Part shown: piece after piece, positions 1-64,000 of the stretch
Numbering within the stretch: position 1 is the stretch's first letter
How the letters are laid out: the number at the start of each line of letters is the position of its first letter
Position numbers and translations under genes: made by a program
Assembly: GCA_021846225.1 (NCBI GenBank)
Contig: JAJZCG010000002.1
Location: 35,940-99,939, forward strand
Direction: 5' to 3'
DNA length: 64,000 nucleotides
Origin: Pseudomonadota bacterium
GTDB lineage: Bacteria; Pseudomonadota; Alphaproteobacteria; Acetobacterales; Acetobacteraceae
The notes under the pieces: generated by a model
Seen by the model: only the letters and a program-made list of their open reading frames with translations
What the model was told of the DNA's origin: nothing
The model's database searches: none

Positions 1-2537
1 GCCAAGCCGCCCTCGCCATCGCCATCGCTGACATCGGCGGCCTCTGGCACCTCCCCAAAATCACCGCCGCACTCTCCGAATTCGCCGAAGCCGCCTGCCG
101 CGCCGCCATCCGCCACCTGTTGCTGGCCCTGCACGAGGCCGGGCAGATCGCCTTGCCGCACCCGCAAGACCCCGAGCGCGACTCCGGCTTCACCATGCTG
201 GCGCTCGGCAAGCTCGGCGCGCGCGAGCTCAATTACTCCTCTGACATTGACCTGGTGCTCTTCTTCGACCCGCAATCGCCGGTCTACGATGAAGACGCCC
301 CCCCCATCATGGCCCGCCTCGCGCGCGACTTCACCAGCCTGCTCGCCACCCGCGACGCCGATGGCTACGTCTTCCGGGTCGATCTGCGTCTGCGCCCGGA
401 CCCCTCGGCCACCCCGCCGGTCATGGCCCTGCCCGCGGCACTTGCCTATTACGAGAGCCAGGGCCGCACATGGGAGCGCGCCGCCTTCTCCAAGGCTCGC
501 CCCATCGCGGGCGACATCGCAATGGGCGAGGCATTCCTCGCCGCCATCCGCCCCTTCATCTGGCGCAAGAATCTGGACTTCGCGGCCATCGCCGACATCC
601 ACGACATGAAGCGCCAGATCGACGCCGGGCATAACAGGCCCGGCATCCTGGGGCGCGATGTCAAACGCGGCCAGGGCGGCATCCGCGAAATCGAGTTCAT
701 CGTGCAGACCCTCAGCCTGGTCTGGGGCGGGCAGGACAAGCAACTGCGCATCCTGGCCACGCTCGATGCCCTCCCCGCCCTGGCGAAGGCCGGCCACCTG
801 CCCGCCGCCGTGGCGCGCACCCTGGCCGCTGACTACCGCGTGCTGCGCCGTGTGGAACACCGGCTGCAAATGGTCGCAGACCGCCAGACCCACACCCTGC
901 CCGCAACCGAAGACGCGCTGAGCGCCTTCATCACCTTCCTCGGCGCACCTGACTTCCGCACCAGCTTTCCCCGCCTGCTGGCCCGCGTACACCGCCACTT
1001 CCTGGCCTTTTTCGATGCCGGCGAGGACGCCTCGCCCCACAGCCGCCTAGACCCGGGAGCCGAAGGCCCGCCGCCCGCCAGCTTCACCGCGCGGATACAC
1101 GGCCTTGGTTTCAACGACGATCAACACATCGCCGAGCGCCTGCGCGCCTGGGCTGGCGGCCAGGTCCCGGCCCTGCGCTCGGAGCGTGCGCGCGAACTGC
1201 TGGACAATATCCTGCCCCCGCTGCTCGCCGTGCTGGGCGAACAGCCCGAGCCGGACAAGGTCTTCGCGCATTTTGACACTTTACTCTCCCGCCAGCGCGC
1301 CGGTGTGCAACTTCTCTCGCTCTTCCAGCGTAACCCGGCGGTGCTGCGGCGCATGGCCGCGGTGCTGGGCGCCGCCCCGGCCCTGGCCGAGCATCTGGCC
1401 GAGGACCCGCACGCCCTGGAGGCGCTGCTCTCCCCCACCGCCCGCTTCGCCGCCCCCAAACCGGTGCTGCGCCACCTGCTGCGCGACGCGGACGATCTGG
1501 AGGACGCGGTGGCCCTTACCCGCCACTTCGTCCGGCGCGAGGAGTTTCACCTCTCGGTGGCCACGCTGGAGGGCCGTCTGGACGCCGACTCCTCCGGCCG
1601 CCTGCGTAGCAACCTCGCCGCCGCCGCCCTTGGCGCCCTGCTGCCGCGCGTGCTGGCTCAGCATCAGGCCCGCTATGGCAAGGTGCCGCGCGGCGCCTTC
1701 GCCGTGGCCGCCATGGGCAAGGCCGGCAGCGGCGAGATGCTCGCAGGCTCCGACCTCGACCTGATGCTGATCTACGATCACGCCCCGATGGAAACCGCCC
1801 CCACCCCCTATTTCGTGCGCCTGGCCAACGCGCTCACCACCGCGCTCACCGCCCGCGGGCCGGAGGGGCCGCTCTACCATGTGGACATGCGCCTGCGCCC
1901 TTCGGGCAACCACGGCCCGGTTGCCGTCTCGCTCACCTCCTTCCGCCGCTATCAGGCGAACGACGCCTGGACCTGGGAGCGCCTGGCCCTCACCCGCGCG
2001 CGCGTGCTCGCCGCCACGCCGGGCTTTGCCGCCAAGGTCACGGCCGAGATCGTCACCGCCCTCTCGCGCCCCGATTCCCCGGCCAAAATCCGCGCCGATA
2101 CCCTCGCCATGCGCGATCGCATCGCCGCCGAGCTACCGCCTCGCGGCCCGTTTGACATCAAAACAATCCCCGGCGGCATGCTGGAGCTGAACTTCATCGC
2201 CGCCGCGCTGCAACTCATCCACGGCCCGCACGCGCCCGCTTTGTTCCAGCCCAACACCGCCGCGGCCCTGCGCGCCCTGGCCGCGGCCGGGCACCTGCCG
2301 CAGGCGCACGCGCAAGAGCTCCTCGCCGCTGACCATCTCTGGCGCAGCGTGCAGGGCATCAACCGCATCACCGGCCTGCCGGATCGCGCCCACACCGTCC
2401 CCCCCGCGATGCAAATTCCGCTGCTGCGGGCCACCCGCGCGCCCAGTTGGGAGGCCATGCTGGAGACCATGGCGCAGGCCGCTCAAAATGTGACAAATTG
2501 TTTCGAAATCTACATAAACCAGGGAGTTTTCACATGA
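1..2537 (+). CDS. glnE: Bifunctional [glutamine synthetase] adenylyltransferase/deadenylyltransferase, 5'-truncated by window start
   Basis: Reading frame is open from base 3 (QAALAIAIADIGGLWHLPKITAALSEFAEAA...). Two nucleotidyltransferase signatures (GKLGARELNYSSDIDLVLFFD and GKAGSGEMLAGSDLDLMLIYD) are typical of GlnE. Confidence 0.96.
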   Translation, partial: QAALAIAIADIGGLWHLPKITAALSEFAEAACRAAIRHLLLALHEAGQIALPHPQDPERDSGFTMLALGKLGARELNYSSDIDLVLFFDPQSPVYDEDAPPIMARLARDFTSLLATRDADGYVFRVDLRLRPDPSATPPVMALPAALAYYESQGRTWERAAFSKARPIAGDIAMGEAFLAAIRPFIWRKNLDFAAIADIHDMKRQIDAGHNRPGILGRDVKRGQGGIREIEFIVQTLSLVWGGQDKQLRILATLDALPALAKAGHLPAAVARTLAADYRVLRRVEHRLQMVADRQTHTLPATEDALSAFITFLGAPDFRTSFPRLLARVHRHFLAFFDAGEDASPHSRLDPGAEGPPPASFTARIHGLGFNDDQHIAERLRAWAGGQVPALRSERARELLDNILPPLLAVLGEQPEPDKVFAHFDTLLSRQRAGVQLLSLFQRNPAVLRRMAAVLGAAPALAEHLAEDPHALEALLSPTARFAAPKPVLRHLLRDADDLEDAVALTRHFVRREEFHLSVATLEGRLDADSSGRLRSNLAAAALGALLPRVLAQHQARYGKVPRGAFAVAAMGKAGSGEMLAGSDLDLMLIYDHAPMETAPTPYFVRLANALTTALTARGPEGPLYHVDMRLRPSGNHGPVAVSLTSFRRYQANDAWTWERLALTRARVLAATPGFAAKVTAEIVTALSRPDSPAKIRADTLAMRDRIAAELPPRGPFDIKTIPGGMLELNFIAAALQLIHGPHAPALFQPNTAAALRALAAAGHLPQAHAQELLAADHLWRSVQGINRITGLPDRAHTVPPAMQIPLLRATRAPSWEAMLETMAQAAQNVTNCFEIYINQGVFT

Positions 2538-3001
2538 GCCTCAACATCGGCGATGCCGCGCCCGACTTCACCCTCCCCGCCTCGGGCGGGCGCAGCGTCA
2601 GCCTGGCCGGCCTCAAGGGCAAGCCCTTCGTGCTGTATTTCTACCCGCGCGCGGATACCCCAGGCTGCACCAAGGAGGCTTGCGCCTTCCAGGAAGCACT
2701 GCCCCAGCTTGGCAAAACCGGCGTGACCATCATCGGCGTCTCCAAGGACAGCATGAAGGCGCTTGAAAAATTCGCTGAAAAATACAGCCTCACTTTCCCG
2801 CTGGCTGCCGACCCCGAAGCCGCCGTCATCGCCGCCTATGGCGCATGGCAGGAGAAATCCATGTATGGCAAAAAATACATGGGGATCGAGCGTTCGACCG
2901 TTCTGGTCGATGCCAACGGCAAAATCGCGCACATCTGGCCGAAGGTGAAAGTGCCAGGACATGCCGATGAAGTTTTGAAGGCGGTGCAGGCGCTCACGTA
3001 A
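2534..3001 (+). CDS. bcp: Peroxiredoxin, Bcp/PrxQ type (thioredoxin-dependent thiol peroxidase)
   Basis: MSLNIGDAAPDFTLPASGG...YFYPRADTPGCTKEACAFQ, the classic PrxQ active-site motif. ATG overlaps the glnE stop codon. Confidence 0.94.
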   Translation: MSLNIGDAAPDFTLPASGGRSVSLAGLKGKPFVLYFYPRADTPGCTKEACAFQEALPQLGKTGVTIIGVSKDSMKALEKFAEKYSLTFPLAADPEAAVIAAYGAWQEKSMYGKKYMGIERSTVLVDANGKIAHIWPKVKVPGHADEVLKAVQALT

Positions 3002-3906
3002 TGCGCTGGTATTTCGCCATCGATGAAGCGGGCGGCCTGGGTGAAACCGGCGCCCTCGCGCGCCTGATGGTCTTGAGCGCACGCGCCATCGGCGGGCTGG
3101 AGCCTATTCTGCTTTATCATGGTTCTCCCACAATTTTTACGGAATGGATGCAGCGCCACGGCGTGCGCATCGTCCCCGTCAGGCCGCGCTTTCTGGACAT
3201 GTTCACCCAGGCGCAGGCCGCCGGTACCTTTCTGCCCTATTCCATAGGCCATTGGCTGCGCCTGGAAATTCCCGATATCGAGCGCGAGCACGACTTTGTT
3301 CTCTACACCGATTGCGACATCATCTTCCTGCGCCGGTTTGATCTCTCGATGCTACGCCCCAAGGTTTTCGCCGCGGCGCCGGAAATGCTGCCCGAAAACT
3401 GGAATTATTTCAACTCCGGCGTCATGCTGTTGAATATTCCCGCCATGCGCGCAACCTATCCGGCGTTGGAAGAGCAGATAAAACACCGCATCTTCGCGGG
3501 TGATATGCTCCGCTATGACGATCAGCTCGCCCTGAACGAAGCCTATCACGGATTATGGGATCATCTTGATCCGCTCTTCAATTACAAGCCCTATTGGCCG
3601 TTCACCAGCCGCGCGGCAATTCTGCATTTGCATGGCCCCAAGCCAGGAAATCTGGAGGCGATGACCAGCGGGCAGTGGCATGGCCAAGACCCTACTTCGG
3701 TGTTTTTCGGTAAAATGTTGAACGCCAACTCGCGGCATTATCTTGATTGGTGCAGCTGGCTCGGCGATTTTTTACAAAACGTCGATTTTTCCGAGGCCAT
3801 TCGCTTCGCCCGGCTGGCCTCCGCCCTCACCCGCTACCGGCGCGAGGCGCCCGCGAACACGGACAGCGGTTTCATGAACCTCAAAATGTTCGCGGAGGCT
3901 CCCTGA
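3001..3906 (+). CDS. Glycosyltransferase, GT8-like fold
   Basis: DFVLYTDCDIIFLRRF (DxD motif), NSGVMLLNI. TAATG overlap with the bcp stop. Confidence 0.7.
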   Translation: MRWYFAIDEAGGLGETGALARLMVLSARAIGGLEPILLYHGSPTIFTEWMQRHGVRIVPVRPRFLDMFTQAQAAGTFLPYSIGHWLRLEIPDIEREHDFVLYTDCDIIFLRRFDLSMLRPKVFAAAPEMLPENWNYFNSGVMLLNIPAMRATYPALEEQIKHRIFAGDMLRYDDQLALNEAYHGLWDHLDPLFNYKPYWPFTSRAAILHLHGPKPGNLEAMTSGQWHGQDPTSVFFGKMLNANSRHYLDWCSWLGDFLQNVDFSEAIRFARLASALTRYRREAPANTDSGFMNLKMFAEAP

Positions 3907-4016
3907 ATGCGCCACCGGCTCAGGCGTTAACATTAACAACATACTCCCCGTATTTTTATCTTTTCTTAATCATTGCGTACCTAACATCGGCCTATCCAAC
4001 GGAAAGGTTTAGTGCC

Positions 4017-5114
4017 GTGAATGAAATTTTAGCCTTACGCCGTCCCGGAGCCGCTAATGCGCCATTCAGCGCCCCCGTTCTGGACGATGATGAATCCATG
4101 CGCTTGCAAGCGCTGTCTGCCTATGAAATCCTGGATAGCGAGCGGGAGAAATCCTATGACGATATCGCGCGCCTCGCGGCCTTCATCTGCGGTACGCCGG
4201 TAGCACTCATCTCTTTTTTTGACCGTGACCGCCAATGGATCAAGGCGCGCTTCAGCAGCAGCAGCTTCGCGCAAACAAGCTCGAACCTGCCGCGCAGCCA
4301 GGCCTTCTGCGATCTAACCATCGCCCAGCCGGAGCCGGTCATCACCGCGGCGGACATACTGCAAGACCCGCGTTTTGCCGGCGCCGCCAACCTCATCGCT
4401 CCGGCGAAACTGCGGTTTTACGCCGCCGTGCCGCTGGTTGCGCCCACTGGCGCGGTGCTTGGCTCCCTGAGCGTGCTGGACCGGCGCAGCCGCACCCTCT
4501 CGCCGGAACAAACAAGCGCGTTGCAAACCCTGGCACGCCAGGTCATGGAACTGCTGGACATGCGCCGTACCGTCATCGGCCTCTCCGCAGCCAATGCCCA
4601 GCTCGGCCAGCAGAGCATCACTGATGCCCTCACCGGAATCCCCAACCGCCGCGCCTACGACCAGAAACTGAATGAGGAGGTCTCCCGCGCGCGCCGCACC
4701 GGCTCGCCACTCTCCCTGCTGATGGTCGATATCGATATGTTCAAGCAATATAACGATACTTTCGGCCATATGGCAGGCGATTCCGCTTTGCAGTCAGTCT
4801 CGCGGGTGCTGCTGACGAGCCTGCGCCCGTATGATTTCCTGGCCCGTTACGGCGGTGAGGAATTCGCCATCATCCTGCCCGCAACGGATTTATCGGATGC
4901 CATTCTGGTCGCCGAACGTGTGCGCGCGCTGGTCTCGAATTCCGAGTTCCCGCACCGCAAATTCACCGTCAGCATCGGCGTGGCGCGGCTGGACCTTGAA
5001 GCTGGATTGAAAGCCATGGTGCAAACCGCTGACAACGGCCTCTACCGCGCCAAGGCCAGCGGGCGCAACAAGGTTGTGGTCGGCAATCTTGAAAAAATTA
5101 TGGCGGCGGAATGA
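4017..5114 (+). CDS. GAF domain-containing GGDEF diguanylate cyclase
   Basis: GAF-like N-terminus (ALSAYEILDSEREKSYDDIARLAAFICGTPVALISFFDRDRQWIK), then DALTGIPNRRAYDQ...RYGGEEFAIILP. GTG start at 4017 is chosen; the ORF extension to 3747 overlaps the upstream gene and looks non-coding. Confidence 0.88.
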   Translation: MNEILALRRPGAANAPFSAPVLDDDESMRLQALSAYEILDSEREKSYDDIARLAAFICGTPVALISFFDRDRQWIKARFSSSSFAQTSSNLPRSQAFCDLTIAQPEPVITAADILQDPRFAGAANLIAPAKLRFYAAVPLVAPTGAVLGSLSVLDRRSRTLSPEQTSALQTLARQVMELLDMRRTVIGLSAANAQLGQQSITDALTGIPNRRAYDQKLNEEVSRARRTGSPLSLLMVDIDMFKQYNDTFGHMAGDSALQSVSRVLLTSLRPYDFLARYGGEEFAIILPATDLSDAILVAERVRALVSNSEFPHRKFTVSIGVARLDLEAGLKAMVQTADNGLYRAKASGRNKVVVGNLEKIMAAE

Positions 5115-5942
5115 TTATTTCTGCGTTTCGGGACAATAGAACGTACTGCGCCCCGCCTGCACAATCTGCCTGATTCCCATGCAGTCCGGCGGGCCGGGGC
5201 AGCGTTCGCAAGGCGCCCCGGCGCGGCCGTAAACTTTCCAGGCATGCTGGAAATATCCCAGTTCGCCGTTTGGCTGCACGTAATCGCGCAAGCTCGATCC
5301 CCCGGCGGCTATGGCATCGCGCAGAGTCTCCTTCACCGCCGTTGCCAGCCGCTCCGCCGCCGGTTTGCTCAAGCTCCCCGCCAGCCGGCGCGGCGAAATC
5401 CTGGCGCGGAACAACGCCTCGCTGGCATAGATATTCCCGATACCTGCGACGATGCCCTGGTCCAGCAGCGCAGCTTTGATCGTGGTGGCCTTCCCCTTGA
5501 GCGCCGCCGCCAGCACCGGGCCTGAGAATTCGTTGCCCAGCGGCTCCGGCCCCATGGCGGAGAGGAGCTTGTGGGTATCCTCGGCGCTGGTGGCGATCAG
5601 GTCCAGGGCGCCAAAACGGCGCGGGTCGACAAAGCCGAGTCGCGTTGCGTCGTCCATCTCCAGGGTCAGATGCTCATGCTTGGCGGGCGGCGCGTCGAAG
5701 AGCATCCGGCCGGACATACCAAGGTGGATCAGCACCGAAACCCTCCGGTCCAGCCGCATCAGCAGGAACTTGCCCCGGCGGCGAAACCCCAGCACGCGCG
5801 CGCCGGTCAGGGTTTTGGGCAGCTCGGGGGGGATCGGCCAGCGCAGGTCGGGCCGGTGCAGGCTGGCGCGCGTTATCACATGGCCAGTCAACCTGGCGTC
5901 CAGCCCGCGCATCACGGTTTCTACTTCGGGGAGTTCCGGCAT
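5115..5942 (-). CDS. mutM: Formamidopyrimidine-DNA glycosylase
   Basis: MPELPEVETVMRG N-terminus, C-terminal zinc finger CERCPGPPDC...GRSTFYCPETQK. Confidence 0.96.
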   Translation of the reverse strand: MPELPEVETVMRGLDARLTGHVITRASLHRPDLRWPIPPELPKTLTGARVLGFRRRGKFLLMRLDRRVSVLIHLGMSGRMLFDAPPAKHEHLTLEMDDATRLGFVDPRRFGALDLIATSAEDTHKLLSAMGPEPLGNEFSGPVLAAALKGKATTIKAALLDQGIVAGIGNIYASEALFRARISPRRLAGSLSKPAAERLATAVKETLRDAIAAGGSSLRDYVQPNGELGYFQHAWKVYGRAGAPCERCPGPPDCMGIRQIVQAGRSTFYCPETQK

Positions 5943-5967
5943 TTGCAAACATGGCTATACTAGGACC

Positions 5968-6717
5968 ATGACAAGCAACACCCCCGAGACTGCAGATTTT
6001 GGCTTCACCACCGTGGAGCGCGCGAAAAAGCGCGAACTGGTGCGCGAGGTTTTCGATTCCGTGGCCGGAAAATACGACATCATGAACGATCTGATGTCGC
6101 TTGGCGTACACCGGCTGTGGAAGCGCGAGTTCATCCAGGCGCTTGACCCGCGCCCCAACCGCACGCTGCTGGATCTGGCCGGGGGCACCGGCGATATCAC
6201 CTTCGGCTGGCTGAAAAAGGGCGGCGGACCGGCGATTTTGTCAGACATCAACGCCGCCATGCTCGCCGTGGGGCGCGACCGCGCCACCGCCAACGGGCTG
6301 CTGGGGGAAATCAGCTTCATGGTGACTGATGCCGAGGCGATTTCCCTGCCCGATTCCTCGGTGGACCGGGTTTCCATGGCCTTTGGCCTGCGCAACTGCA
6401 CCAATAAGGACAAGGTGATCGCCGAGGCGCGGCGGGTGCTCAAACCCGGCGGCAAGTTCCTGGTGCTGGAGTTCTCCAAGCTGCAGATCGCGGGGCTGGA
6501 GAAGCTCTATGATGCGTGGTCGTTCCAGGCGCTGCCGAAAATCGGCCAGATCGTCGCCAAGGATGCGCATAGCTACCAGTATCTGGCCGAGAGCATCCGC
6601 ATGTTCCCTGACCAGGAGACGCTGAAGGCGATGATGGAGGCCGCCGGGCTGGAGCGCGTGAGCTATCGCAACCTCTCGGGCGGGATTGCCGCGATTCACC
6701 AAGGCTGGCGGCTGTGA
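5968..6717 (+). CDS. ubiE: Ubiquinone/menaquinone biosynthesis C-methyltransferase
   Basis: VREVFDSVAGKYDIMNDLMSLGVHRLWKR, LDLAGGTGDITF, FGLRNCTNKDKVIAEARRVLKPGGKFLVLEFSK. Confidence 0.95.
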   Translation: MTSNTPETADFGFTTVERAKKRELVREVFDSVAGKYDIMNDLMSLGVHRLWKREFIQALDPRPNRTLLDLAGGTGDITFGWLKKGGGPAILSDINAAMLAVGRDRATANGLLGEISFMVTDAEAISLPDSSVDRVSMAFGLRNCTNKDKVIAEARRVLKPGGKFLVLEFSKLQIAGLEKLYDAWSFQALPKIGQIVAKDAHSYQYLAESIRMFPDQETLKAMMEAAGLERVSYRNLSGGIAAIHQGWRL

Positions 6718-7898
6718 AGCGCATCCTGCTGATCGTCAGCGGCGGGATCGCGGCGTACAAGGCGCTGGAGCTGGTGCGGCTGCTGAGCAAGGCGGGTTAC
6801 GGGGTGCGCTGCGTGCTGACGCAGGCGGGGGAAAAATTTGTTACCCCGATGGCGTTGCAGGCGCTCTCGGGGGAGAAGGTCCACACGGATTTGTTCTCTC
6901 TCACCGATGAGAGCGAGATGGGGCATATTGAGCTGTCCCGTTCGGCGGATCTGGTGGTGGTGGCCCCGGCGAGCGCGGATATTCTGGCGAAAATGGCGGC
7001 CGGGCTGGCGGGGGATCTGGCCAGCACGCTGCTGCTGGCGACTGACAAGCGGGTGCTGGTGGCGCCTGCGATGAATGTGCGCATGTGGGAGCATCCGGCG
7101 ACGCGGGCGAATATGGCGCTGCTGGCGGCGCGCGGGGTGCTGGTGGTGGCGCCCGATGTGGGGCCGATGGCCTGCGGTGAGTTTGGGCCGGGGCGGTTGG
7201 CGGAGCCGCCGGTGATTCTGGCGGCAATTGAGGCGGCGCTTGGGGTTGCGGGGCCGCTGAGCGGCCGGCATGCGGTTGTGACCTCCGGGCCGACGCATGA
7301 GCCGATTGACCCGGTGCGCTACATCGCCAACCGCAGCTCGGGCAAGCAGGGCCATGCCATCGCGGCGGCGCTGGCGGCGCTGGGCGCGCGGGTGACGCTG
7401 GTGAGCGGGCCGGTTGGCATCGCGGACCCGGCGGGGGTGCAAACGCTGCATGTGGAGACCGCCGCGCAGATGCTGGCGGCGGTGGAGGCGGCGCTGCCGG
7501 CGGATATCGCGGTGTGCGCGGCGGCGGTGGGCGATTGGCGCGCGGCCGCCACGGCGGAGCAGAAGCTGAAGAAGGACGGCGGCGCGCCCCCGGCGCTGCA
7601 ACTGGCTGAAAACCCTGATATTCTGGCGCGGCTCTCAGCGCCCGGGCCGCTGCGGCCAAGGCTGGTGGTGGGGTTTGCCGCCGAGACGGAGAAGTTGGCC
7701 GAATATGCGGCGGCCAAGCGGGCGCGCAAGGGGTGTGACTGGATTGTGGCCAACAATGTTGGCGGCACCGGGATTATGGGCGGCGAGGAAAACGAGGTGT
7801 TGCTGCTCAGCGGCGAGGGCGCGCAGGCCTGGCCGAAGCTGAGCAAGCGGGAAGTGGCCGGGCTTCTGGCTGAAAAGATAGGGAAATTTTTTGCATGA
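6714..7898 (+). CDS. coaBC: Bifunctional phosphopantothenoylcysteine decarboxylase / phosphopantothenate-cysteine ligase
   Basis: [66 protein letters not shown] start overlaps the ubiE stop. Confidence 0.96.
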
Positions 7899-8347
7899 CT
7901 GCCGGGTATGAGGTGAAAATCCGCCGTTTGGCGCATGGTGTTGGGCTGGCGCTGCCGGAATATGCGACCAAGGGCGCGGCGGGGATGGATTTGCTGGCGG
8001 CGGTGAGTGAGGCGGTGCAGATTGCGCCGGGCGGGCGGGCGCTGATCCCCACGGGGTTTGCCATCGCGCTGCCGCCGGGGTTTGAGCTGCAGGTGCGGCC
8101 ACGCTCGGGGCTGGCGCTGAAGCATGGTGTTGTGATTCCAAATTCTCCAGGCACCATCGACGAGGATTACCGGGGAGAGGTTTGTGTGATCGTGCTGAAT
8201 GCGGGGGCGGAGGATTTTACCGTGACGCGCGGGATGCGGATTGCGCAGGCGGTATTGGCGCCGGTTTATCGCGCGGTTTGGCACGAGGTGGAGGATTTGG
8301 ACGAGACGGCGCGCGGGGCTGGCGGGTTTGGCAGCACCGGGCATTAG
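7895..8347 (+). CDS. dut: dUTP diphosphatase
   Basis: [32 protein letters not shown]-terminal [11 protein letters not shown]. Confidence 0.97.
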
Positions 8348-8389
8348 CCTGATCGCTTTAAGTACCATCAGGCTAATGCTGTTTTTCTG
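8341..8389 (+). terminator. Rho-independent terminator overlapping the dut stop codon
   Basis: Perfect 13-bp inverted repeat GCATTAGCCTGAT (8341-8353) / ATCAGGCTAATGC (8367-8379), 13-nt loop, then TGTTTTTCTG. Confidence 0.85.
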
Positions 8390-8543
8390 AGGATGCTTCA
8401 CGTGGAGCGTTTGTGAGGAAATTCTCCTAACAAACTGTTTGTAAAAGATTATTTTTTACTTGCACCCCAATTTGTGCGGGTTTGGTGCGGAAAAGGAATG
8501 AAACGCCCGGGAGCGGGTGTTTCCGGCCGGTGTGGGTTGCGGT

Positions 8544-9515
8544 TTATTTGTTGGCATAAGCGTTGATCGCCGCTGTGACGCCGAGGCTTTGCATCATGCG
8601 GGTCAGGTTTTGGCCGGATTCAATATCCGCTTCCGACATTTGCTGGCTGATACGATCACGGTTTGCCTGGGCTTTCGTCTCGCCCGCCGCCGCCGCCAAA
8701 TTGTAAAGGGCGTAAGCAACGGCATAATCCTGCGGCACGCCCTGGCCGAGTTGGTACATGGCGCCCAGGCTGGTTTGTCCGTCGGCATTGCCTTGGTCCG
8801 CAGCCTTGCGCCACCAGGAGAGGGCCTGCGCATAATCCTGCGGCACGCCCTGGCCGTACTCGTACATGTTGCCCAGACCATTTTGTCCTCCGGCATTGCC
8901 CTGGTCGGCGGCCTTGCGGAACCAGGAGGCGGCCTGGGCATAATCCTGCTGTACGCCCTGGCCTTGCACGTACATGATGCCGAGGTTGGTTTGCGCGAAG
9001 GCATTGCCCTGGTCCGCGGCCTTTTGGTACCAGGAGGCGGCCTGGGCATAATCCTGCGGTACGCCCTGGCCGGTGGCGTACTGGAAGCCCAGGTTGAATT
9101 GCGCCGTGGCATTGCCCTGGTCGGCGGCCTTGCGCCACCAAGAGAGCGCCTGCGCATAATCCTGCGGCACGCCCTGGCCATTGGCGTACAGGAAGCCGAG
9201 GTTGGTTTGCGCGTCGGCGTTGCCCTGGTCAGCGGCCTTGCGCCACCAGGAGACGGCCTGGGCATAATCCCGCGGTACGCCTTGGCCTTGGGCGTACAGG
9301 AAGCCCAGTTCGTATTGCGCGTTAGCATCACCATTGTTGGCGGCGGCTTGCAGCGATTGGAGCGCCGCGGGATTATTGCCGGAGGCGGCTTGTGCGTAGA
9401 GCTGCTTGGCTTGTTGGTTGGTCATGGCCCTGGCGGGCGGGATGGCGAGGGCGAGGGCGAGGCAGAGCGCGATGGCGGTGAGGCTCAGCGCCGTGCGGAG
9501 ACGTGATTGGTTCAT
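8544..9515 (-). CDS. Secreted Sel1-repeat (TPR-like) protein
   Basis: N-terminal signal peptide (LRTALSLTAIALCLALALAIPPARA), then repeated LGFLYAxGQGVPQDYAQAxSWWRKAADQGNAxAQxN 36-aa units. Confidence 0.93.
   Translation of the reverse strand: MNQSRLRTALSLTAIALCLALALAIPPARAMTNQQAKQLYAQAASGNNPAALQSLQAAANNGDANAQYELGFLYAQGQGVPRDYAQAVSWWRKAADQGNADAQTNLGFLYANGQGVPQDYAQALSWWRKAADQGNATAQFNLGFQYATGQGVPQDYAQAASWYQKAADQGNAFAQTNLGIMYVQGQGVQQDYAQAASWFRKAADQGNAGGQNGLGNMYEYGQGVPQDYAQALSWWRKAADQGNADGQTSLGAMYQLGQGVPQDYAVAYALYNLAAAAGETKAQANRDRISQQMSEADIESGQNLTRMMQSLGVTAAINAYANK
8723..9330 (-). repeat. Intragenic tandem 108-bp repeats (Sel1 units)
   Basis: 'cataatcc' recurs at 8723, 8831, 8939, 9047, 9155 and 9263 (exact 108-bp period), with highly similar flanking sequence. 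Confidence 0.95.
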
Positions 9516-9543
9516 CGGATGCCCGCCATTTCAGTCTCACTTT

Positions 9544-9627
9544 GTGAAGGGCGGATTTGCCCTGGATTATCAGCATGATACCGGGGTGAAGGGCGGATTT
9601 GCCCTGGATTATCAGCATGATACCGGG
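9544..9627. repeat. Two perfect tandem copies of a 42-bp unit upstream of the Sel1 gene
   Basis: GTGAAGGGCGGATTTGCCCTGGATTATCAGCATGATACCGGG at 9544-9585 and 9586-9627. Each copy contains the dyad TATCA-GCA-TGATA. Confidence 0.97.
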
Positions 9628-9779
9628 GTTTTGCGGGCGCGGGAAACTGGTTTTACGAGATTGCTTGCGAATTGTTGCGGACAGGCATTTAATGGTGGTG
9701 TGACGTAAGCCTGGACCAGGGGTTAACCCCGGCGGTTGCGGTGGCGGGTGTTGGTTTGGCACAGCACGGAGACTTGAAA

Positions 9780-9968
9780 ATGATGAAGAATGTTGGCGGG
9801 ATTGACCGGATTTTGCGCGTTGTGGTGGGGCTGGCGCTGATTGTGGCGGCGGCGGTGCATTATGTGGGGGGCTGGGGCTATGTTGGCGTTGTGCCGCTGG
9901 CGACCGGGATTATCGGCTGGTGCCCGGCCTACCGGCTGCTGGGGATGAACACCTGCCGCTCGGCCTGA
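9780..9968 (+). CDS. DUF2892-like small inner-membrane protein
   Basis: MMKNVGGIDRILRVVVGLALIVAAAVHYVGGWGYVGVVPLATGIIGWCPAYRLLGMNTC, two TM segments and the CPAYRLLGxxTC pattern. Confidence 0.85.
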   Translation: MMKNVGGIDRILRVVVGLALIVAAAVHYVGGWGYVGVVPLATGIIGWCPAYRLLGMNTCRSA

Positions 9969-10088
9969 GTTGGGGTGAGGCCAAGCCTGAGGAGTTCATG
10001 AAAGCGCAACGGCTTCTCCGGGTGACAAAAGAGCGCGACGTGGCTAAGGGGGAACAGCGGAACAACCCTTAAAGCGCCAGGCGGCACG

Positions 10089-11816
10089 ATGACCAATTAT
10101 ACCCCCCCTGCCCTGGCCGGACGCCGGTTGCCCAACCGCTGGGACGGGGTGGCGCTGCTGCTGGTGATGGGGCTGCTGATCGGCCTGGTGGATGTGGGGC
10201 GCGGGACGATCGCGACGCCGATTACGGCCATCCAGAATACGCCGATCCATCTCGACCCCAGCTATCTGCCGTATTATGCGCTGCGCTCCACGGCGCGGAT
10301 GTTCGCGGCGCTGTTCTTCTCGTTTTTTTTCACCTTCACCTACGCCACACTGGCGGCGAAGAGCCGGCGCGCGGGGATGGTGCTGGTGCCGATCCTGGAT
10401 ATTTTGCAGTCCGTGCCGATTTTGGGGTTTCTGACCTTTACGGTGACGTTCTTCATGGCGCTGTTCCCCGGCCAGGTGATGGGCGCGGAGCTGGCGGCGG
10501 TGTTCGTGATCTTCACCAGCCAGGCGTGGAACATGGCGTTCAGCTTTTATCAGGCGCTGACCACGCTGCCCACCGATTTGCAGGAGGTGGCGCGCAGCTT
10601 CCGGCTCTCGCCGTGGCAGAAATTCTGGCGGCTGGATGTGCCCTTCGCGATGCCGGGGCTGATCTGGAACACCATGCTCTCAATGTCGGGCGGGTGGTTT
10701 TTTGTGGTTGCCTCCGAGGCGGTGACGGTGGGCAATACCACCTTCGCGCTGCCGGGCATTGGCTCCTATGTGGCCACCGCGCTGGCGCAGAAGGATATTA
10801 AGGCCATCGGCTACGCTATTTTGGCGATGCTCGTGGTGATTTTGCTCTATGACCAGCTGATCTTCCGCCCGCTGGTGGCGTGGTCTGGCAAGTTCCGCTT
10901 TGAGACGACGGCCAGCGTTTCCGCGCCGGAGCCATGGATGCTGAAGCTGCTGCGCCGCACGGCGCTGTTCCGCACCATAGGCGATGGGGTGGGCGATGCG
11001 CTGGAGGCGGTGTTCCGGCTGCGGCTGGGGGCCGGGGTGCGGGTGCAGATCGACGAGAACCGGGAGCCGTCGCGCATTGTCGATGGGGTGTGGTTCGGGG
11101 TGATCGCGCTGGTGGCGGCTTATGCCGGGTGGAAGATCGTCGGGTTTATCGCAGGCTCGCTGCACTGGCGTGATCTGGGGACCGCGGTGCTGATGGGCGC
11201 CTATACGCTGACGCGGGTGATTGTGCTGATGAGCATCGCGGCGCTGGTGTGGGTGCCGATTGGCGTGTGGATTGGGCTGCGGCCGGGGGCCACGCGCATC
11301 GCGCAGCCGATTGCGCAGTTCCTCGCAGCCTTCCCGGCTAATCTGCTGTTTCCGCCGGTGGTGATCGCGATTGTGTATTTTCATGTGAACGCGAGCATCT
11401 GGCTCTCGCCGCTGATGCTGATCGGCACGCAATGGTATGTGTTGTTCAATGTCATCGCGGGGGCGGCGGCGTTTCCGGGCGACATGAAGGAGGCGGTGGC
11501 GAATTTCCGGGTGCGCGGCTGGCTGTGGTGGCGCAAGGTGATGATCCCCGGTATTTTGCCGTATTTCATCACCGGGGCGCTCACCGCCTCGGGCGGGGCT
11601 TGGAATGCCTCGATCGTGGCCGAGGTGGCGAGCTGGGGCAACAAGAAACTGGTGGCGCAGGGGCTTGGCGCGTATATCGCGCAGGCGACGAACAACGGCG
11701 ATACGGCGCGCGTGGTGCTGGGGGTTGTTGTGATGTCGGTATTTGTTATCGTATTTAACCGCATTCTCTGGCGGCCGCTGTATGCCTACGCGACACGCCG
11801 CACCACCCTGGGGTAA
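10089..11816 (+). CDS. ABC transporter permease with two fused BPD-type permease domains (NitT/TauT-like)
   Basis: 575 aa, polytopic. Two EAA-like loops (LQEVARSFRLSPWQKFWRLDVPFAMPGLIWN and MKEAVANFRVRGWLWWRKVMIPGILPYFITG). Confidence 0.88.
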   Translation: MTNYTPPALAGRRLPNRWDGVALLLVMGLLIGLVDVGRGTIATPITAIQNTPIHLDPSYLPYYALRSTARMFAALFFSFFFTFTYATLAAKSRRAGMVLVPILDILQSVPILGFLTFTVTFFMALFPGQVMGAELAAVFVIFTSQAWNMAFSFYQALTTLPTDLQEVARSFRLSPWQKFWRLDVPFAMPGLIWNTMLSMSGGWFFVVASEAVTVGNTTFALPGIGSYVATALAQKDIKAIGYAILAMLVVILLYDQLIFRPLVAWSGKFRFETTASVSAPEPWMLKLLRRTALFRTIGDGVGDALEAVFRLRLGAGVRVQIDENREPSRIVDGVWFGVIALVAAYAGWKIVGFIAGSLHWRDLGTAVLMGAYTLTRVIVLMSIAALVWVPIGVWIGLRPGATRIAQPIAQFLAAFPANLLFPPVVIAIVYFHVNASIWLSPLMLIGTQWYVLFNVIAGAAAFPGDMKEAVANFRVRGWLWWRKVMIPGILPYFITGALTASGGAWNASIVAEVASWGNKKLVAQGLGAYIAQATNNGDTARVVLGVVVMSVFVIVFNRILWRPLYAYATRRTTLG

Positions 11817-11822
11817 CGCATC

Positions 11823-13142
11823 ATGGACCAGAATTATGAAGGCCCGCTGCTGACTGTGCGCAACTGCAGGCAGTCCTACCACAAGGAGGCCAGCGCGGAC
11901 CTGGTGGTGCTGGACGATGTGGAGCTGACGCTGGAGGAAGGCGAGATCGTGGGGCTGCTCGGGCGCTCGGGCTCGGGGAAATCCACGTTGCTGCGCATTG
12001 TCTCGGGGTTGCTGAAGCCGACGGCGGGCGAGGTGAAGTGGCGCGGCAAGGAACTGCGCGGGCCGGCCGAGGGCGTGGCCATGGTGTTCCAGAGCTTCGC
12101 GCTGTTTCCGTGGCTGACGGTGCAGGAAAACGTGGAGCTGGGGCTGGAGGCGCTGGGCGTGCGCAAGGATGAGCGCGAGGAGCGCACGGAGGCGGCGATC
12201 GACCTGATCGGGCTGGGCGGCTACGATACGGCCTACCCGAAGGAGCTTTCAGGCGGGATGCGCCAGCGGGTGGGGCTGGCGCGCGCGCTGGTGGTGCACC
12301 CGGACCTGCTGCTGATGGATGAGCCGTTCTCGGCGCTGGATGTGCTGACGGCGGAGACGCTGCGCACCGATTTGATCGACCTTTGGGTGGACAAGAAGCT
12401 GCCGGTGAAATCCATCCTGATCGTGACGCATAACATCGAGGAGGCGGTTTTGTTGTGCGACCGGATTTTGGTGTTCTCCTCCAATCCGGGGCGGGTGGCG
12501 CATGAGCTGCGGGTGCCCTTTGCGCATCCGCGCAACCGGTTTGACCCGGCGTTCCGCCAGCTGGTGGATGATATATACGGGATCATGACGCGCCGGGCGC
12601 CCAAGGAGGTTTTGGCGGTGCCGGCGGCGGTGCCGACAGGGTTTGCCACGCCGCTGCATCCGGTGGGCACGAATTTGATGTCGGGCCTGATAGAGACGCT
12701 GCATAACCCGCCCTATGACGGGCGCGCGGATTTGCCCGCCCTGGCGGCGGCGCTGCAATATGAGGCCGATGAGCTGCTGCCGCTGGGCGAGACGCTGGGG
12801 ATGCTGGGGTTTGCCGTGCTGGAGGAAGGCGATTTGATCCTGAGCGAGATGGGACGCAAGTTTGCCGAGGCGGAGACCGAGGACCGCAAGGTGATCTTCG
12901 CGGCGCAACTGCGCGCGCATGTGCCGCTTATCTCGGCGATTACCACGGTGATTAACCAGCGCTCCAACCACCGGGCCTCGGCGGTGCGCTTCCGCGACGA
13001 GCTGGAGGACCATATGTCCCCCGAATACGCCGAGGAGACGCTGCGCACGGTGATCGCCTGGGGGCGGTATGCGGAATTGTTCGAGTATGACGAGGAGGCG
13101 CAGCAATTCGGGCTGGAGGAAGAGGATGATGAGGTGGGGTGA
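11823..13142 (+). CDS. ABC transporter ATP-binding protein with C-terminal AAA-associated domain
   Basis: Walker A GLLGRSGSGKSTLLR, signature LSGGMRQRVGLARAL, Walker B LLLMDEPFSALD. About 170-aa acidic C-terminal extension. Confidence 0.92.
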   Translation: MDQNYEGPLLTVRNCRQSYHKEASADLVVLDDVELTLEEGEIVGLLGRSGSGKSTLLRIVSGLLKPTAGEVKWRGKELRGPAEGVAMVFQSFALFPWLTVQENVELGLEALGVRKDEREERTEAAIDLIGLGGYDTAYPKELSGGMRQRVGLARALVVHPDLLLMDEPFSALDVLTAETLRTDLIDLWVDKKLPVKSILIVTHNIEEAVLLCDRILVFSSNPGRVAHELRVPFAHPRNRFDPAFRQLVDDIYGIMTRRAPKEVLAVPAAVPTGFATPLHPVGTNLMSGLIETLHNPPYDGRADLPALAAALQYEADELLPLGETLGMLGFAVLEEGDLILSEMGRKFAEAETEDRKVIFAAQLRAHVPLISAITTVINQRSNHRASAVRFRDELEDHMSPEYAEETLRTVIAWGRYAELFEYDEEAQQFGLEEEDDEVG

Positions 13143-13189
13143 GCCTGGGAAAACCAGACTCACCTTGCCGCGTGCGCCGCTAAGCCGCG

Positions 13190-14665
13190 CTAAGAGTTGC
13201 CTGCTGGGGCATAGCCCTCCCAGCCGCCGCCCAGCGCCTGGTAGAGGCTTACCAGGTCTGTGCCCAGGGTTTCGCGCGCGAGGGCCTGGCCTTGTTGGGC
13301 GGTCAGATACGCCTGTTGCGCGGTGAGCACGGTTAGGTAGTCCACCAGGCCTTGTTTGTACTGGTCTTCGGCGAGGCTGAGGGCGAGATGGCTTTGCTCG
13401 GCGTCAGTGGTGAGGGCGTTGAGCGTTGTGTGCTCCTGGGTGTAGGCGCTTAAGGCGTTGTCCACCTGGTAAAACGCGGTGAGTACGGTTTTGGCGTAGC
13501 CGATGGCGGCTTCTTTTTCCTGCGCCTTGCGGAGTTTGAGCTGGCCGTGGAGTTGCCCGCCCTCAAACAGCGGGATGGTGAGCGTGGGGCCGACGGCGTA
13601 GGTGAGCGCGCTTAATCCGTTCAGGTTTTTGAGCTGCAGGGCCTGCAGCGAGACGGAGCCGGTGAGCGAGAAATCCGGGAAGAACGCCGCCGTGGCGACG
13701 CCGACCTCGGCGGTGGCGGTGTGGAGCTTGTCCTCGGCCTCGCGCACATCGGGCCGGCGGCGCAGAAGGCTGGCCGGGAGGCCTGCGGGCACGCTGGGCG
13801 GGGTGAGCGGCACGGGGGCGGCGGCCAGCAGCGCTGGCGGGAAGCTGTTGGGGGTTTGCCCCAGGAGCAGGCCGAGCTGGTTGATCAGCGCGTCACGCTG
13901 GGCGGTGAGCGTGGGGATTTGCGCGGAGATCTGGGCTGCCGTGGCGCGGGCATTGGCGACATCGAGCGCGGTGGTGAGGCCGGCCTGCTGGCGCTCGACC
14001 GTGAGGTTGACCAGCTGGTTGGCCGAATCCAGGTTTTTTTGCGTGATGGCCAGCACCGCCTGGGTGCCGCGCAGCTGGATGTAGTTGCTGGCGACCTGGG
14101 TTTCGACATTGAGCAGTGCGGCGCGGCGGGCCTCCAGCGAGCCGGCGGCAGCGGCGACGGCGGCCTCGGCGGTGCGGCGGTTCTTGCCCCAGAGGTCAAG
14201 GTCATACGTTGCCTGGAGGCCGTACTGATAAACGTCGAACGGGGGGACGGCGGCAACGGGAATGCCAGCGCCGCCGCCGCCGCCCAGCGCCTGGACGACG
14301 CCCTTGTCGCTCAACCCCTCGCGGGAATAGGAGGCGTTGGCGCCGATATTGGGGTAGAGCACGGCGCCTTCGATCTGGGCCTGGGCCTGGGCTTCAATCA
14401 GGCGCTGGGTGGCGATTTGCAGGTCCAGGTTCTGGGCCACGGCCTGGGTTTCCAGGCTGCTCAGCTCAGGGTCGTTAAAGCTGTTCCACCATTGGGGATT
14501 TACCGAGCCAGCCGTGACATAAGCGGTGGCCGGGCCGCTGGAGATATAGGCCGTGGGGACCGCGGGATGCGGGGCTTTGAAATTAGGGCCGACCATGCAG
14601 CTTGAAAGGCTCAGCAGCGAGACCGCCGCGAGTAGTTTCGGGTGAAGCCGGGAGGTGGAAAACAC
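13190..14665 (-). CDS. RND efflux outer-membrane factor, NodT/OprM family lipoprotein (orphan)
   Basis: Lipobox-type LLSLSSCMVGPNF, LDLWGKNRRTAEAA, RRRPDVREAE. GTG start at 14665 is preceded on the minus strand by AAGGAG; the computed ORF start at 14743 looks over-extended. Confidence 0.88.
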   Translation of the reverse strand: MFSTSRLHPKLLAAVSLLSLSSCMVGPNFKAPHPAVPTAYISSGPATAYVTAGSVNPQWWNSFNDPELSSLETQAVAQNLDLQIATQRLIEAQAQAQIEGAVLYPNIGANASYSREGLSDKGVVQALGGGGGAGIPVAAVPPFDVYQYGLQATYDLDLWGKNRRTAEAAVAAAAGSLEARRAALLNVETQVASNYIQLRGTQAVLAITQKNLDSANQLVNLTVERQQAGLTTALDVANARATAAQISAQIPTLTAQRDALINQLGLLLGQTPNSFPPALLAAAPVPLTPPSVPAGLPASLLRRRPDVREAEDKLHTATAEVGVATAAFFPDFSLTGSVSLQALQLKNLNGLSALTYAVGPTLTIPLFEGGQLHGQLKLRKAQEKEAAIGYAKTVLTAFYQVDNALSAYTQEHTTLNALTTDAEQSHLALSLAEDQYKQGLVDYLTVLTAQQAYLTAQQGQALARETLGTDLVSLYQALGGGWEGYAPAGNS

Positions 14666-14880
14666 GTACGCAAACTCCTTATGCGCCCAGACGGCGCCTT
14701 TAGGCTTAAGTGATAGCACAATCCGCCAAAGCACAAGAGCCACGGCCTGGCAGGCCCTGGCACGCCGGGAAGCGCTGGAGCGTTATGTTGTCGCACTATC
14801 TTTGCGCGGTGAGTTAGCCGTGTTGCGTGCGGTCTGCCATACGGCGGCGGCAACGCCTGGGGGCTTGAAGCGGCGGCTGG

Positions 14881-15375
14881 CTAAACCATTTCCGCCGCGG
14901 GGATTTGTTCCAGCATTGTATTATCAGGCATGAGCGCGGGGATGGAGAGCGTGCTGATGATGCGGCTATCGAGCATGATCAGCCCTTCAATGAATTCGCG
15001 CGGGTTGTTGCTGCCGGTTTGAGGGATATCCTGGCGCATGTCATCCGTGACCGTTATGATATCGCACACCGCGTCCACCAGCAGGCCGGCGGTGTTCGTG
15101 CCGTCTTCCACCACAACCACCACCGAGGCGGCATTGGGCTCCTGCGGCGGCAGGCCGAGGCGCTCGGCAAGGTCGATCACCACCAGCACGGTGCCGCGCA
15201 GGTTGATCATGCCCTTGATGTAGGAGGGGGCGTGCGGCAGGTGGGTGGAGGCGATCCAGCCGCGGATTTCACGGATGGAGCGGATGTCCATGGCGAATTC
15301 CTGGGCACCGAGGCGGATTGAAAGAAGCTCGCTGCGGCGCTCAGGCTGGGCGGGGGTGCGATAGATCTGACTCAT
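14881..15375 (-). CDS. cheW: Chemotaxis coupling protein
   Basis: [24 protein letters not shown]...[24 protein letters not shown]. Confidence 0.93.
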
Positions 15376-17291
15376 GGCTGGAACTCCTCCATATCGTGAT
15401 CCGCCAACTGGGGAATTTTGCCCTTGCGGGCCAGCGGCACGAAGCGGCCGGCCGGCGCGGCAGATTTGCGGGTTGGCGGTGGTTCGGCGTGCCGGGTTTC
15501 AATGTGCCCGGTCTGGAACTGGGCGACCAGGCGGGCGAGTTCCTCGGCCTCGGCGGCGAGGCTGTGGCTGGCGGCGGTGGTCTGCTCAACCATGGCGGCG
15601 TTCTGCTGGGTGACCTTATCCATCTGGTTGACGGCGGCGTTCACCTCCGCAAGGCCGGTTGCCTGCTCCTGCGCGGAGGCGGCGATTTCGCTCACCAGCC
15701 TGTTCAGCTGCTCCACCTGCGCCACGATGCGCCCCAGCGCCTGGCCGGTTTCGCCGACCAGCCGCACGCCGGTGGCGACCTGCTGGCCGGAGGCTGAGAT
15801 GAGGGTTTTGATCTCCTTGGCGGCGTCGGCCGAGCGTTGCGCCAGGGCGCGCACCTCGGTTGCCACCACGGCGAAACCGCGCCCCGCGTCCCCTGCCCGC
15901 GCCGCCTCCACCCCGGCGTTGAGCGCCAGCAGATTGGTCTGAAAGGCGATCTCGTCGATCACCCCTATGATGTTGCCGATCTGGCGGGAGGATGTCTCAA
16001 TCCCCGACATCGCGGTGACCGTGTCGCTCACCACCGCGCCGGAGCGCTCGGCATCGGCACGGGCGTTGCCCGCGACCTCGCGCGCCGCATTCGCGCCCTC
16101 GGAGGTTTTGCGAACCGTGGCGGTGATCTCATCAAGCGCGGCGGCGGTCTCCTCCAGGCTGGCGGCCTGCTGCTCGGTACGGTGGGAGAGATCATCCGAG
16201 GCCTGGCGGATCTCGCCCGCACCGGCGCGCACGCCATGCGTGTTGCGCGAAATGGAGCCAAGGGTCTGTAGCAGTTTCTCCATCGCGTTGTTGAAATCAT
16301 GCTTCAAGGTTTCGTAGGCAGGGGCAACATGTTGCTGGAATCGCGCGGTGAGGTCGCCAGCGGCGAGGCCCGAGAGTGCCACGGCCAATCCCTCCACCAC
16401 CAATTTCTGGTCCTGCCCGGCGGCGGCGAAGGCGGCTTCCATCTCTTGCAGCCTGCGGTCCAGCTGATTTTGGAACTCCTTGGCAGCGGCCTCAAGTTTC
16501 AGGCGCTCCTGGGCATTCTCCTTGAATACCTGCACGGCATCGGCCATGGCGCCGATCTCGTCGGAACGGCCGATGCCGGGGATGGTTACCGTCAGCTCCT
16601 GGTGCGCCAGCTGGTTCATGGCGGCGGTCATCTGGCCGATCGGCAGGGACACGCTTTTGTTGACCAAAGCGCCGATCAACAGCGTGCCAAGCGCCATGAG
16701 GCCCAGAACAACGGCGATGAGGAAGGAGCTGGATTTTGCGGCGTGATCCGCGGCGGCGGAAAGCTGGGCTGCCTGGGTATCGTTATAGGCGAAGTCATCG
16801 TTTATGCTGGCCGTGAAATCGTTCATCGCTGATTTTATGCCGCTGTTGAAAACATTTGTGACGCCGGCAGAGTTACCCGCCGTGTACAACGCGGATACTT
16901 GCTGCACGGAATTCTCGAGCCGTATGAACGCCGCGTTGAAGGCGTTGCCATCGGCGGTTTCGCGGCCAGGGTCCATGGTTGCATGATATTCAGCCCACTG
17001 GTTCTGGTAATCCCGTTCCACCTGGGTGGTCTGATTAAACAAAATGGCGGCCATGCCGGTATCACTCTGGTTCGCGGCGATGGCGGCGATGGCCACCAGT
17101 TGGTGCGCATCCTTGGACATGACGCCAAGCGGTTGAATCTGCGCGGTGTTTGCCGCCAGGGCCCGTGCCTCAGCGTTCAGCAGCGTGACCCTGGAGATGG
17201 AGAAAATGCCAAGAGCAACGGTGAAAAACAGAATTGCAGCGAATGCCGCCACAACCTTGTTGCGGATTGAAAGATTGTTGAAGGCGTTCAT
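15372..17291 (-). CDS. Methyl-accepting chemotaxis protein
   Basis: N-terminal TM, periplasmic helical sensor, second TM, HAMP, and signalling hairpin [50 protein letters not shown]. Confidence 0.95.
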
Positions 17292-17363
17292 TCACTGCGG
17301 CTCCGTGCTGCGGATGTGGCTTGATGGGATTAACGCATACAAATTGCGGGTTGCTTAATCGGG

Positions 17364-17741
17364 TTAGAACATCTCCAACTCGCCGGATTGGCGCGAGAGC
17401 TCATCAGGCACTGGCGCGCCTTGCAGGCGGTAGGCAAGGTCTGACAAGGTGATGTGATGCAGCGCGGTCTGCGAATTCACCCGCCAATCCTCGGGCAGAA
17501 GCCGGCCGATGGTGAGAACGTATTTGGATAAGGCTGAGAGGCGCTGGGAAAGCAGGTCCAGCGTTTGGACATTGCGGTGGCAATCAGGATCGTTGGCGAC
17601 GCGCAGCAGCGCGGGGCTGAGCGAGGCCTGGAACTGGTCCGTGAAGCGCCCGAGTTCATGAAACTCCTCGCCCAGGGCTTCCAAGATTTCCGCCAGTGGC
17701 GCGTGATGGCGTTCATCCTCGCAGGTTCGGCTTTCAACCAT
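17364..17741 (-). CDS. Small helical protein of unknown function in the che operon (candidate CheZ/CheT-like phosphatase)
   Basis: 125 aa MVESRTCEDERHHAPLAEILEALGEEF...NVQTLDLLSQRLSALSKYV...GELEMF, co-directional between cheD and the MCP gene. Carries a DxxxQ motif. Confidence 0.7.
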   Translation of the reverse strand: MVESRTCEDERHHAPLAEILEALGEEFHELGRFTDQFQASLSPALLRVANDPDCHRNVQTLDLLSQRLSALSKYVLTIGRLLPEDWRVNSQTALHHITLSDLAYRLQGAPVPDELSRQSGELEMF

Positions 17742-17754
17742 GCTGTTTCTCCTG

Positions 17755-18336
17755 CTAAAAAAGTTCCACAGTTCCCTGGCCCGGAGGCGTGGGCGGCACC
17801 GGGCGGGTGCTTTCGGCCCGCATGATGGATGCGGTTTCCTTCGCCAGCAGCACCTGCCGGGCACGGCCAGTGACAGGCCAGAACTGGATGCGCCGCCCTT
17901 GCTCGCCGCGCAGGCTGCCGCCAGCAATGGCGATGCCCTCGGCCTTGAGAAAACGTTCGGCGAAGGTTGCGTTCAGCTCGCCGATATCGGTGAGGCCCTT
18001 GATCATGCGCGCGCCGCCGAAAAGCTTTGCTTGCAGCCGGTGGCGCTGGGCGCCGCGCCGGAGCAGGCCGTTGACCAGCAGCTCCATGGCATGCACGCCA
18101 AAGCGCATGGCGTCGCCCTCCAACATGCGTTGTTGGGACCCCGCATCAGTCCCCGGCAGCAAAAAATGGTTCATGCCGCCCAGGCCGATGGTTTTGTCCC
18201 AGATACAGGCGGAGATGCAGGAGCCGAGGATGGTGGTGAGCACTGTGTTGGGATTATCATCCACATATTGTTCGCCCTGTACGATATGAATCTTTTTCTC
18301 AGCGGCCGGTGCGGAGGGATGCAGGAGCGTAATCAT
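17755..18336 (-). CDS. cheD: Chemoreceptor glutamine deamidase
   Basis: [48 protein letters not shown] at 18336 overlaps the cheB stop. Confidence 0.94.
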
Positions 18337-19364
18337 GATATTTTTTTCCTGCATGTGGCGTTGGTGCTTAAAAGCAAGCGTTCGGCGATGCGCTCCAGTG
18401 GGAGTTGCAGCGTGACCCCGCCGATCTCGAAGGCGGCTTTGGGCATACCGTAGACGACGGAGCTGGCTTCGTCCTGGCCGATGGTTTCGCAACCAGCCTG
18501 GCGCAAGGCGAGCAGGCCTTCTGCGCCGTCGCGCCCCAACCCGGTGAGGATGACGCCGATCGCACGGTCATGAAAACAGCGCTGGACGGAATGGAACATC
18601 ACATCCACCGAGGGGCGATGACCATTGACGCGCTCGGCCTCGCTAAGATGGATGCGCGGTGTCGCGATGCCGGAAATTTCCAGATGCGCGCTGCCGGGGG
18701 CGAGGTAGATCTGCCCGGATTTCAGCAACGCGCCTTCCGCGGCCTCGCTCACCTCCGGGGCGCAGAGCTTGTTCAGCCGCGCGGCAAAGCTTTTGGTGAA
18801 GGTGGCCGGCATGTGCTGGCTGATGACCGTGGGCGGGCAGTTGGCCGGGAATTTGCCCAGGATTGTCAGCAGCGCCTCGACGCCGCCAGTGGAAGAGCCG
18901 ATGGCGATGATCCGGCCGTCTGGCGTATAAGCGGCGGTTGAGGGGCGCGCGGGCCTTGCCGCGAGCCTGGGCTGCCGGCGCGACAACGCCGCCGCCCTCA
19001 CCTTCTCGGCCAGTTGCTCAAAACTGTTCTGGTTGAAGGAGGAGGGTTTCGCCACACAGTCGAACGCGCCGATTTCCAGCGCGTGCAGGTTCACATCGGC
19101 GCCCGCCTGGGTGAGGGTGGAGACCATGATGACTGGTGTGGGCCGCAGGCGCATGATTTTTTCCAGAAAGTCCAGGCCGTTCATGTTCGGCATTTCAATG
19201 TCGAGCGTAATGACATCAGGCGCGAGCGCCTTGATGGCTTGGCGCGCCTCATGCGGGTCCGCGGCCTGGCCGACGACCTCGATGAATGGGTCAGCGCGCA
19301 AGGTGGCGGTGATGAGGCCGCGCATGGTCGCGGAATCATCGACGACCAGAACGCGAACGCTCAT
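18333..19364 (-). CDS. cheB: Protein-glutamate methylesterase
   Basis: Receiver domain [16 protein letters not shown]..., then [46 protein letters not shown]. Confidence 0.96.
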
Positions 19365-20263
19365 GGCTGGTCCCTCCTGGCGGCGCGGGGGCGGTAGATG
19401 GTGATGCCGTCGCTTTGCAGTCCGGCTTCGGCGGGGCCGCTCACGCGCTCGGAATGGCCGATATACAAGGCGCCGCCGGGAGCCAGCAGCGGCGCGATGC
19501 GCGTCCAGATTTTTTCCTGCGTATCGTTTTCGAAATAAATTACCACGTTGCGGCAGAAAATAACGTCGAACGTGCCGCGCATCGGCCAGTTGCCGATGAG
19601 GTTGAGCCTGCGGAACTTCACCAGCGCGCGGGCTTCATCGGCGATTTGCTGACGGCCCTCCCTGGGGGAGGAAAACCAGCGGCTTCGCAGCGGATCGGGC
19701 ACGGCATCCAGCAGTGAACTCTCGTAAATCCCGGCGGCGCCAAGAGCCAGCATGTTGGCGTCAATGTCGGTTGCGAGGATGCGGATGTCATACTTCACGG
19801 CATCGGGCAGCATGGATAGCAGGGTGAGCGCGATGGAGTACGGCTCCTGCCCGCTGGAGCAGGCGGCCGACCACAGGCGCGCGGCGCGGCCCTGCTTGAC
19901 GCGTGTTATCAACTCCGGGAGAATTTTTGTTTTCAGATGTTCGAAATGATGCGGCTCGCGATAGAAGCGGGTGACATTGGTGGTTAACGCCGCGATCATG
20001 TTCTGGCGCTCGCCCGCGCCGGAGGGACTCTCAACAAGGCGGCAATATTCGGAAAAACTGCCCAGACCCAGGAGCCGCAAGCGTTTGGCGAGGCGCGAAT
20101 AGACCAGATTGGCCTTGTTGCCAGAAAGGGAGATCCCGGCCTCGGACATCAGCATGCCGGCAATGGCGGTGAAGTCGCGCTGGGTCATCAGGAATTCACC
20201 GGTTTCGGTGATGCCTGCTGAGGGTTTCATGCCGTTGCCTGGCGCGTTCATGTTCAGGCTCAC
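19361..20263 (-). CDS. cheR: Chemotaxis protein methyltransferase
   Basis: [56 protein letters not shown]. Confidence 0.96.
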
Positions 20264-20724
20264 GCGGCTTCCATCTCGCCCTGAGGCAGAACGTGATCGA
20301 GCGAGATCAGGCTGATCATGCGGCCATCGACGGGGAGCAGGCCCTTGACGAAGGTTTTCACCAGATCGGAGGAGACATCGGGCGTGGGCTGGATGTTGGA
20401 ATCTTTGGCGGTGAGAATGTCTGACACCGCATCAACCAGCAGGCCGATCTGCTGATGCGCGATCTGCACCACGATGATGACGTTGCGCGCGCTGGGCTCG
20501 TTGCTCGGCAGACCCAGGCGCACGGCCAGTTCCACGATCGGCAGCACGGCGCCGCGCAGGTTGATGACGCCGCGCACATAGCGCGGGCTGCGGGGCAGCG
20601 CGGTGGCCACGGTCCAGCCGCGGATTTCGCGCACCGCCATGACGTTGATGCAAAATTCCTGACGCCCGACGCGAAAGGCGATCAACTCACGAACGCTGGC
20701 ATCACTATTGGTAGATTGACCCAT
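20260..20724 (-). CDS. cheW: Chemotaxis coupling protein
   Basis: [24 protein letters not shown]...[24 protein letters not shown]. Confidence 0.94.
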
Positions 20725-20727
20725 GGT

Positions 20728-22842
20728 CTAATGCGCCTCCAGCACGGATGGTTCAGGACGGCTAAGCTCACTGCGCGTGGTTTTCACCACCGCATCGACA
20801 TCGAGGATTAGCGCCACGCGGCCATCACCCATGACGGTGGCGGCGGCGATGCCGGGAACGGCGCGGTAATTGGCCTCCAGGCTTTTGATGACAACCTGGC
20901 GCTGACCGTGGATGGCATCGGCCAGCAGCACGGCGCGCACGCCGCCCTCGCCTTCCACCAGCAGGGCCACCGACTGGTCCGGCTCGACGAATTCATCGCT
21001 ATAGCCAAGGGAGGCGGCGACATCGACCATCGGCACATAACCGCCGCGCAGGCGGATGACGTTGATCTCGCCATCGAGCGGGAATACGTCCGCCGCCTTG
21101 GGCTTGAGCGTTTCAACGATGGCGCCGAGCGGGATGATGAGCGTGTGGCCGCGCGCGGAGATGACCATGCCGTCCAGCACCGCCAGGGTGAGCGGCAGGC
21201 TAAGGGTGAAGGTGGAGCCATGGCCGGGGCGCGAGGAGATGGAGATGCGCCCGCCGAGCGCCGCCACGGATTGGCGCACCACATCCATGCCGACTCCACG
21301 GCCCGAAATGTCGGAAACCGTGCTGGCTGTGGAGAAGCCCGGCAGGAAGATCAGATTGTCGATCTCATCATCGGTGAGCGCGGCGTCCGGCGAGATCAGC
21401 CCGTTCTCAATGGCTTTTTCCTTGACGCGGGCGCGGTTGATGCCGGCGCCATCGTCGGAGACTTCCAGCACAATGCGCCCCGAGCGGTGCAACGCGGTGA
21501 GGCGCACCAGACCTTCGGCCGGTTTGCCGGCGGCGAGGCGCTTTTCGGGGGATTCCAGCCCATGGTCGATGGCGTTGCGGATCATGTGGGTCAACGGATC
21601 GGCGATGCGCTCGATGACGGTTTTGTCCACCTCGGTGCCTTCGCCCTCGGTGACAAGGCGCGCCTGCTTGCCGGTTTGCGCCGCAACCTCGCGCACCAGG
21701 CGCGGCATGCGCTGGAACACAGAGCGCACCGGCTGGGCGCGGATGGCCATCACGCTGTCCTGAATCTCGCGCGTTAAATGCTCAAGCTCCTCCAACGCCA
21801 TGGCGACGCCAGAGGCGCGCGCGATGCCCGCCTCCAGCACGCGCTGACTCAGCATCGCCTCGTTGATGACGAGTTCGCCCACGAGATCTATCATGCGGTC
21901 CACCCGGTCGAGATCCACACGGATGGTGGCGCTGACTGCCGCGGCGCTCTCCGCCTTGGCGGCCATGACCTCCACGGGGCTTTGCTTTGCCACGGGTGCG
22001 GGCGGGGGTTCGTGATGCTCCGGCTCGGGCGGGGCGAGCGGTTCTTCCTCATCAAACACCGGCGGGGGGAAGAATTCAAAAGAGAAGCCGTTATCGCCGG
22101 TGATGACGTCTCCCGGTTTGAGCGATGGCTCGGCCGGGGTGGCGGCGGTGATCTCAAGATGGCAGTCATCCTCGACGAATTCGAAGACGTTGCGGATTGC
22201 CTGCTCGGCGCAGTCAGCTTCCAGCGTGATGTTCCAGGTGAGATAGGCGCCTTCAGGGTCCATCTCGGAGAGTTCGGGCAGGTTGGTTGTATCCACCGTG
22301 ACCTCGATGGGGCCGAGCCGGCGCAACTCGCGCAGCAGCAAGGCGGTTTCGTTGGCTTTGGCGTAGAGCGGGGGGGTTGGGGTGAAGCTGATCTGCCAGG
22401 CGGGCACGGGCGCGGCGGCCGCGGGCTGTGACTTTGGCGGGGGCGGCGGCTCGTGGCCAAGATTGCTGATCTGGGTGAATTCCACGACCAGAGCGGCGGT
22501 GCGGGTTTCATCCACCGCGCCGTTATCACGCGCGGCGCGCACCAGATCGGCCAGAACATCGGCCGCGCGCAGCAGCAGGTTCATGACGCCGGGGCCGGTG
22601 GCGAGCGTGCCCGAACGCACCTGATCCAGCGCGGTCTCGAACACATGGGCGAAGCGAACCAGCGCATCCAAGGCAAAGATGCCCGCCCCACCCTTGATGG
22701 AATGCACCGCGCGGAAAACCGCGTTCACGGTTTCCGCCTCGGCGGCGCCGCTTTCCATCAGGATCAGCCCGGCTTCAAGCTCGGCGAGCTGTTCCTCACA
22801 CTCCTGGAAAAATGTTTCGCGGATGGCTGCCATCGGGTCCAA
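20728..22842 (-). CDS. cheA: Chemotaxis histidine kinase
   Basis: Hpt motif FRAVHSIKGGAGIF, kinase motifs MIRNAIDHGLE, DDGAGI, SGRGVGMDVVR, C-terminal CheW-like regulatory domain. Confidence 0.96.
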   Translation of the reverse strand: MDPMAAIRETFFQECEEQLAELEAGLILMESGAAEAETVNAVFRAVHSIKGGAGIFALDALVRFAHVFETALDQVRSGTLATGPGVMNLLLRAADVLADLVRAARDNGAVDETRTAALVVEFTQISNLGHEPPPPPKSQPAAAAPVPAWQISFTPTPPLYAKANETALLLRELRRLGPIEVTVDTTNLPELSEMDPEGAYLTWNITLEADCAEQAIRNVFEFVEDDCHLEITAATPAEPSLKPGDVITGDNGFSFEFFPPPVFDEEEPLAPPEPEHHEPPPAPVAKQSPVEVMAAKAESAAAVSATIRVDLDRVDRMIDLVGELVINEAMLSQRVLEAGIARASGVAMALEELEHLTREIQDSVMAIRAQPVRSVFQRMPRLVREVAAQTGKQARLVTEGEGTEVDKTVIERIADPLTHMIRNAIDHGLESPEKRLAAGKPAEGLVRLTALHRSGRIVLEVSDDGAGINRARVKEKAIENGLISPDAALTDDEIDNLIFLPGFSTASTVSDISGRGVGMDVVRQSVAALGGRISISSRPGHGSTFTLSLPLTLAVLDGMVISARGHTLIIPLGAIVETLKPKAADVFPLDGEINVIRLRGGYVPMVDVAASLGYSDEFVEPDQSVALLVEGEGGVRAVLLADAIHGQRQVVIKSLEANYRAVPGIAAATVMGDGRVALILDVDAVVKTTRSELSRPEPSVLEAH

Positions 22843-22859
22843 TGGATTAACTCCTGCGT

Positions 22860-23225
22860 TCAGGCCGCGACGCGGCGAATGGCTTCAACCAGCTTGATGG
22901 GATCGAAGGGTTTGACGATCCACCCGGTGGCGCCAGCCGCGCGGGCGCGGTTTTTTTTCTCGGCGTCAACCTCGGTGGTGAGGACCAAAACAGGCGTCGA
23001 ACGGCGGGTCTCATCGCGCCGGACTGCCTCGATGAAGCCAAACCCATCCATGCGCGGCATGTTGATGTCGGTGACAATGACATCCGGCCGTTCCGTCTCC
23101 AAAACTTCCAGCCCGTGCAGGCCATCCTCGGCTTGCAATACGCGAAAGCCCGCCGCAAGCAGCGAATGCCGCAACATGTCCCGCATCGCGCGGGAGTCAT
23201 CGACTGTGAGAACGGTCGTGCTCAT
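22860..23225 (-). CDS. cheY: CheY-like response regulator
   Basis: MSTTVLTVDDSRAMRDMLRHSL...PDVIVTDINMPRMDGFGFIEAVR...AGATGWIVKPFDP. Confidence 0.92.
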   Translation of the reverse strand: MSTTVLTVDDSRAMRDMLRHSLLAAGFRVLQAEDGLHGLEVLETERPDVIVTDINMPRMDGFGFIEAVRRDETRRSTPVLVLTTEVDAEKKNRARAAGATGWIVKPFDPIKLVEAIRRVAA

Positions 23226-23524
23226 TAAGGCAGTTCCTTGCAATATGTTAGTGTTTTTGGAGCGACGCCAAACAGGTTGAGAGTGGTGAGAAAATCCTCG
23301 GAGCAATCAGCCAGGCTGAGATCCTGCTCATCCGCCGCCCAGGCCGCGCGCGCGGCAAGCAAAACCTGCAGGCATTGCGCGCCGAGACGCTGCACGTCAC
23401 CCGCGTTGAGGCTAAGGGGACGCCCGCGCAGGGTGAGCAAATTCTCCAGCAGGGCGGCGGCGGCTGTAAGGTCCAGAATTGGCGGGAGGGCCAGGGTATC
23501 CGCGCCGGGGTGAATGTGTTCCAT
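23225..23524 (-). CDS. STAS-domain protein, chemotaxis operon
   Basis: LDLTAAAALLENLLTLRGRPLSLNAGDVQRLGAQCLQVLLAARAAWAADEQDLSL, a STAS pattern. TAATG overlap with cheY. Confidence 0.82.
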   Translation of the reverse strand: MEHIHPGADTLALPPILDLTAAAALLENLLTLRGRPLSLNAGDVQRLGAQCLQVLLAARAAWAADEQDLSLADCSEDFLTTLNLFGVAPKTLTYCKELP

Positions 23525-23553
23525 GATGCTTCCTGATTTTGATGGCCCGGGGA

Positions 23554-25524
23554 TTAGAACTCGTCCCAGTCTTCGGCGGCGGGGGCGGAAGGTTCGGTAT
23601 TATGAGATACCGAAATGAATTTTCCGGATGGAGCGTGGACGGGGATGCGCGATTTCCGGCGCGCGGTCTCCTGGGCTGCGGGTTGGGGCTGCGTCTGGGG
23701 CGGAGGCGGAAGCTCGGCATGGCTGGTCTCGAACTGGGCAACCAGGCGGGCAAGCTCCTCGGCCTCGGCGACGAGGCTGTGGCTGGCGGCGGTGGTTTGC
23801 TCGACCATGGCGGCGTTCTGCTGGGTGACCTTATCCATTTGGTTGACGGCGGCGTTCACCTCCGCGAGGCCGGTTGCCTGCTCCTGCGCCGAGGCGGCGA
23901 TTTCATTCACCAGGCTGTTGAGCCGCTCCACCTGTTCCACGATGCGCCCAAGCGCCTTGCCGGTTTCGCCCACCAGGCGCACGCCGGTGGCCACTTGCTG
24001 CCCCGAGGCGGAGATGAGGGCTTTGATCTCTTTCGCGGCATCGGCCGAGCGTTGCGCCAGGGCGCGAACCTCGGTGGCCACCACGGCAAAGCCGCGCCCG
24101 GCATCCCCTGCCCGCGCCGCCTCCACACCGGCGTTGAGCGCCAGTAAATTCGTCTGAAAGGCGATTTCGTCAATCACGCCGATGATGTTGCCGATCTGGC
24201 GGGAAGATGTCTCGATCCCCGACATCGCGCCAACCGTGTCGCTCACCACGGCGCCGGAGCGCTCGGCATCACCGCGCGCGGCATTGACAACATCGCGCGC
24301 CGCATTCGCACCCTCAGAGGTTTTACGAACCGTGGCGGTGATTTCATCCAGCGCCGCGGCGGTTTCCTCCAGGCTGGCCGCCTGCTGTTCCGTGCGGTGG
24401 GAGAGATCATCCGAGGCCTGGCGGATTTCCCCGGCGCCGGCGCGCACACCATGAGTGTTCTGGGCGATCGAGCCCATGGTCGCCTCCAGCGTTTCCATGG
24501 CGCGGTTGAAATCGCCGCGCAGTTTTTCGTATTCAGCGGCGAAATTCGCGGTCAGACGGAATTGCAGATTGCCCAGGGCGAGGCGTTCCAGCCCGGCCGC
24601 CAGCGAATCGACAACAAATTTCTGCTGTTCGAGAAAGCCGGTTCTGGCCTGTTCATCGGCAGCGCGCTGCTGCTCGGCCTTGTGCGCGGCTTCCCGGGCT
24701 TTTTCCTCAAGGAGGAGCTTCTGCAAAGCGGATTCCTTGAAGATTTGCACGGTGTGCGCCATGTTCCCGACTTCATCCTTGCGGTCACGCCCGGTTACAT
24801 CCACTTGCAGGTCGCCGCCGGCCAGGCGCTCCATATTGCCTTGCAGTTGCTTCAGAGGGTTGATGAGCCAGCTGTTGATGGCGAAGAAGGCGGCGATGAC
24901 CGCCAAGACCAAACCACCGATGATGATGAGGAATGTGAGCATGACGGTTGTGCTGGAACTCTGGTCCAGCGCGGCTGCGGCATTGCTGGCCTGGATCTGG
25001 AGCTTTGAGCGCTCCGCGGTCATGGCGGCGGCGGCGGGCTGAAAGCCGGGCATGCAGGAAGTGATGAACTCCTGCTGTGTGGTCACCTCTTCATAGGTCG
25101 TCGTGGCGGCGATGGCGTCAGTAATGGTTTTGGCGCATGTCGTATTGATCAGGTCGTCGCCTTGCTTCTGCAGGATTTGCAGCGCTGGCGCCTCGTCCGG
25201 GAGCAAACGCGCGGCGCTCTCCAGATGTGTGTCAAAAGCGGAATGGTCCAAGACAAGCCGGGACCCGGCGTTGGTGGTGTTGGTGATGAGCAGAACGCCG
25301 ATGTCCGCCTGCATCGCGCTCATATCCCGATTTGATTGCGTGAGCAGATTCGCCGCCGCGCCGGATTTTTCAATGACCTGCCGGTAGCCCGTGGCGATGC
25401 CCTGCAGCTGCCCGGTTGTATAAAACGCGCCGCCGACACCAAAAACGCCGAAAATTCCCAGGATAACGAGGAATTTTGCAATAATTGGCAGATTCTTCAC
25501 GCGACGGCTCCTTGCTCGTTTCAC
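23554..25524 (-). CDS. Methyl-accepting chemotaxis protein with C-terminal W-x-x-F tail
   Basis: Same signalling hairpin as the 15372-17291 MCP, HAMP domain, C-terminus ...EDWDEF. Confidence 0.95.
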
Positions 25525-25683
25525 GCAGCCCGCAATAGCGCCTTCGCCGCAAGCTGCCCCATGTCCTGGAGCCGACTATGCCCTGTGAGGTTTAATGTTT
25601 CGTATCCAAGTTGACGATTTGGCGGTGGGCAGACGCGCGCCGGGCCTGCCACGTTGCCGCGGCAAGCCCGGGGATTGAGCGTT

Positions 25684-25710
25684 AAAAACAGGTGCGGCCC
25701 CTTGCGGGGC
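25684..25710 (-). terminator. Possible weak terminator downstream of the CpaE-like gene
   Basis: Minus strand: GCCCC-GCAA-GGGGC stem-loop followed a few nt later by TTTTT. Confidence 0.35.
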
Positions 25711-25717
25711 GCCGGGT

Positions 25718-26932
25718 TCAGTTACTGAACATGCGCTTCCACACGGAGGGAGGGTGTTCACCCTGTTTCTCGGGGCCGCCGCCGGTGATGGCGGTGGCGA
25801 TTTCCAGCACGGCCTTGCTGTAGGCCGCGGGCAGGAATTCCTGCGCCCGGCCCAGGTTCTGGCTCTTGGTCAACCCGGTGGTGTAGGGCAGCGTATGGTC
25901 AATGGCGCGGCCCAGGGCCGACTCCATGGCGCTGGCGGTTAGGGTTTCCTGGGTTCTCGGGCAGAGGTTATTACTTACCAGGATGCTGCGCTGGCCGTCG
26001 CTGGCGGTTTCGCGCCCGCGCATGATCCGCGCGGCATTACGCACGGCGAGGATCGTGGGGTCGGCCAGCATGACGAGGAAGCCGCATTGCTCCAGCACGG
26101 CGTTGACCACCGCGCCGCTGCGCGAAGCGGTATCGAGAACCACGAAATGGAAATGCTCGACCAATACGGCGAGCAGCTCCTTCAAACTATCCGGGGTGAT
26201 GGGGTCGGCGGCCATGAGGTCGTTATCGGCGGTGAGCGTGAACAGCCGCGGCCCGCGCAAGGTGAGGATTTTTTCCAGCCCCAGATGGTCCAGCCCGGCG
26301 ATGTTCTGCAGCGCCGCCACGAGGCCATGGCTGGGCGGCAGGTTGAACACCAGGTTCACCGCGCCGTTGTAGACGTCCAGATCAACCACCACCGTCCGGC
26401 GTGAGAATCCATGGGCCAGATGCCAGGCCAGGCTGCAGGCCAGGGTGGTGGCGCCGGCGCCGCCGCGTGCGCCGAGCACGGCGATGGTTTTGCCGGCACG
26501 CGGGGCGCGGACGGGCTCGCCGGCATGCGCGCCCAGGTTAAGGCCGCGGCGCAGCATGGCCGCGGTGAAGGGCTTGAGCAGATAATCAGCGACGCCGAGC
26601 TGCATGAGATCACGGAACAGGCCGACATCGTTACGGTCGCCAGCGACAATGATGCGCGTGCCGGGCTCGGCGAGGTTGGCGACGCGGGTCATGTCGTTCA
26701 GCGGCGCGGGGGAATCGGATATATCAACCAGTATCTGGTGCGGCCAGGATGGAAGGGTTTTGACAAAGTCGAGCGCGTCGCCGATGCCGCCTTGCCGGAC
26801 CACGGCGTTCTTCAATTCAAGGTCGAACACCAGGGACTGCACAAGGTCGCGGTTGTCCGGGTCACTGAGAAAGGCCACAAGCTCCAGCGCGCGGGCGGGC
26901 TCATTATGTTCGGCTGTTTCGTTCATATTCAT
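25718..26932 (-). CDS. cpaE: CpaE-like pilus assembly/localisation ATPase (receiver-like plus MinD/ParA-type domain)
   Basis: Degenerate receiver-like N-terminus, then TIAVLGARGGAGATTLACSLAWHLA...VVVDLDVYNGAVNLVFNLPP. Confidence 0.82.
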   Translation of the reverse strand: MNMNETAEHNEPARALELVAFLSDPDNRDLVQSLVFDLELKNAVVRQGGIGDALDFVKTLPSWPHQILVDISDSPAPLNDMTRVANLAEPGTRIIVAGDRNDVGLFRDLMQLGVADYLLKPFTAAMLRRGLNLGAHAGEPVRAPRAGKTIAVLGARGGAGATTLACSLAWHLAHGFSRRTVVVDLDVYNGAVNLVFNLPPSHGLVAALQNIAGLDHLGLEKILTLRGPRLFTLTADNDLMAADPITPDSLKELLAVLVEHFHFVVLDTASRSGAVVNAVLEQCGFLVMLADPTILAVRNAARIMRGRETASDGQRSILVSNNLCPRTQETLTASAMESALGRAIDHTLPYTTGLTKSQNLGRAQEFLPAAYSKAVLEIATAITGGGPEKQGEHPPSVWKRMFSN

Positions 26933-27125
26933 TCCCCTGCACCAGGAAACAGGTGCGAAGCATTAACGGCATGGAAGAAAGCCGCATTGACCGGGATCAA
27001 GCGGGAACAGGGACCGGGCGGCGGGGGCGATACCCCCTGAGTTTAGCCAAAAGTCTTTAAAAATCAGGCACAACGCCAGCCACTATAATAAAGATGCGGG
27101 GCGTTGAGAAGCCTGTGCGCCGGAC

Positions 27126-27154
27126 AAAAAAAAGGCGGTGCAAACTGCACCGCC
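27126..27154 (-). terminator. Rho-independent terminator of the cold-shock gene
   Basis: Minus strand: GGCGGTGCA-GTT-TGCACCGCC (9-bp perfect stem) followed by eight T. Confidence 0.92.
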
Positions 27155-27176
27155 CCATTCCTCCGGCAAGCGGCGA

Positions 27177-27383
27177 TTAGCCGGCCTGCAGATTTTCCGC
27201 CGAGAGCTTGCCCTGCTGGCCAGCCTGAATCTCGTAGCGAATCTTCTGGCCCTCGTTGAGGGTGCCAAGGCTGGAACGCTCAACAGCTGAAATGTGCACG
27301 AACACATCCTTGGAGCCGTCGTCGGGCTGGATGAAACCATAACCCTTGGTTGCGTTAAACCACTTCACTGTACCTGATGCCAT
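27177..27383 (-). CDS. Cold-shock domain protein, CspA family
   Basis: [37 protein letters not shown]. Confidence 0.97.
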
Positions 27384-27549
27384 GTCGCATCTCCTAACAA
27401 ACAGCGACCCGCAACATGCAGGCCAAAATACTCTTCAGATTGTTGGGGAAGCGTCGGACCGCAAAAGCAGAGAAAACACGCAACAACAAGAAACGAAAAG
27501 CGCCGTGGCCACCTTATACGCCAGTTTTGCCCGGACCACAAACAATGAA

Positions 27550-28998
27550 TTAAGGCGCGAAGGGGAGACGGGCCTGGATTGCCCCCGCCCCGGGCAGGGC
27601 AGATGCCTGAAATCCGCCGCCCAGGTCCTGGAACAGGGCAACACTGGCCAGCAGGCGGTTTTGCTGCACGGCAAGCGCAGCCTGCTGGTCGCCCAGCAGG
27701 ATGACCTGGGCGCTCACCACCGTGGTGTAATTCACGGTGCCGGCCTGATACTGGTTGAGGGCGATGCGCAGGGCGCTTTGCGCATCGGCCACGGCGCGGG
27801 CCTCCACCTGCGCCTGCGCCGCGAGAATCCGCAAACCTGAGAGATCGTTCTCCACTCCCTGCAGGGCGCTCAGCACGGTTTGCCGGTAGGTCTGCACGCT
27901 CTGGTCATAGGCGAATTCCGCCGCGCGCACGCTGGCGCTGCGGGTGCCGCCCGCGAACAGGGTGGATGAGACGCTAGCGCCCAGCGACCACAGGCTGTTG
28001 CTGACAGAGAACAGCCCGCCGATGGGGTCCGCCGCGTAGCCGCCCAGCGCGGAGAGGCTTAAATCAGGGTAATAGGCGCCCTCCGCGATGCCGATTTTGG
28101 CGTTGGCCTCGGCCATCGCGCGCTCGGCGGCGGCAATATCCGGCCGGCGCTGGAGCAAAGTGCTGGGAACGCCGGGCGGGGCCACCGGCACCATGGTGAT
28201 CTGCGGGGCGGCGGGCAGGCTGAAAGACTCGGGCGTCTGCCCGGCCAGCACGGCGATGGCGTGCTCATATTGCGCGCGCGCCACCCCGGCGTTGATGAGC
28301 TGGGCCTGGGCGGCGTCAAGCTGGGCGCGGGCGGTGATGACATCGGAGGGGGCGGCGACGCCCGCCGCCGCCTGGTTCTGGGCGATTTGCAGGCTGCGCG
28401 TGTCGGCCGCGACGGTGGCCTGGTAGAGCGCGGTTGCCGCGCCGGCGGCGCGCAGGTCCACATAATCAGCCGCCAGCGCGGCCTGGGCGCTCAAGGTGGC
28501 GTTGGCGAGGTCCGCGGCGCTGATCTGGGCTGCCGCCACATCCCCCTGGACCTGACGGCGGATCTTGCCCCAGATGTCAGGCGTCCAGGAGGCGCTGCCC
28601 TCAAAAGTGCCGGAGGTGCGCGGCCCGGCGCCAAGGCCGCCGGCGCCCTGTTTGGCCCGCGTCGCGCTGCCGGTGAGGCCGAGGCTGGGGAACAACCCGC
28701 CGCGGGCCTCCTGCACGATCTCCAGCGATTGCCGGTAGGCGTCATAATCAGCCAGCAGGGTTGCGTTGCGCACCGCCACCTGGGGTTCCAGCCGGTTGAG
28801 CTGCGGATCGCCAAAGGCCTGCCACCAGTTGCCTTTAGGGGCTGCGTCGGCGGGTGTGGCGCGCACCCAGCCGGCGGCGGCTTGGTAGCTGGCGGGCATG
28901 ACCAGCTGCGGGCGGTGGTAGTCCGGCCCCACCATGCAGCCGGAGAGGCCAAGCAGGCCGAGGAGGCTGAACGCCCATTTGCTGGTCATCGGTTTCAT
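27550..28998 (-). CDS. RND efflux outer-membrane factor, NodT family lipoprotein
   Basis: LLGLSGCMVGPDYHRPQL lipobox, SWTPDIWGKIRRQVQGD, LLQRRPDIAAAERAMAEANAKIGIAEGAYYPDLSLSA. ATG overlaps the upstream RND gene stop. Confidence 0.93.
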   Translation of the reverse strand: MKPMTSKWAFSLLGLLGLSGCMVGPDYHRPQLVMPASYQAAAGWVRATPADAAPKGNWWQAFGDPQLNRLEPQVAVRNATLLADYDAYRQSLEIVQEARGGLFPSLGLTGSATRAKQGAGGLGAGPRTSGTFEGSASWTPDIWGKIRRQVQGDVAAAQISAADLANATLSAQAALAADYVDLRAAGAATALYQATVAADTRSLQIAQNQAAAGVAAPSDVITARAQLDAAQAQLINAGVARAQYEHAIAVLAGQTPESFSLPAAPQITMVPVAPPGVPSTLLQRRPDIAAAERAMAEANAKIGIAEGAYYPDLSLSALGGYAADPIGGLFSVSNSLWSLGASVSSTLFAGGTRSASVRAAEFAYDQSVQTYRQTVLSALQGVENDLSGLRILAAQAQVEARAVADAQSALRIALNQYQAGTVNYTTVVSAQVILLGDQQAALAVQQNRLLASVALFQDLGGGFQASALPGAGAIQARLPFAP

Positions 28999-31900
28999 CG
29001 TGCCTCCACAATGCTGCCCGCGCGCGGCACGGCGGTGTCTGGCCGGCCGCGCAGACGGGTGGCGAGCCGGTCCAGCCACAGATAGACGACGGGGGTGGTA
29101 TAAAGGGTGAGCGCCTGGCTGACGATGAGGCCGCCGATGATGGTGAGCCCCAGGGGCTGGCGCAGCGAAGCGCCCTGGCCAAGCCCGATGGCGAGCGGCA
29201 AGGCGCCCAGCGCGGCGGCGAAGGTTGTCATCATGATCGGGCGGAAGCGCAAGGTGGCTGCCTGATAGATCGCATCCTCGGGCGAGAGGCCCTGGCCGCG
29301 TTCCAGCTGCAGGGCGAAGTCGATCATCAGGATGGCGTTCTTCTTTACGATGCCGATGAGCAGGATGACGCCGATGAGCGCGATGATGGTGAGCGGCACG
29401 TTGAGCACCAGCAGAAACAGGGTGGCGCCCACCCCGGCGGAGGGAATGGTGGAGAGGATGGTGAGCGGGTGCATTGTGCTCTCGTAGAGAATGCCCAGCA
29501 CGATATAAACCGCGGCCAGAGCCGCCAGGATGATCAGCGGCTCGGCGCTGGCTGTGGACTGGAAGGCCGCGGCGGTGCCCGCGAAATTGCCGGTGATGGT
29601 GAGCGGCACGTCCAGATTGCTCATGGTGCGGGTGATGGTGGCGGCGGCGGTGCCGAGTGCGACTCCGGCGGGCAGGTTGAAGGAGATGGTGGCGGCGACG
29701 CGCCCGCCATCATGGTTCACGGCGATGGCGGTGGAGCCGGGCGCATAGCTGGCGATGGCGGAAAGCGGCACCATGGTTTCGGCATGGGTGCTCACGGCGC
29801 TGCCCGCCGAGGCGGCGGACCGGCCGCTGGCGGCAATGGCGTTGATGGCGGCGTTGGTGGCTGAATCCAGCGCCACGCTGGCAACCGTGCCGCTGGCGCT
29901 GGTGGCCTTCGTGCTGGCGAGCACGGTGCCGGCGGGGGCGTTGGTCTGCGATGTGCCGCTGGCCACGCCGCCGGAGGTGGAAATGTAGATGCGCGAGAGA
30001 TCAGCCGGGGTGCTCTGGTATTGCGGCGCCAGTTCCATCACCACCTGATACTGGTTCAACTCGTTATAAATGGTGGAGACGGCGCGCTGGCCGAAGGCAT
30101 CATAGAGGGTGCTGTCAATTTCGCTGGGGGTGATGTTCATGCGTGCCGCCTGCGCGCGGTTGATGGTGATGTTGGTCTCCAGCCCGCCTTGTTGCAGGTC
30201 GGAGCTGACATCCGCCAGGTCTTTCTGCTGCTTCAGCGCCGCGATGATTTTGGGAATCCAGATGTTCAGCGCATCGGGGGCGTCGCTTTTGAGCGTGTAT
30301 TGGTATTCGGCATTGCTGGAGCGCCCGCCGACGCGCAGATCCTGCGCGGGGACCAGGAAGGTCTGCACCCCGGCGATGCGCGCCAGCGGCTTGCGCAGCC
30401 GCGCCACGATGGCGGTGGCCGAGGCGTGGCGCTGAGCCATGGGCTTGAGGGTGATGAAGAGAAAGCCGCTGTTGGTGGCGCGCCCGCCGGTGAAGCCGGC
30501 GGCGGAGGCGACTCCGGGGTCATGCTGCACGATGGCTTCCAGCTCTGTGAGTTTCTGCTTCATCAGCGGGAAGGAGATGCTCTGGTCGGCCTGCACCGTG
30601 CCGATCAGCAGCCCTGTGTCCTGCTCGGGGAAAAACCCCTTCGGCACCACGATGAAGAGGAGCACGTTGAGGAAGATGGTGAGCACCAGAACGGCGCCGA
30701 CCAGCCTGGCGTGGCGCAGGGCCCAGCGCAGCGAGTGCGCGTAGCCCTCCAGCGTGGCGTTGAAGGCGCTCTCCAGCCAGCGCACCAGCCGGTTTGGGGT
30801 TTTGCCCGGCGGCTCCAGGCGCAAAAACATGGCGCAGAGCATCGGCGTGGCGGTGAGCGAGACGAGCAGCGAGATGAGGATGGTGATAGAGAGGGTTTCG
30901 GCGAACTCCTGAAACAGGCGGCCAAGCAGGCCCGGCATCAGCAGAATGGGCGTGAACACCGCGATGAGCGAAAGGCTCATGGACAGCACGGTGAAGCTCA
31001 CCTCGGCGCTGCCGCGCAGGGCGGCCTCATACGGCGCCATGCCTTCTTCCAGATGGCGCATGGTGTTCTCCACCACCACCACCGCATCGTCCACCACGAA
31101 GCCGGTGGCGATGGTGAGCGCCATGAGGGAGAGATTGTCGATGGAGAAGCCGAGCAGGTACATCGGCCCGAAAGTGCCGATGATGGAGATGGGCACGGCG
31201 ATGCCGGGGATGAGGGTTGCGCGCGGCGAGCGCAGGAACACGAACACCACCGCGACCACCAGCAGCACCGCGATGAAGAGGGTGCGCTCGGTGTCAGCCA
31301 GGGCGGCGCGGATGGATTGCGAGCGGTCCAGCGCGATGCCGAAATGGATGGCCGGGGGCAGCGCCGCGCGCAGGGTGGGGAGCATGGCGCGCAGCCGGTC
31401 CACGGTGCGGATGACATTGGCGTCCGGGCTGGGGTGGATGATGACCAGCACGGCGTGCTGGCCGTTGTAGTATCCGGCATTGTGCAGGTTCTCCACCGAG
31501 TTGGTGACCTGCGCGACATCCGAGAGCCGCACCGCCTGGCCGTTGCGGTAGGCGATGACCAGATTGCGGTATTGCGCGGCCACGCTGGCTTGGTCGTTGG
31601 TGTAGATCTGGTAGCGCATGCCGCCGGCGTTGAAATATCCTTTTGGCGCGTTCGCGTTCGCCGCGGCCAGGGCGGCGCGCACATCCTCCAGCCCGATGCC
31701 GTAGCGCGCGAGCGGCCCCGGTTGCAATTCCACCCGCACCGCGGGCAGCGCGGAGCCGCCGAGTTCGACGTTACCCACGCCCTCGATCTGCGAAAACTGC
31801 TGCTGCAGCACGGTATCGGCGGCGTCGTAGAGCTGGCCGGGGGTCATGGTTTTGGAGGTGAGCGCCAGGACCATGACCGGCGCGTCGGCGGGATTGAACT

Positions 31901-32291
31901 TCTCGTATTGCGGGTTGGCGCGCAGGGTGCTTGGCAGGTCTGCCCGCGAGGCCTGGATGGCGGCCTCCACATCGCGCGCCGCGCCGTTGATGCTGCGGTT
32001 CAGCCCGAATTGCAGGACGATGCGCGTGACGCCGACGCCTGATTGCGAGGTCATCTCGGTGACATCGGCGATGGTGCCCAGGTGGCGCTCCAGCGGCTCG
32101 GCCACGGTGGCGGCCATGGTGTCTGGGCTGGCGCCGGCCATGTTGGCCTGGACCTGGATGGTGGGAAATGAGATCGGCGGCAGCGGCGCGACAGGAAGCT
32201 TGAAGAAGGCAAGCGCCCCGGAAAGCGCTATGCCCAGGGTGAGCAGCGTGGTGGCGACCGGGCGGCGGATGAAGATGGACGAGAGGTTCAT
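28995..32291 (-). CDS. RND efflux inner-membrane transporter (MdtC-like)
   Basis: [56 protein letters not shown]-terminal [29 protein letters not shown]. Confidence 0.95.
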
Positions 32292-35200
32292 GCCGGTTTC
32301 AGGCGGCGGGAGAGATTGTCAAACGCCAGATAGACGGCCGGCGTGGTGAACAAGGTGAGCACCTGGCTGACCGCGAGGCCGCCGATGATGGCCAGGCCCA
32401 GCGGCTGGCGCAGCTCCGAGCCCATGCCGCCCGCGAGCATGAGCGGCAGGCCGGAGAACATGGCGGCCAGAGTTGTCATGAGAATGGGGCGGAAGCGCAG
32501 CATGCAGGCTTCAAAAATCGCATCGCGCGGGGATTTGCCCTCATTGCGTTCGGCGTGCAGGGCGAAGTCGATCATCATGATCGCGTTTTTCTTCACGATG
32601 CCGATGAGCAGCACGATGCCGATGATGCCGATGACATCCAGCCCGTCGCCCGCCAGCCAGAGGAACACCAGCGCCCCCACGCCAGCCGAGGGCAGCGTGG
32701 AGATGATGGTGACCGGGTGGATGAAACTCTCATAGAGCACGCCGAGAACGATATAAACGGCGATGAGCGCCGCCAGCAGCAGGAACACCTCGTTGTTGAG
32801 CGAGCTCTGGAACGCCTCGGCGGCGCCCGTGAAATTTGCCGTGACCGAGGGCGGGAGGTTGAGGGATTTTTCCGCCCGCGTGATCGCGTTGACCGCGCCG
32901 CCGAGCGAGGCGCCGGGGGCAAGGTTGAAGGAGATGGTGCTGGCCGGGAACTGGCCGAGATGCTCGAGCACCAGGGGCTCGGGCTGGCTGGTGAAGGTGG
33001 CGATGGCCGAGAGCGGCACCTGCCCGCCGGTGGCCGAGGAGGAAGGCAGGTAGATGTTGCCCAGCGAGGCGATGCTCGTCATCTTGGCGGGGTCTACCGT
33101 GAGAATTACGCGGTACTGGTCGGTCTGGGTGAAGATGGTGGAGATGATCCGCTGGCCGAAAGCGTCGTACAAGGCGCTGTCCACCGTGGCGGGGGTGATG
33201 CCAAAGCGGGCGGCGTTGGTGCGGTCTATGTTGATAAAGACGGAGTTGCCCGTGGCCTGGAGCTGGCTCGCGACATCGGTGAGCTGCGGCAGCGCGCGCA
33301 GTTTGGCCATGAGCGGGGGGATGTAGCGGGCAAAAGCGGCCTGCGAGGGGCTTTGCAGCACAAGCTGATACTGCGCCGGGGAGACCATGGTGTTGAGCGT
33401 GAGGCTTTGCACCGGCTGCAGATACAGCGAAATGCCCGGCACGGCGGCGGCCTCGCGGCTCAGCCGCGCGATGATCTGCGCGGCCGGGGCGCTGCGCGCG
33501 CCCTTGGGCTTCAGGTTGATGAGAAAGCGCCCCTGGTTGAGCGTGGTATTGGTGCCGTCAACGCCGATATAGGAGGTGAGGCTGACAACGTCCCTGTCTT
33601 TCAGGAGCGCATCGGCCAGCGCCTGCTGGTGCTGGGCCATGGCGGCATAGGAGGTGGTTTGCGCCCCTTGGGAGATGCCCGCGATGACGCCGGTATCCTG
33701 CACCGGGAAAAAACCCTTGGGGATGAGCGCGTAGAGCACGATTGTGAGCACCAGCGTGCCGATGGCCACCGCCAGGGTGAGGCGCGCATGGGCCAGCACG
33801 CGCTCCAGCCCGCGCGCGTAGGCGGCGAGCAGGCGGTTGAACTGGCGCTCGTTCCATGCCTCGAAACGTGAAGGTGTGTCCTCGCCTTTTTTGTGCAGCA
33901 GGCGCGCGCAGAGCATCGGCACCAGGGTGAGCGAGACCACGGCGGAGATGATGATGGTGATCGCCAAAGTCACCGCAAATTCGGAGAACAGCCGCCCCAC
34001 GACATCGCCCATGAACAGCAGCGGAATGAGCACCGCGATGAGCGAGACGGTGAGCGAGATGATGGTGAAGCCGATCTGGCCCGCGCCCTTCAGCGCCGCC
34101 TGCAACGGGGGTTCGCCCATTTCAATGTAGCGCGAGATATTCTCGATCATCACGATGGAATCATCCACCACGAAGCCGGTCGCCACGATCAGCGCCATCA
34201 GGGAGAGATTGTCGATGGAGAAATGGCTAAGATACATGAAGGCCAGCGTGCCGATGAGCGAGACCGGCACGGAGATGCTGGGGATGATGGTGGCCCGCAG
34301 GTTGCGCAGGAACACGAAGATGACGGCGATGACGAGGCCGATGCTCAAGGCCAGCTCGAACTCGGCATCGCTGACCGAGGCGCGGATGGAGGTTGTGCCG
34401 TCGCTCATGACGCCGACCACCATCGCCGCCGGGAGGCCAGCGGTGAGGCTGGGCAGCTCACGCTTGATGGCGTCCACCGTGGCGATGACATTGGCGTTGG
34501 GCTGGCGCTGCACGTTGAGGATGATGGCGGGCGTGCGATTGGCCCAGGCGCCCAGCTCTGCGTTCTCGGGCGCGGCGATGATCTTGGCGACATCGCCCAG
34601 ATAAACCGGGGTGCCGTTTTTATACGCCACCACGATCTTCTGATATTCGGCGGCATGGGTGATCTGGTCGTTATCGTTGATGGTGTAGCTCTGCGTGGGG
34701 CCGGAGAAGCTGCCTTTGGGGGTGTTGACGTTGAGATTGCCGATGAGCGTGCGGATATTGTCCAGGCTGATGCCGTAGGCGGCCAGCGCCCGCGGGTTGA
34801 CCTCGATGCGCACCGAGGGTGTGTTGCCGCCGCTTACCGTTACGAGGCCGACGCCGGGGACCTCCGAGATGCGCGCCGCCAGGCGCGAGTTAGCGAGCGC
34901 TTCCACATCCGTCAGCTTCATGGTTTTGGAGGTGATCGCCAGGGTGAGCACCGGGGCGTCGGCCGGATTGACCTTGGCGTAGACCGGCGGGGCGGGAAGA
35001 TCGGCGGGCAGCAGGTTGCCCGCCGCGTTGATTGCCGCCTGCACCTCCTGCTCGGCGACATCCAGGCTCAGCGAGAGGTTGAACTGCAAGGTGATGACCG
35101 AAGCCCCCGCGGAGCTGGCCGAGGACATCTGGTTCAGCCCTTCCATCTGGCCGAGCTGGCGCTCCAGCGGCGCGGTGATGGAGGAGGTCATCACCTGCGG

Positions 35201-35365
35201 GGAGGCGCCTGGGTAGAAGGTCTGCACCTGGATGGTGGGGTAGGTGACATCGGGCAGCGCCGAGACGGGCAGGTATTTGAACGCGACCAGCCCGGTCAGC
35301 ACAAAGGCGACCATCAGCAGCGAGGTCGCCACCGGCCGCAGGATGAAAACCCTGGAGGGATTCAC
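32288..35365 (-). CDS. RND efflux inner-membrane transporter (MdtB-like)
   Basis: [66 protein letters not shown]. Confidence 0.95.
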
Positions 35366-36510
35366 GGGGCGGCGGCGGGCGCGGCCACGCTGACCTTGGC
35401 GCCGCCGCTCAGGCGGTCCACGCCGTCGGTCACCACCACCTCGCCGGGGGTGATGCCTTTGGTGATGACGGTGTTGGTGCCATCAGAGGGGCCGGTGGTG
35501 ACGGGCTGCACGCGCACGGTGTCATCAGCGTTGACGGCATAAACATAAGTCCCCGGCGCGCCGGTCTGCACGGCCTGGCTCGGCACCAGCGTGGCGTTTT
35601 GCAAAGTGTTCACCAGCAGATGGATGTTGACGAACTCATTGGGAAAGAGCGTGTCATCGGTGTTGGCGAATTTGGCGCGCAGCTTCACCATGCCGGTTGC
35701 GGTGTCCATCTGGTTGTCAACCGCGGTGAGGACGCCCTTTTCCAGCCTGGTGGTATCATCGCTGGCGTAGGCGATGGCCGGGAGTGTAGCCCCCTGCCCC
35801 AGCCGCACCAGCACCGGCGCCAGATCCGCCTGCGCGACGGAGAAGATCACCGTGGTCGGCGACATGGTGGTGACCACCGCGATGCCGGTGCTGCTGCCGG
35901 GGGTGACGTAATTGCCGGGGTCCACCAGCCGCAGGCCGACCTTGCCCGCCACCGGTGAGGTGATGTGGCAGTAAGCGAGGTTGAGGCGGGCCTGGTCGAT
36001 ATTCGCCTGATCGGATTTGGTGGCGGCGGTGTCCTGCGCGACGAGAAAGCTCTGGTCGGTTACCTGCTGCGCGGAGATGGAGTCCTGGCGGGCCAGAATC
36101 TGGTAGCGCGCGAGGTCTGATTTCGCCTGGCCGAGGGCCGCCGTGTCCTTCGCCAGCGCGGCCTGGTATTGCTCAAGCTGAATCTGGTACGGGCGGGGGT
36201 CGATCTCGGCAAGAAACTGACCCTTGGTGACGTTCTGACCCTCGGTGAAGGCGACCTGGGTGAGATAGCCGCTGAGCTGCGGCAGCACGGTGATGGTCGC
36301 GGTGGGCGTGACGGTGCCAAGCTCGTCGAGCACCACGGGCATTGCCCCGCTGACAGCCTTGGCGACGCCGACCGCCTGCGGCCCGGGCTTATGCGTGCCG
36401 GGGCCGGGGCCTGCGTGGCGATACCAGATGAAGCCTGCGAGAAGGAGCGCGAGCGCCGCGAAAATCCAGCGTTTTTTGCCGCGCTTGGGCGCTGCCACAG
36501 GGTTAACCAC
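35362..36510 (-). CDS. RND efflux periplasmic adaptor (MdtA-like)
   Basis: TM anchor, [50 protein letters not shown], biotinyl-lipoyl-like hairpin domain. Confidence 0.95.
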
Positions 36511-36620
36511 GCCACACTCTCCCCACCAAACTCGTAGGGTCTATAGCCCGTTACAATGCGCTTGTCCCGGTGGGGAGTTTGCGGGTTGATGACAAAGAGT
36601 AACCCGGCGCCTGGCGTGCG

Positions 36621-37916
36621 TTAGGGCGCGGCGATGCGCTCCAGCCCGCCCATGTAGGGGCGCAGCACGGCGGGGACGTTCACCGAACCATCCTCGTTCT
36701 GGTGGTTTTCCAGCACCGCGATGAGCGCGCGGCCCACCGCGACGCCCGAGCCGTTGAGCGTGTGCACGAAATCCGGCTTGCCCTCGGGCATGCGGTAGCG
36801 CGCGTTCATCCGCCGGGCCTGGAAGGCGCGGGTGTTGGAGCAGGAGGAAATCTCGCGATACATCCCCGGCCGTTGCCCGTCCGCGGGCACAGGCCCGGGC
36901 AGCCAGACTTCCAGATCGTAGGTCTTCACCGCGGAGAACCCGGTGTCCCCCGCGCAGAGCAGCATGCGGCGGTAGGGCAGCTCCAGAGCTTCGAGGATAC
37001 GTTCGGCGCAGGCGGTCATGCGCTCGTGCTCGGCCTCGGACTCCTCGGGCCGGGTGATGCTGACCAGCTCCACTTTCGAGAACTGGTGCTGGCGCAGCAT
37101 GCCACGCACATCGCGCCCGGCGGAGCCTGCCTCGGAGCGGAAACAGGGGGTGAGCGCGGTGACGCGGATGGGCAATTGCGCCGCGGGGAGAATTTCGCCG
37201 GCCGCCAGATTGGTCAGCGAGACCTCGGCGGTGGGGATCAGCCAGCGGCCATCGGTGGTCTTGAAGAGATCCTCGGCGAATTTGGGCAGCTGGCCGGTGC
37301 CAAACATCGCACTGTCGTTGACCAGCAGCGGCACCACGGTTTCAGTGTAGCCGTTTTGCGTGGTGTGGGTATCGAGCATGAACTGGCCGAGCGCGCGCTC
37401 CAGCCGGGCCAGCGCGCCGCGCAGCACGGTGAAACGCGAGCCGGCCAGCCGGGCGGCGCCTTGGAAATCCATCAGCCCGAGGGCCTCGCCGATCTCGAAA
37501 TGCTCCCGCGCGCGGAAGGAAAATTCGGGTTTTTTGCCCCAGGTTTTCACTTCGATGTTGGCGTTCTCATCGCGGCCTTCGGGCACGGCGGAGTCGAGCA
37601 CATTGGGGATGGCGGATAAGGTCTCGCGGATCAGCAGGTCCAGGCGCGGCACCTCGGCCTCCAGCGTCTCCATCTGGCCGCGCAGGGCGCCGCCTTCGGC
37701 TTCCAGGGCGCTGGTATCGTGCTTGGCGCGCTTGGCCTCGCCGATGCGCTTGGCCAGCGCGTTGCGGCCGGCCTGAAGCTCCTGCAACTGCGCCACGGCC
37801 GCGCGGCGCTCGCCGTCCAGTGCAATCAACTCGCCCGAGAGCGGCAAAATCCCGCGCCGCGCCAGCGCCGCGTCAAACGCCGCCGGGTCCTGGGTGATCG
37901 CCTTTATATCATGCAT
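36621..37916 (-). CDS. serS: Serine-tRNA ligase
   Basis: [58 protein letters not shown], class II motif 3 [18 protein letters not shown]. Confidence 0.97.
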
Positions 37917-38718
37917 CTGTTGCCTCCACCGGCACTTTCGGTTCCACCATCTTCACGGCGAAAAGCGAAATCTCGAACAAAAAGATCAATAATCCGGCCA
38001 TTAAGCACTGCGAAGGCACATCCGGCGGCGCCATGATGGCGGCCACGATGAAACAGCCGACGTAAGCGTAGCGGCGGTATTTTTTTAAGGCGGCGGCGTT
38101 CACGATGCCCACGCGCCCGAGCAGGGTGAGCAGCACCGGCAGCTCGAAGCTGAGGCCGAAGGCGAAGATCAGCTTCATCACCACGTTCAGATAATCGCTC
38201 ACCTTGGCCAGCAGGGCGATCTGCACATCGCCATTGCCGCCGCTGGTCTGGAAGCTGAGGAAAAATTTCCACGCAACGGGGAAGAACACATAATAGGCCA
38301 GCGCGCCGCCCATGAAGAACAAAATGGGGGTGACGATGAGAAACGGCAGCATCGCGCGCTTCTCGCGCTTGTAGAGCCCCGGCGCGACGAACAGCCAGAG
38401 CTGCCCCGCGATCATGGGAAAGGAGATGAACGCGGCGGCGAACACCGAGACCTTCACATAGGTGAAAAAAGCCTCGAACAGCGCGGTGTAGATCAGCTCC
38501 GGCTTCTCGCCGCGCGCCTCCAGCGCGTGCGCCAGCGGGGCCGCCAGAAATTCATAGATCCGCGCGGCGAAATGGTAGCAGACGATAAACGCGACGATGA
38601 AGGTGATCCCTGACCACACCAGCCGCTTGCGCAGCTCGCTCAGGTGCTCCATCAGCGGCATTTCCCGATCGTTGATCTCGTCACCCGGCCCCGCGGCTGG
38701 CGTTTCCATCTCGGCCAC
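37909..38718 (-). CDS. tatC: Sec-independent protein translocase TatC
   Basis: [58 protein letters not shown]. Confidence 0.96.
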
Positions 38719-39153
38719 TTAATACCCCCAGCGTTTCGTGCCCGGCGGAATAAAGGCCGGGACCGGCTTTTTGCGCGCCGCATCGGGCGGGATGAAAGCC
38801 GGCGACTCGGGCGTCTCCTCCACCACCGGGGCGGGCGGCACATAGGCCGGAGCCGTCACATCGCCCGTGGCCTTGGCCAGCTCCCCGCGCAGCGTGCCAT
38901 CGGGGTCAACCGTTTGTTCCGCGGCGCTCTTGAAGTCAAAATTGCGGAGCTTGCTCAGCTCGCCCTTCACATCGGCCAGATTGGCCTCGCGCATCATTTC
39001 ATCAACATGGCCCTGGAATTCGGCCGCCATGCCACGCGCCTTCTTGATCAGGCCGGTGACAGTGCGGATCGCCACAGGCAAATCCTTCGGCCCGATGGCA
39101 ACCAGTGCCACCGCCATTATCAGACCAATCTCGCCCCAGGAAAATCCAAACAT
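38719..39153 (-). CDS. tatB: Sec-independent protein translocase TatB
   Basis: MFGFSWGEIGLIMAVALVAIGPKDLPVAIRTVTGLIKKARGMAAEFQGHVDEMMREA. Confidence 0.92.
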   Translation of the reverse strand: MFGFSWGEIGLIMAVALVAIGPKDLPVAIRTVTGLIKKARGMAAEFQGHVDEMMREANLADVKGELSKLRNFDFKSAAEQTVDPDGTLRGELAKATGDVTAPAYVPPAPVVEETPESPAFIPPDAARKKPVPAFIPPGTKRWGY

Positions 39154-39174
39154 TGTTCGCTTGCTAGCAGAGCC

Positions 39175-39846
39175 TTAAGGGTTGGGCAAAGCGGCGGCGA
39201 TGCGGGCCAGCCCGGCATCATCCAGCCCGAGCGCGTGCAGATGCGCCATGGTGTTCTCCAGATACTCCCGGCAAGTGCCCAGATCGCCCTTCGCGGCTGC
39301 GATCATCGCCGCCGTTTGCGCCACGCTCAGCTCTTTTATGTAGCGCGGATGGGCAGGGTTGATGACGAAGGTAAGCGCCGGAAAGCGCTCTTCCCCGGCC
39401 CGCAGCATCACCCAGCGCGCATGATAGGCGCCGCCGAACATCTCGCGCTGCCACAAAATTTCCAGCTCCTGGCGCACCATGGGGGCTTTGATGCGAAATG
39501 CCAGCCCCCGGCAGGCGCCGCCGCGGTCCAGCGCCAGGACCAGCGCCGGGGTCTCGCGCGTGCCGCGGCCCATGAACATTTTGAGGCAGAAACGCCGGTG
39601 CCAGCCGTGCAGATGCGCCGGGCGGGCCTCGGCATACTCAAACGCCGGGTTCCAGATGAGCGAGCCATAGCCAAACACCCATAAATCCTGGCCGGGGTCG
39701 TGCCGGGCGAGGCTGGCGTCGAGCAGTGCCGCCATCTCGGCCTCGGTGCGCTGGGGGGTATCGTTCGGGCAGATCAGCGCCTGCGACTCCCGATAGGCCC
39801 GCAAAGTACCGTCCAGCAGGGATTCGCGGGTCAGCTTCAGGGTCAT
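39175..39846 (-). CDS. chaC: ChaC-like gamma-glutamylcyclotransferase
   Basis: DLWVFGYGSLIWNPAFEYAEARPAHLHGWHRRFCLK. ATG at 39846 overlaps the scpB stop. Confidence 0.92.
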   Translation of the reverse strand: MTLKLTRESLLDGTLRAYRESQALICPNDTPQRTEAEMAALLDASLARHDPGQDLWVFGYGSLIWNPAFEYAEARPAHLHGWHRRFCLKMFMGRGTRETPALVLALDRGGACRGLAFRIKAPMVRQELEILWQREMFGGAYHARWVMLRAGEERFPALTFVINPAHPRYIKELSVAQTAAMIAAAKGDLGTCREYLENTMAHLHALGLDDAGLARIAAALPNP

Positions 39847-40412
39847 GCGCCGGTTCCAGCCTCCGCCGGTGCCGCCGCGGTGGACGGGCCGGAGGGGTCG
39901 ATGAGCAATTCCTCGCGCCGGGGCAGATCGCGCAGACTGTCGAGGCCAAATTGCGCCAGAAAGGCGGGCGTGGTGCACCAGAGCGTGGGCCGGCCCGGGG
40001 TCTCGCGCCGCCCCCTGGGCGTGACCAGGCCGTTCTCCAGCAGCAGGTCCAGCGTGGTTTGGGAGAGCGAGGCGCCGCGGATCTCCTCGATCTCGGTGCG
40101 GGTGACGGGCTGGTGGTAGGCGACGATGGCCAGCGTCTCCATCGCCACGCGCGGCAGGCGGCGCGGCAGCTCCACCACCTTGCGCAAGGCTGGCGCGATA
40201 TCCGGCGCGGTGCGGAACTGCCAGCCCCCCGCTACCTGCACCAGGTTAACCCCGCGCGGCGCATAGAGCGCGGCCAGCGCGGCCATCACCGCGTCCACTT
40301 CCGCATCCTCGGGCAGCAGATTTGCCAGAACACGGGGTGTCACCGGCTGGGTGGCGGCGAACACCACCGCCTCGGCCAGGCGCAGCGCCTGGTTTTGCTC
40401 TGTCTCATTCAT
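39843..40412 (-). CDS. scpB: Segregation and condensation protein B
   Basis: ALRLAEAVVFAATQPVTPRVLANLL...RLPRVAMETLAIVAYHQPVTRTEIEEIRG. Confidence 0.94.
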   Translation of the reverse strand: MNETEQNQALRLAEAVVFAATQPVTPRVLANLLPEDAEVDAVMAALAALYAPRGVNLVQVAGGWQFRTAPDIAPALRKVVELPRRLPRVAMETLAIVAYHQPVTRTEIEEIRGASLSQTTLDLLLENGLVTPRGRRETPGRPTLWCTTPAFLAQFGLDSLRDLPRREELLIDPSGPSTAAAPAEAGTGA

Positions 40413-41160
40413 CAACGGCCTCACTCTCGCCCGTGTTACGCAACAGAATTGGGCCAAAAATTTGTTCCTGGCGCAATTGCAAACTGCCGCCCTTGGCCAT
40501 TTCCAGCCCTGCGATCAGCGTGGCCGAGATGGCGGCGCGGCGGGGAATGCCGTCCTCCAGCCCCTCGGGCAGAAACTGCTCCAGGCTCGACCAGTCCGGC
40601 AGCGAGCCGACCAGCCGGGCCAGGCGCTGGAGCGCGTCCTGCACCGAGAAATACACCATCGGCCGGGGTTTGTACTGCAATTTTGCCCCGGCGCGGCGGC
40701 GCGCGGCAAGATAGGCGCTGAGCAGCCCGCTCATCTCCAGGCGCAGGCCTGAACGGTCGGTCTCGGTGAACGCCTCGGGCGTGCCGCGATGGAAGAAATC
40801 CCAGCCGAGTTGCGGGCGCTGGCCCATCCAGGCGGCGGCGGCGCGCACGGCCTGCAAATCGCGCAGGCGGCTGGCCAGTGTCTCGGCCGCGTTTTCCGCG
40901 TCCTCCGGCTCGCCCAGGGCCGGGACCAGCAGGCGCGACTTCAGCCAGGTGAGCCAGGCGGCCATCACCAGCCAGTCAGCCGCCAGCTCCAGGCGGATTT
41001 TCCGCGCGCCCTCGATCACCGCGAGAAATTGTTCGACCAGCGCCAAAATGGAGATTTTCGCCAGATCGACCTTTTGCGCGCGCGCCAGCTCCAGCAGCAG
41101 ATCCAGCGGGCCCTCAAACCCCTCGAGCTGCAGAACAAGGGATTCAGTTTCCACTGCCAT
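40405..41160 (-). CDS. scpA: Segregation and condensation protein A
   Basis: LQLEGFEGPLDLLLELARAQKVDLAKISILALVEQFLAVI, AAWLTWLKSRLLVP. Confidence 0.95.
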   Translation of the reverse strand: MAVETESLVLQLEGFEGPLDLLLELARAQKVDLAKISILALVEQFLAVIEGARKIRLELAADWLVMAAWLTWLKSRLLVPALGEPEDAENAAETLASRLRDLQAVRAAAAWMGQRPQLGWDFFHRGTPEAFTETDRSGLRLEMSGLLSAYLAARRRAGAKLQYKPRPMVYFSVQDALQRLARLVGSLPDWSSLEQFLPEGLEDGIPRRAAISATLIAGLEMAKGGSLQLRQEQIFGPILLRNTGESEAVDE

Positions 41161-41830
41161 GCCCTGTTATGTGCAGGATGATCTGCTCCGCCCAGGGCAG
41201 TATGCGGCCCATGGCTTCCTGAAACGGGTCAAACCGCAGGCCGAACTGCGCCAGCACCAGGGGCAGGATGAATATGACCAGCAAAACCAGTATGATGCCC
41301 TGCCTCTCAAACCCCGCCAGCCAGCGCGCGGCGGGCAGCGGCAACACGCCGACGGCGATGCGCCCGCCATCCATCGGGGGCATGGGAAACAGGTTGAAAA
41401 AGCCGAGAACGAGGTTGATCTCAATAAAATAAACAAAAAAATCGGCGCCGTGGCCGATGTTGAGCAAAAAGCCGCCGAGCAGCGCCAGGGCGAAGTTCAT
41501 CAGCGGGCCGGCGCAGGCCACCACCGCCATCAACTGGCGCGGGTGGCGCGCGCCGTTCAGCCGCAATTCCATGGGGTTGACCGGCACGGGCTTCGCCCAG
41601 CCATACATGAAGGCGACATGGCCGATGGTGGTGAGCTGGCCCACCGCCAGAATCAGCGGGAAGAGGATGCTGCCGAACGGGTCTATATGTTTCAACGGAT
41701 TGAGCGTGAGCCGCCCTGCCCGCTGGGCCGTGGTGTCGCCCAGCAGCCGCGCCACCGCGCCATGCGCCAGCTCATGCAGCACCACGGAAATGACCAGCGC
41801 GAGGATGACCTCCAGAGTGCCGGTGCTCAT
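41144..41830 (-). CDS. Site-2 protease family (M50) membrane metalloprotease
   Basis: VISVVLHELAHGAVARLLGD (HExxH), NLFPMPPMDGGRIAVGVLP. Confidence 0.93.
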   Translation of the reverse strand: MSTGTLEVILALVISVVLHELAHGAVARLLGDTTAQRAGRLTLNPLKHIDPFGSILFPLILAVGQLTTIGHVAFMYGWAKPVPVNPMELRLNGARHPRQLMAVVACAGPLMNFALALLGGFLLNIGHGADFFVYFIEINLVLGFFNLFPMPPMDGGRIAVGVLPLPAARWLAGFERQGIILVLLVIFILPLVLAQFGLRFDPFQEAMGRILPWAEQIILHITGHGSGN

Positions 41831-42681
41831 GCGTCCAGGGCTTCCAGAATTTGAGTGTTCCCCGCCATATCCCCGGGGCAGTACAGCGCGATGCAGCACC
41901 CTGCCGCCAGCGCCGCCAGCGCGCGCCCGGCCGGGCTGCCGGAGAGCGCGTGCATCGCCAGGTCGTCGCTCACCAGCGTGCCGGAGAAGCCGATTTCGCC
42001 ACGGATGATGTCACGGATCACCCGGGCGGAGACCGTGGCCGGGTGTTGCGGGTCGAGATGTTCGTAGATGACATGCGCCGTCATCGCCCAGGGCAGGTTT
42101 TTGTTCTGCGCGAAGGGGTAGAAATCGGCGCTCAGATCCGCCGCGGTGACGCGCGGCAGGGCCAGGTGGCTATCCACCAGCGCGCGGCCGTGGCCGGGGA
42201 TGTGCTTCATCACCGGAATAACCCCCGCCGCAAGAATGCCGCGCGCCATTTCCGCGCCCAGCTGCGCCACCACCCGCGGGTCCGGCGAGAAGGCGCGGTC
42301 GCCGATGATATCGCTGGCGCCGGGGTGGCGAAGGTCCAGCACCGGGGCGGCGGCAACATCGAAGCCCGCGGCTTTTACCATTTCGCCAAGGGCGAGGCCG
42401 TGGGCGTAGGCGGCCTCGGGGGTTTGCAACGTCCCGGCAGCGGGCAGCGCTGGCCAGTGCGGCGGGCGCAGCCGGGCAACGCGGCCACCCTCCTGGTCAA
42501 CCATCAGGACCGCGCCAGGAGGCAGCGCTTCACGCAATTGTGCCGTAAGTTCAGATAATTGCTGTTTGTCATGGATGTTGCGGCTGAACAGGATGACGCC
42601 CCGGGGGCGATGCGCGCGCAACAGCGCCCGCTCTTCGGCCAGGAGACGCAAGCCCGAAATGCCGAGGATCGCCGGCTTCAA
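41827..42681 (-). CDS. nagZ: Beta-N-acetylhexosaminidase
   Basis: LMVDQEGGRVARLRPP, VMKHIPGHGRALVDSHLALPRV, GFSGTLVSDDLAMHAL. A TTG start at 42681 overlapping the SPOR-gene stop is the most likely start. Confidence 0.94.
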   Translation of the reverse strand: MKPAILGISGLRLLAEERALLRAHRPRGVILFSRNIHDKQQLSELTAQLREALPPGAVLMVDQEGGRVARLRPPHWPALPAAGTLQTPEAAYAHGLALGEMVKAAGFDVAAAPVLDLRHPGASDIIGDRAFSPDPRVVAQLGAEMARGILAAGVIPVMKHIPGHGRALVDSHLALPRVTAADLSADFYPFAQNKNLPWAMTAHVIYEHLDPQHPATVSARVIRDIIRGEIGFSGTLVSDDLAMHALSGSPAGRALAALAAGCCIALYCPGDMAGNTQILEALDA

Positions 42682-43391
42682 AACGGCGCGACGGTGCAGG
42701 CCGCCCCTTTTGCCGCCACGGCGGCGCAAAATGCCTGAGCGGCGGCGGGGGTGGCAAACCCGTCCACACGCAGGCGCCAAACGCTCTTGCCGTTGACCAC
42801 GGCGGGAAGAATGACCGGCGATTTGCCAGCCAGAAGATCGGGCATTTTGCGCTTCAGCCCATCCCATACGCTTTGCGCGCCCGCTTCATCCGCCGTGGCG
42901 GCGAGTTGCACCTGCGCGGGGGCGGCAGGCTTCGCCGCCGCAGCGGCCGGCGCAGGCGTTGATGCAGGTATTGATGCGGGCGTTGGCGCAGAAGTTGATG
43001 CCGGTGTTGGCGCGGGCGTTGGCGCAGGGGTTGGCGGCGGCTGGTTGATGCCTGCGGCCTGGTCCAGCTGCGCGACATCGGGCGGCGGGGTGGCAGGGGC
43101 CAGTTGCGGCGGCGCGCCGGAGGCATCGCCGGACATGATCTGCTGGTCGGCCCCCGGCACTGTGAGACCGCCGGGATCAAGCGGGGCGACCCGCAGCGGC
43201 CCCGGCGGCGGGCTGATGACCGGCGGCGGGCCAAAACCCGTGGCGCGCACCCCGCCCCACAGCAGCGCCACCAAAATGAGCAATGCGGAAACACCGCCCG
43301 CCCCCAGCACCATCTTGCGGACGGCCTGGTCCATCGGCTGCGCGGGCCGATGGGTCTGGTAGATGAATTCTTCGTCGCCGGGATCGCTCAA
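42678..43391 (-). CDS. SPOR-domain membrane-anchored protein with Pro/Thr/Ala-rich linker
   Basis: N-terminal TM segment, PTPAPTPAPTPASTSAPTPASIPAS linker, C-terminal SPOR-like domain. Confidence 0.85.
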   Translation of the reverse strand: MSDPGDEEFIYQTHRPAQPMDQAVRKMVLGAGGVSALLILVALLWGGVRATGFGPPPVISPPPGPLRVAPLDPGGLTVPGADQQIMSGDASGAPPQLAPATPPPDVAQLDQAAGINQPPPTPAPTPAPTPASTSAPTPASIPASTPAPAAAAAKPAAPAQVQLAATADEAGAQSVWDGLKRKMPDLLAGKSPVILPAVVNGKSVWRLRVDGFATPAAAQAFCAAVAAKGAACTVAPF

Positions 43392-43393
43392 GC

Positions 43394-45133
43394 CTATCTC
43401 ATCTCCTCAACCGGGGTGACACCCAGCACCGCCAACCCGGAGCGCAGCACGGTGGCCGTGGCCGCGACAAGGGCGATCCGCGCCGCCGTTTCCACGGGGG
43501 ATTCAGCCTGGATGAAGCGCAGGGCGGCATTATCGCGCCCGGCGTTCCACAACGCATGGAAATCTCCCGCCAATTCATACAGATAAAACGCAATCCGGTG
43601 CGGCTCGCGCGCTTCGGCCGCCTGCTCGACCATGCGCGGCCAGCTGATGAGCCGGCGGATCAGCGCCAGCTCCTCGGGGGCGGTGAGCGAGGAGAGCTCA
43701 GCCCGCGCATCCACCGCGCCCGCCGCGCGAAGCACGGAGCGGCAGCGCGCATGCGCGTATTGCACATAGAACACCGGGTTGTCGCGCGTTTGCGCCACCG
43801 CGGCGTTGAGGTCGAAATCCATCTGCGCGTCGGATTTGCGCATGAGCATGATGAAGCGCACCGCGTCCGGGCCGACCTCGTCGATCAGGTCGCGCAGTTC
43901 CACGAAGGTGCCCGCCCGCTTGCTCATGCGCACCGGGGCGCCGTCCTTCATCACGCGCACGATCTGGCACAGCAGCACATCCAGCCGGGCTGGGGTATCG
44001 CCGGCCAGAGCCTTCACCGCCGCCTGCATGCGCCGCACATAGCCGCCGTGGTCGGCGCCCCACACGTCGATCATGGCGGTGAAGCCGCGCGCCATTTTGT
44101 CCGCATGGTAGGCGGCATCATTGGCGAAATAGGTGTTGCTGCCGTCCGATTTCATCACCGGGCGGTCAACGTCGTCGCCAAAATCGGTGGAGCGGAACAG
44201 GGTTTGTTCGCGCGGCTCCCAGTCTTCGGGCGTTTTGCCCTTGGGCGGCTCCAGCACGCCCTCATAGAGCAAGCCGCGGGCCTTCAGCCTGTCCAGCGCG
44301 CGCCCCACGCCGCCGGCTTCCACCATTGCGCGCTCGGAGGAGAATACATCATGCACCACGCCCAGCGCCGCCAGATCCTCGCGCACCAGCTTCAGCATCT
44401 CGGCCACGGCGAAGTCGCGGAAAATATCCAGCCAATGGGCTTCCGGCGTCTCGGCGAACTCATCGCCATATCGCTCCGCCAGCGCGGCGCCGATGGGAAT
44501 GAGATACGCGCCGCCATATTGCATGCCGCCGGAAACGGTATCGATATAGGCCTGCGGCGAGAGGCCCAGCGCCTCCAGATAGCGGACATAGACCGAGCGG
44601 CCGAGCGCGATGACCTGCGCCCCCGCATCGTTGACGTAGAATTCCTTGGTGACCGCATACCCCGCCTTGGCCAGCAGGTTCGCCAGCGCATCGCCCACCA
44701 CGGCGCCGCGGCAATGGCCGACATGCAGCGGCCCGGTGGGGTTGGCGGAGACATATTCCACGTTGACGCGCCCGCGCCCGGCGCCCTGCCCGTACCCCTC
44801 GCCCGCCGTCAGGATTACCGGCACCTGCGCCAGCAGCAAAGCGGGCTCCAGCGTGAGGTTGAGAAACCCCGGCCCGGCCGGCTCCGCCTTGGCGATGCCA
44901 GGGCGCATGCCCAGGCTGGATGCCAGGGCGGCGGCGATCTCGCGCGGGTTTTTGCCTGCCGGTTTGGCCGCCACCATCGCCGCGTTGCTCGCCATGTCGC
45001 CATGGGCGGCATCCTTGGTTGGCGTCACCTCGATGCGGGCTAAAATCTCTCCGGGCAACCCTGGCAGCAGGGCTGCGAGATCTTCCAGAACCCAGGCGCG
45101 GGCCTGGGCGAACATGTTCTCGGTCATCATCAC
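43394..45133 (-). CDS. argS: Arginine-tRNA ligase
   Basis: VNVEYVSANPTGPLHVGHCRGAVVGDALANLL (HIGH-type motif), RMSKRAGTFVELRDLIDEVGPDAVRF. Confidence 0.97.
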   Translation of the reverse strand: MMMTENMFAQARAWVLEDLAALLPGLPGEILARIEVTPTKDAAHGDMASNAAMVAAKPAGKNPREIAAALASSLGMRPGIAKAEPAGPGFLNLTLEPALLLAQVPVILTAGEGYGQGAGRGRVNVEYVSANPTGPLHVGHCRGAVVGDALANLLAKAGYAVTKEFYVNDAGAQVIALGRSVYVRYLEALGLSPQAYIDTVSGGMQYGGAYLIPIGAALAERYGDEFAETPEAHWLDIFRDFAVAEMLKLVREDLAALGVVHDVFSSERAMVEAGGVGRALDRLKARGLLYEGVLEPPKGKTPEDWEPREQTLFRSTDFGDDVDRPVMKSDGSNTYFANDAAYHADKMARGFTAMIDVWGADHGGYVRRMQAAVKALAGDTPARLDVLLCQIVRVMKDGAPVRMSKRAGTFVELRDLIDEVGPDAVRFIMLMRKSDAQMDFDLNAAVAQTRDNPVFYVQYAHARCRSVLRAAGAVDARAELSSLTAPEELALIRRLISWPRMVEQAAEAREPHRIAFYLYELAGDFHALWNAGRDNAALRFIQAESPVETAARIALVAATATVLRSGLAVLGVTPVEEMR

Positions 45134-45137
45134 TCTT

Positions 45138-46280
45138 TCAGGCCGGCACTGCCGGGTTGGTCAATCTTGCGTATTCGTCCAATGCGTAGCGGTCGGTCAT
45201 CCCCGCCACATAGTCGCGCACCACGGTGGCGGCCTGCGCGCTGCCCGGCTCGCCCGCACGCACCCGCCAGTCGTCAGGCAGCAGATACGGGCGCTCCAGC
45301 AGCAGCCTGCCCAGCTCCGTGGTCACCACCCGGGCTTTGTGAGTCATCCGGTTGACGCGCCAGTGCCGGTACATCCGCTCAAACAGGAAAGCCTTGATCT
45401 CGCGGTGCGCCGCCGCCAGGGCGGGGGAGAAGCCGACCACCGGGGCGGCGGCATCACGGATGGCATCGGCATCGGCGGGCGCCAGCGCCGCCAGCCGCGC
45501 GGCGCTTTCACGCAGCACATCATGCACCAGGGCGTTGATCATGCGGCGGCTCAGCTCATGGCGCACGCGGTTGGTCTCACCTGTCAGCGCCTGGGATTCG
45601 CGCAGGGCGTCGCCGATCAGCGGCAGATGGGCAATATCGGCAAAGCCGAACAGCCCGGCGCGCAGGCCGTCGTCCATGTCATGCGTGTTGTAGGCGATGT
45701 CATCGGCAAAGGCCGCCACCTGCGCCTCGGCGGAGGTCTGGCGCAACAGGTCCAGCGGGTATTTCACATCAAACGCGGCGATATAGGCCGGGGGGTTACG
45801 CAGCGGGCCGTTGTGCTTGGCCAGGCCCTCCAGAGTTTCCCAGCTCAGATTCAGCCCGTCAAACGCGGCGTAGCGATGCTCCAGCAGGGTGACGACACGC
45901 AGGCTCTGCGCGTTATGGTCAAACCCGCCAAAAGCTTCCAGCGCCTCGTTCAGCCCGCGCTCGCCCGCATGGCCGAAGGGCGGATGCCCCAGATCATGCG
46001 CCAAAGCGAGGCACTCGGTCAGGTCTTCATCCAGCCCCAGCTTGCGCGCGATGCTGCGTGCGATCTGCGCCACCTCCAGGCTGTGGGTCAGCCGGGTGCG
46101 GTAGAAATCGCCCTCGCGGGTGACAAACACCTGGGTCTTGTACTGCAGCTTGCGGAAGGCCGAGCAGTGAACCACGCGGTCGCGGTCGCGCTGGTAGGGG
46201 CTGCGGTCATCGGAGTGGATTTCAGCGAATTGCCGGCCGCGCGAGCGCGCCGCCTGCACCGCATAAGGGGCTAACGTCAT
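45138..46280 (-). CDS. dgt: Deoxyguanosinetriphosphate triphosphohydrolase-like protein
   Basis: DRDRVVHCSAFRKLQYKTQVFV...RTRLTHSLEVAQIARSIA...ALAHDLGHPPFGHAGERGLNE. Confidence 0.95.
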   Translation of the reverse strand: MTLAPYAVQAARSRGRQFAEIHSDDRSPYQRDRDRVVHCSAFRKLQYKTQVFVTREGDFYRTRLTHSLEVAQIARSIARKLGLDEDLTECLALAHDLGHPPFGHAGERGLNEALEAFGGFDHNAQSLRVVTLLEHRYAAFDGLNLSWETLEGLAKHNGPLRNPPAYIAAFDVKYPLDLLRQTSAEAQVAAFADDIAYNTHDMDDGLRAGLFGFADIAHLPLIGDALRESQALTGETNRVRHELSRRMINALVHDVLRESAARLAALAPADADAIRDAAAPVVGFSPALAAAHREIKAFLFERMYRHWRVNRMTHKARVVTTELGRLLLERPYLLPDDWRVRAGEPGSAQAATVVRDYVAGMTDRYALDEYARLTNPAVPA

Positions 46281-46343
46281 ACGCTCAGCCTTAACCCATC
46301 CCCACCCTTACCTCCAAGGCCCGGACGCACTATATACGCAGGC

Positions 46344-46685
46344 ATGAGTGAAACACTTGAAACTTTCCGGCTTTCTCCGGCCGCCGCGGTGCGGGTGGCC
46401 GAAATTCTGCAAAGCGAACCGGCGCAGAAAGCCCTGCGCGTGGAAGTGATGGCTGGCGGCTGTTCGGGCTTTCAGTACAGGTTTAACCTCACCGCCGAGC
46501 AGCACGCTGACGATCTGGTGATCCAGGCGCAGGGGGCTACCGTGTTCGTCGATCCCAGCAGCCTGGAATTGCTCGCAGGCGCGGAGCTGGAGTTCAAGGA
46601 CTCCCTGATGGGCGCGCATTTTGCGGTGAAAAACCCGATCGCCAAATCCTCCTGCGGCTGCGGCACGTCGTTTTCAGTTGATTAA
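46344..46685 (+). CDS. erpA: HesB/IscA-family iron-sulfur insertion protein (ErpA-like)
   Basis: VEVMAGGCSGFQYRF...SSCGCGTSFSVD, the conserved three-Cys pattern. Confidence 0.93.
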   Translation: MSETLETFRLSPAAAVRVAEILQSEPAQKALRVEVMAGGCSGFQYRFNLTAEQHADDLVIQAQGATVFVDPSSLELLAGAELEFKDSLMGAHFAVKNPIAKSSCGCGTSFSVD

Positions 46686-47460
46686 GATCACCACCTGGAA
46701 TGTGAACTCGGTGCGCACGCGCGAGTCGCATGTGGCGGATTTCCTCGCCCGCGAGCAGCCGGACTTGCTGCTGCTGCAGGAGATAAAATGCGAGGAACAC
46801 CAATTTCCGCGCATGGCCTTCAAGAACCTGGGTTATGATGCCGTGGCCGTCGGCCAGAAATCCTATAACGGCGTTGCTGTGCTGCACCGCGTCCCGGTAG
46901 AGGTTTTGCACCCCAAGCTGCCGGGCATGCCCGAGTCCGACACGCACGCGCGCTTCATCGAGGTGCGCGCCCAAGGCATTACGGTTGGCAACCTCTACCT
47001 GCCCAACGGCAATTCCGGCGGAGATGAAGGCTATGCCTACAAGCTGGCCTGGATGGCGGCGTTGCGCGCTCATGCAGCGAGCCTCATGGAGGCTGATACC
47101 GATTTCATCCTGGCGGGTGATTACAACGTCTGCCCAACCGATGCTGATTTTGCCCCCCGCACCCTGCCGGCGGGCGATGCGCTGCTCCGCCCGGAGACGC
47201 GCGCGGCGTTCAACGCGTTGATCTGGACCGGGCTGACAGACGCCACCCGCGCGCTCTACCCGCGCGAGACGCTCTATACCTTCTGGGATTACCAGGCCGG
47301 AGCGTGGGACCGCAACGCCGGGCTGCGGATTGATTTTCAGCTGCTCTCGCCGCGCCTGGCGGAACGGCTGACGGATGTGATCATCCATAAGGATGAACGC
47401 GCCAAGACGCAGCCATCGGACCATGTGCCGCTCTCAGTGAAACTCGCCCAAGCCGCCTGA
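46678..47460 (+). CDS. xth: Exodeoxyribonuclease III
   Basis: IKITTWNVNSVRTRESHV, LLLLQEIKCEEHQFP, AGDYNVCPTDAD, LRIDFQLLSP. TTG start overlaps the upstream gene by 8 bp. Confidence 0.95.
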   Translation: MIKITTWNVNSVRTRESHVADFLAREQPDLLLLQEIKCEEHQFPRMAFKNLGYDAVAVGQKSYNGVAVLHRVPVEVLHPKLPGMPESDTHARFIEVRAQGITVGNLYLPNGNSGGDEGYAYKLAWMAALRAHAASLMEADTDFILAGDYNVCPTDADFAPRTLPAGDALLRPETRAAFNALIWTGLTDATRALYPRETLYTFWDYQAGAWDRNAGLRIDFQLLSPRLAERLTDVIIHKDERAKTQPSDHVPLSVKLAQAA

Positions 47461-47473
47461 GCGGCGGGCTTGT

Positions 47474-47914
47474 TCAGCCCTCCAGCACGGCGCGGGCCTT
47501 GCCTTCAGCCAGCGCCTGCGCCAGCGAGGTGCCGTCCAGCTCGCGCGCCACGGCATCGCGCACCCGGCGCATCACCCGGCGGATCTCGCAGCTCTGCTCG
47601 TCCCGGCAATCGTCGCATTTGCGATAATAATTCACGCTGACGCAGGAGAGCGGTGCCAAAGGCCCGTCCATGATCCGCACGACCTGCCCGAAGGTGATCA
47701 GGTCCGCCGGTTTGGCCAGGGCATAGCCACCGCCGCGGCCGCGGCGGCTGCGCACCAGCCCGTTGCGGTTGAGCTCGAGCAGAATCGCCTCAAGAAATTT
47801 TTTCGGCAGATTTTCACGCTCGGCAATATCGCTCACCAGCAGCAGCTCATCGCTGTTCCCGCGCGCCAACACCAACAGCGCCTGCAGCGCATATTTGCAT
47901 TTTTGCGACAGCAT
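47474..47914 (-). CDS. Rrf2-family transcriptional regulator
   Basis: MLSQKCKYALQALLVLARG...NLPKKFLEAILLELNRNGLVRSRRGRGGGYALAKPA, and a Cys cluster CVSVNYYRKCDDCRDEQSC. Confidence 0.93.
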   Translation of the reverse strand: MLSQKCKYALQALLVLARGNSDELLLVSDIAERENLPKKFLEAILLELNRNGLVRSRRGRGGGYALAKPADLITFGQVVRIMDGPLAPLSCVSVNYYRKCDDCRDEQSCEIRRVMRRVRDAVARELDGTSLAQALAEGKARAVLEG

Positions 47915-48142
47915 GAACCTTCTCCTCAACCCGCTTAATTCGCGTGGCTTTCTCTATAGCACCGCTTGCCTGGCAGAAATACAGGCATAGCGCCAAGCGC
48001 GAAAATCACCTGAAACGAGCTTTGCCTCCCGCCAGGATGATTGAAAACGGGCATATTCCGGCAGCGGTTGCGCCGCATACGCGCGGACGTTTTTCCTATT
48101 GGCTTGCTGGGTTTTTACCGGAAAACCACGCGGGCGCAGCGG

Positions 48143-48181
48143 CACGAAAGAGCGCCGCCCTTTTTAAAAAAGGCGACGCTC
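48143..48181 (-). terminator. Stem-loop terminator downstream of the GFA-family gene
   Basis: Minus strand: GAGCGTCGCCTTTTTTAAAAAGGGCGGCGCTC followed by TTTCG. The stem is complete on the minus-strand RNA when G-U pairs are allowed. Confidence 0.7.
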
Positions 48182-48221
48182 CAAAGATTTTTATTATTTA
48201 TTCAATACGTTGAAGGGCGAT

Positions 48222-48650
48222 CTATTCCGGAACGCTCTCGCCGGAGCCGCCCAGCTCGGCGGGGAAGTCCTTCAGCTTGGGCAGACCATCATGCATGGGC
48301 AGCACCGTCTCGGCATAATTCACATGCAGCTGGGGGATAAAGGCCAGATCGGGCAAGGTGGCCGCGAAAATATCAACCAGCCCGAAACCCGGATGGCGCG
48401 TAAGCACATGCCCGCCGCATTTTTTGCAAAATGCACGCTCGCTCGCCGGGGTTTTGGCGTAGCTCACGAGCGCGTCCCCGCCCTCGGCCACACGCACATC
48501 CTCCGGCTTCCACAACGTAAACGCATTCACCGGCGAGGCCGACCACGACCGGCAGGACCCGCAATGGCAATAGCCCATGCCCGCTGGCGCCCCTGTGGCC
48601 TCAATCGTCACCGCGCCGCAAAAACAGCTGCCCTTATAAGTTGTGCTCAT
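48222..48650 (-). CDS. GFA (glutathione-dependent formaldehyde-activating-like) family protein
   Basis: MSTTYKGSCFCGAVTIEATGAPAGMGYCHCGSCRSWSA...FCKKCGGHV. Confidence 0.94.
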   Translation of the reverse strand: MSTTYKGSCFCGAVTIEATGAPAGMGYCHCGSCRSWSASPVNAFTLWKPEDVRVAEGGDALVSYAKTPASERAFCKKCGGHVLTRHPGFGLVDIFAATLPDLAFIPQLHVNYAETVLPMHDGLPKLKDFPAELGGSGESVPE

Positions 48651-48751
48651 TATCCTGGTCTCCTCCTGGGGTTTTTTTTACAGCTTGGCGGGAAGGCGCA
48701 CGGCGCGCAAGCCTGTGCCAAAAGACCACATATCTTCGGGCTTCCTCAGCC

Positions 48752-50338
48752 TCAGAGATCAGCCAGGCTGAGCCCCACCGCTTCCGCGACCTTGATGCCA
48801 TCCACCCCGGCGGAGAGAATGCCGCCCGCATAGCCAGCCCCCTCGCCCGCTGGATAAAGCCCGCGCGTGTTGAGCGAGCAGAAATCCTGCCCGCGGGTGA
48901 TGCGCACCGGCGAGGAGGTACGGGTTTCCACCCCGGTCAGCACCGCATCGGGCCGGGAAAACCCGCGTATCTGTTTCTCGAAGGCGGGTAGCGCCTCGCG
49001 GATGGCGGCGATGGCGTAATCCGGCAGGGTGGGGGCGAGGTCTGTGAGGTGGACGCCCGGTTTGTAGGAGGGCTGCACCTCGCCGAACGCGGTTGAAGCC
49101 CGCCCGGCGATGAAATCGCCCACCAGCTGCCCCGGTGCCGCGTAAGTGCCGCCGCCCGCGAGGTAGGCGGCAGACTCCCAGCGGCGCTGAAATTCCACCC
49201 CGGCCAGCACATCGCCGGGGTAGTCAGCCGGGGTGATGCCGACCACGATGCCCGCATTGGCGTTGCGCTCATTGCGCGAATACTGGCTCATGCCGTTGGT
49301 CACCACGCGGCCCGGCTCGGAGGTGGCGGCCACCACCGTGCCGCCGGGGCACATGCAGAAACTATAGACCGAGCGGCCGTTGCCCGCGTGATGCACCAGC
49401 TTGTAATCCGCCGCGCCCAAAATCGGGTTGCCCGCGAAGGCGCCAAAGCGGTGCTGGTCGATCATCGACTGCGGATGCTCGATGCGAAACCCGACCGAGA
49501 ACGGCTTCGCCTCCATGAACACGCCGCGCTGGTGCAGCATCGCGAAGGTGTCCCGCGCGGAATGGCCCACCGCCAGCACCACATGGCCGGTCTCGATCCG
49601 CTCGCCCGATTCCAGCACCACGGCGCGCACCTGGCCTTCGGTGATCTCGATATCGCTCACCTTGCAGCCAAAGCGGTACTCACCGCCCAGCGCCTCGATG
49701 CTCGCGCGCATCGTCTCGACCATGCCGACCAGGCGGAAGGTGCCGATATGCGGTTTGGCGACATAGAGAATCTCTTCCGGCGCACCGGCCTTCACGAACT
49801 CGGTGAGCACCTTGCGGCCGAGGTGGCGCGGATCCTTGATCTGCGAATAGAGCTTGCCGTCAGAGAAGGTGCCGGCCCCGCCCTCGCCGAACTGCACGTT
49901 GGATTCCGGGTTGAGCACGCCGCGCCGCCACAGGCCCCAGGTGTCCTTCGTGCGCTGGCGCACCACCTTGCCGCGCTCCAGAATGATCGGCGCGAAGCCC
50001 ATCTGCGCCAGCACCAGCGCCGCGAAAATGCCGCACGGCCCGGTGCCGATGACCACGGGGCGCCGGGCGGGCGGCACCTTGGCCCGGGTGACGAATTTAT
50101 ACGCAACATCGGGCACCGGCTCGCCCTGCGTGACGGGCACGGACAGCTCGGCATCGATGGTGTAGACCAGCGTGATGTCGCTCTTCTTGCGCGCATCGAA
50201 GGCGCGGCGGAACACCTGCATACCCAGCAGCTGCGCCTCGGCCACGCCCAAAGCCGCGCAAACCGCGGCGCGCAACTGCGCCTCGTCATGGTTCAGGGGC
50301 AGGCGCAGGCCGGTTATGCGTTTGGGATAAATTGCCAT
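48752..50338 (-). CDS. NAD(P)/FAD-dependent oxidoreductase
   Basis: PPARRPVVIGTGPCGIFAALVLAQMGFAPIILERGK, FSDGKLYSQIKDPRHLGRKVLTEFVKAGAPEEI, C-terminal GLYPAGEGAGYAGGILSAGVDGIKVAEAV. Confidence 0.92.
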   Translation of the reverse strand: MAIYPKRITGLRLPLNHDEAQLRAAVCAALGVAEAQLLGMQVFRRAFDARKKSDITLVYTIDAELSVPVTQGEPVPDVAYKFVTRAKVPPARRPVVIGTGPCGIFAALVLAQMGFAPIILERGKVVRQRTKDTWGLWRRGVLNPESNVQFGEGGAGTFSDGKLYSQIKDPRHLGRKVLTEFVKAGAPEEILYVAKPHIGTFRLVGMVETMRASIEALGGEYRFGCKVSDIEITEGQVRAVVLESGERIETGHVVLAVGHSARDTFAMLHQRGVFMEAKPFSVGFRIEHPQSMIDQHRFGAFAGNPILGAADYKLVHHAGNGRSVYSFCMCPGGTVVAATSEPGRVVTNGMSQYSRNERNANAGIVVGITPADYPGDVLAGVEFQRRWESAAYLAGGGTYAAPGQLVGDFIAGRASTAFGEVQPSYKPGVHLTDLAPTLPDYAIAAIREALPAFEKQIRGFSRPDAVLTGVETRTSSPVRITRGQDFCSLNTRGLYPAGEGAGYAGGILSAGVDGIKVAEAVGLSLADL

Positions 50339-50374
50339 AATCTCCGCTCTATAACCGGAAAGCCCGCAACGCCA

Positions 50375-52522
50375 ATGCCGCAACGCCTCATTATCGACAT
50401 GCGCTGCCTGCAGGACCCCAACTATAGCGAACGCGGCATCGGCAACCATGCGCGCAACCTCATCACCCATGCGCCGGAGCCGTTCATCGGCCTGTACGAC
50501 CCAAAACTGCCGCCGCTGCCCGTGGATATGGCCGCGCGGGCGGCGGTGCTCTCACCCCACGCCTACCTGCCGGGCCTATCGCCGGGGGCGGTGCTGCTCA
50601 ACCCCTCGCCGATGAGCCCGGACCAGCATTTTCTGGCGCGCCTGCTGTACGCCCCGGGCATCACCAAGGCGGTATGCGTGCATGATTTCATCCCCTATGA
50701 CGACCAGGCGAACTACCTCACCCACCCGCTCAACCGGCTGGACTATTTCGCCGCGATGGCGTGGCTGAAGCGCTATGATTTGTTTTTCCCGAACTCGGAG
50801 GCCACGGCTGAGCGCCTGCGCGGCCTCTATGGTCCGGTGCGCGCGCATATAACCGGCGTGGCGCTGCCGCCCTGGGCGCAGGGCATTACGCCGCTGCAAC
50901 CGCGCCATATCCTCATGGTCGGCGGCGATGATGCCCGCAAAAACCCCGAGGTGCTGGCCCGCGCCCATGCCGCCAGCGCGATATTGCGCCGTATTCCACT
51001 GGTGATCAGCGGCGGCTGCCGGGCGGAGACGGTGGCGCGCCTGCGCGCGATCACGCGGGTGGAGCTGCCCGGCCGGGTGAGCGATGCGCGGATGCGCGCG
51101 CTCTATGCACAAGCGCTCTGCGTCGTCACCCCCTCACGGGCGGAGGGGTTTTCGCTGCCCGTCATCGAGGCCGCCGCCGCGGGGGTGCCATCCATCGCCT
51201 CGGACATCGCAGCCCACCGCGCCCTGGGTGTCGCGGCGGGGGAGCGTTTCGCGCCGGAGGATACGGCGGGGCTGGCCGGGATTCTGGAGGCGCTGGTGCA
51301 CAGCCCGGCGCGGCGGGCGGAAATTGTTGCCGCGCAGGCGGACATCTGGCGCCCCTTCAGCGCCCAGGCCATCGCCGCCTCGCTCTGGCAGGCGTTGACG
51401 CCGCAAGCCCCCGCCATTTTGCGGCGTAAAAAGCCTCGCATCGCCATGCTCACCCCCCTGCCCCCGGAAAAATCCGGCATCGCCAGTTATTCCGCCGCGA
51501 CGGCGCGCGCGCTGGCGCCGCTGGCTGAGGTCACGCTCGTCTCCACCGAACAGGCTTGCGCGATTGCTCACACCTCGCCGGAATATGACCGTGTGCTGAG
51601 CGTGCTCGGCAATGCGCCGCTGCATGCGCAAATCCACGACCTGGCGGTGAAATGGGGCAGCGCCGTGCTCTGCCACGACTCCCGCCTGCTGGGCCTTGCG
51701 ACCCGCAACGGGCCGAAACCCGCCGCTGCCCAAGCCAGCCGGGAGCTGGGCCGCAGCGTGACGCCGCGCGAGATCATCGCCTGGGCCAGGGATGAGCGCC
51801 TGCGCGAAGCCAGTTTTCTGGCCGAACTGGCGCGCGCCGCGCGGCCGCTCATTTTTCATAGCCCGCAGCCGGTAGCCGAGGTGGCGGCGCGTTTTGGCGT
51901 GGCGGCGAAGCATCTGCCCTTTGCCCTGCAACGAGAATTCGCCCCGCGCACGGCGGCGGCACGGCTGCGGGCGCGCGCCGCGCTGGGGATTGCGGCGGAT
52001 GAAAAACTTATCATCAGCCTGGGCTTCATCACCCGCAACAAAGGCATCCCCGCCGCGCTGCATGCCCTGGCGCTGCTGCCCGGCGCGCGGCTGGTTTTGG
52101 TGGGCGAGCCCAGCGAAGACACCAAGACATTCGAGAAACTGGCTGCAAAACTGGGGCTTCACGCCCGGGTGGCGTTCGGCCAAAGCTTTGTGCCCGAGCG
52201 CGATTACCGTGATTATCTGCTCGCCGCCGATTGCGCGCTGCAACTGCGCGAGGGGCTGCCCGGCAACATCTCCGGCACCTTGCAGGATTGCATTTCCGCC
52301 GGGCTGCCAACCGTCGCCAGCCAGGACCTCGCGGAGAACATCGCGGCACCCGGCTATGTCAAAACCGTTTCAGACAGGCTCGACCCGCTTGAGATCACCG
52401 CCGCGCTCATAGAACGGTTGAACGCAGATGACGACACCGAGGCCGAACGCCTCGCCTATTGCGCGGCGCACACCATGGGGCGTTATGCCGCCTCGTTGCT
52501 GGCGCTGCTGGAGCTTGGCTGA
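50375..52522 (+). CDS. Two-domain GT4-type glycosyltransferase
   Basis: MPQRLIIDMRCLQDPNYSERGIGNHARNL. Two GT-B modules (PSRAEGFSLPVIEAAAAGVPSIASDI, then LALLPGARLVLVGEPSEDTKTFEKL...). The ORF extension to 49388 is antisense to the FAD oxidoreductase. Confidence 0.9.
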   Translation: MPQRLIIDMRCLQDPNYSERGIGNHARNLITHAPEPFIGLYDPKLPPLPVDMAARAAVLSPHAYLPGLSPGAVLLNPSPMSPDQHFLARLLYAPGITKAVCVHDFIPYDDQANYLTHPLNRLDYFAAMAWLKRYDLFFPNSEATAERLRGLYGPVRAHITGVALPPWAQGITPLQPRHILMVGGDDARKNPEVLARAHAASAILRRIPLVISGGCRAETVARLRAITRVELPGRVSDARMRALYAQALCVVTPSRAEGFSLPVIEAAAAGVPSIASDIAAHRALGVAAGERFAPEDTAGLAGILEALVHSPARRAEIVAAQADIWRPFSAQAIAASLWQALTPQAPAILRRKKPRIAMLTPLPPEKSGIASYSAATARALAPLAEVTLVSTEQACAIAHTSPEYDRVLSVLGNAPLHAQIHDLAVKWGSAVLCHDSRLLGLATRNGPKPAAAQASRELGRSVTPREIIAWARDERLREASFLAELARAARPLIFHSPQPVAEVAARFGVAAKHLPFALQREFAPRTAAARLRARAALGIAADEKLIISLGFITRNKGIPAALHALALLPGARLVLVGEPSEDTKTFEKLAAKLGLHARVAFGQSFVPERDYRDYLLAADCALQLREGLPGNISGTLQDCISAGLPTVASQDLAENIAAPGYVKTVSDRLDPLEITAALIERLNADDDTEAERLAYCAAHTMGRYAASLLALLELG

Positions 52523-52665
52523 GGCGCGCGCTCCAGCGCAATCGCCAGCAGCGCGCCTTCCAGCACCTCGTTGCGCCGCGCCAGCTCCAGCCTGATCGCC
52601 GCCAGCTCGTTGAACAATTCGGCAAAGGCGTAGCGCTGGAGCCGGCGGATCAGGTTTTTAAGCAT
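52483..52665 (-). CDS. Small predicted helical protein, unknown function
   Basis: MLKNLIRRLQRYAFAELFNELAAIRLELARRNEVLEGALLAIALERA (60 aa). ATG overlaps the stop of the upstream transglutaminase gene. Confidence 0.5.
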   Translation of the reverse strand: MLKNLIRRLQRYAFAELFNELAAIRLELARRNEVLEGALLAIALERAPQPSSSSASNEAA

Positions 52666-55600
52666 TGCGGCGCAGATCCAGCGTGCGCGGATACTCAACC
52701 GCCCGCACCTCGCGCGGCTGCGCCATCGGCCCCGGCGTATGGCCAAAGGGGAAGAAGCGCGAGCGCCGCCGTGCTTCCGCCGCATTCGCGTTCACGGGGA
52801 AATCGTCATAGGCTCGCCCGCCCGGATGCGCGACATGATGGCTCATGCCGCCGATGCTGCGGCCGGACCATTTGTCATACACATCGAACACCAGCGGCAC
52901 CTGCGCCGGAATGGTGGGGTGCAGCGCTGAATAGGGCTGCCAGGCCTTGAAGCGCACACCGGCCACATATTCACCCGGCACTTCGGTTTTTTGCAGCGGC
53001 AGCGAGGCGCCGTTGCAGGCCAGGGCGTAACGCTCATCCACCCAGCCCGAGACCTTCGCCTGCAGCCGTTCGGCGGAGCTATCAACATAGCGCGCCGTGC
53101 CGCCGGAGGTTTGTTCCTCGCCCAGAACATGCCACGGCTCCAGCGCATGGCGCAGCTCCACGCGCATGTCGCGCAGCGCGATCTCGCCCACCTGCGGAAA
53201 ACGGAACTCCAGATGCGGCGCGAACCATTGCGGGTCCAGCCCGAACCCCAAAGCATCAAGCTCCGCCAGCGCATCTTTGAAATCGGCTTCCGCATAATGC
53301 GGCAGTAGAAATTCGTCATGCAGCCGCGTTCCCCAGCGGACCAGCCGCCGCTCATAGGGCTTGTTCCAGAATGCGGCGATGGCCGAGCGCATCAGCAGCA
53401 CCTGGGCTGCTGACATCTGCGCATGCGGCGGCATCTCGAAGGCGCGGAATTCCACCAGCCCGCGCCGGCCCGAGCCGCCATTGGGGGCATACATCTTGTC
53501 GATGCAGAATTCCGTGCGATGACCGTTGCCGGTCATATCCGCCAGAATGTTGCGAAACAGCCGGTCCACCAGCCAGGGCGGCGTGTAAGTTGCGCTGTTC
53601 ACCTGTTGAAACGCGATCTCCAGCTCGTTGAGCGAGTCCTCGCGCGCCTCATCGATGCGCGGATGCTGGCTCGAAGGCCCGATGAACAAACCGCTGAACA
53701 AAAAGCTCAAGCTCGGGTGATTATGCCAGAATCCCAGCATGGATTTCAGCAGATCCGGCCTGCGCAAAAACGGACTGTCGCCGGGCGTCGCGCCGCCCAT
53801 CACCACATGGTTGCCGCCCCCGGTGCCGACATGCCTGCCATCGAGCATGAACTTCTCGGTCATCAGCCCCACTTCGCGCGAGACCTCATAAAGCTGTTCG
53901 GTACGCTCCACGATCTCGCCCCAGTTGGCGGCGGGGTGGATGTTGGTCTCGATCACGCCGGGGTCCGGCGTGACGGAGAAATTGGTCACCCGCGGGTCTT
54001 CCGGCGGCAGATAGCCTTCCAGCACCACCTTGCGGCCCATGCCGGCGGCGGTTTCCTCCACCGCGGCGGTGAGCTCCAGCCAGTCGCTCACATCATAAAG
54101 CGGCGGATAAAAAACATGCAAAATCCCGTCGCGCGCCTCCACCGCCAGCGCGGTGCGCACCAGCCCCGGTTCCTCACGCCCCACCACCGGCGCATCCTGC
54201 GGCACGGGGCGGAACCCCTCGATGCCGCTGCCGCCGTAACCTTCGTGCGTCGGCTGCATGGAGTCACGTTGCGGCAATTTCTTGCGCGGGGCGAACGGGT
54301 CGGTCTCGAAAGCAACCTCCATATGCGCCGGGTCCGCCCAGGGCAGGCTCTCCAGCGGCAGGCGCAGCCCCACCGGCGAATCACCGGGGATGAGGAACAT
54401 CACATCATCGCGGAAAAACCATCTGCCGCTCTGCCAGGCGCGCTCACCCTCCATGACCACCCGGCGCAGCGGCAGCACGCTGCCCACCGGCGCCGCCAGC
54501 CCCTGGCCGAACACCTTTGCCAGCCGCGCGCGCTCCAGCTCGTCGCCCAGCCTGGACTCCATGGCCAGCACATTCGCGGGCAGGCGCTTCTCGCGCCACA
54601 GATAATAGTGAATATCCTCATACGCCTGGTTCACCAGCGCCGGGTCCACCTGCAAACGTTGCGCCAGCGCAGCGGCGAAGGCCGCCGCATCCGCCGCCGC
54701 CGCATCGTCCTTGTCATCATCGCTGGCCAGCAGCGCCGGGTTTTTCCACACGGGCTCGCCATCGGCGCGCCAATGCGCGTGGATCGCCCAGCGCGGCAGC
54801 TGCTCGCCGGGATAATGCTTGCCCATGTTATAGGTGAGCGCCGCGCCCTTGCTCCACAGCGGGGTGAGCTTGCGGATCAGCCGCCCGGCGAATTGCCGCT
54901 TGGTCGGCCCCAAAGCATCGATATTCCACTCCGGCGCCTCAAAATCGGAGGCCGCCACGAATGTCGGCTCGCCGCCCATGGTCAGGCGGACATCGCCCTT
55001 GGCCAGCGCGGCATCCACCGCCCGGCCCTGCGCCAGAATATCCTGCCACACGCGCGGGGTGTAGGGTTTGGTCACACGCGGCGTCTCGGCCACGCGCGTC
55101 ACCTTCATGTCGAACTCAAACTCCGTCTCGCATTCTCCCACCAGCCCGGAAATCGCCGCGGCCGAGCTTGGCGAGGGTGTGGCCGCCAGCGGGATATGCC
55201 CCTCGCCCGCCATCAGGCCCGAGGTTGCGTCCAGCCCGATCCACCCGGCTCCCGGCAGATACACCTCCGCCCAGGCGTGCAGATCGGTGAAGTCGGCGGT
55301 GGGGCCTTCGGCGCCGCCATCCACCGGCTTCACATCGGCGACCAGCTGGATGAGATAGCCCGAAACAAACCGCGCCGCGAAGCCCAGGTGGCGCAGCAGA
55401 TTCACCAGCAGCCAGGCGGAATCCCGGCAGGAGCCTTTCGCCTTGGTTAAGGTCTGCTCGGGGCTCCACACGCCAGGCTCCATGCGCACCACATAGGAGA
55501 TGCGCTCGGCGATCATCCGGTTGATGAGCACCAGCATGTCCACCATGCGCAGCTCTTTGTTGCCGTGCCCGGCGTGGACCTCGCCGATGAGCGCCTGGAG

Positions 55601-55978
55601 TTTTTTGCCCGGATTGCGCAGCACGCGAAACGGCGCCAGCTCCTCGGCGAGAATTTCATCGTATTTAAACGGATACGTCTCCGCTTCCGGCTCCAGGAAA
55701 AAATCGAACGGGTTGATGGTCGCCATGTCGGCCACCACGTCCACCACCACCTCAAAGCTCGTCACCCGCTCGGGGAACACCACCCGGGCCATGAAATTGC
55801 CTTGCGGGTCCTGCTGCCAGTTAAGAAAATGCGGCTGGGGCGAGACTTTCAGGGAATACGACAGGATCGGCGTGCGCGCATGCGGCGCGGGGCGCAGGCG
55901 GATCGTCTGCGGGCCCAAGGCCACGGGACGATCGTATTTGTAGGATGTACGATGTGTAATCGCGGCATGGACGGACAT
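52658..55978 (-). CDS. Transglutaminase-like plus DUF2126 family large protein
   Basis: AITHRTSYKYDRPVALGPQTIRLRPAPH; KGSCRDSAWLLVNLLRHLGFAARFVSGYL; LHAWAEVYLPGAGWIGLDATSGLMAGEGHIPLA; DUF2126-type LTMGGEPTFV...WRADGEPVWKNP. Confidence 0.93.
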   Translation of the reverse strand: MSVHAAITHRTSYKYDRPVALGPQTIRLRPAPHARTPILSYSLKVSPQPHFLNWQQDPQGNFMARVVFPERVTSFEVVVDVVADMATINPFDFFLEPEAETYPFKYDEILAEELAPFRVLRNPGKKLQALIGEVHAGHGNKELRMVDMLVLINRMIAERISYVVRMEPGVWSPEQTLTKAKGSCRDSAWLLVNLLRHLGFAARFVSGYLIQLVADVKPVDGGAEGPTADFTDLHAWAEVYLPGAGWIGLDATSGLMAGEGHIPLAATPSPSSAAAISGLVGECETEFEFDMKVTRVAETPRVTKPYTPRVWQDILAQGRAVDAALAKGDVRLTMGGEPTFVAASDFEAPEWNIDALGPTKRQFAGRLIRKLTPLWSKGAALTYNMGKHYPGEQLPRWAIHAHWRADGEPVWKNPALLASDDDKDDAAAADAAAFAAALAQRLQVDPALVNQAYEDIHYYLWREKRLPANVLAMESRLGDELERARLAKVFGQGLAAPVGSVLPLRRVVMEGERAWQSGRWFFRDDVMFLIPGDSPVGLRLPLESLPWADPAHMEVAFETDPFAPRKKLPQRDSMQPTHEGYGGSGIEGFRPVPQDAPVVGREEPGLVRTALAVEARDGILHVFYPPLYDVSDWLELTAAVEETAAGMGRKVVLEGYLPPEDPRVTNFSVTPDPGVIETNIHPAANWGEIVERTEQLYEVSREVGLMTEKFMLDGRHVGTGGGNHVVMGGATPGDSPFLRRPDLLKSMLGFWHNHPSLSFLFSGLFIGPSSQHPRIDEAREDSLNELEIAFQQVNSATYTPPWLVDRLFRNILADMTGNGHRTEFCIDKMYAPNGGSGRRGLVEFRAFEMPPHAQMSAAQVLLMRSAIAAFWNKPYERRLVRWGTRLHDEFLLPHYAEADFKDALAELDALGFGLDPQWFAPHLEFRFPQVGEIALRDMRVELRHALEPWHVLGEEQTSGGTARYVDSSAERLQAKVSGWVDERYALACNGASLPLQKTEVPGEYVAGVRFKAWQPYSALHPTIPAQVPLVFDVYDKWSGRSIGGMSHHVAHPGGRAYDDFPVNANAAEARRRSRFFPFGHTPGPMAQPREVRAVEYPRTLDLRRNA

Positions 55979-56141
55979 GCGATCTCCTCGGGCTTGTACA
56001 TGCCACTCACCACGCAAAAACAAGTTTGGCAATGTAGGAGATGCCGCCTGAATCGTTCAATCCGGCGCGCGCAGACGAAGTTGATTTTTCAATGGACAGT
56101 TCCGGCACCCCGCGCGGCAGGATGCCGGAAAAATCAGCAGC

Positions 56142-57374
56142 TCAGGTCAGCTTCACCAGAACATGGTGCTTCTTCCCGGCGGAGAGCTTCATCTCGGCCG
56201 CCGGCGCGATCATCTGCGCCTCGCCGTCCACCACCTCATCATTCAGCCGCGCGCCGCCGCCGCGGATCAGCCGCCGCGCCTCGCCATTGCTGGCGGCCAG
56301 CCCCGCGCGGGCAAACAGCGCGAACGCCGCCATCCCGGCGCCAAACTCCGCCGCCGGAATCTCCACGCGCGGCAGACCTTCGGCCACGCCGCCCTGGCTG
56401 AAGATTTTATGCGCCGTTGCCGCCGCATCCGCCGCCGCCGCGCGGCCATGCGCCAGCGCGGTTGCCTCGGTCGCCAGAATCACCTTGGCGCCGTTCAGCT
56501 CCGCCCCGCCCAGCGCTTCCAGCCGCGCGATCTCATCCAGCGGCAGATCCGTGAACAGTTTCAGGAAGCGGCCAACATCCGCATCCTCGGTGTTGCGCCA
56601 GAACTGCCAGTAATGATACGGGCTCAGCTTTTCCGCCGAGAGCCACACCGCGCCCGCCGCCGACTTGCCCATTTTCGCGCCCGATGCCGTGGTGATCAGC
56701 GGGGTCGTAAGGCCAAACACGCCCTTCTGGTCGGTCCGGCGCACCAGGTCGACTCCAGAGACGATATTGCCCCATTGGTCGGAGCCGCCCATCTGCAAAA
56801 CAACGCCGTACTGGCGGCTCAACTCACGGAAATCATAGCTTTGCAGAATGGAGTAGTTGAACTCCAGGAAGGTGAGCCCCTGCTCACGCTCCAGCCGCGA
56901 GCGCACGGAATCGAACGAGAGCATGCGGTTGACGGAGAAATGCACCCCCACTTCGCGCAGCATCTCGATATAGCTCAGCCGGTCCAGCCAGTCGGCATTA
57001 TTGACCAGCACGGCATCATTCGGGCCGTCGCCAAAGGTGATGAACGCCTCGATGTTCGCGCGGATGCCGATGAGGTTTTTGGCGATCTGCTCGCCGGAGA
57101 GCAGCTGGCGCGCCTCCTCGCGAAAGGAGGGATCGCCGATCCGCGTCGTCCCCCCGCCCATCAGCGCCACCGGGCGGTGTCCATGCTTCTGGAACAGGCG
57201 CAAAAGCATAATGGGGATCATATGCCCGACATGCAGGCTCTCGGCTGTCAGATCGAACCCGGCATAACCCGCAATCGGCCCCGCGGCGCAGGCGGCGTCG
57301 AGCGCCTCCTCGTCGGTGCACTGAAACACAAAGCCGCGCGCCTTCGCCTCGGCCAGAAACTCACTAACTGCCAT
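56142..57374 (-). CDS. tyrS: Tyrosine-tRNA ligase
   Basis: [75 protein letters not shown]-terminal S4-like domain. Confidence 0.97.
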
Positions 57375-57410
57375 CTTCTAATCCTCTTGCGCGCGGGGTA
57401 GCACAACCGG

Positions 57411-58685
57411 ATGACAGTTCAAAACCTCGCAATCTGGCAGCGCCTGCAAAGCGGCAGCTGGCTGACCCGGGAGCGCGTGCGCGGCTATCTGGCGCTGCTC
57501 GCCATCGCCAATCTTATCGGCCTTGCACTCGCGATATGCCGGGGGACCGGCTGGCTGTTTTCCCCGGTGCCGCATTTTTCAACTGAGTTCCTGAGCTTTT
57601 ATGCCGCCGGGCGGCTGGCCGCGGCGGGCCATGCGGCCTTGGTGTATGCGCCGGGCATTCCCGCCCATGCGTATATTGCCTCTTTTCATGTTCCTCCCGG
57701 GCATCAGGCGATGGAACGCGCGCTGAGCCACGATCCCCAGGTGATGTATTTCAGTTTTTTCTATCCCCCGGTTTATTGGCTGCTCTGCGCGCCGCTTTCA
57801 CTCTTGGCGTATTACAGGGCCTATCTGCTCTGGGTGGGGCTGAGCGGCGCTTTGCTGTGGTGCTGCCTGCGCCAGATGATGGGCGGCTGGCTGCGGGCAT
57901 GGCCGGCCCTTGCTTATCTCGCCATAACCGAGAACGCGGCCGTCGGCGAGAATGCGTTTTTATCCACCGCGCTCGTGGGATTTGGCCTGCTCAACCTGGA
58001 AAAACGCCCGCTCCTCGCTGGCGCCTGCTTCGGCGCGCTCTGTTACAAGCCAAACTTCGTTCTGCCGGTGATCTTGCTGCTGCTGACTGGCCGGCATCTG
58101 GCCGCTCTGGTGAGCGCCGCATTCACCGGTACAGCACTTTGCCTGCTTTCCGCCGTTTTGTTCGGGTGGCGGAACTGGCTCAGCTATTTTCTCGTCACCG
58201 TGCCGCATGCCCAGTTCCTGTTCACCCATGGCGGTTTTTCCTACGCGCTCATGGTAACACCCGGTTCGGCTGTCCGCCTGCTGGGCGGCGGCGGCGTGCT
58301 GGCGGCGGTGGTGCAGGCCGGGGGCATGCTGTTTGCCGCCTATTGCATTTACGCCGCGCGCCGGGCCAGTTTCAACGTCAGGGCGGCAATGTTCGCCGCC
58401 AGCTTCCCGATGCTGCTTACCGTGATGCTCAGCTACGACCTGACCATGAGCGGACTGGCCATCCTCTACATGCTCCGCGAAGTAGAGCGCACAGCCTATC
58501 GGCCGTGGGAGAAAACCGCCCTGGCCGCGATGTTCGCGCTGCCCCTGGTGACCGAGGTTTTCCGTACCCAGCTGCATATCCCGCTGGATCCGCTGATCAC
58601 CCTTACCTTCATGGCGCTGCTGCTGCGCCGCGTGGGGCCCGTTGCCATGTTCGCCACGCCGCCAATGCGACCACTACAGGCGTGA
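57411..58685 (+). CDS. GT87/DUF2029-family polytopic membrane glycosyltransferase
   Basis: Multiple TM helices, FLSFYAAGRLAAAGHAALVYAP, and cytoplasmic-side YKPNFVLPVILLLLTGRHLAAL motif typical of the family. Confidence 0.8.
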   Translation: MTVQNLAIWQRLQSGSWLTRERVRGYLALLAIANLIGLALAICRGTGWLFSPVPHFSTEFLSFYAAGRLAAAGHAALVYAPGIPAHAYIASFHVPPGHQAMERALSHDPQVMYFSFFYPPVYWLLCAPLSLLAYYRAYLLWVGLSGALLWCCLRQMMGGWLRAWPALAYLAITENAAVGENAFLSTALVGFGLLNLEKRPLLAGACFGALCYKPNFVLPVILLLLTGRHLAALVSAAFTGTALCLLSAVLFGWRNWLSYFLVTVPHAQFLFTHGGFSYALMVTPGSAVRLLGGGGVLAAVVQAGGMLFAAYCIYAARRASFNVRAAMFAASFPMLLTVMLSYDLTMSGLAILYMLREVERTAYRPWEKTALAAMFALPLVTEVFRTQLHIPLDPLITLTFMALLLRRVGPVAMFATPPMRPLQA

Positions 58686-59843
58686 GCAGAACGCCGGTGG
58701 CGCCATACACCACAGGGCAGAGGGCTGGCCAAAGCCAGAAGATCACGTCCAGGAAATCAATGTACCAGCCGCGCGTTTGCGCGAGCATGGCAAGCGCAAT
58801 GGAGTATCCGACCATATAGTCGACACCTCCGTAAGGTGTCGCCAGCAAGGAGAGAAACGCGCACAGTGCTACCTTCTCTTGTGTCGGCATGAAGCTGCGC
58901 CAGGCCCGCCAAGTGAGCAACACCGCAGCCACGGAGACCGCACCCTGCAAAGCTTCGCTGACGGGCAATCCCAATTTCAATGATAGCGCCATATTGAAAA
59001 CTGACAGCCCGAACGCAGCAGAGCCGGGTATCAGCGGCAACGTATCAAGCATCAGCTTCGACATCGCCAAGCCGTTGCTGAGATAGGCATGCCAGACCGG
59101 CCAGCCGAATACAACGATACTGGCAAGGATCAAGAATAATCCCGCCCCACAGGCCGCGGCGATGGCGCGCCATCGCCGCGCGGCGAACAGCGCCACGGGC
59201 GCAAGCAGGACCATCTGCGGTTTAACAATGAGCCCCCCAGGACAACGCCAGAAAAACCCGGCCGCACCGCCGATGCCAAAAGCCCCGAGACGAGCGCTGC
59301 CCCGCACAGGACACCGAACTGGCCAAGCTCCAGACTCCAAAGCGCCGCCGGACTCAAAAGCCCCAAAATTATCACCCGCCGATCCAAACCGGCGATACGC
59401 AACATCCCGGCGGCAAGGAGAAGCACCGCCAGCGTCCACACCCAGAACGATACTTCAAATGGCAACCGCGAGAGCGGCTGCACGGCCAGCAAGGCTGGCG
59501 GCGGGTAAAACCAAAGGGGTGGATCAGCCTGTGCGGAAAACAAATTCCTTCGCAAGGCAAGAAACATCACCGGATCATACGTTGCGGCCGCACGGCCATG
59601 CGCGGCCATGACGCCCGCCTGCCAGAAAACAGAAAAATCGCAAAGCGGACTCGCGCATGGCAAATCCTGCACGCGCATCCCAGCAGGTGAATAATGCCCG
59701 GCACGGCTCGCCATATCGCGCAGAAAAACCACGCCATACCAGCCCCACCAGACAATCAAAGCCGGCCAGGTTGCGGCGCTGGAGATTATATTTCCGTATT
59801 GCTTAAGCCTGCCCAGAACAGCTTGCCCTTGAATGCTTTTCAT
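58609..59843 (-). pseudogene. GT87/DUF2029-family membrane protein, split by an apparent 1-nt frameshift
   Basis: N-terminal half (59843 down to about 59235, ...PGFSGVVLGG) continues in another frame as ...LIVKPQMVLLAPVALFAARRWRAIAAACGAGLF... to 58609. The switch coincides with a C6 run (G6 on the coding strand) at 59233-59238. Confidence 0.85.
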
Positions 59844-59865
59844 ACCTAAGCCTAACACTGCAACA

Positions 59866-60948
59866 ATGAAAAACAACTCAATCCGCGCCATCGGCCTGAT
59901 GTCCGGCACCTCGCTCGACGGCGTGGATGTCGCCTGGCTGGAGACCGATGGTGAGCGCATCACCCATTTCGGCCCCACCGCCATGCTCGCCTATGAGGAT
60001 TCGCTGCGCGCCGATCTGCGCCGCCTGCTCGACCTCGCCCCCACCCTCGCGCCGGATGATGCATTCCTGAAAGACGTGGAGCAGCGCCTCACATATGAGC
60101 ATGCCATCGCCATTGCGCTGGCCGGGCGCAATGCGGATGTCATCGGGTTTCACGGCCAGACCATTCTGCATGCCCCCGCGCAGCATCGCACCTGGCAGAT
60201 CGGCGATGCGGCCCAGCTGGCGCGGCTCGCGCGCATTCCGGTGGTGCATGATTTCCGCTCCGCCGATGTTGCCGCCGGGGGCCAGGGCGCGCCGCTGGCC
60301 CCGATCTTCCATGCCGCGATGGCGCATGACCTGCCCAAACCACTGCTGATCGTGAACATCGGCGGTGTTGCCAACATCACCTGGCTCGGCGCCCATGGGG
60401 AAATCCTCGCCTGCGACACCGGCCCCGGCAACGGCCCGCTGGATGATCTGGCGCAGGCGCATCTCGGCCTGCCCTATGACAAGGACGGCGCCCTGGCCGC
60501 TGCCGGCATTGTGGACGAGGCCCGGCTGGCCACGCTGCTGGCGCATCCGTATTTTAACAGACCGGCGCCAAAATCGCTGGACCGCCTCACCTTCTCGGCG
60601 CTTATCGCCCAGGCCACGGCGGCGCTGCAACCAGCGGACGCCGCCGCCGCGCTGGCCGCCTTTTGTACCCGCGCCATCGCCGCCGCGCCGCTGCCCGCGG
60701 CCCCGCTGCGTGTGCTGGTTGGCGGCGGGGGGCGCAAAAACCCGGTGCTGATGGCCGGGCTGCAAGCGCAATTCGCCGTGCCGGTGCAGCCGGTGGAGGC
60801 AGCCGGATGGGATGGCGACGCGCTGGAGGCGCAGTGTTTCGCCTATCTGGCGGTGCGCTCGCTAAAGGGCCTGCCGCTCTCGCTGCCCGGCACCACCGGC
60901 GTTGCCCGCCCGCTCACCGGCGGGCGGCTTCAGAAGGTTATTTTATAG
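59866..60948 (+). CDS. anmK: Anhydro-N-acetylmuramic acid kinase
   Basis: IRAIGLMSGTSLDGVDVAWLETDG, GFHGQTILHAP, NIGGVANITWL, DTGPGNGPLDDL. Confidence 0.96.
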   Translation: MKNNSIRAIGLMSGTSLDGVDVAWLETDGERITHFGPTAMLAYEDSLRADLRRLLDLAPTLAPDDAFLKDVEQRLTYEHAIAIALAGRNADVIGFHGQTILHAPAQHRTWQIGDAAQLARLARIPVVHDFRSADVAAGGQGAPLAPIFHAAMAHDLPKPLLIVNIGGVANITWLGAHGEILACDTGPGNGPLDDLAQAHLGLPYDKDGALAAAGIVDEARLATLLAHPYFNRPAPKSLDRLTFSALIAQATAALQPADAAAALAAFCTRAIAAAPLPAAPLRVLVGGGGRKNPVLMAGLQAQFAVPVQPVEAAGWDGDALEAQCFAYLAVRSLKGLPLSLPGTTGVARPLTGGRLQKVIL

Positions 60949-62633
60949 AGCCGCCAGCCCTGCGCGTTGCTGCCCACAAATTGCAACCAAGGGGGCGGAT
61001 TGCCTGCTTCCATCGCGTCCCATAACGTGACCGGCGCCAGATCCGCGACCGGCAGGTAACGCGCCGCGCTGGGGCAGAACAGCACGAACCGCGCCCCGCT
61101 CGCCAGCACCGCCGGCGGCACCCGCGTGCCAGGCGTTGCGCGCCAGGCCGCACGGTCACGCAGATAACCCCGCAGGCCATGTTGATACAGCGAGCCGACG
61201 GTTTCTACTTTCGTGCGGTACAGTAATTCGGGCGAATCCCCCGCCTGGGCCAGCACCACCTGCCCGGCCGCCGGAACCAGCAAGGGCGCGATTTCACGCA
61301 GGTTGCACGAGGGATAATGTGTCCCGGCCGCCCCCGGTGATGGCTTGTTCAGCCCAGCCGCCGCCACGGGCACCAGCAGCACGGCCAGCAACACCCCCAG
61401 GCGCGAGAGCATCGCCACCATCGGCCGCGCATCAAATCGCAGGCTCACCTCGCTCAACGCCAAGGGCAGCAGCACCGCCGCCGCCGCGGGCGCGAATTCC
61501 GTGAACAGCATGAACTGAACGCCAAGGGCCAGCGCCACGCCCGTGCACGCCGCGATATAGAGCCACAGCCAACGCGCCCGTCCCGCCGCGCGCCATAGCG
61601 CATAGCCCAGCGCCAGCGCGCCGGGCCCCAGATACACCAGCAGATCCCACCCGCGCACGGGCTGCAATTCCTGAATCAATCCAAAAAATTTACGCGCATC
61701 CGCCGGGGGCATGATGCCGTACGGCCCCATCGCCACCTTCGGGAACATCGCCACCCAGCCCGCCACCGCCAGCACCATCAGCGCCACCCCCAGCGGACGT
61801 GCGTGTTTTGGCCGCCAGCGAGTCTCCAGCAGCCACAGCCCGCCCGCGCCCGCCAGCAGCAACATGCTCAGCACCACGTAAACCAGCGAGAGACGGTCAA
61901 TCTCGGGCACGCCCCAGCCGCCCTGGGGCGGATCGATCATCAACGCGATACTCAACACATCGAAAAATCCGGCCGCGCAGGCGGTGATGGTCTTGCCCAG
62001 GGGCGCATACAGCCAGCGCAGCAGCAGCGCCGCGAATGCCATCAGCACAAAGGGCATGGTCTCAGGTGTCAGCCAGATGGCGAAACCGCCGCTCACCCCG
62101 GCGAGCAGCCCGTAGGTGACATTATCCTGCCAGGCGCGCGCCACGCAGCCCACCGTCAGCACGATCATCACCAGCAGCAGAATGTGATAATGCACGACCC
62201 CCGGGACCGCGAAGGCCTGCAGCCCCGGCAGCAGCGCCGCCGCCACGGCCGCCGCCCAGATGAAGCGCCGCGCGGCGAAGGGCTCCGCCACCCAAGCGCA
62301 GGCCGCCCCCAGCGCGCCAACCCCCAGCGGCCCCAGCGCCACCCCGGCCACATACAGCGCCCGGTGCCAGCCGAGAAACGGCGCAAAGGGCGCGGCCAGC
62401 AGCCACAGCACCATATCCAGCAGGCGCGACCACTCCACCATCACCCCGGCGCCGGAATCATCGCGCGCCACCCTGATCACCAGATGCCCGGCGCGGATGC
62501 CATCCTCCAGCCGCAGCAGCCGCATGTAGCTGTCAGGGTCGTTCAAACTGCCCGCGAGCACGCCGGGCCATTGATGCGCCCCGGCCAGAATGTTGAGCGC
62601 GGCGGCCAGGAGAAAAAGCAGCGGATACATCAT
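60930..62633 (-). CDS. Large polytopic membrane protein, possibly GT-C/STT3-like
   Basis: About 567 aa from MMYPLLFLLAAALN. SLNDPDSYMRLLRLEDGIRAG in the first external loop, about 11-13 TM segments, soluble C-terminal domain. Confidence 0.75.
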   Translation of the reverse strand: MMYPLLFLLAAALNILAGAHQWPGVLAGSLNDPDSYMRLLRLEDGIRAGHLVIRVARDDSGAGVMVEWSRLLDMVLWLLAAPFAPFLGWHRALYVAGVALGPLGVGALGAACAWVAEPFAARRFIWAAAVAAALLPGLQAFAVPGVVHYHILLLVMIVLTVGCVARAWQDNVTYGLLAGVSGGFAIWLTPETMPFVLMAFAALLLRWLYAPLGKTITACAAGFFDVLSIALMIDPPQGGWGVPEIDRLSLVYVVLSMLLLAGAGGLWLLETRWRPKHARPLGVALMVLAVAGWVAMFPKVAMGPYGIMPPADARKFFGLIQELQPVRGWDLLVYLGPGALALGYALWRAAGRARWLWLYIAACTGVALALGVQFMLFTEFAPAAAAVLLPLALSEVSLRFDARPMVAMLSRLGVLLAVLLVPVAAAGLNKPSPGAAGTHYPSCNLREIAPLLVPAAGQVVLAQAGDSPELLYRTKVETVGSLYQHGLRGYLRDRAAWRATPGTRVPPAVLASGARFVLFCPSAARYLPVADLAPVTLWDAMEAGNPPPWLQFVGSNAQGWRLYKITF

Positions 62634-64000
62634 CCCGCATGCGCCCTGAAGCCGCCGACGCCGCGCTCGATCTCGGTGACATGGCGGGGCCGCAGACCGC
62701 TGGCATCCGTTAGCCCGCAGGAATGCGCGATCATCTCCACCTCCTCGATCAGCCGTCCGGCATAGCGGCTCACCCGCACCGCCTTGTCCGCCGGGTCCAG
62801 CCCCGCGATCAACCGCGGGTCCGCGGCGGTCACCCCGGTCGGGCAGCGCCCGGAGCCGCATTTCATCGCCTGGATGCAGCCGAGCGAGAACATGAAGCCC
62901 CGCGCGGAGGAAACGAAATCCGCCCCCATGCACAGCGCCCAGGCCACCTTGTCCGGCGTTATCAACTTACCCGCCGCGATGATGCGTATCCGCCCGGTCA
63001 GCCCGTGTTCATCGCGCAGCGCCACCGCATAGGGCAGCGCCTGGGTGATCGGCAGCCCCATATAGTCGGCCAGCGGCTCCGGCGCCGCGCCGGTGCCGCC
63101 CTCGCCGCCGTCCACCTGAATATAGTCGGGGCAATGCTCCGGGTTCTCCGCACAGTCACTGAACCATTCATCGAGAAAGCGCGGATCGCCAACGACGAAC
63201 TTAACCCCCACCGGCTTGCCGGTGATCCCCCGCACCCGCGCGATGAACGCGCCCAGCTCGGCGATGTTGGCGATGTCACGATGGCGGTTGGGGGAGATGC
63301 TGTCGCGCCCTTCGGGAATACCGCGAATCGCGGCGATTTCCGCCGTCACCTTGCCGCCCGGCAGCACGCCGCCCTTGCCCGGCTTGGCCCCCTGCGCCAG
63401 CTTCACCTCGAACATCTTCACCTGCGGTATCGCCGCGATCTCGCGCAGCCGCGCCTCGGAAAGTTCGCCGTTGGCATCACGCACCCCATATTTGGCGGTG
63501 CCGATCTGCATGATGATATCCGCCCCGCCCTCCAGATGGAATTTCGAGAGCCCGCCCTCGCCGGTGCTCATCCACACGCCCGCGAGCTTCGCCCCGCGCG
63601 AGAGCGCGCTCACCGCCGCATGGCTCAGCGCGCCATAGCTCATGCCCGAGATGTTGAAAAAATGCTGCCCCATGTAAGGCTGCGCGCACGCCCCCGGGCC
63701 GCTGGCGATGCCGATCAGCTTGCCGGGGAAATGCAGCTTCTCCTCATCGAGCACCGGAAACGCGGCATTGCGGAACACAAAACTCGGCACATTCTCCGAG
63801 CCGAAGCTCACCAGATTGGAAACCCCTTTCGCCGAGCGGTACACCCAGCTGCGCTCCAGCCGGTTGAACGGCCGCTCCGCCCAGTCGGGCAGATACTGGT
63901 ACTGGCGCATATATTCGCCCCAGGTCTCGGCGAAATAGCGAAAATGCCCGATAACGGGAAAATTCCGCAGCACCGTGTGCTTTTGCTGATGCGTGTCGCG
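62630..64000 (-). CDS. FMN-binding glutamate synthase family protein, 5'-truncated by window end
   Basis: RDTHQQKHTVLRNFPVIGHFRYFAETWGEYMRQY, ISGMSYGALSHAAVSALSRGAKLAGVWMSTGEGGLS, QVDGGEGGTGAAPEPLADYMGLPITQAL, CGSGRCPTGVTAADP. The frame stays open to base 64000. Confidence 0.95.
   Translation of the reverse strand, partial: RDTHQQKHTVLRNFPVIGHFRYFAETWGEYMRQYQYLPDWAERPFNRLERSWVYRSAKGVSNLVSFGSENVPSFVFRNAAFPVLDEEKLHFPGKLIGIASGPGACAQPYMGQHFFNISGMSYGALSHAAVSALSRGAKLAGVWMSTGEGGLSKFHLEGGADIIMQIGTAKYGVRDANGELSEARLREIAAIPQVKMFEVKLAQGAKPGKGGVLPGGKVTAEIAAIRGIPEGRDSISPNRHRDIANIAELGAFIARVRGITGKPVGVKFVVGDPRFLDEWFSDCAENPEHCPDYIQVDGGEGGTGAAPEPLADYMGLPITQALPYAVALRDEHGLTGRIRIIAAGKLITPDKVAWALCMGADFVSSARGFMFSLGCIQAMKCGSGRCPTGVTAADPRLIAGLDPADKAVRVSRYAGRLIEEVEMIAHSCGLTDASGLRPRHVTEIERGVGGFRAHAG

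Follow-up and report, generated by a model that had tools for sequence, protein, structure and literature searches.

The window, a stretch of 64,000 nucleotides from an Acetobacteraceae genome, carries a chemotaxis (che) operon on its minus strand, and the gene under study, a cheT-like gene, lies between cheD and a gene for a receptor (MCP). The features of the locus, with identities to the S. meliloti proteins where these were compared, are as follows.

14881 to 15375, minus strand: second cheW
15372 to 17291, minus strand: MCP gene downstream of cheT
17364 to 17741, minus strand: cheT-like gene (P0001), 125 aa, between cheD and the MCP gene
17367 to 17384, minus strand: codons of the C-terminal tail GELEMF, a motif type as in the CheD tail
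17544 to 17567, minus strand: codons of Q59-x-x-D62-x-x-x-Q66, putative catalytic helix face (i, i+3, i+7)
17742 to 17754, minus strand: intergenic 13 nt from the cheD stop to the cheT ATG, containing a Shine-Dalgarno-like AGGAG
17755 to 18336, minus strand: cheD, ending GTVELF; PF03975, E = 2e-24; 49% to S. meliloti CheD
18333 to 19364, minus strand: cheB; 63% to S. meliloti CheB
19361 to 20263, minus strand: cheR; 57% to S. meliloti CheR
20260 to 20724, minus strand: cheW; 64% to S. meliloti CheW
20728 to 22842, minus strand: cheA; 52% to S. meliloti CheA
22860 to 23306, minus strand: CheY1-type response regulator; 69% to S. meliloti CheY1 versus 34% to CheY2
23225 to 23524, minus strand: STAS protein, CheS homologue; PF13466; 40% to S. 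meliloti CheS

Two gene starts were placed by homology: the probable start of cheD at 18336, within a longer ORF that reaches 18492, and that of the CheY1-type gene near 23225. The cheT-like ORF runs from an ATG at 17741 to a TAA stop at 17366-17364, with the AGGAG immediately upstream of the ATG, and the codons of D62 and Q66 occupy 17558-17556 and 17546-17544. The protein length, the cheD and MCP neighbours, the D62-x-x-x-Q66 arrangement and the GELEMF tail given in the initial annotation are all as described in the sequence. The ORF is a real gene, because all 13 of the Acidocella-type loci keep cheT in the same operon slot, at 63-99% identity. Against nine Acidocella-type loci, most nucleotide differences affect the third base of a codon (for the three positions, e.g. 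16/2/52 and 8/3/44).

Apart from the missing CheY2, the order CheS-CheY1-CheA-CheW-CheR-CheB-CheD-CheT corresponds at every gene to the che1 operon of S. meliloti. In the S. meliloti record, the genes are ordered MCP-STAS-CheY-CheA-CheW-CheR-CheB-CheY-CheD-hypothetical-fliF, and the hypothetical protein after CheD was taken to be CheT by its cheT position. The synteny is kept in the 13 Acidocella loci and in about 10 divergent loci, and the window gene is found at the expected place, 3' of cheD, in the cheS-cheY1-cheA-cheW-cheR-cheB-(cheY2)-cheD-cheT operon, with cheY2 absent in the Acidocella lineage. The STAS protein, initially held open as a possible phosphatase, turned out to be the CheS homologue of this operon, and that role was dropped. 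Some irregularities were seen in individual records. Two S. meliloti records titled pSymB (L098, 2.0 Mb; L099, 3.7 Mb) both carry the CheT gene, and in L099 the whole che operon lies beside fliF, usually chromosomal; both records may be mislabelled. In genome G540, CheA is in two pieces matching different parts of the query (L097, 6651-8749), a possible frameshift or assembly error.

Homology searches were carried out to identify the 125-aa protein. Pfam gave 0 families, and the NCBIfam CheT model (NF047973) matched residues 8-109 with E = 1e-6 and 28.8 bits, below the equivalog cut-off of 200 bits. That cut-off is passed by 1 of 387 genomes of the class and therefore marks a rhizobial subgroup, so the claim made here is CheT homology and not equivalog membership. 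Divergent members from other families match the CheT model with E = 2.5e-9 (L023) and 7e-8 (L016). In BLASTP, the S. meliloti cheT-position protein aligned with residues 58-125, from the DxxxQ through the last residue, at 27% identity, with an E value of 4e-7 in a single comparison and 8e-6 when nine operon proteins were searched; the window protein is significantly homologous to S. meliloti CheT, as membership of the wider CheT family requires. Intermediate sequences align throughout between the two proteins. Used alone, the NCBIfam model gave few homologues in the class, and an alignment of diverged members added only three genomes. One of the three, L034, was rejected as spurious: its match is truncated and sits in an unrelated frame of 474 codons, and no che genes were found around it.

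The window protein and S. meliloti CheT are alike in homologous sequence, in length, in the slot 3' of cheD and in a predicted Q-x-x-D-x-x-x-Q helix, and they end in comparable tails, GELEMF in the window and GDFEAF in S. meliloti; they differ in that overall identity is only about 22-27%, under the equivalog cut-off. Judged by sequence, the window protein is a divergent CheT homologue, so that the family is known and the gene a further divergent member. A putative CheT outside Rhizobiales is a new, modest finding; it extends CheT-type candidates to Acetobacteraceae and to other groups outside the rhizobia.

The motif by which the protein was first noticed had been described as short and possibly due to chance. 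This caution was right for the motif alone: DxxxQ was present in 36% of 20,000 shuffles of the window protein, and by itself it is therefore no evidence. Conservation tells more. A genus-level alignment leaves D62 and Q66 invariant along with many other residues. In the broad alignment (A6) of 14 homologues down to 17% identity, S. meliloti CheT included, the only invariant columns are Q59, D62, Q66 and L106; a random draw of four columns from 125 would include both D62 and Q66 with p about 8e-4, so their place among the four is not chance. Q59, D62 and Q66 are likewise invariant in a 20-sequence alignment (A4), in keeping with the wider CheT family, where the DxxxQ is conserved and Q59 with it. 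The search for orthologues without D62 or Q66, proposed initially, found both residues kept without exception, and this includes L114 of genome G031, a short protein missed by the CheT profile and found by its position after cheD, which carries LQVFDLIVQRL (QxxDxxxQ). The residues that would be essential are thereby narrowed to Q59/D62/Q66.

The spacing of these residues, i, i+3, i+7, puts them on a single face of a predicted helix. An AlphaFold2 model from 14 close sequences, of low confidence (mean pLDDT 53.5), predicts helices at 16-49 and 52-80 with D62 and Q66 in the second, and agrees with a helical hairpin. An incidental DxxxQ in a structural helper protein for CheD or for the receptor array would suit both the frequency of the motif among shuffles and the location of cheT, which adjoins cheD nearly always. 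However, D62 and Q66 are invariant while nearly all else varies, two genomes (L031/L091 and L032/L092) have cheT beside cheY2 and not cheD, and CheD occurs without CheT in many genomes, which makes such a helper highly improbable.

The initial annotation had proposed a divergent CheZ/CheT-type phosphatase, and only the CheT part of this proposal stood. The protein shares with CheZ (PF04344; D143/Q147 in E. coli) the DxxxQ in a predicted long helix, the chemotaxis setting and the expected chemistry. It differs in length (about 125 aa versus about 210 aa), in having Gln at the -3 position where E. coli CheZ has Asp, and in lacking detectable sequence or profile homology and the C-terminal CheY-binding segment: there is no Pfam match to CheZ, hhalign of the CheT profile against a 17-sequence CheZ profile gave a probability of 2%, and the tail is G-E-L-E-M-F, common to CheD, in place of a peptide of the DDLLxxL/F type. 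Mostly coiled-coil and designed helical proteins came up when the PDB was searched by profile, with no match to CheZ, and this search was given no further weight. PF04344 gave 0 matches in the window's own genome.

The distribution of the two proteins was also compared. In an Acetobacteraceae-level sample of 200 genomes, 108 have CheZ, 11 have CheT and 0 have both (hypergeometric p = 1.4e-4 for 0/11, relatedness ignored; five of the eleven CheT genomes are of one genus), and in the class sample of 387 genomes the numbers are 150, 6 and 0 (p = 0.05), the CheT counts being lower bounds and the exclusion figures being weakened by relatedness. The genomes sampled show mutual exclusion of CheT and CheZ, which suggests a phosphate-removal role for CheT; genus g279, with one CheZ genome and one CheT genome, looks like a replacement. 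Exclusion would also be expected of a highly diverged CheZ, homologous to that of E. coli, and so would the DxxxQ in a predicted long helix and the hairpin secondary structure of the low-confidence model. In addition, a passage of a published review credits S. meliloti CheT with a DxxxQ motif and a predicted CheZ-like structure (PMC12654446, citing Agbekudzi et al. 2024, 10.1111/mmi.15303). Such descent is nonetheless quite unlikely, given the failed Pfam, hhalign and PDB comparisons and the absence from CheT of F141 and of the C-terminal LLxGPQ...D segment, both invariant in CheZ. By sequence the protein is of CheT type and not of CheZ type, and it would work like CheZ.

In a CheY tree, the operon CheY groups with S. 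meliloti CheY1, apart from CheY2, the CheZ-linked CheYs and E. coli CheY (100/100), with long branches that leave the branching within the CheY1 side unsure. A CheY1-type CheY precedes cheA in every complete CheT operon examined. At the cheB-cheD junction (17755-19364), Acidocella and one related genus (L095, L096) have no CheY2 gene, whereas rhizobia and other relatives (L086-L090, L094) carry one at this place. Compared with the rhizobial CheS/CheY1 phosphate-sink pathway, the window operon has orthologues of CheS (40%) and CheY1 (69%), and CheY2, the phosphate donor of the sink model, is missing. This loss of CheY2 with CheT kept is a new, modest observation, and for the question of the CheT target, the CheY2-less lineage is a simpler system than S. 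meliloti.

The window's genome was at first taken to have a single CheY, but another lies in a flagellar cluster (G000:C78, with flgB, flgC, fliE, fliF and fliG), also on the CheY1 side of the tree. The flagellar-cluster CheY was present in 5 of 5 Acidocella genomes checked and in 2 of 2 genomes of the related genus. Compared with S. meliloti, Acidocella lacks a motor CheY2 in the che operon but has, in the flagellar cluster, another CheY of the CheY1 lineage. Directly after this stand-alone CheY, outside the window, lies a gene for a 148-aa protein (G000:C78:26871-27314, minus strand; L079 6869-7315). It has no Pfam or NCBIfam match, and profile comparison with CheZ and CheT found no link. 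Q91-x-x-D94-x-x-x-Q98 is conserved in its homologues, even at identities as low as 26%, and these homologues lie directly 3' of a CheY in all 17 places examined; they were found in many Acidocella genomes and only in Acidocella, and are absent from some species. That an unnamed QxxDxxxQ protein accompanies the second CheY in many genomes of Acidocella is new, if modest, and the protein is a candidate for a new CheY phosphatase family.

Many alphaproteobacteria have no CheZ, and their signal termination is only partly known. In the window's genome, there is no CheZ by Pfam and no CheY2 in the operon, and CheT is therefore the best candidate for clearing CheY1-P. For S. meliloti CheT, the only CheT with published activity found, the effect is reportedly modest, and its target is said to be the sink CheY1-P and not the motor CheY2-P. 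The review cited above describes phosphatase action by S. meliloti CheT on just one of its two CheYs (PMC12654446). By analogy, the window protein most likely dephosphorylates the operon's CheY1-type regulator. The predicted Q59/D62/Q66 helix would dock on the operon's own CheY, CheY1, in its phosphorylated form; Asp and Gln would position a water molecule to attack the aspartyl phosphate, as in CheZ; clearance of CheY1-P by CheT would then end the signal faster. As a whole, the best explanation, which is held to be probable, is a divergent homologue of CheT, the auxiliary chemotaxis phosphatase of the nitrogen-fixing rhizobia, that clears CheY1-P. Given the modest effect in S. meliloti, the main role of CheT could be something else, e.g. 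CheR binding.

The C-terminal tails bear on this last point. Phe is the last residue of each of the 22 complete CheT tails inspected in operon loci, usually within a G-[ED]-hydrophobic-[ED]-x-F pattern, and the CheD tails of the same loci read G-x-[VL]-E-[LF]-F, as in the GTVELF encoded at 17758-17775 in the window cheD. Four CheD rows from Acidocella loci depart from the pattern because they were extracted in the wrong frame. Across the class, CheD tails of this type are widespread whether or not CheT is present, and CheA, CheW, CheR, CheB and CheY lack the motif. The receptors of the same loci end in x-W-x-E-F, the CheR tether, an example being the DWDEF of the MCP at 23554-25524. Two exceptions, the L114 CheT without the tail and L033 ending in DEIW, make the CheT tail common and not universal. 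The tail motif common to CheD and CheT is a new, modest observation, and it suggests a docking site shared by both, with CheR as first candidate.

In a rival reading, the chief role of CheT would be to scaffold or regulate CheR in adaptation, with a DxxxQ face that binds CheY rather than catalysing. The resemblance of the tail to the receptor tether and its presence in CheD, another receptor-modifying protein, fit this reading, as does the complex that S. meliloti CheT forms with CheR (PMC12654446). It is considered unlikely, since the three most conserved residues form a polar Q/D/Q stripe and not the tail, L114 keeps QxxDxxxQ without a tail, and the exclusion of CheZ suggests phosphate removal. 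Under the preferred phosphatase reading, the conserved tail (G-x-hydrophobic-E/D-x-F) would serve for docking, possibly to CheR, which is a binding partner of CheT in S. meliloti. A wider picture may tentatively be drawn, though it is doubtful in its entirety: Acidocella and the related genus would have lost CheY2, their stand-alone CheYs would all be of the CheY1 (sink) lineage, CheT would be the direct signal terminator, the CheD and CheT tails would dock on CheR or another shared partner, and the second QxxDxxxQ protein would serve the flagellar-cluster CheY in many Acidocella.

Among the receptors, the MCP at 15372-17291 ends in DMEEFQP, past the usual EF terminus, and its close relative in L002 ends in MEEF.
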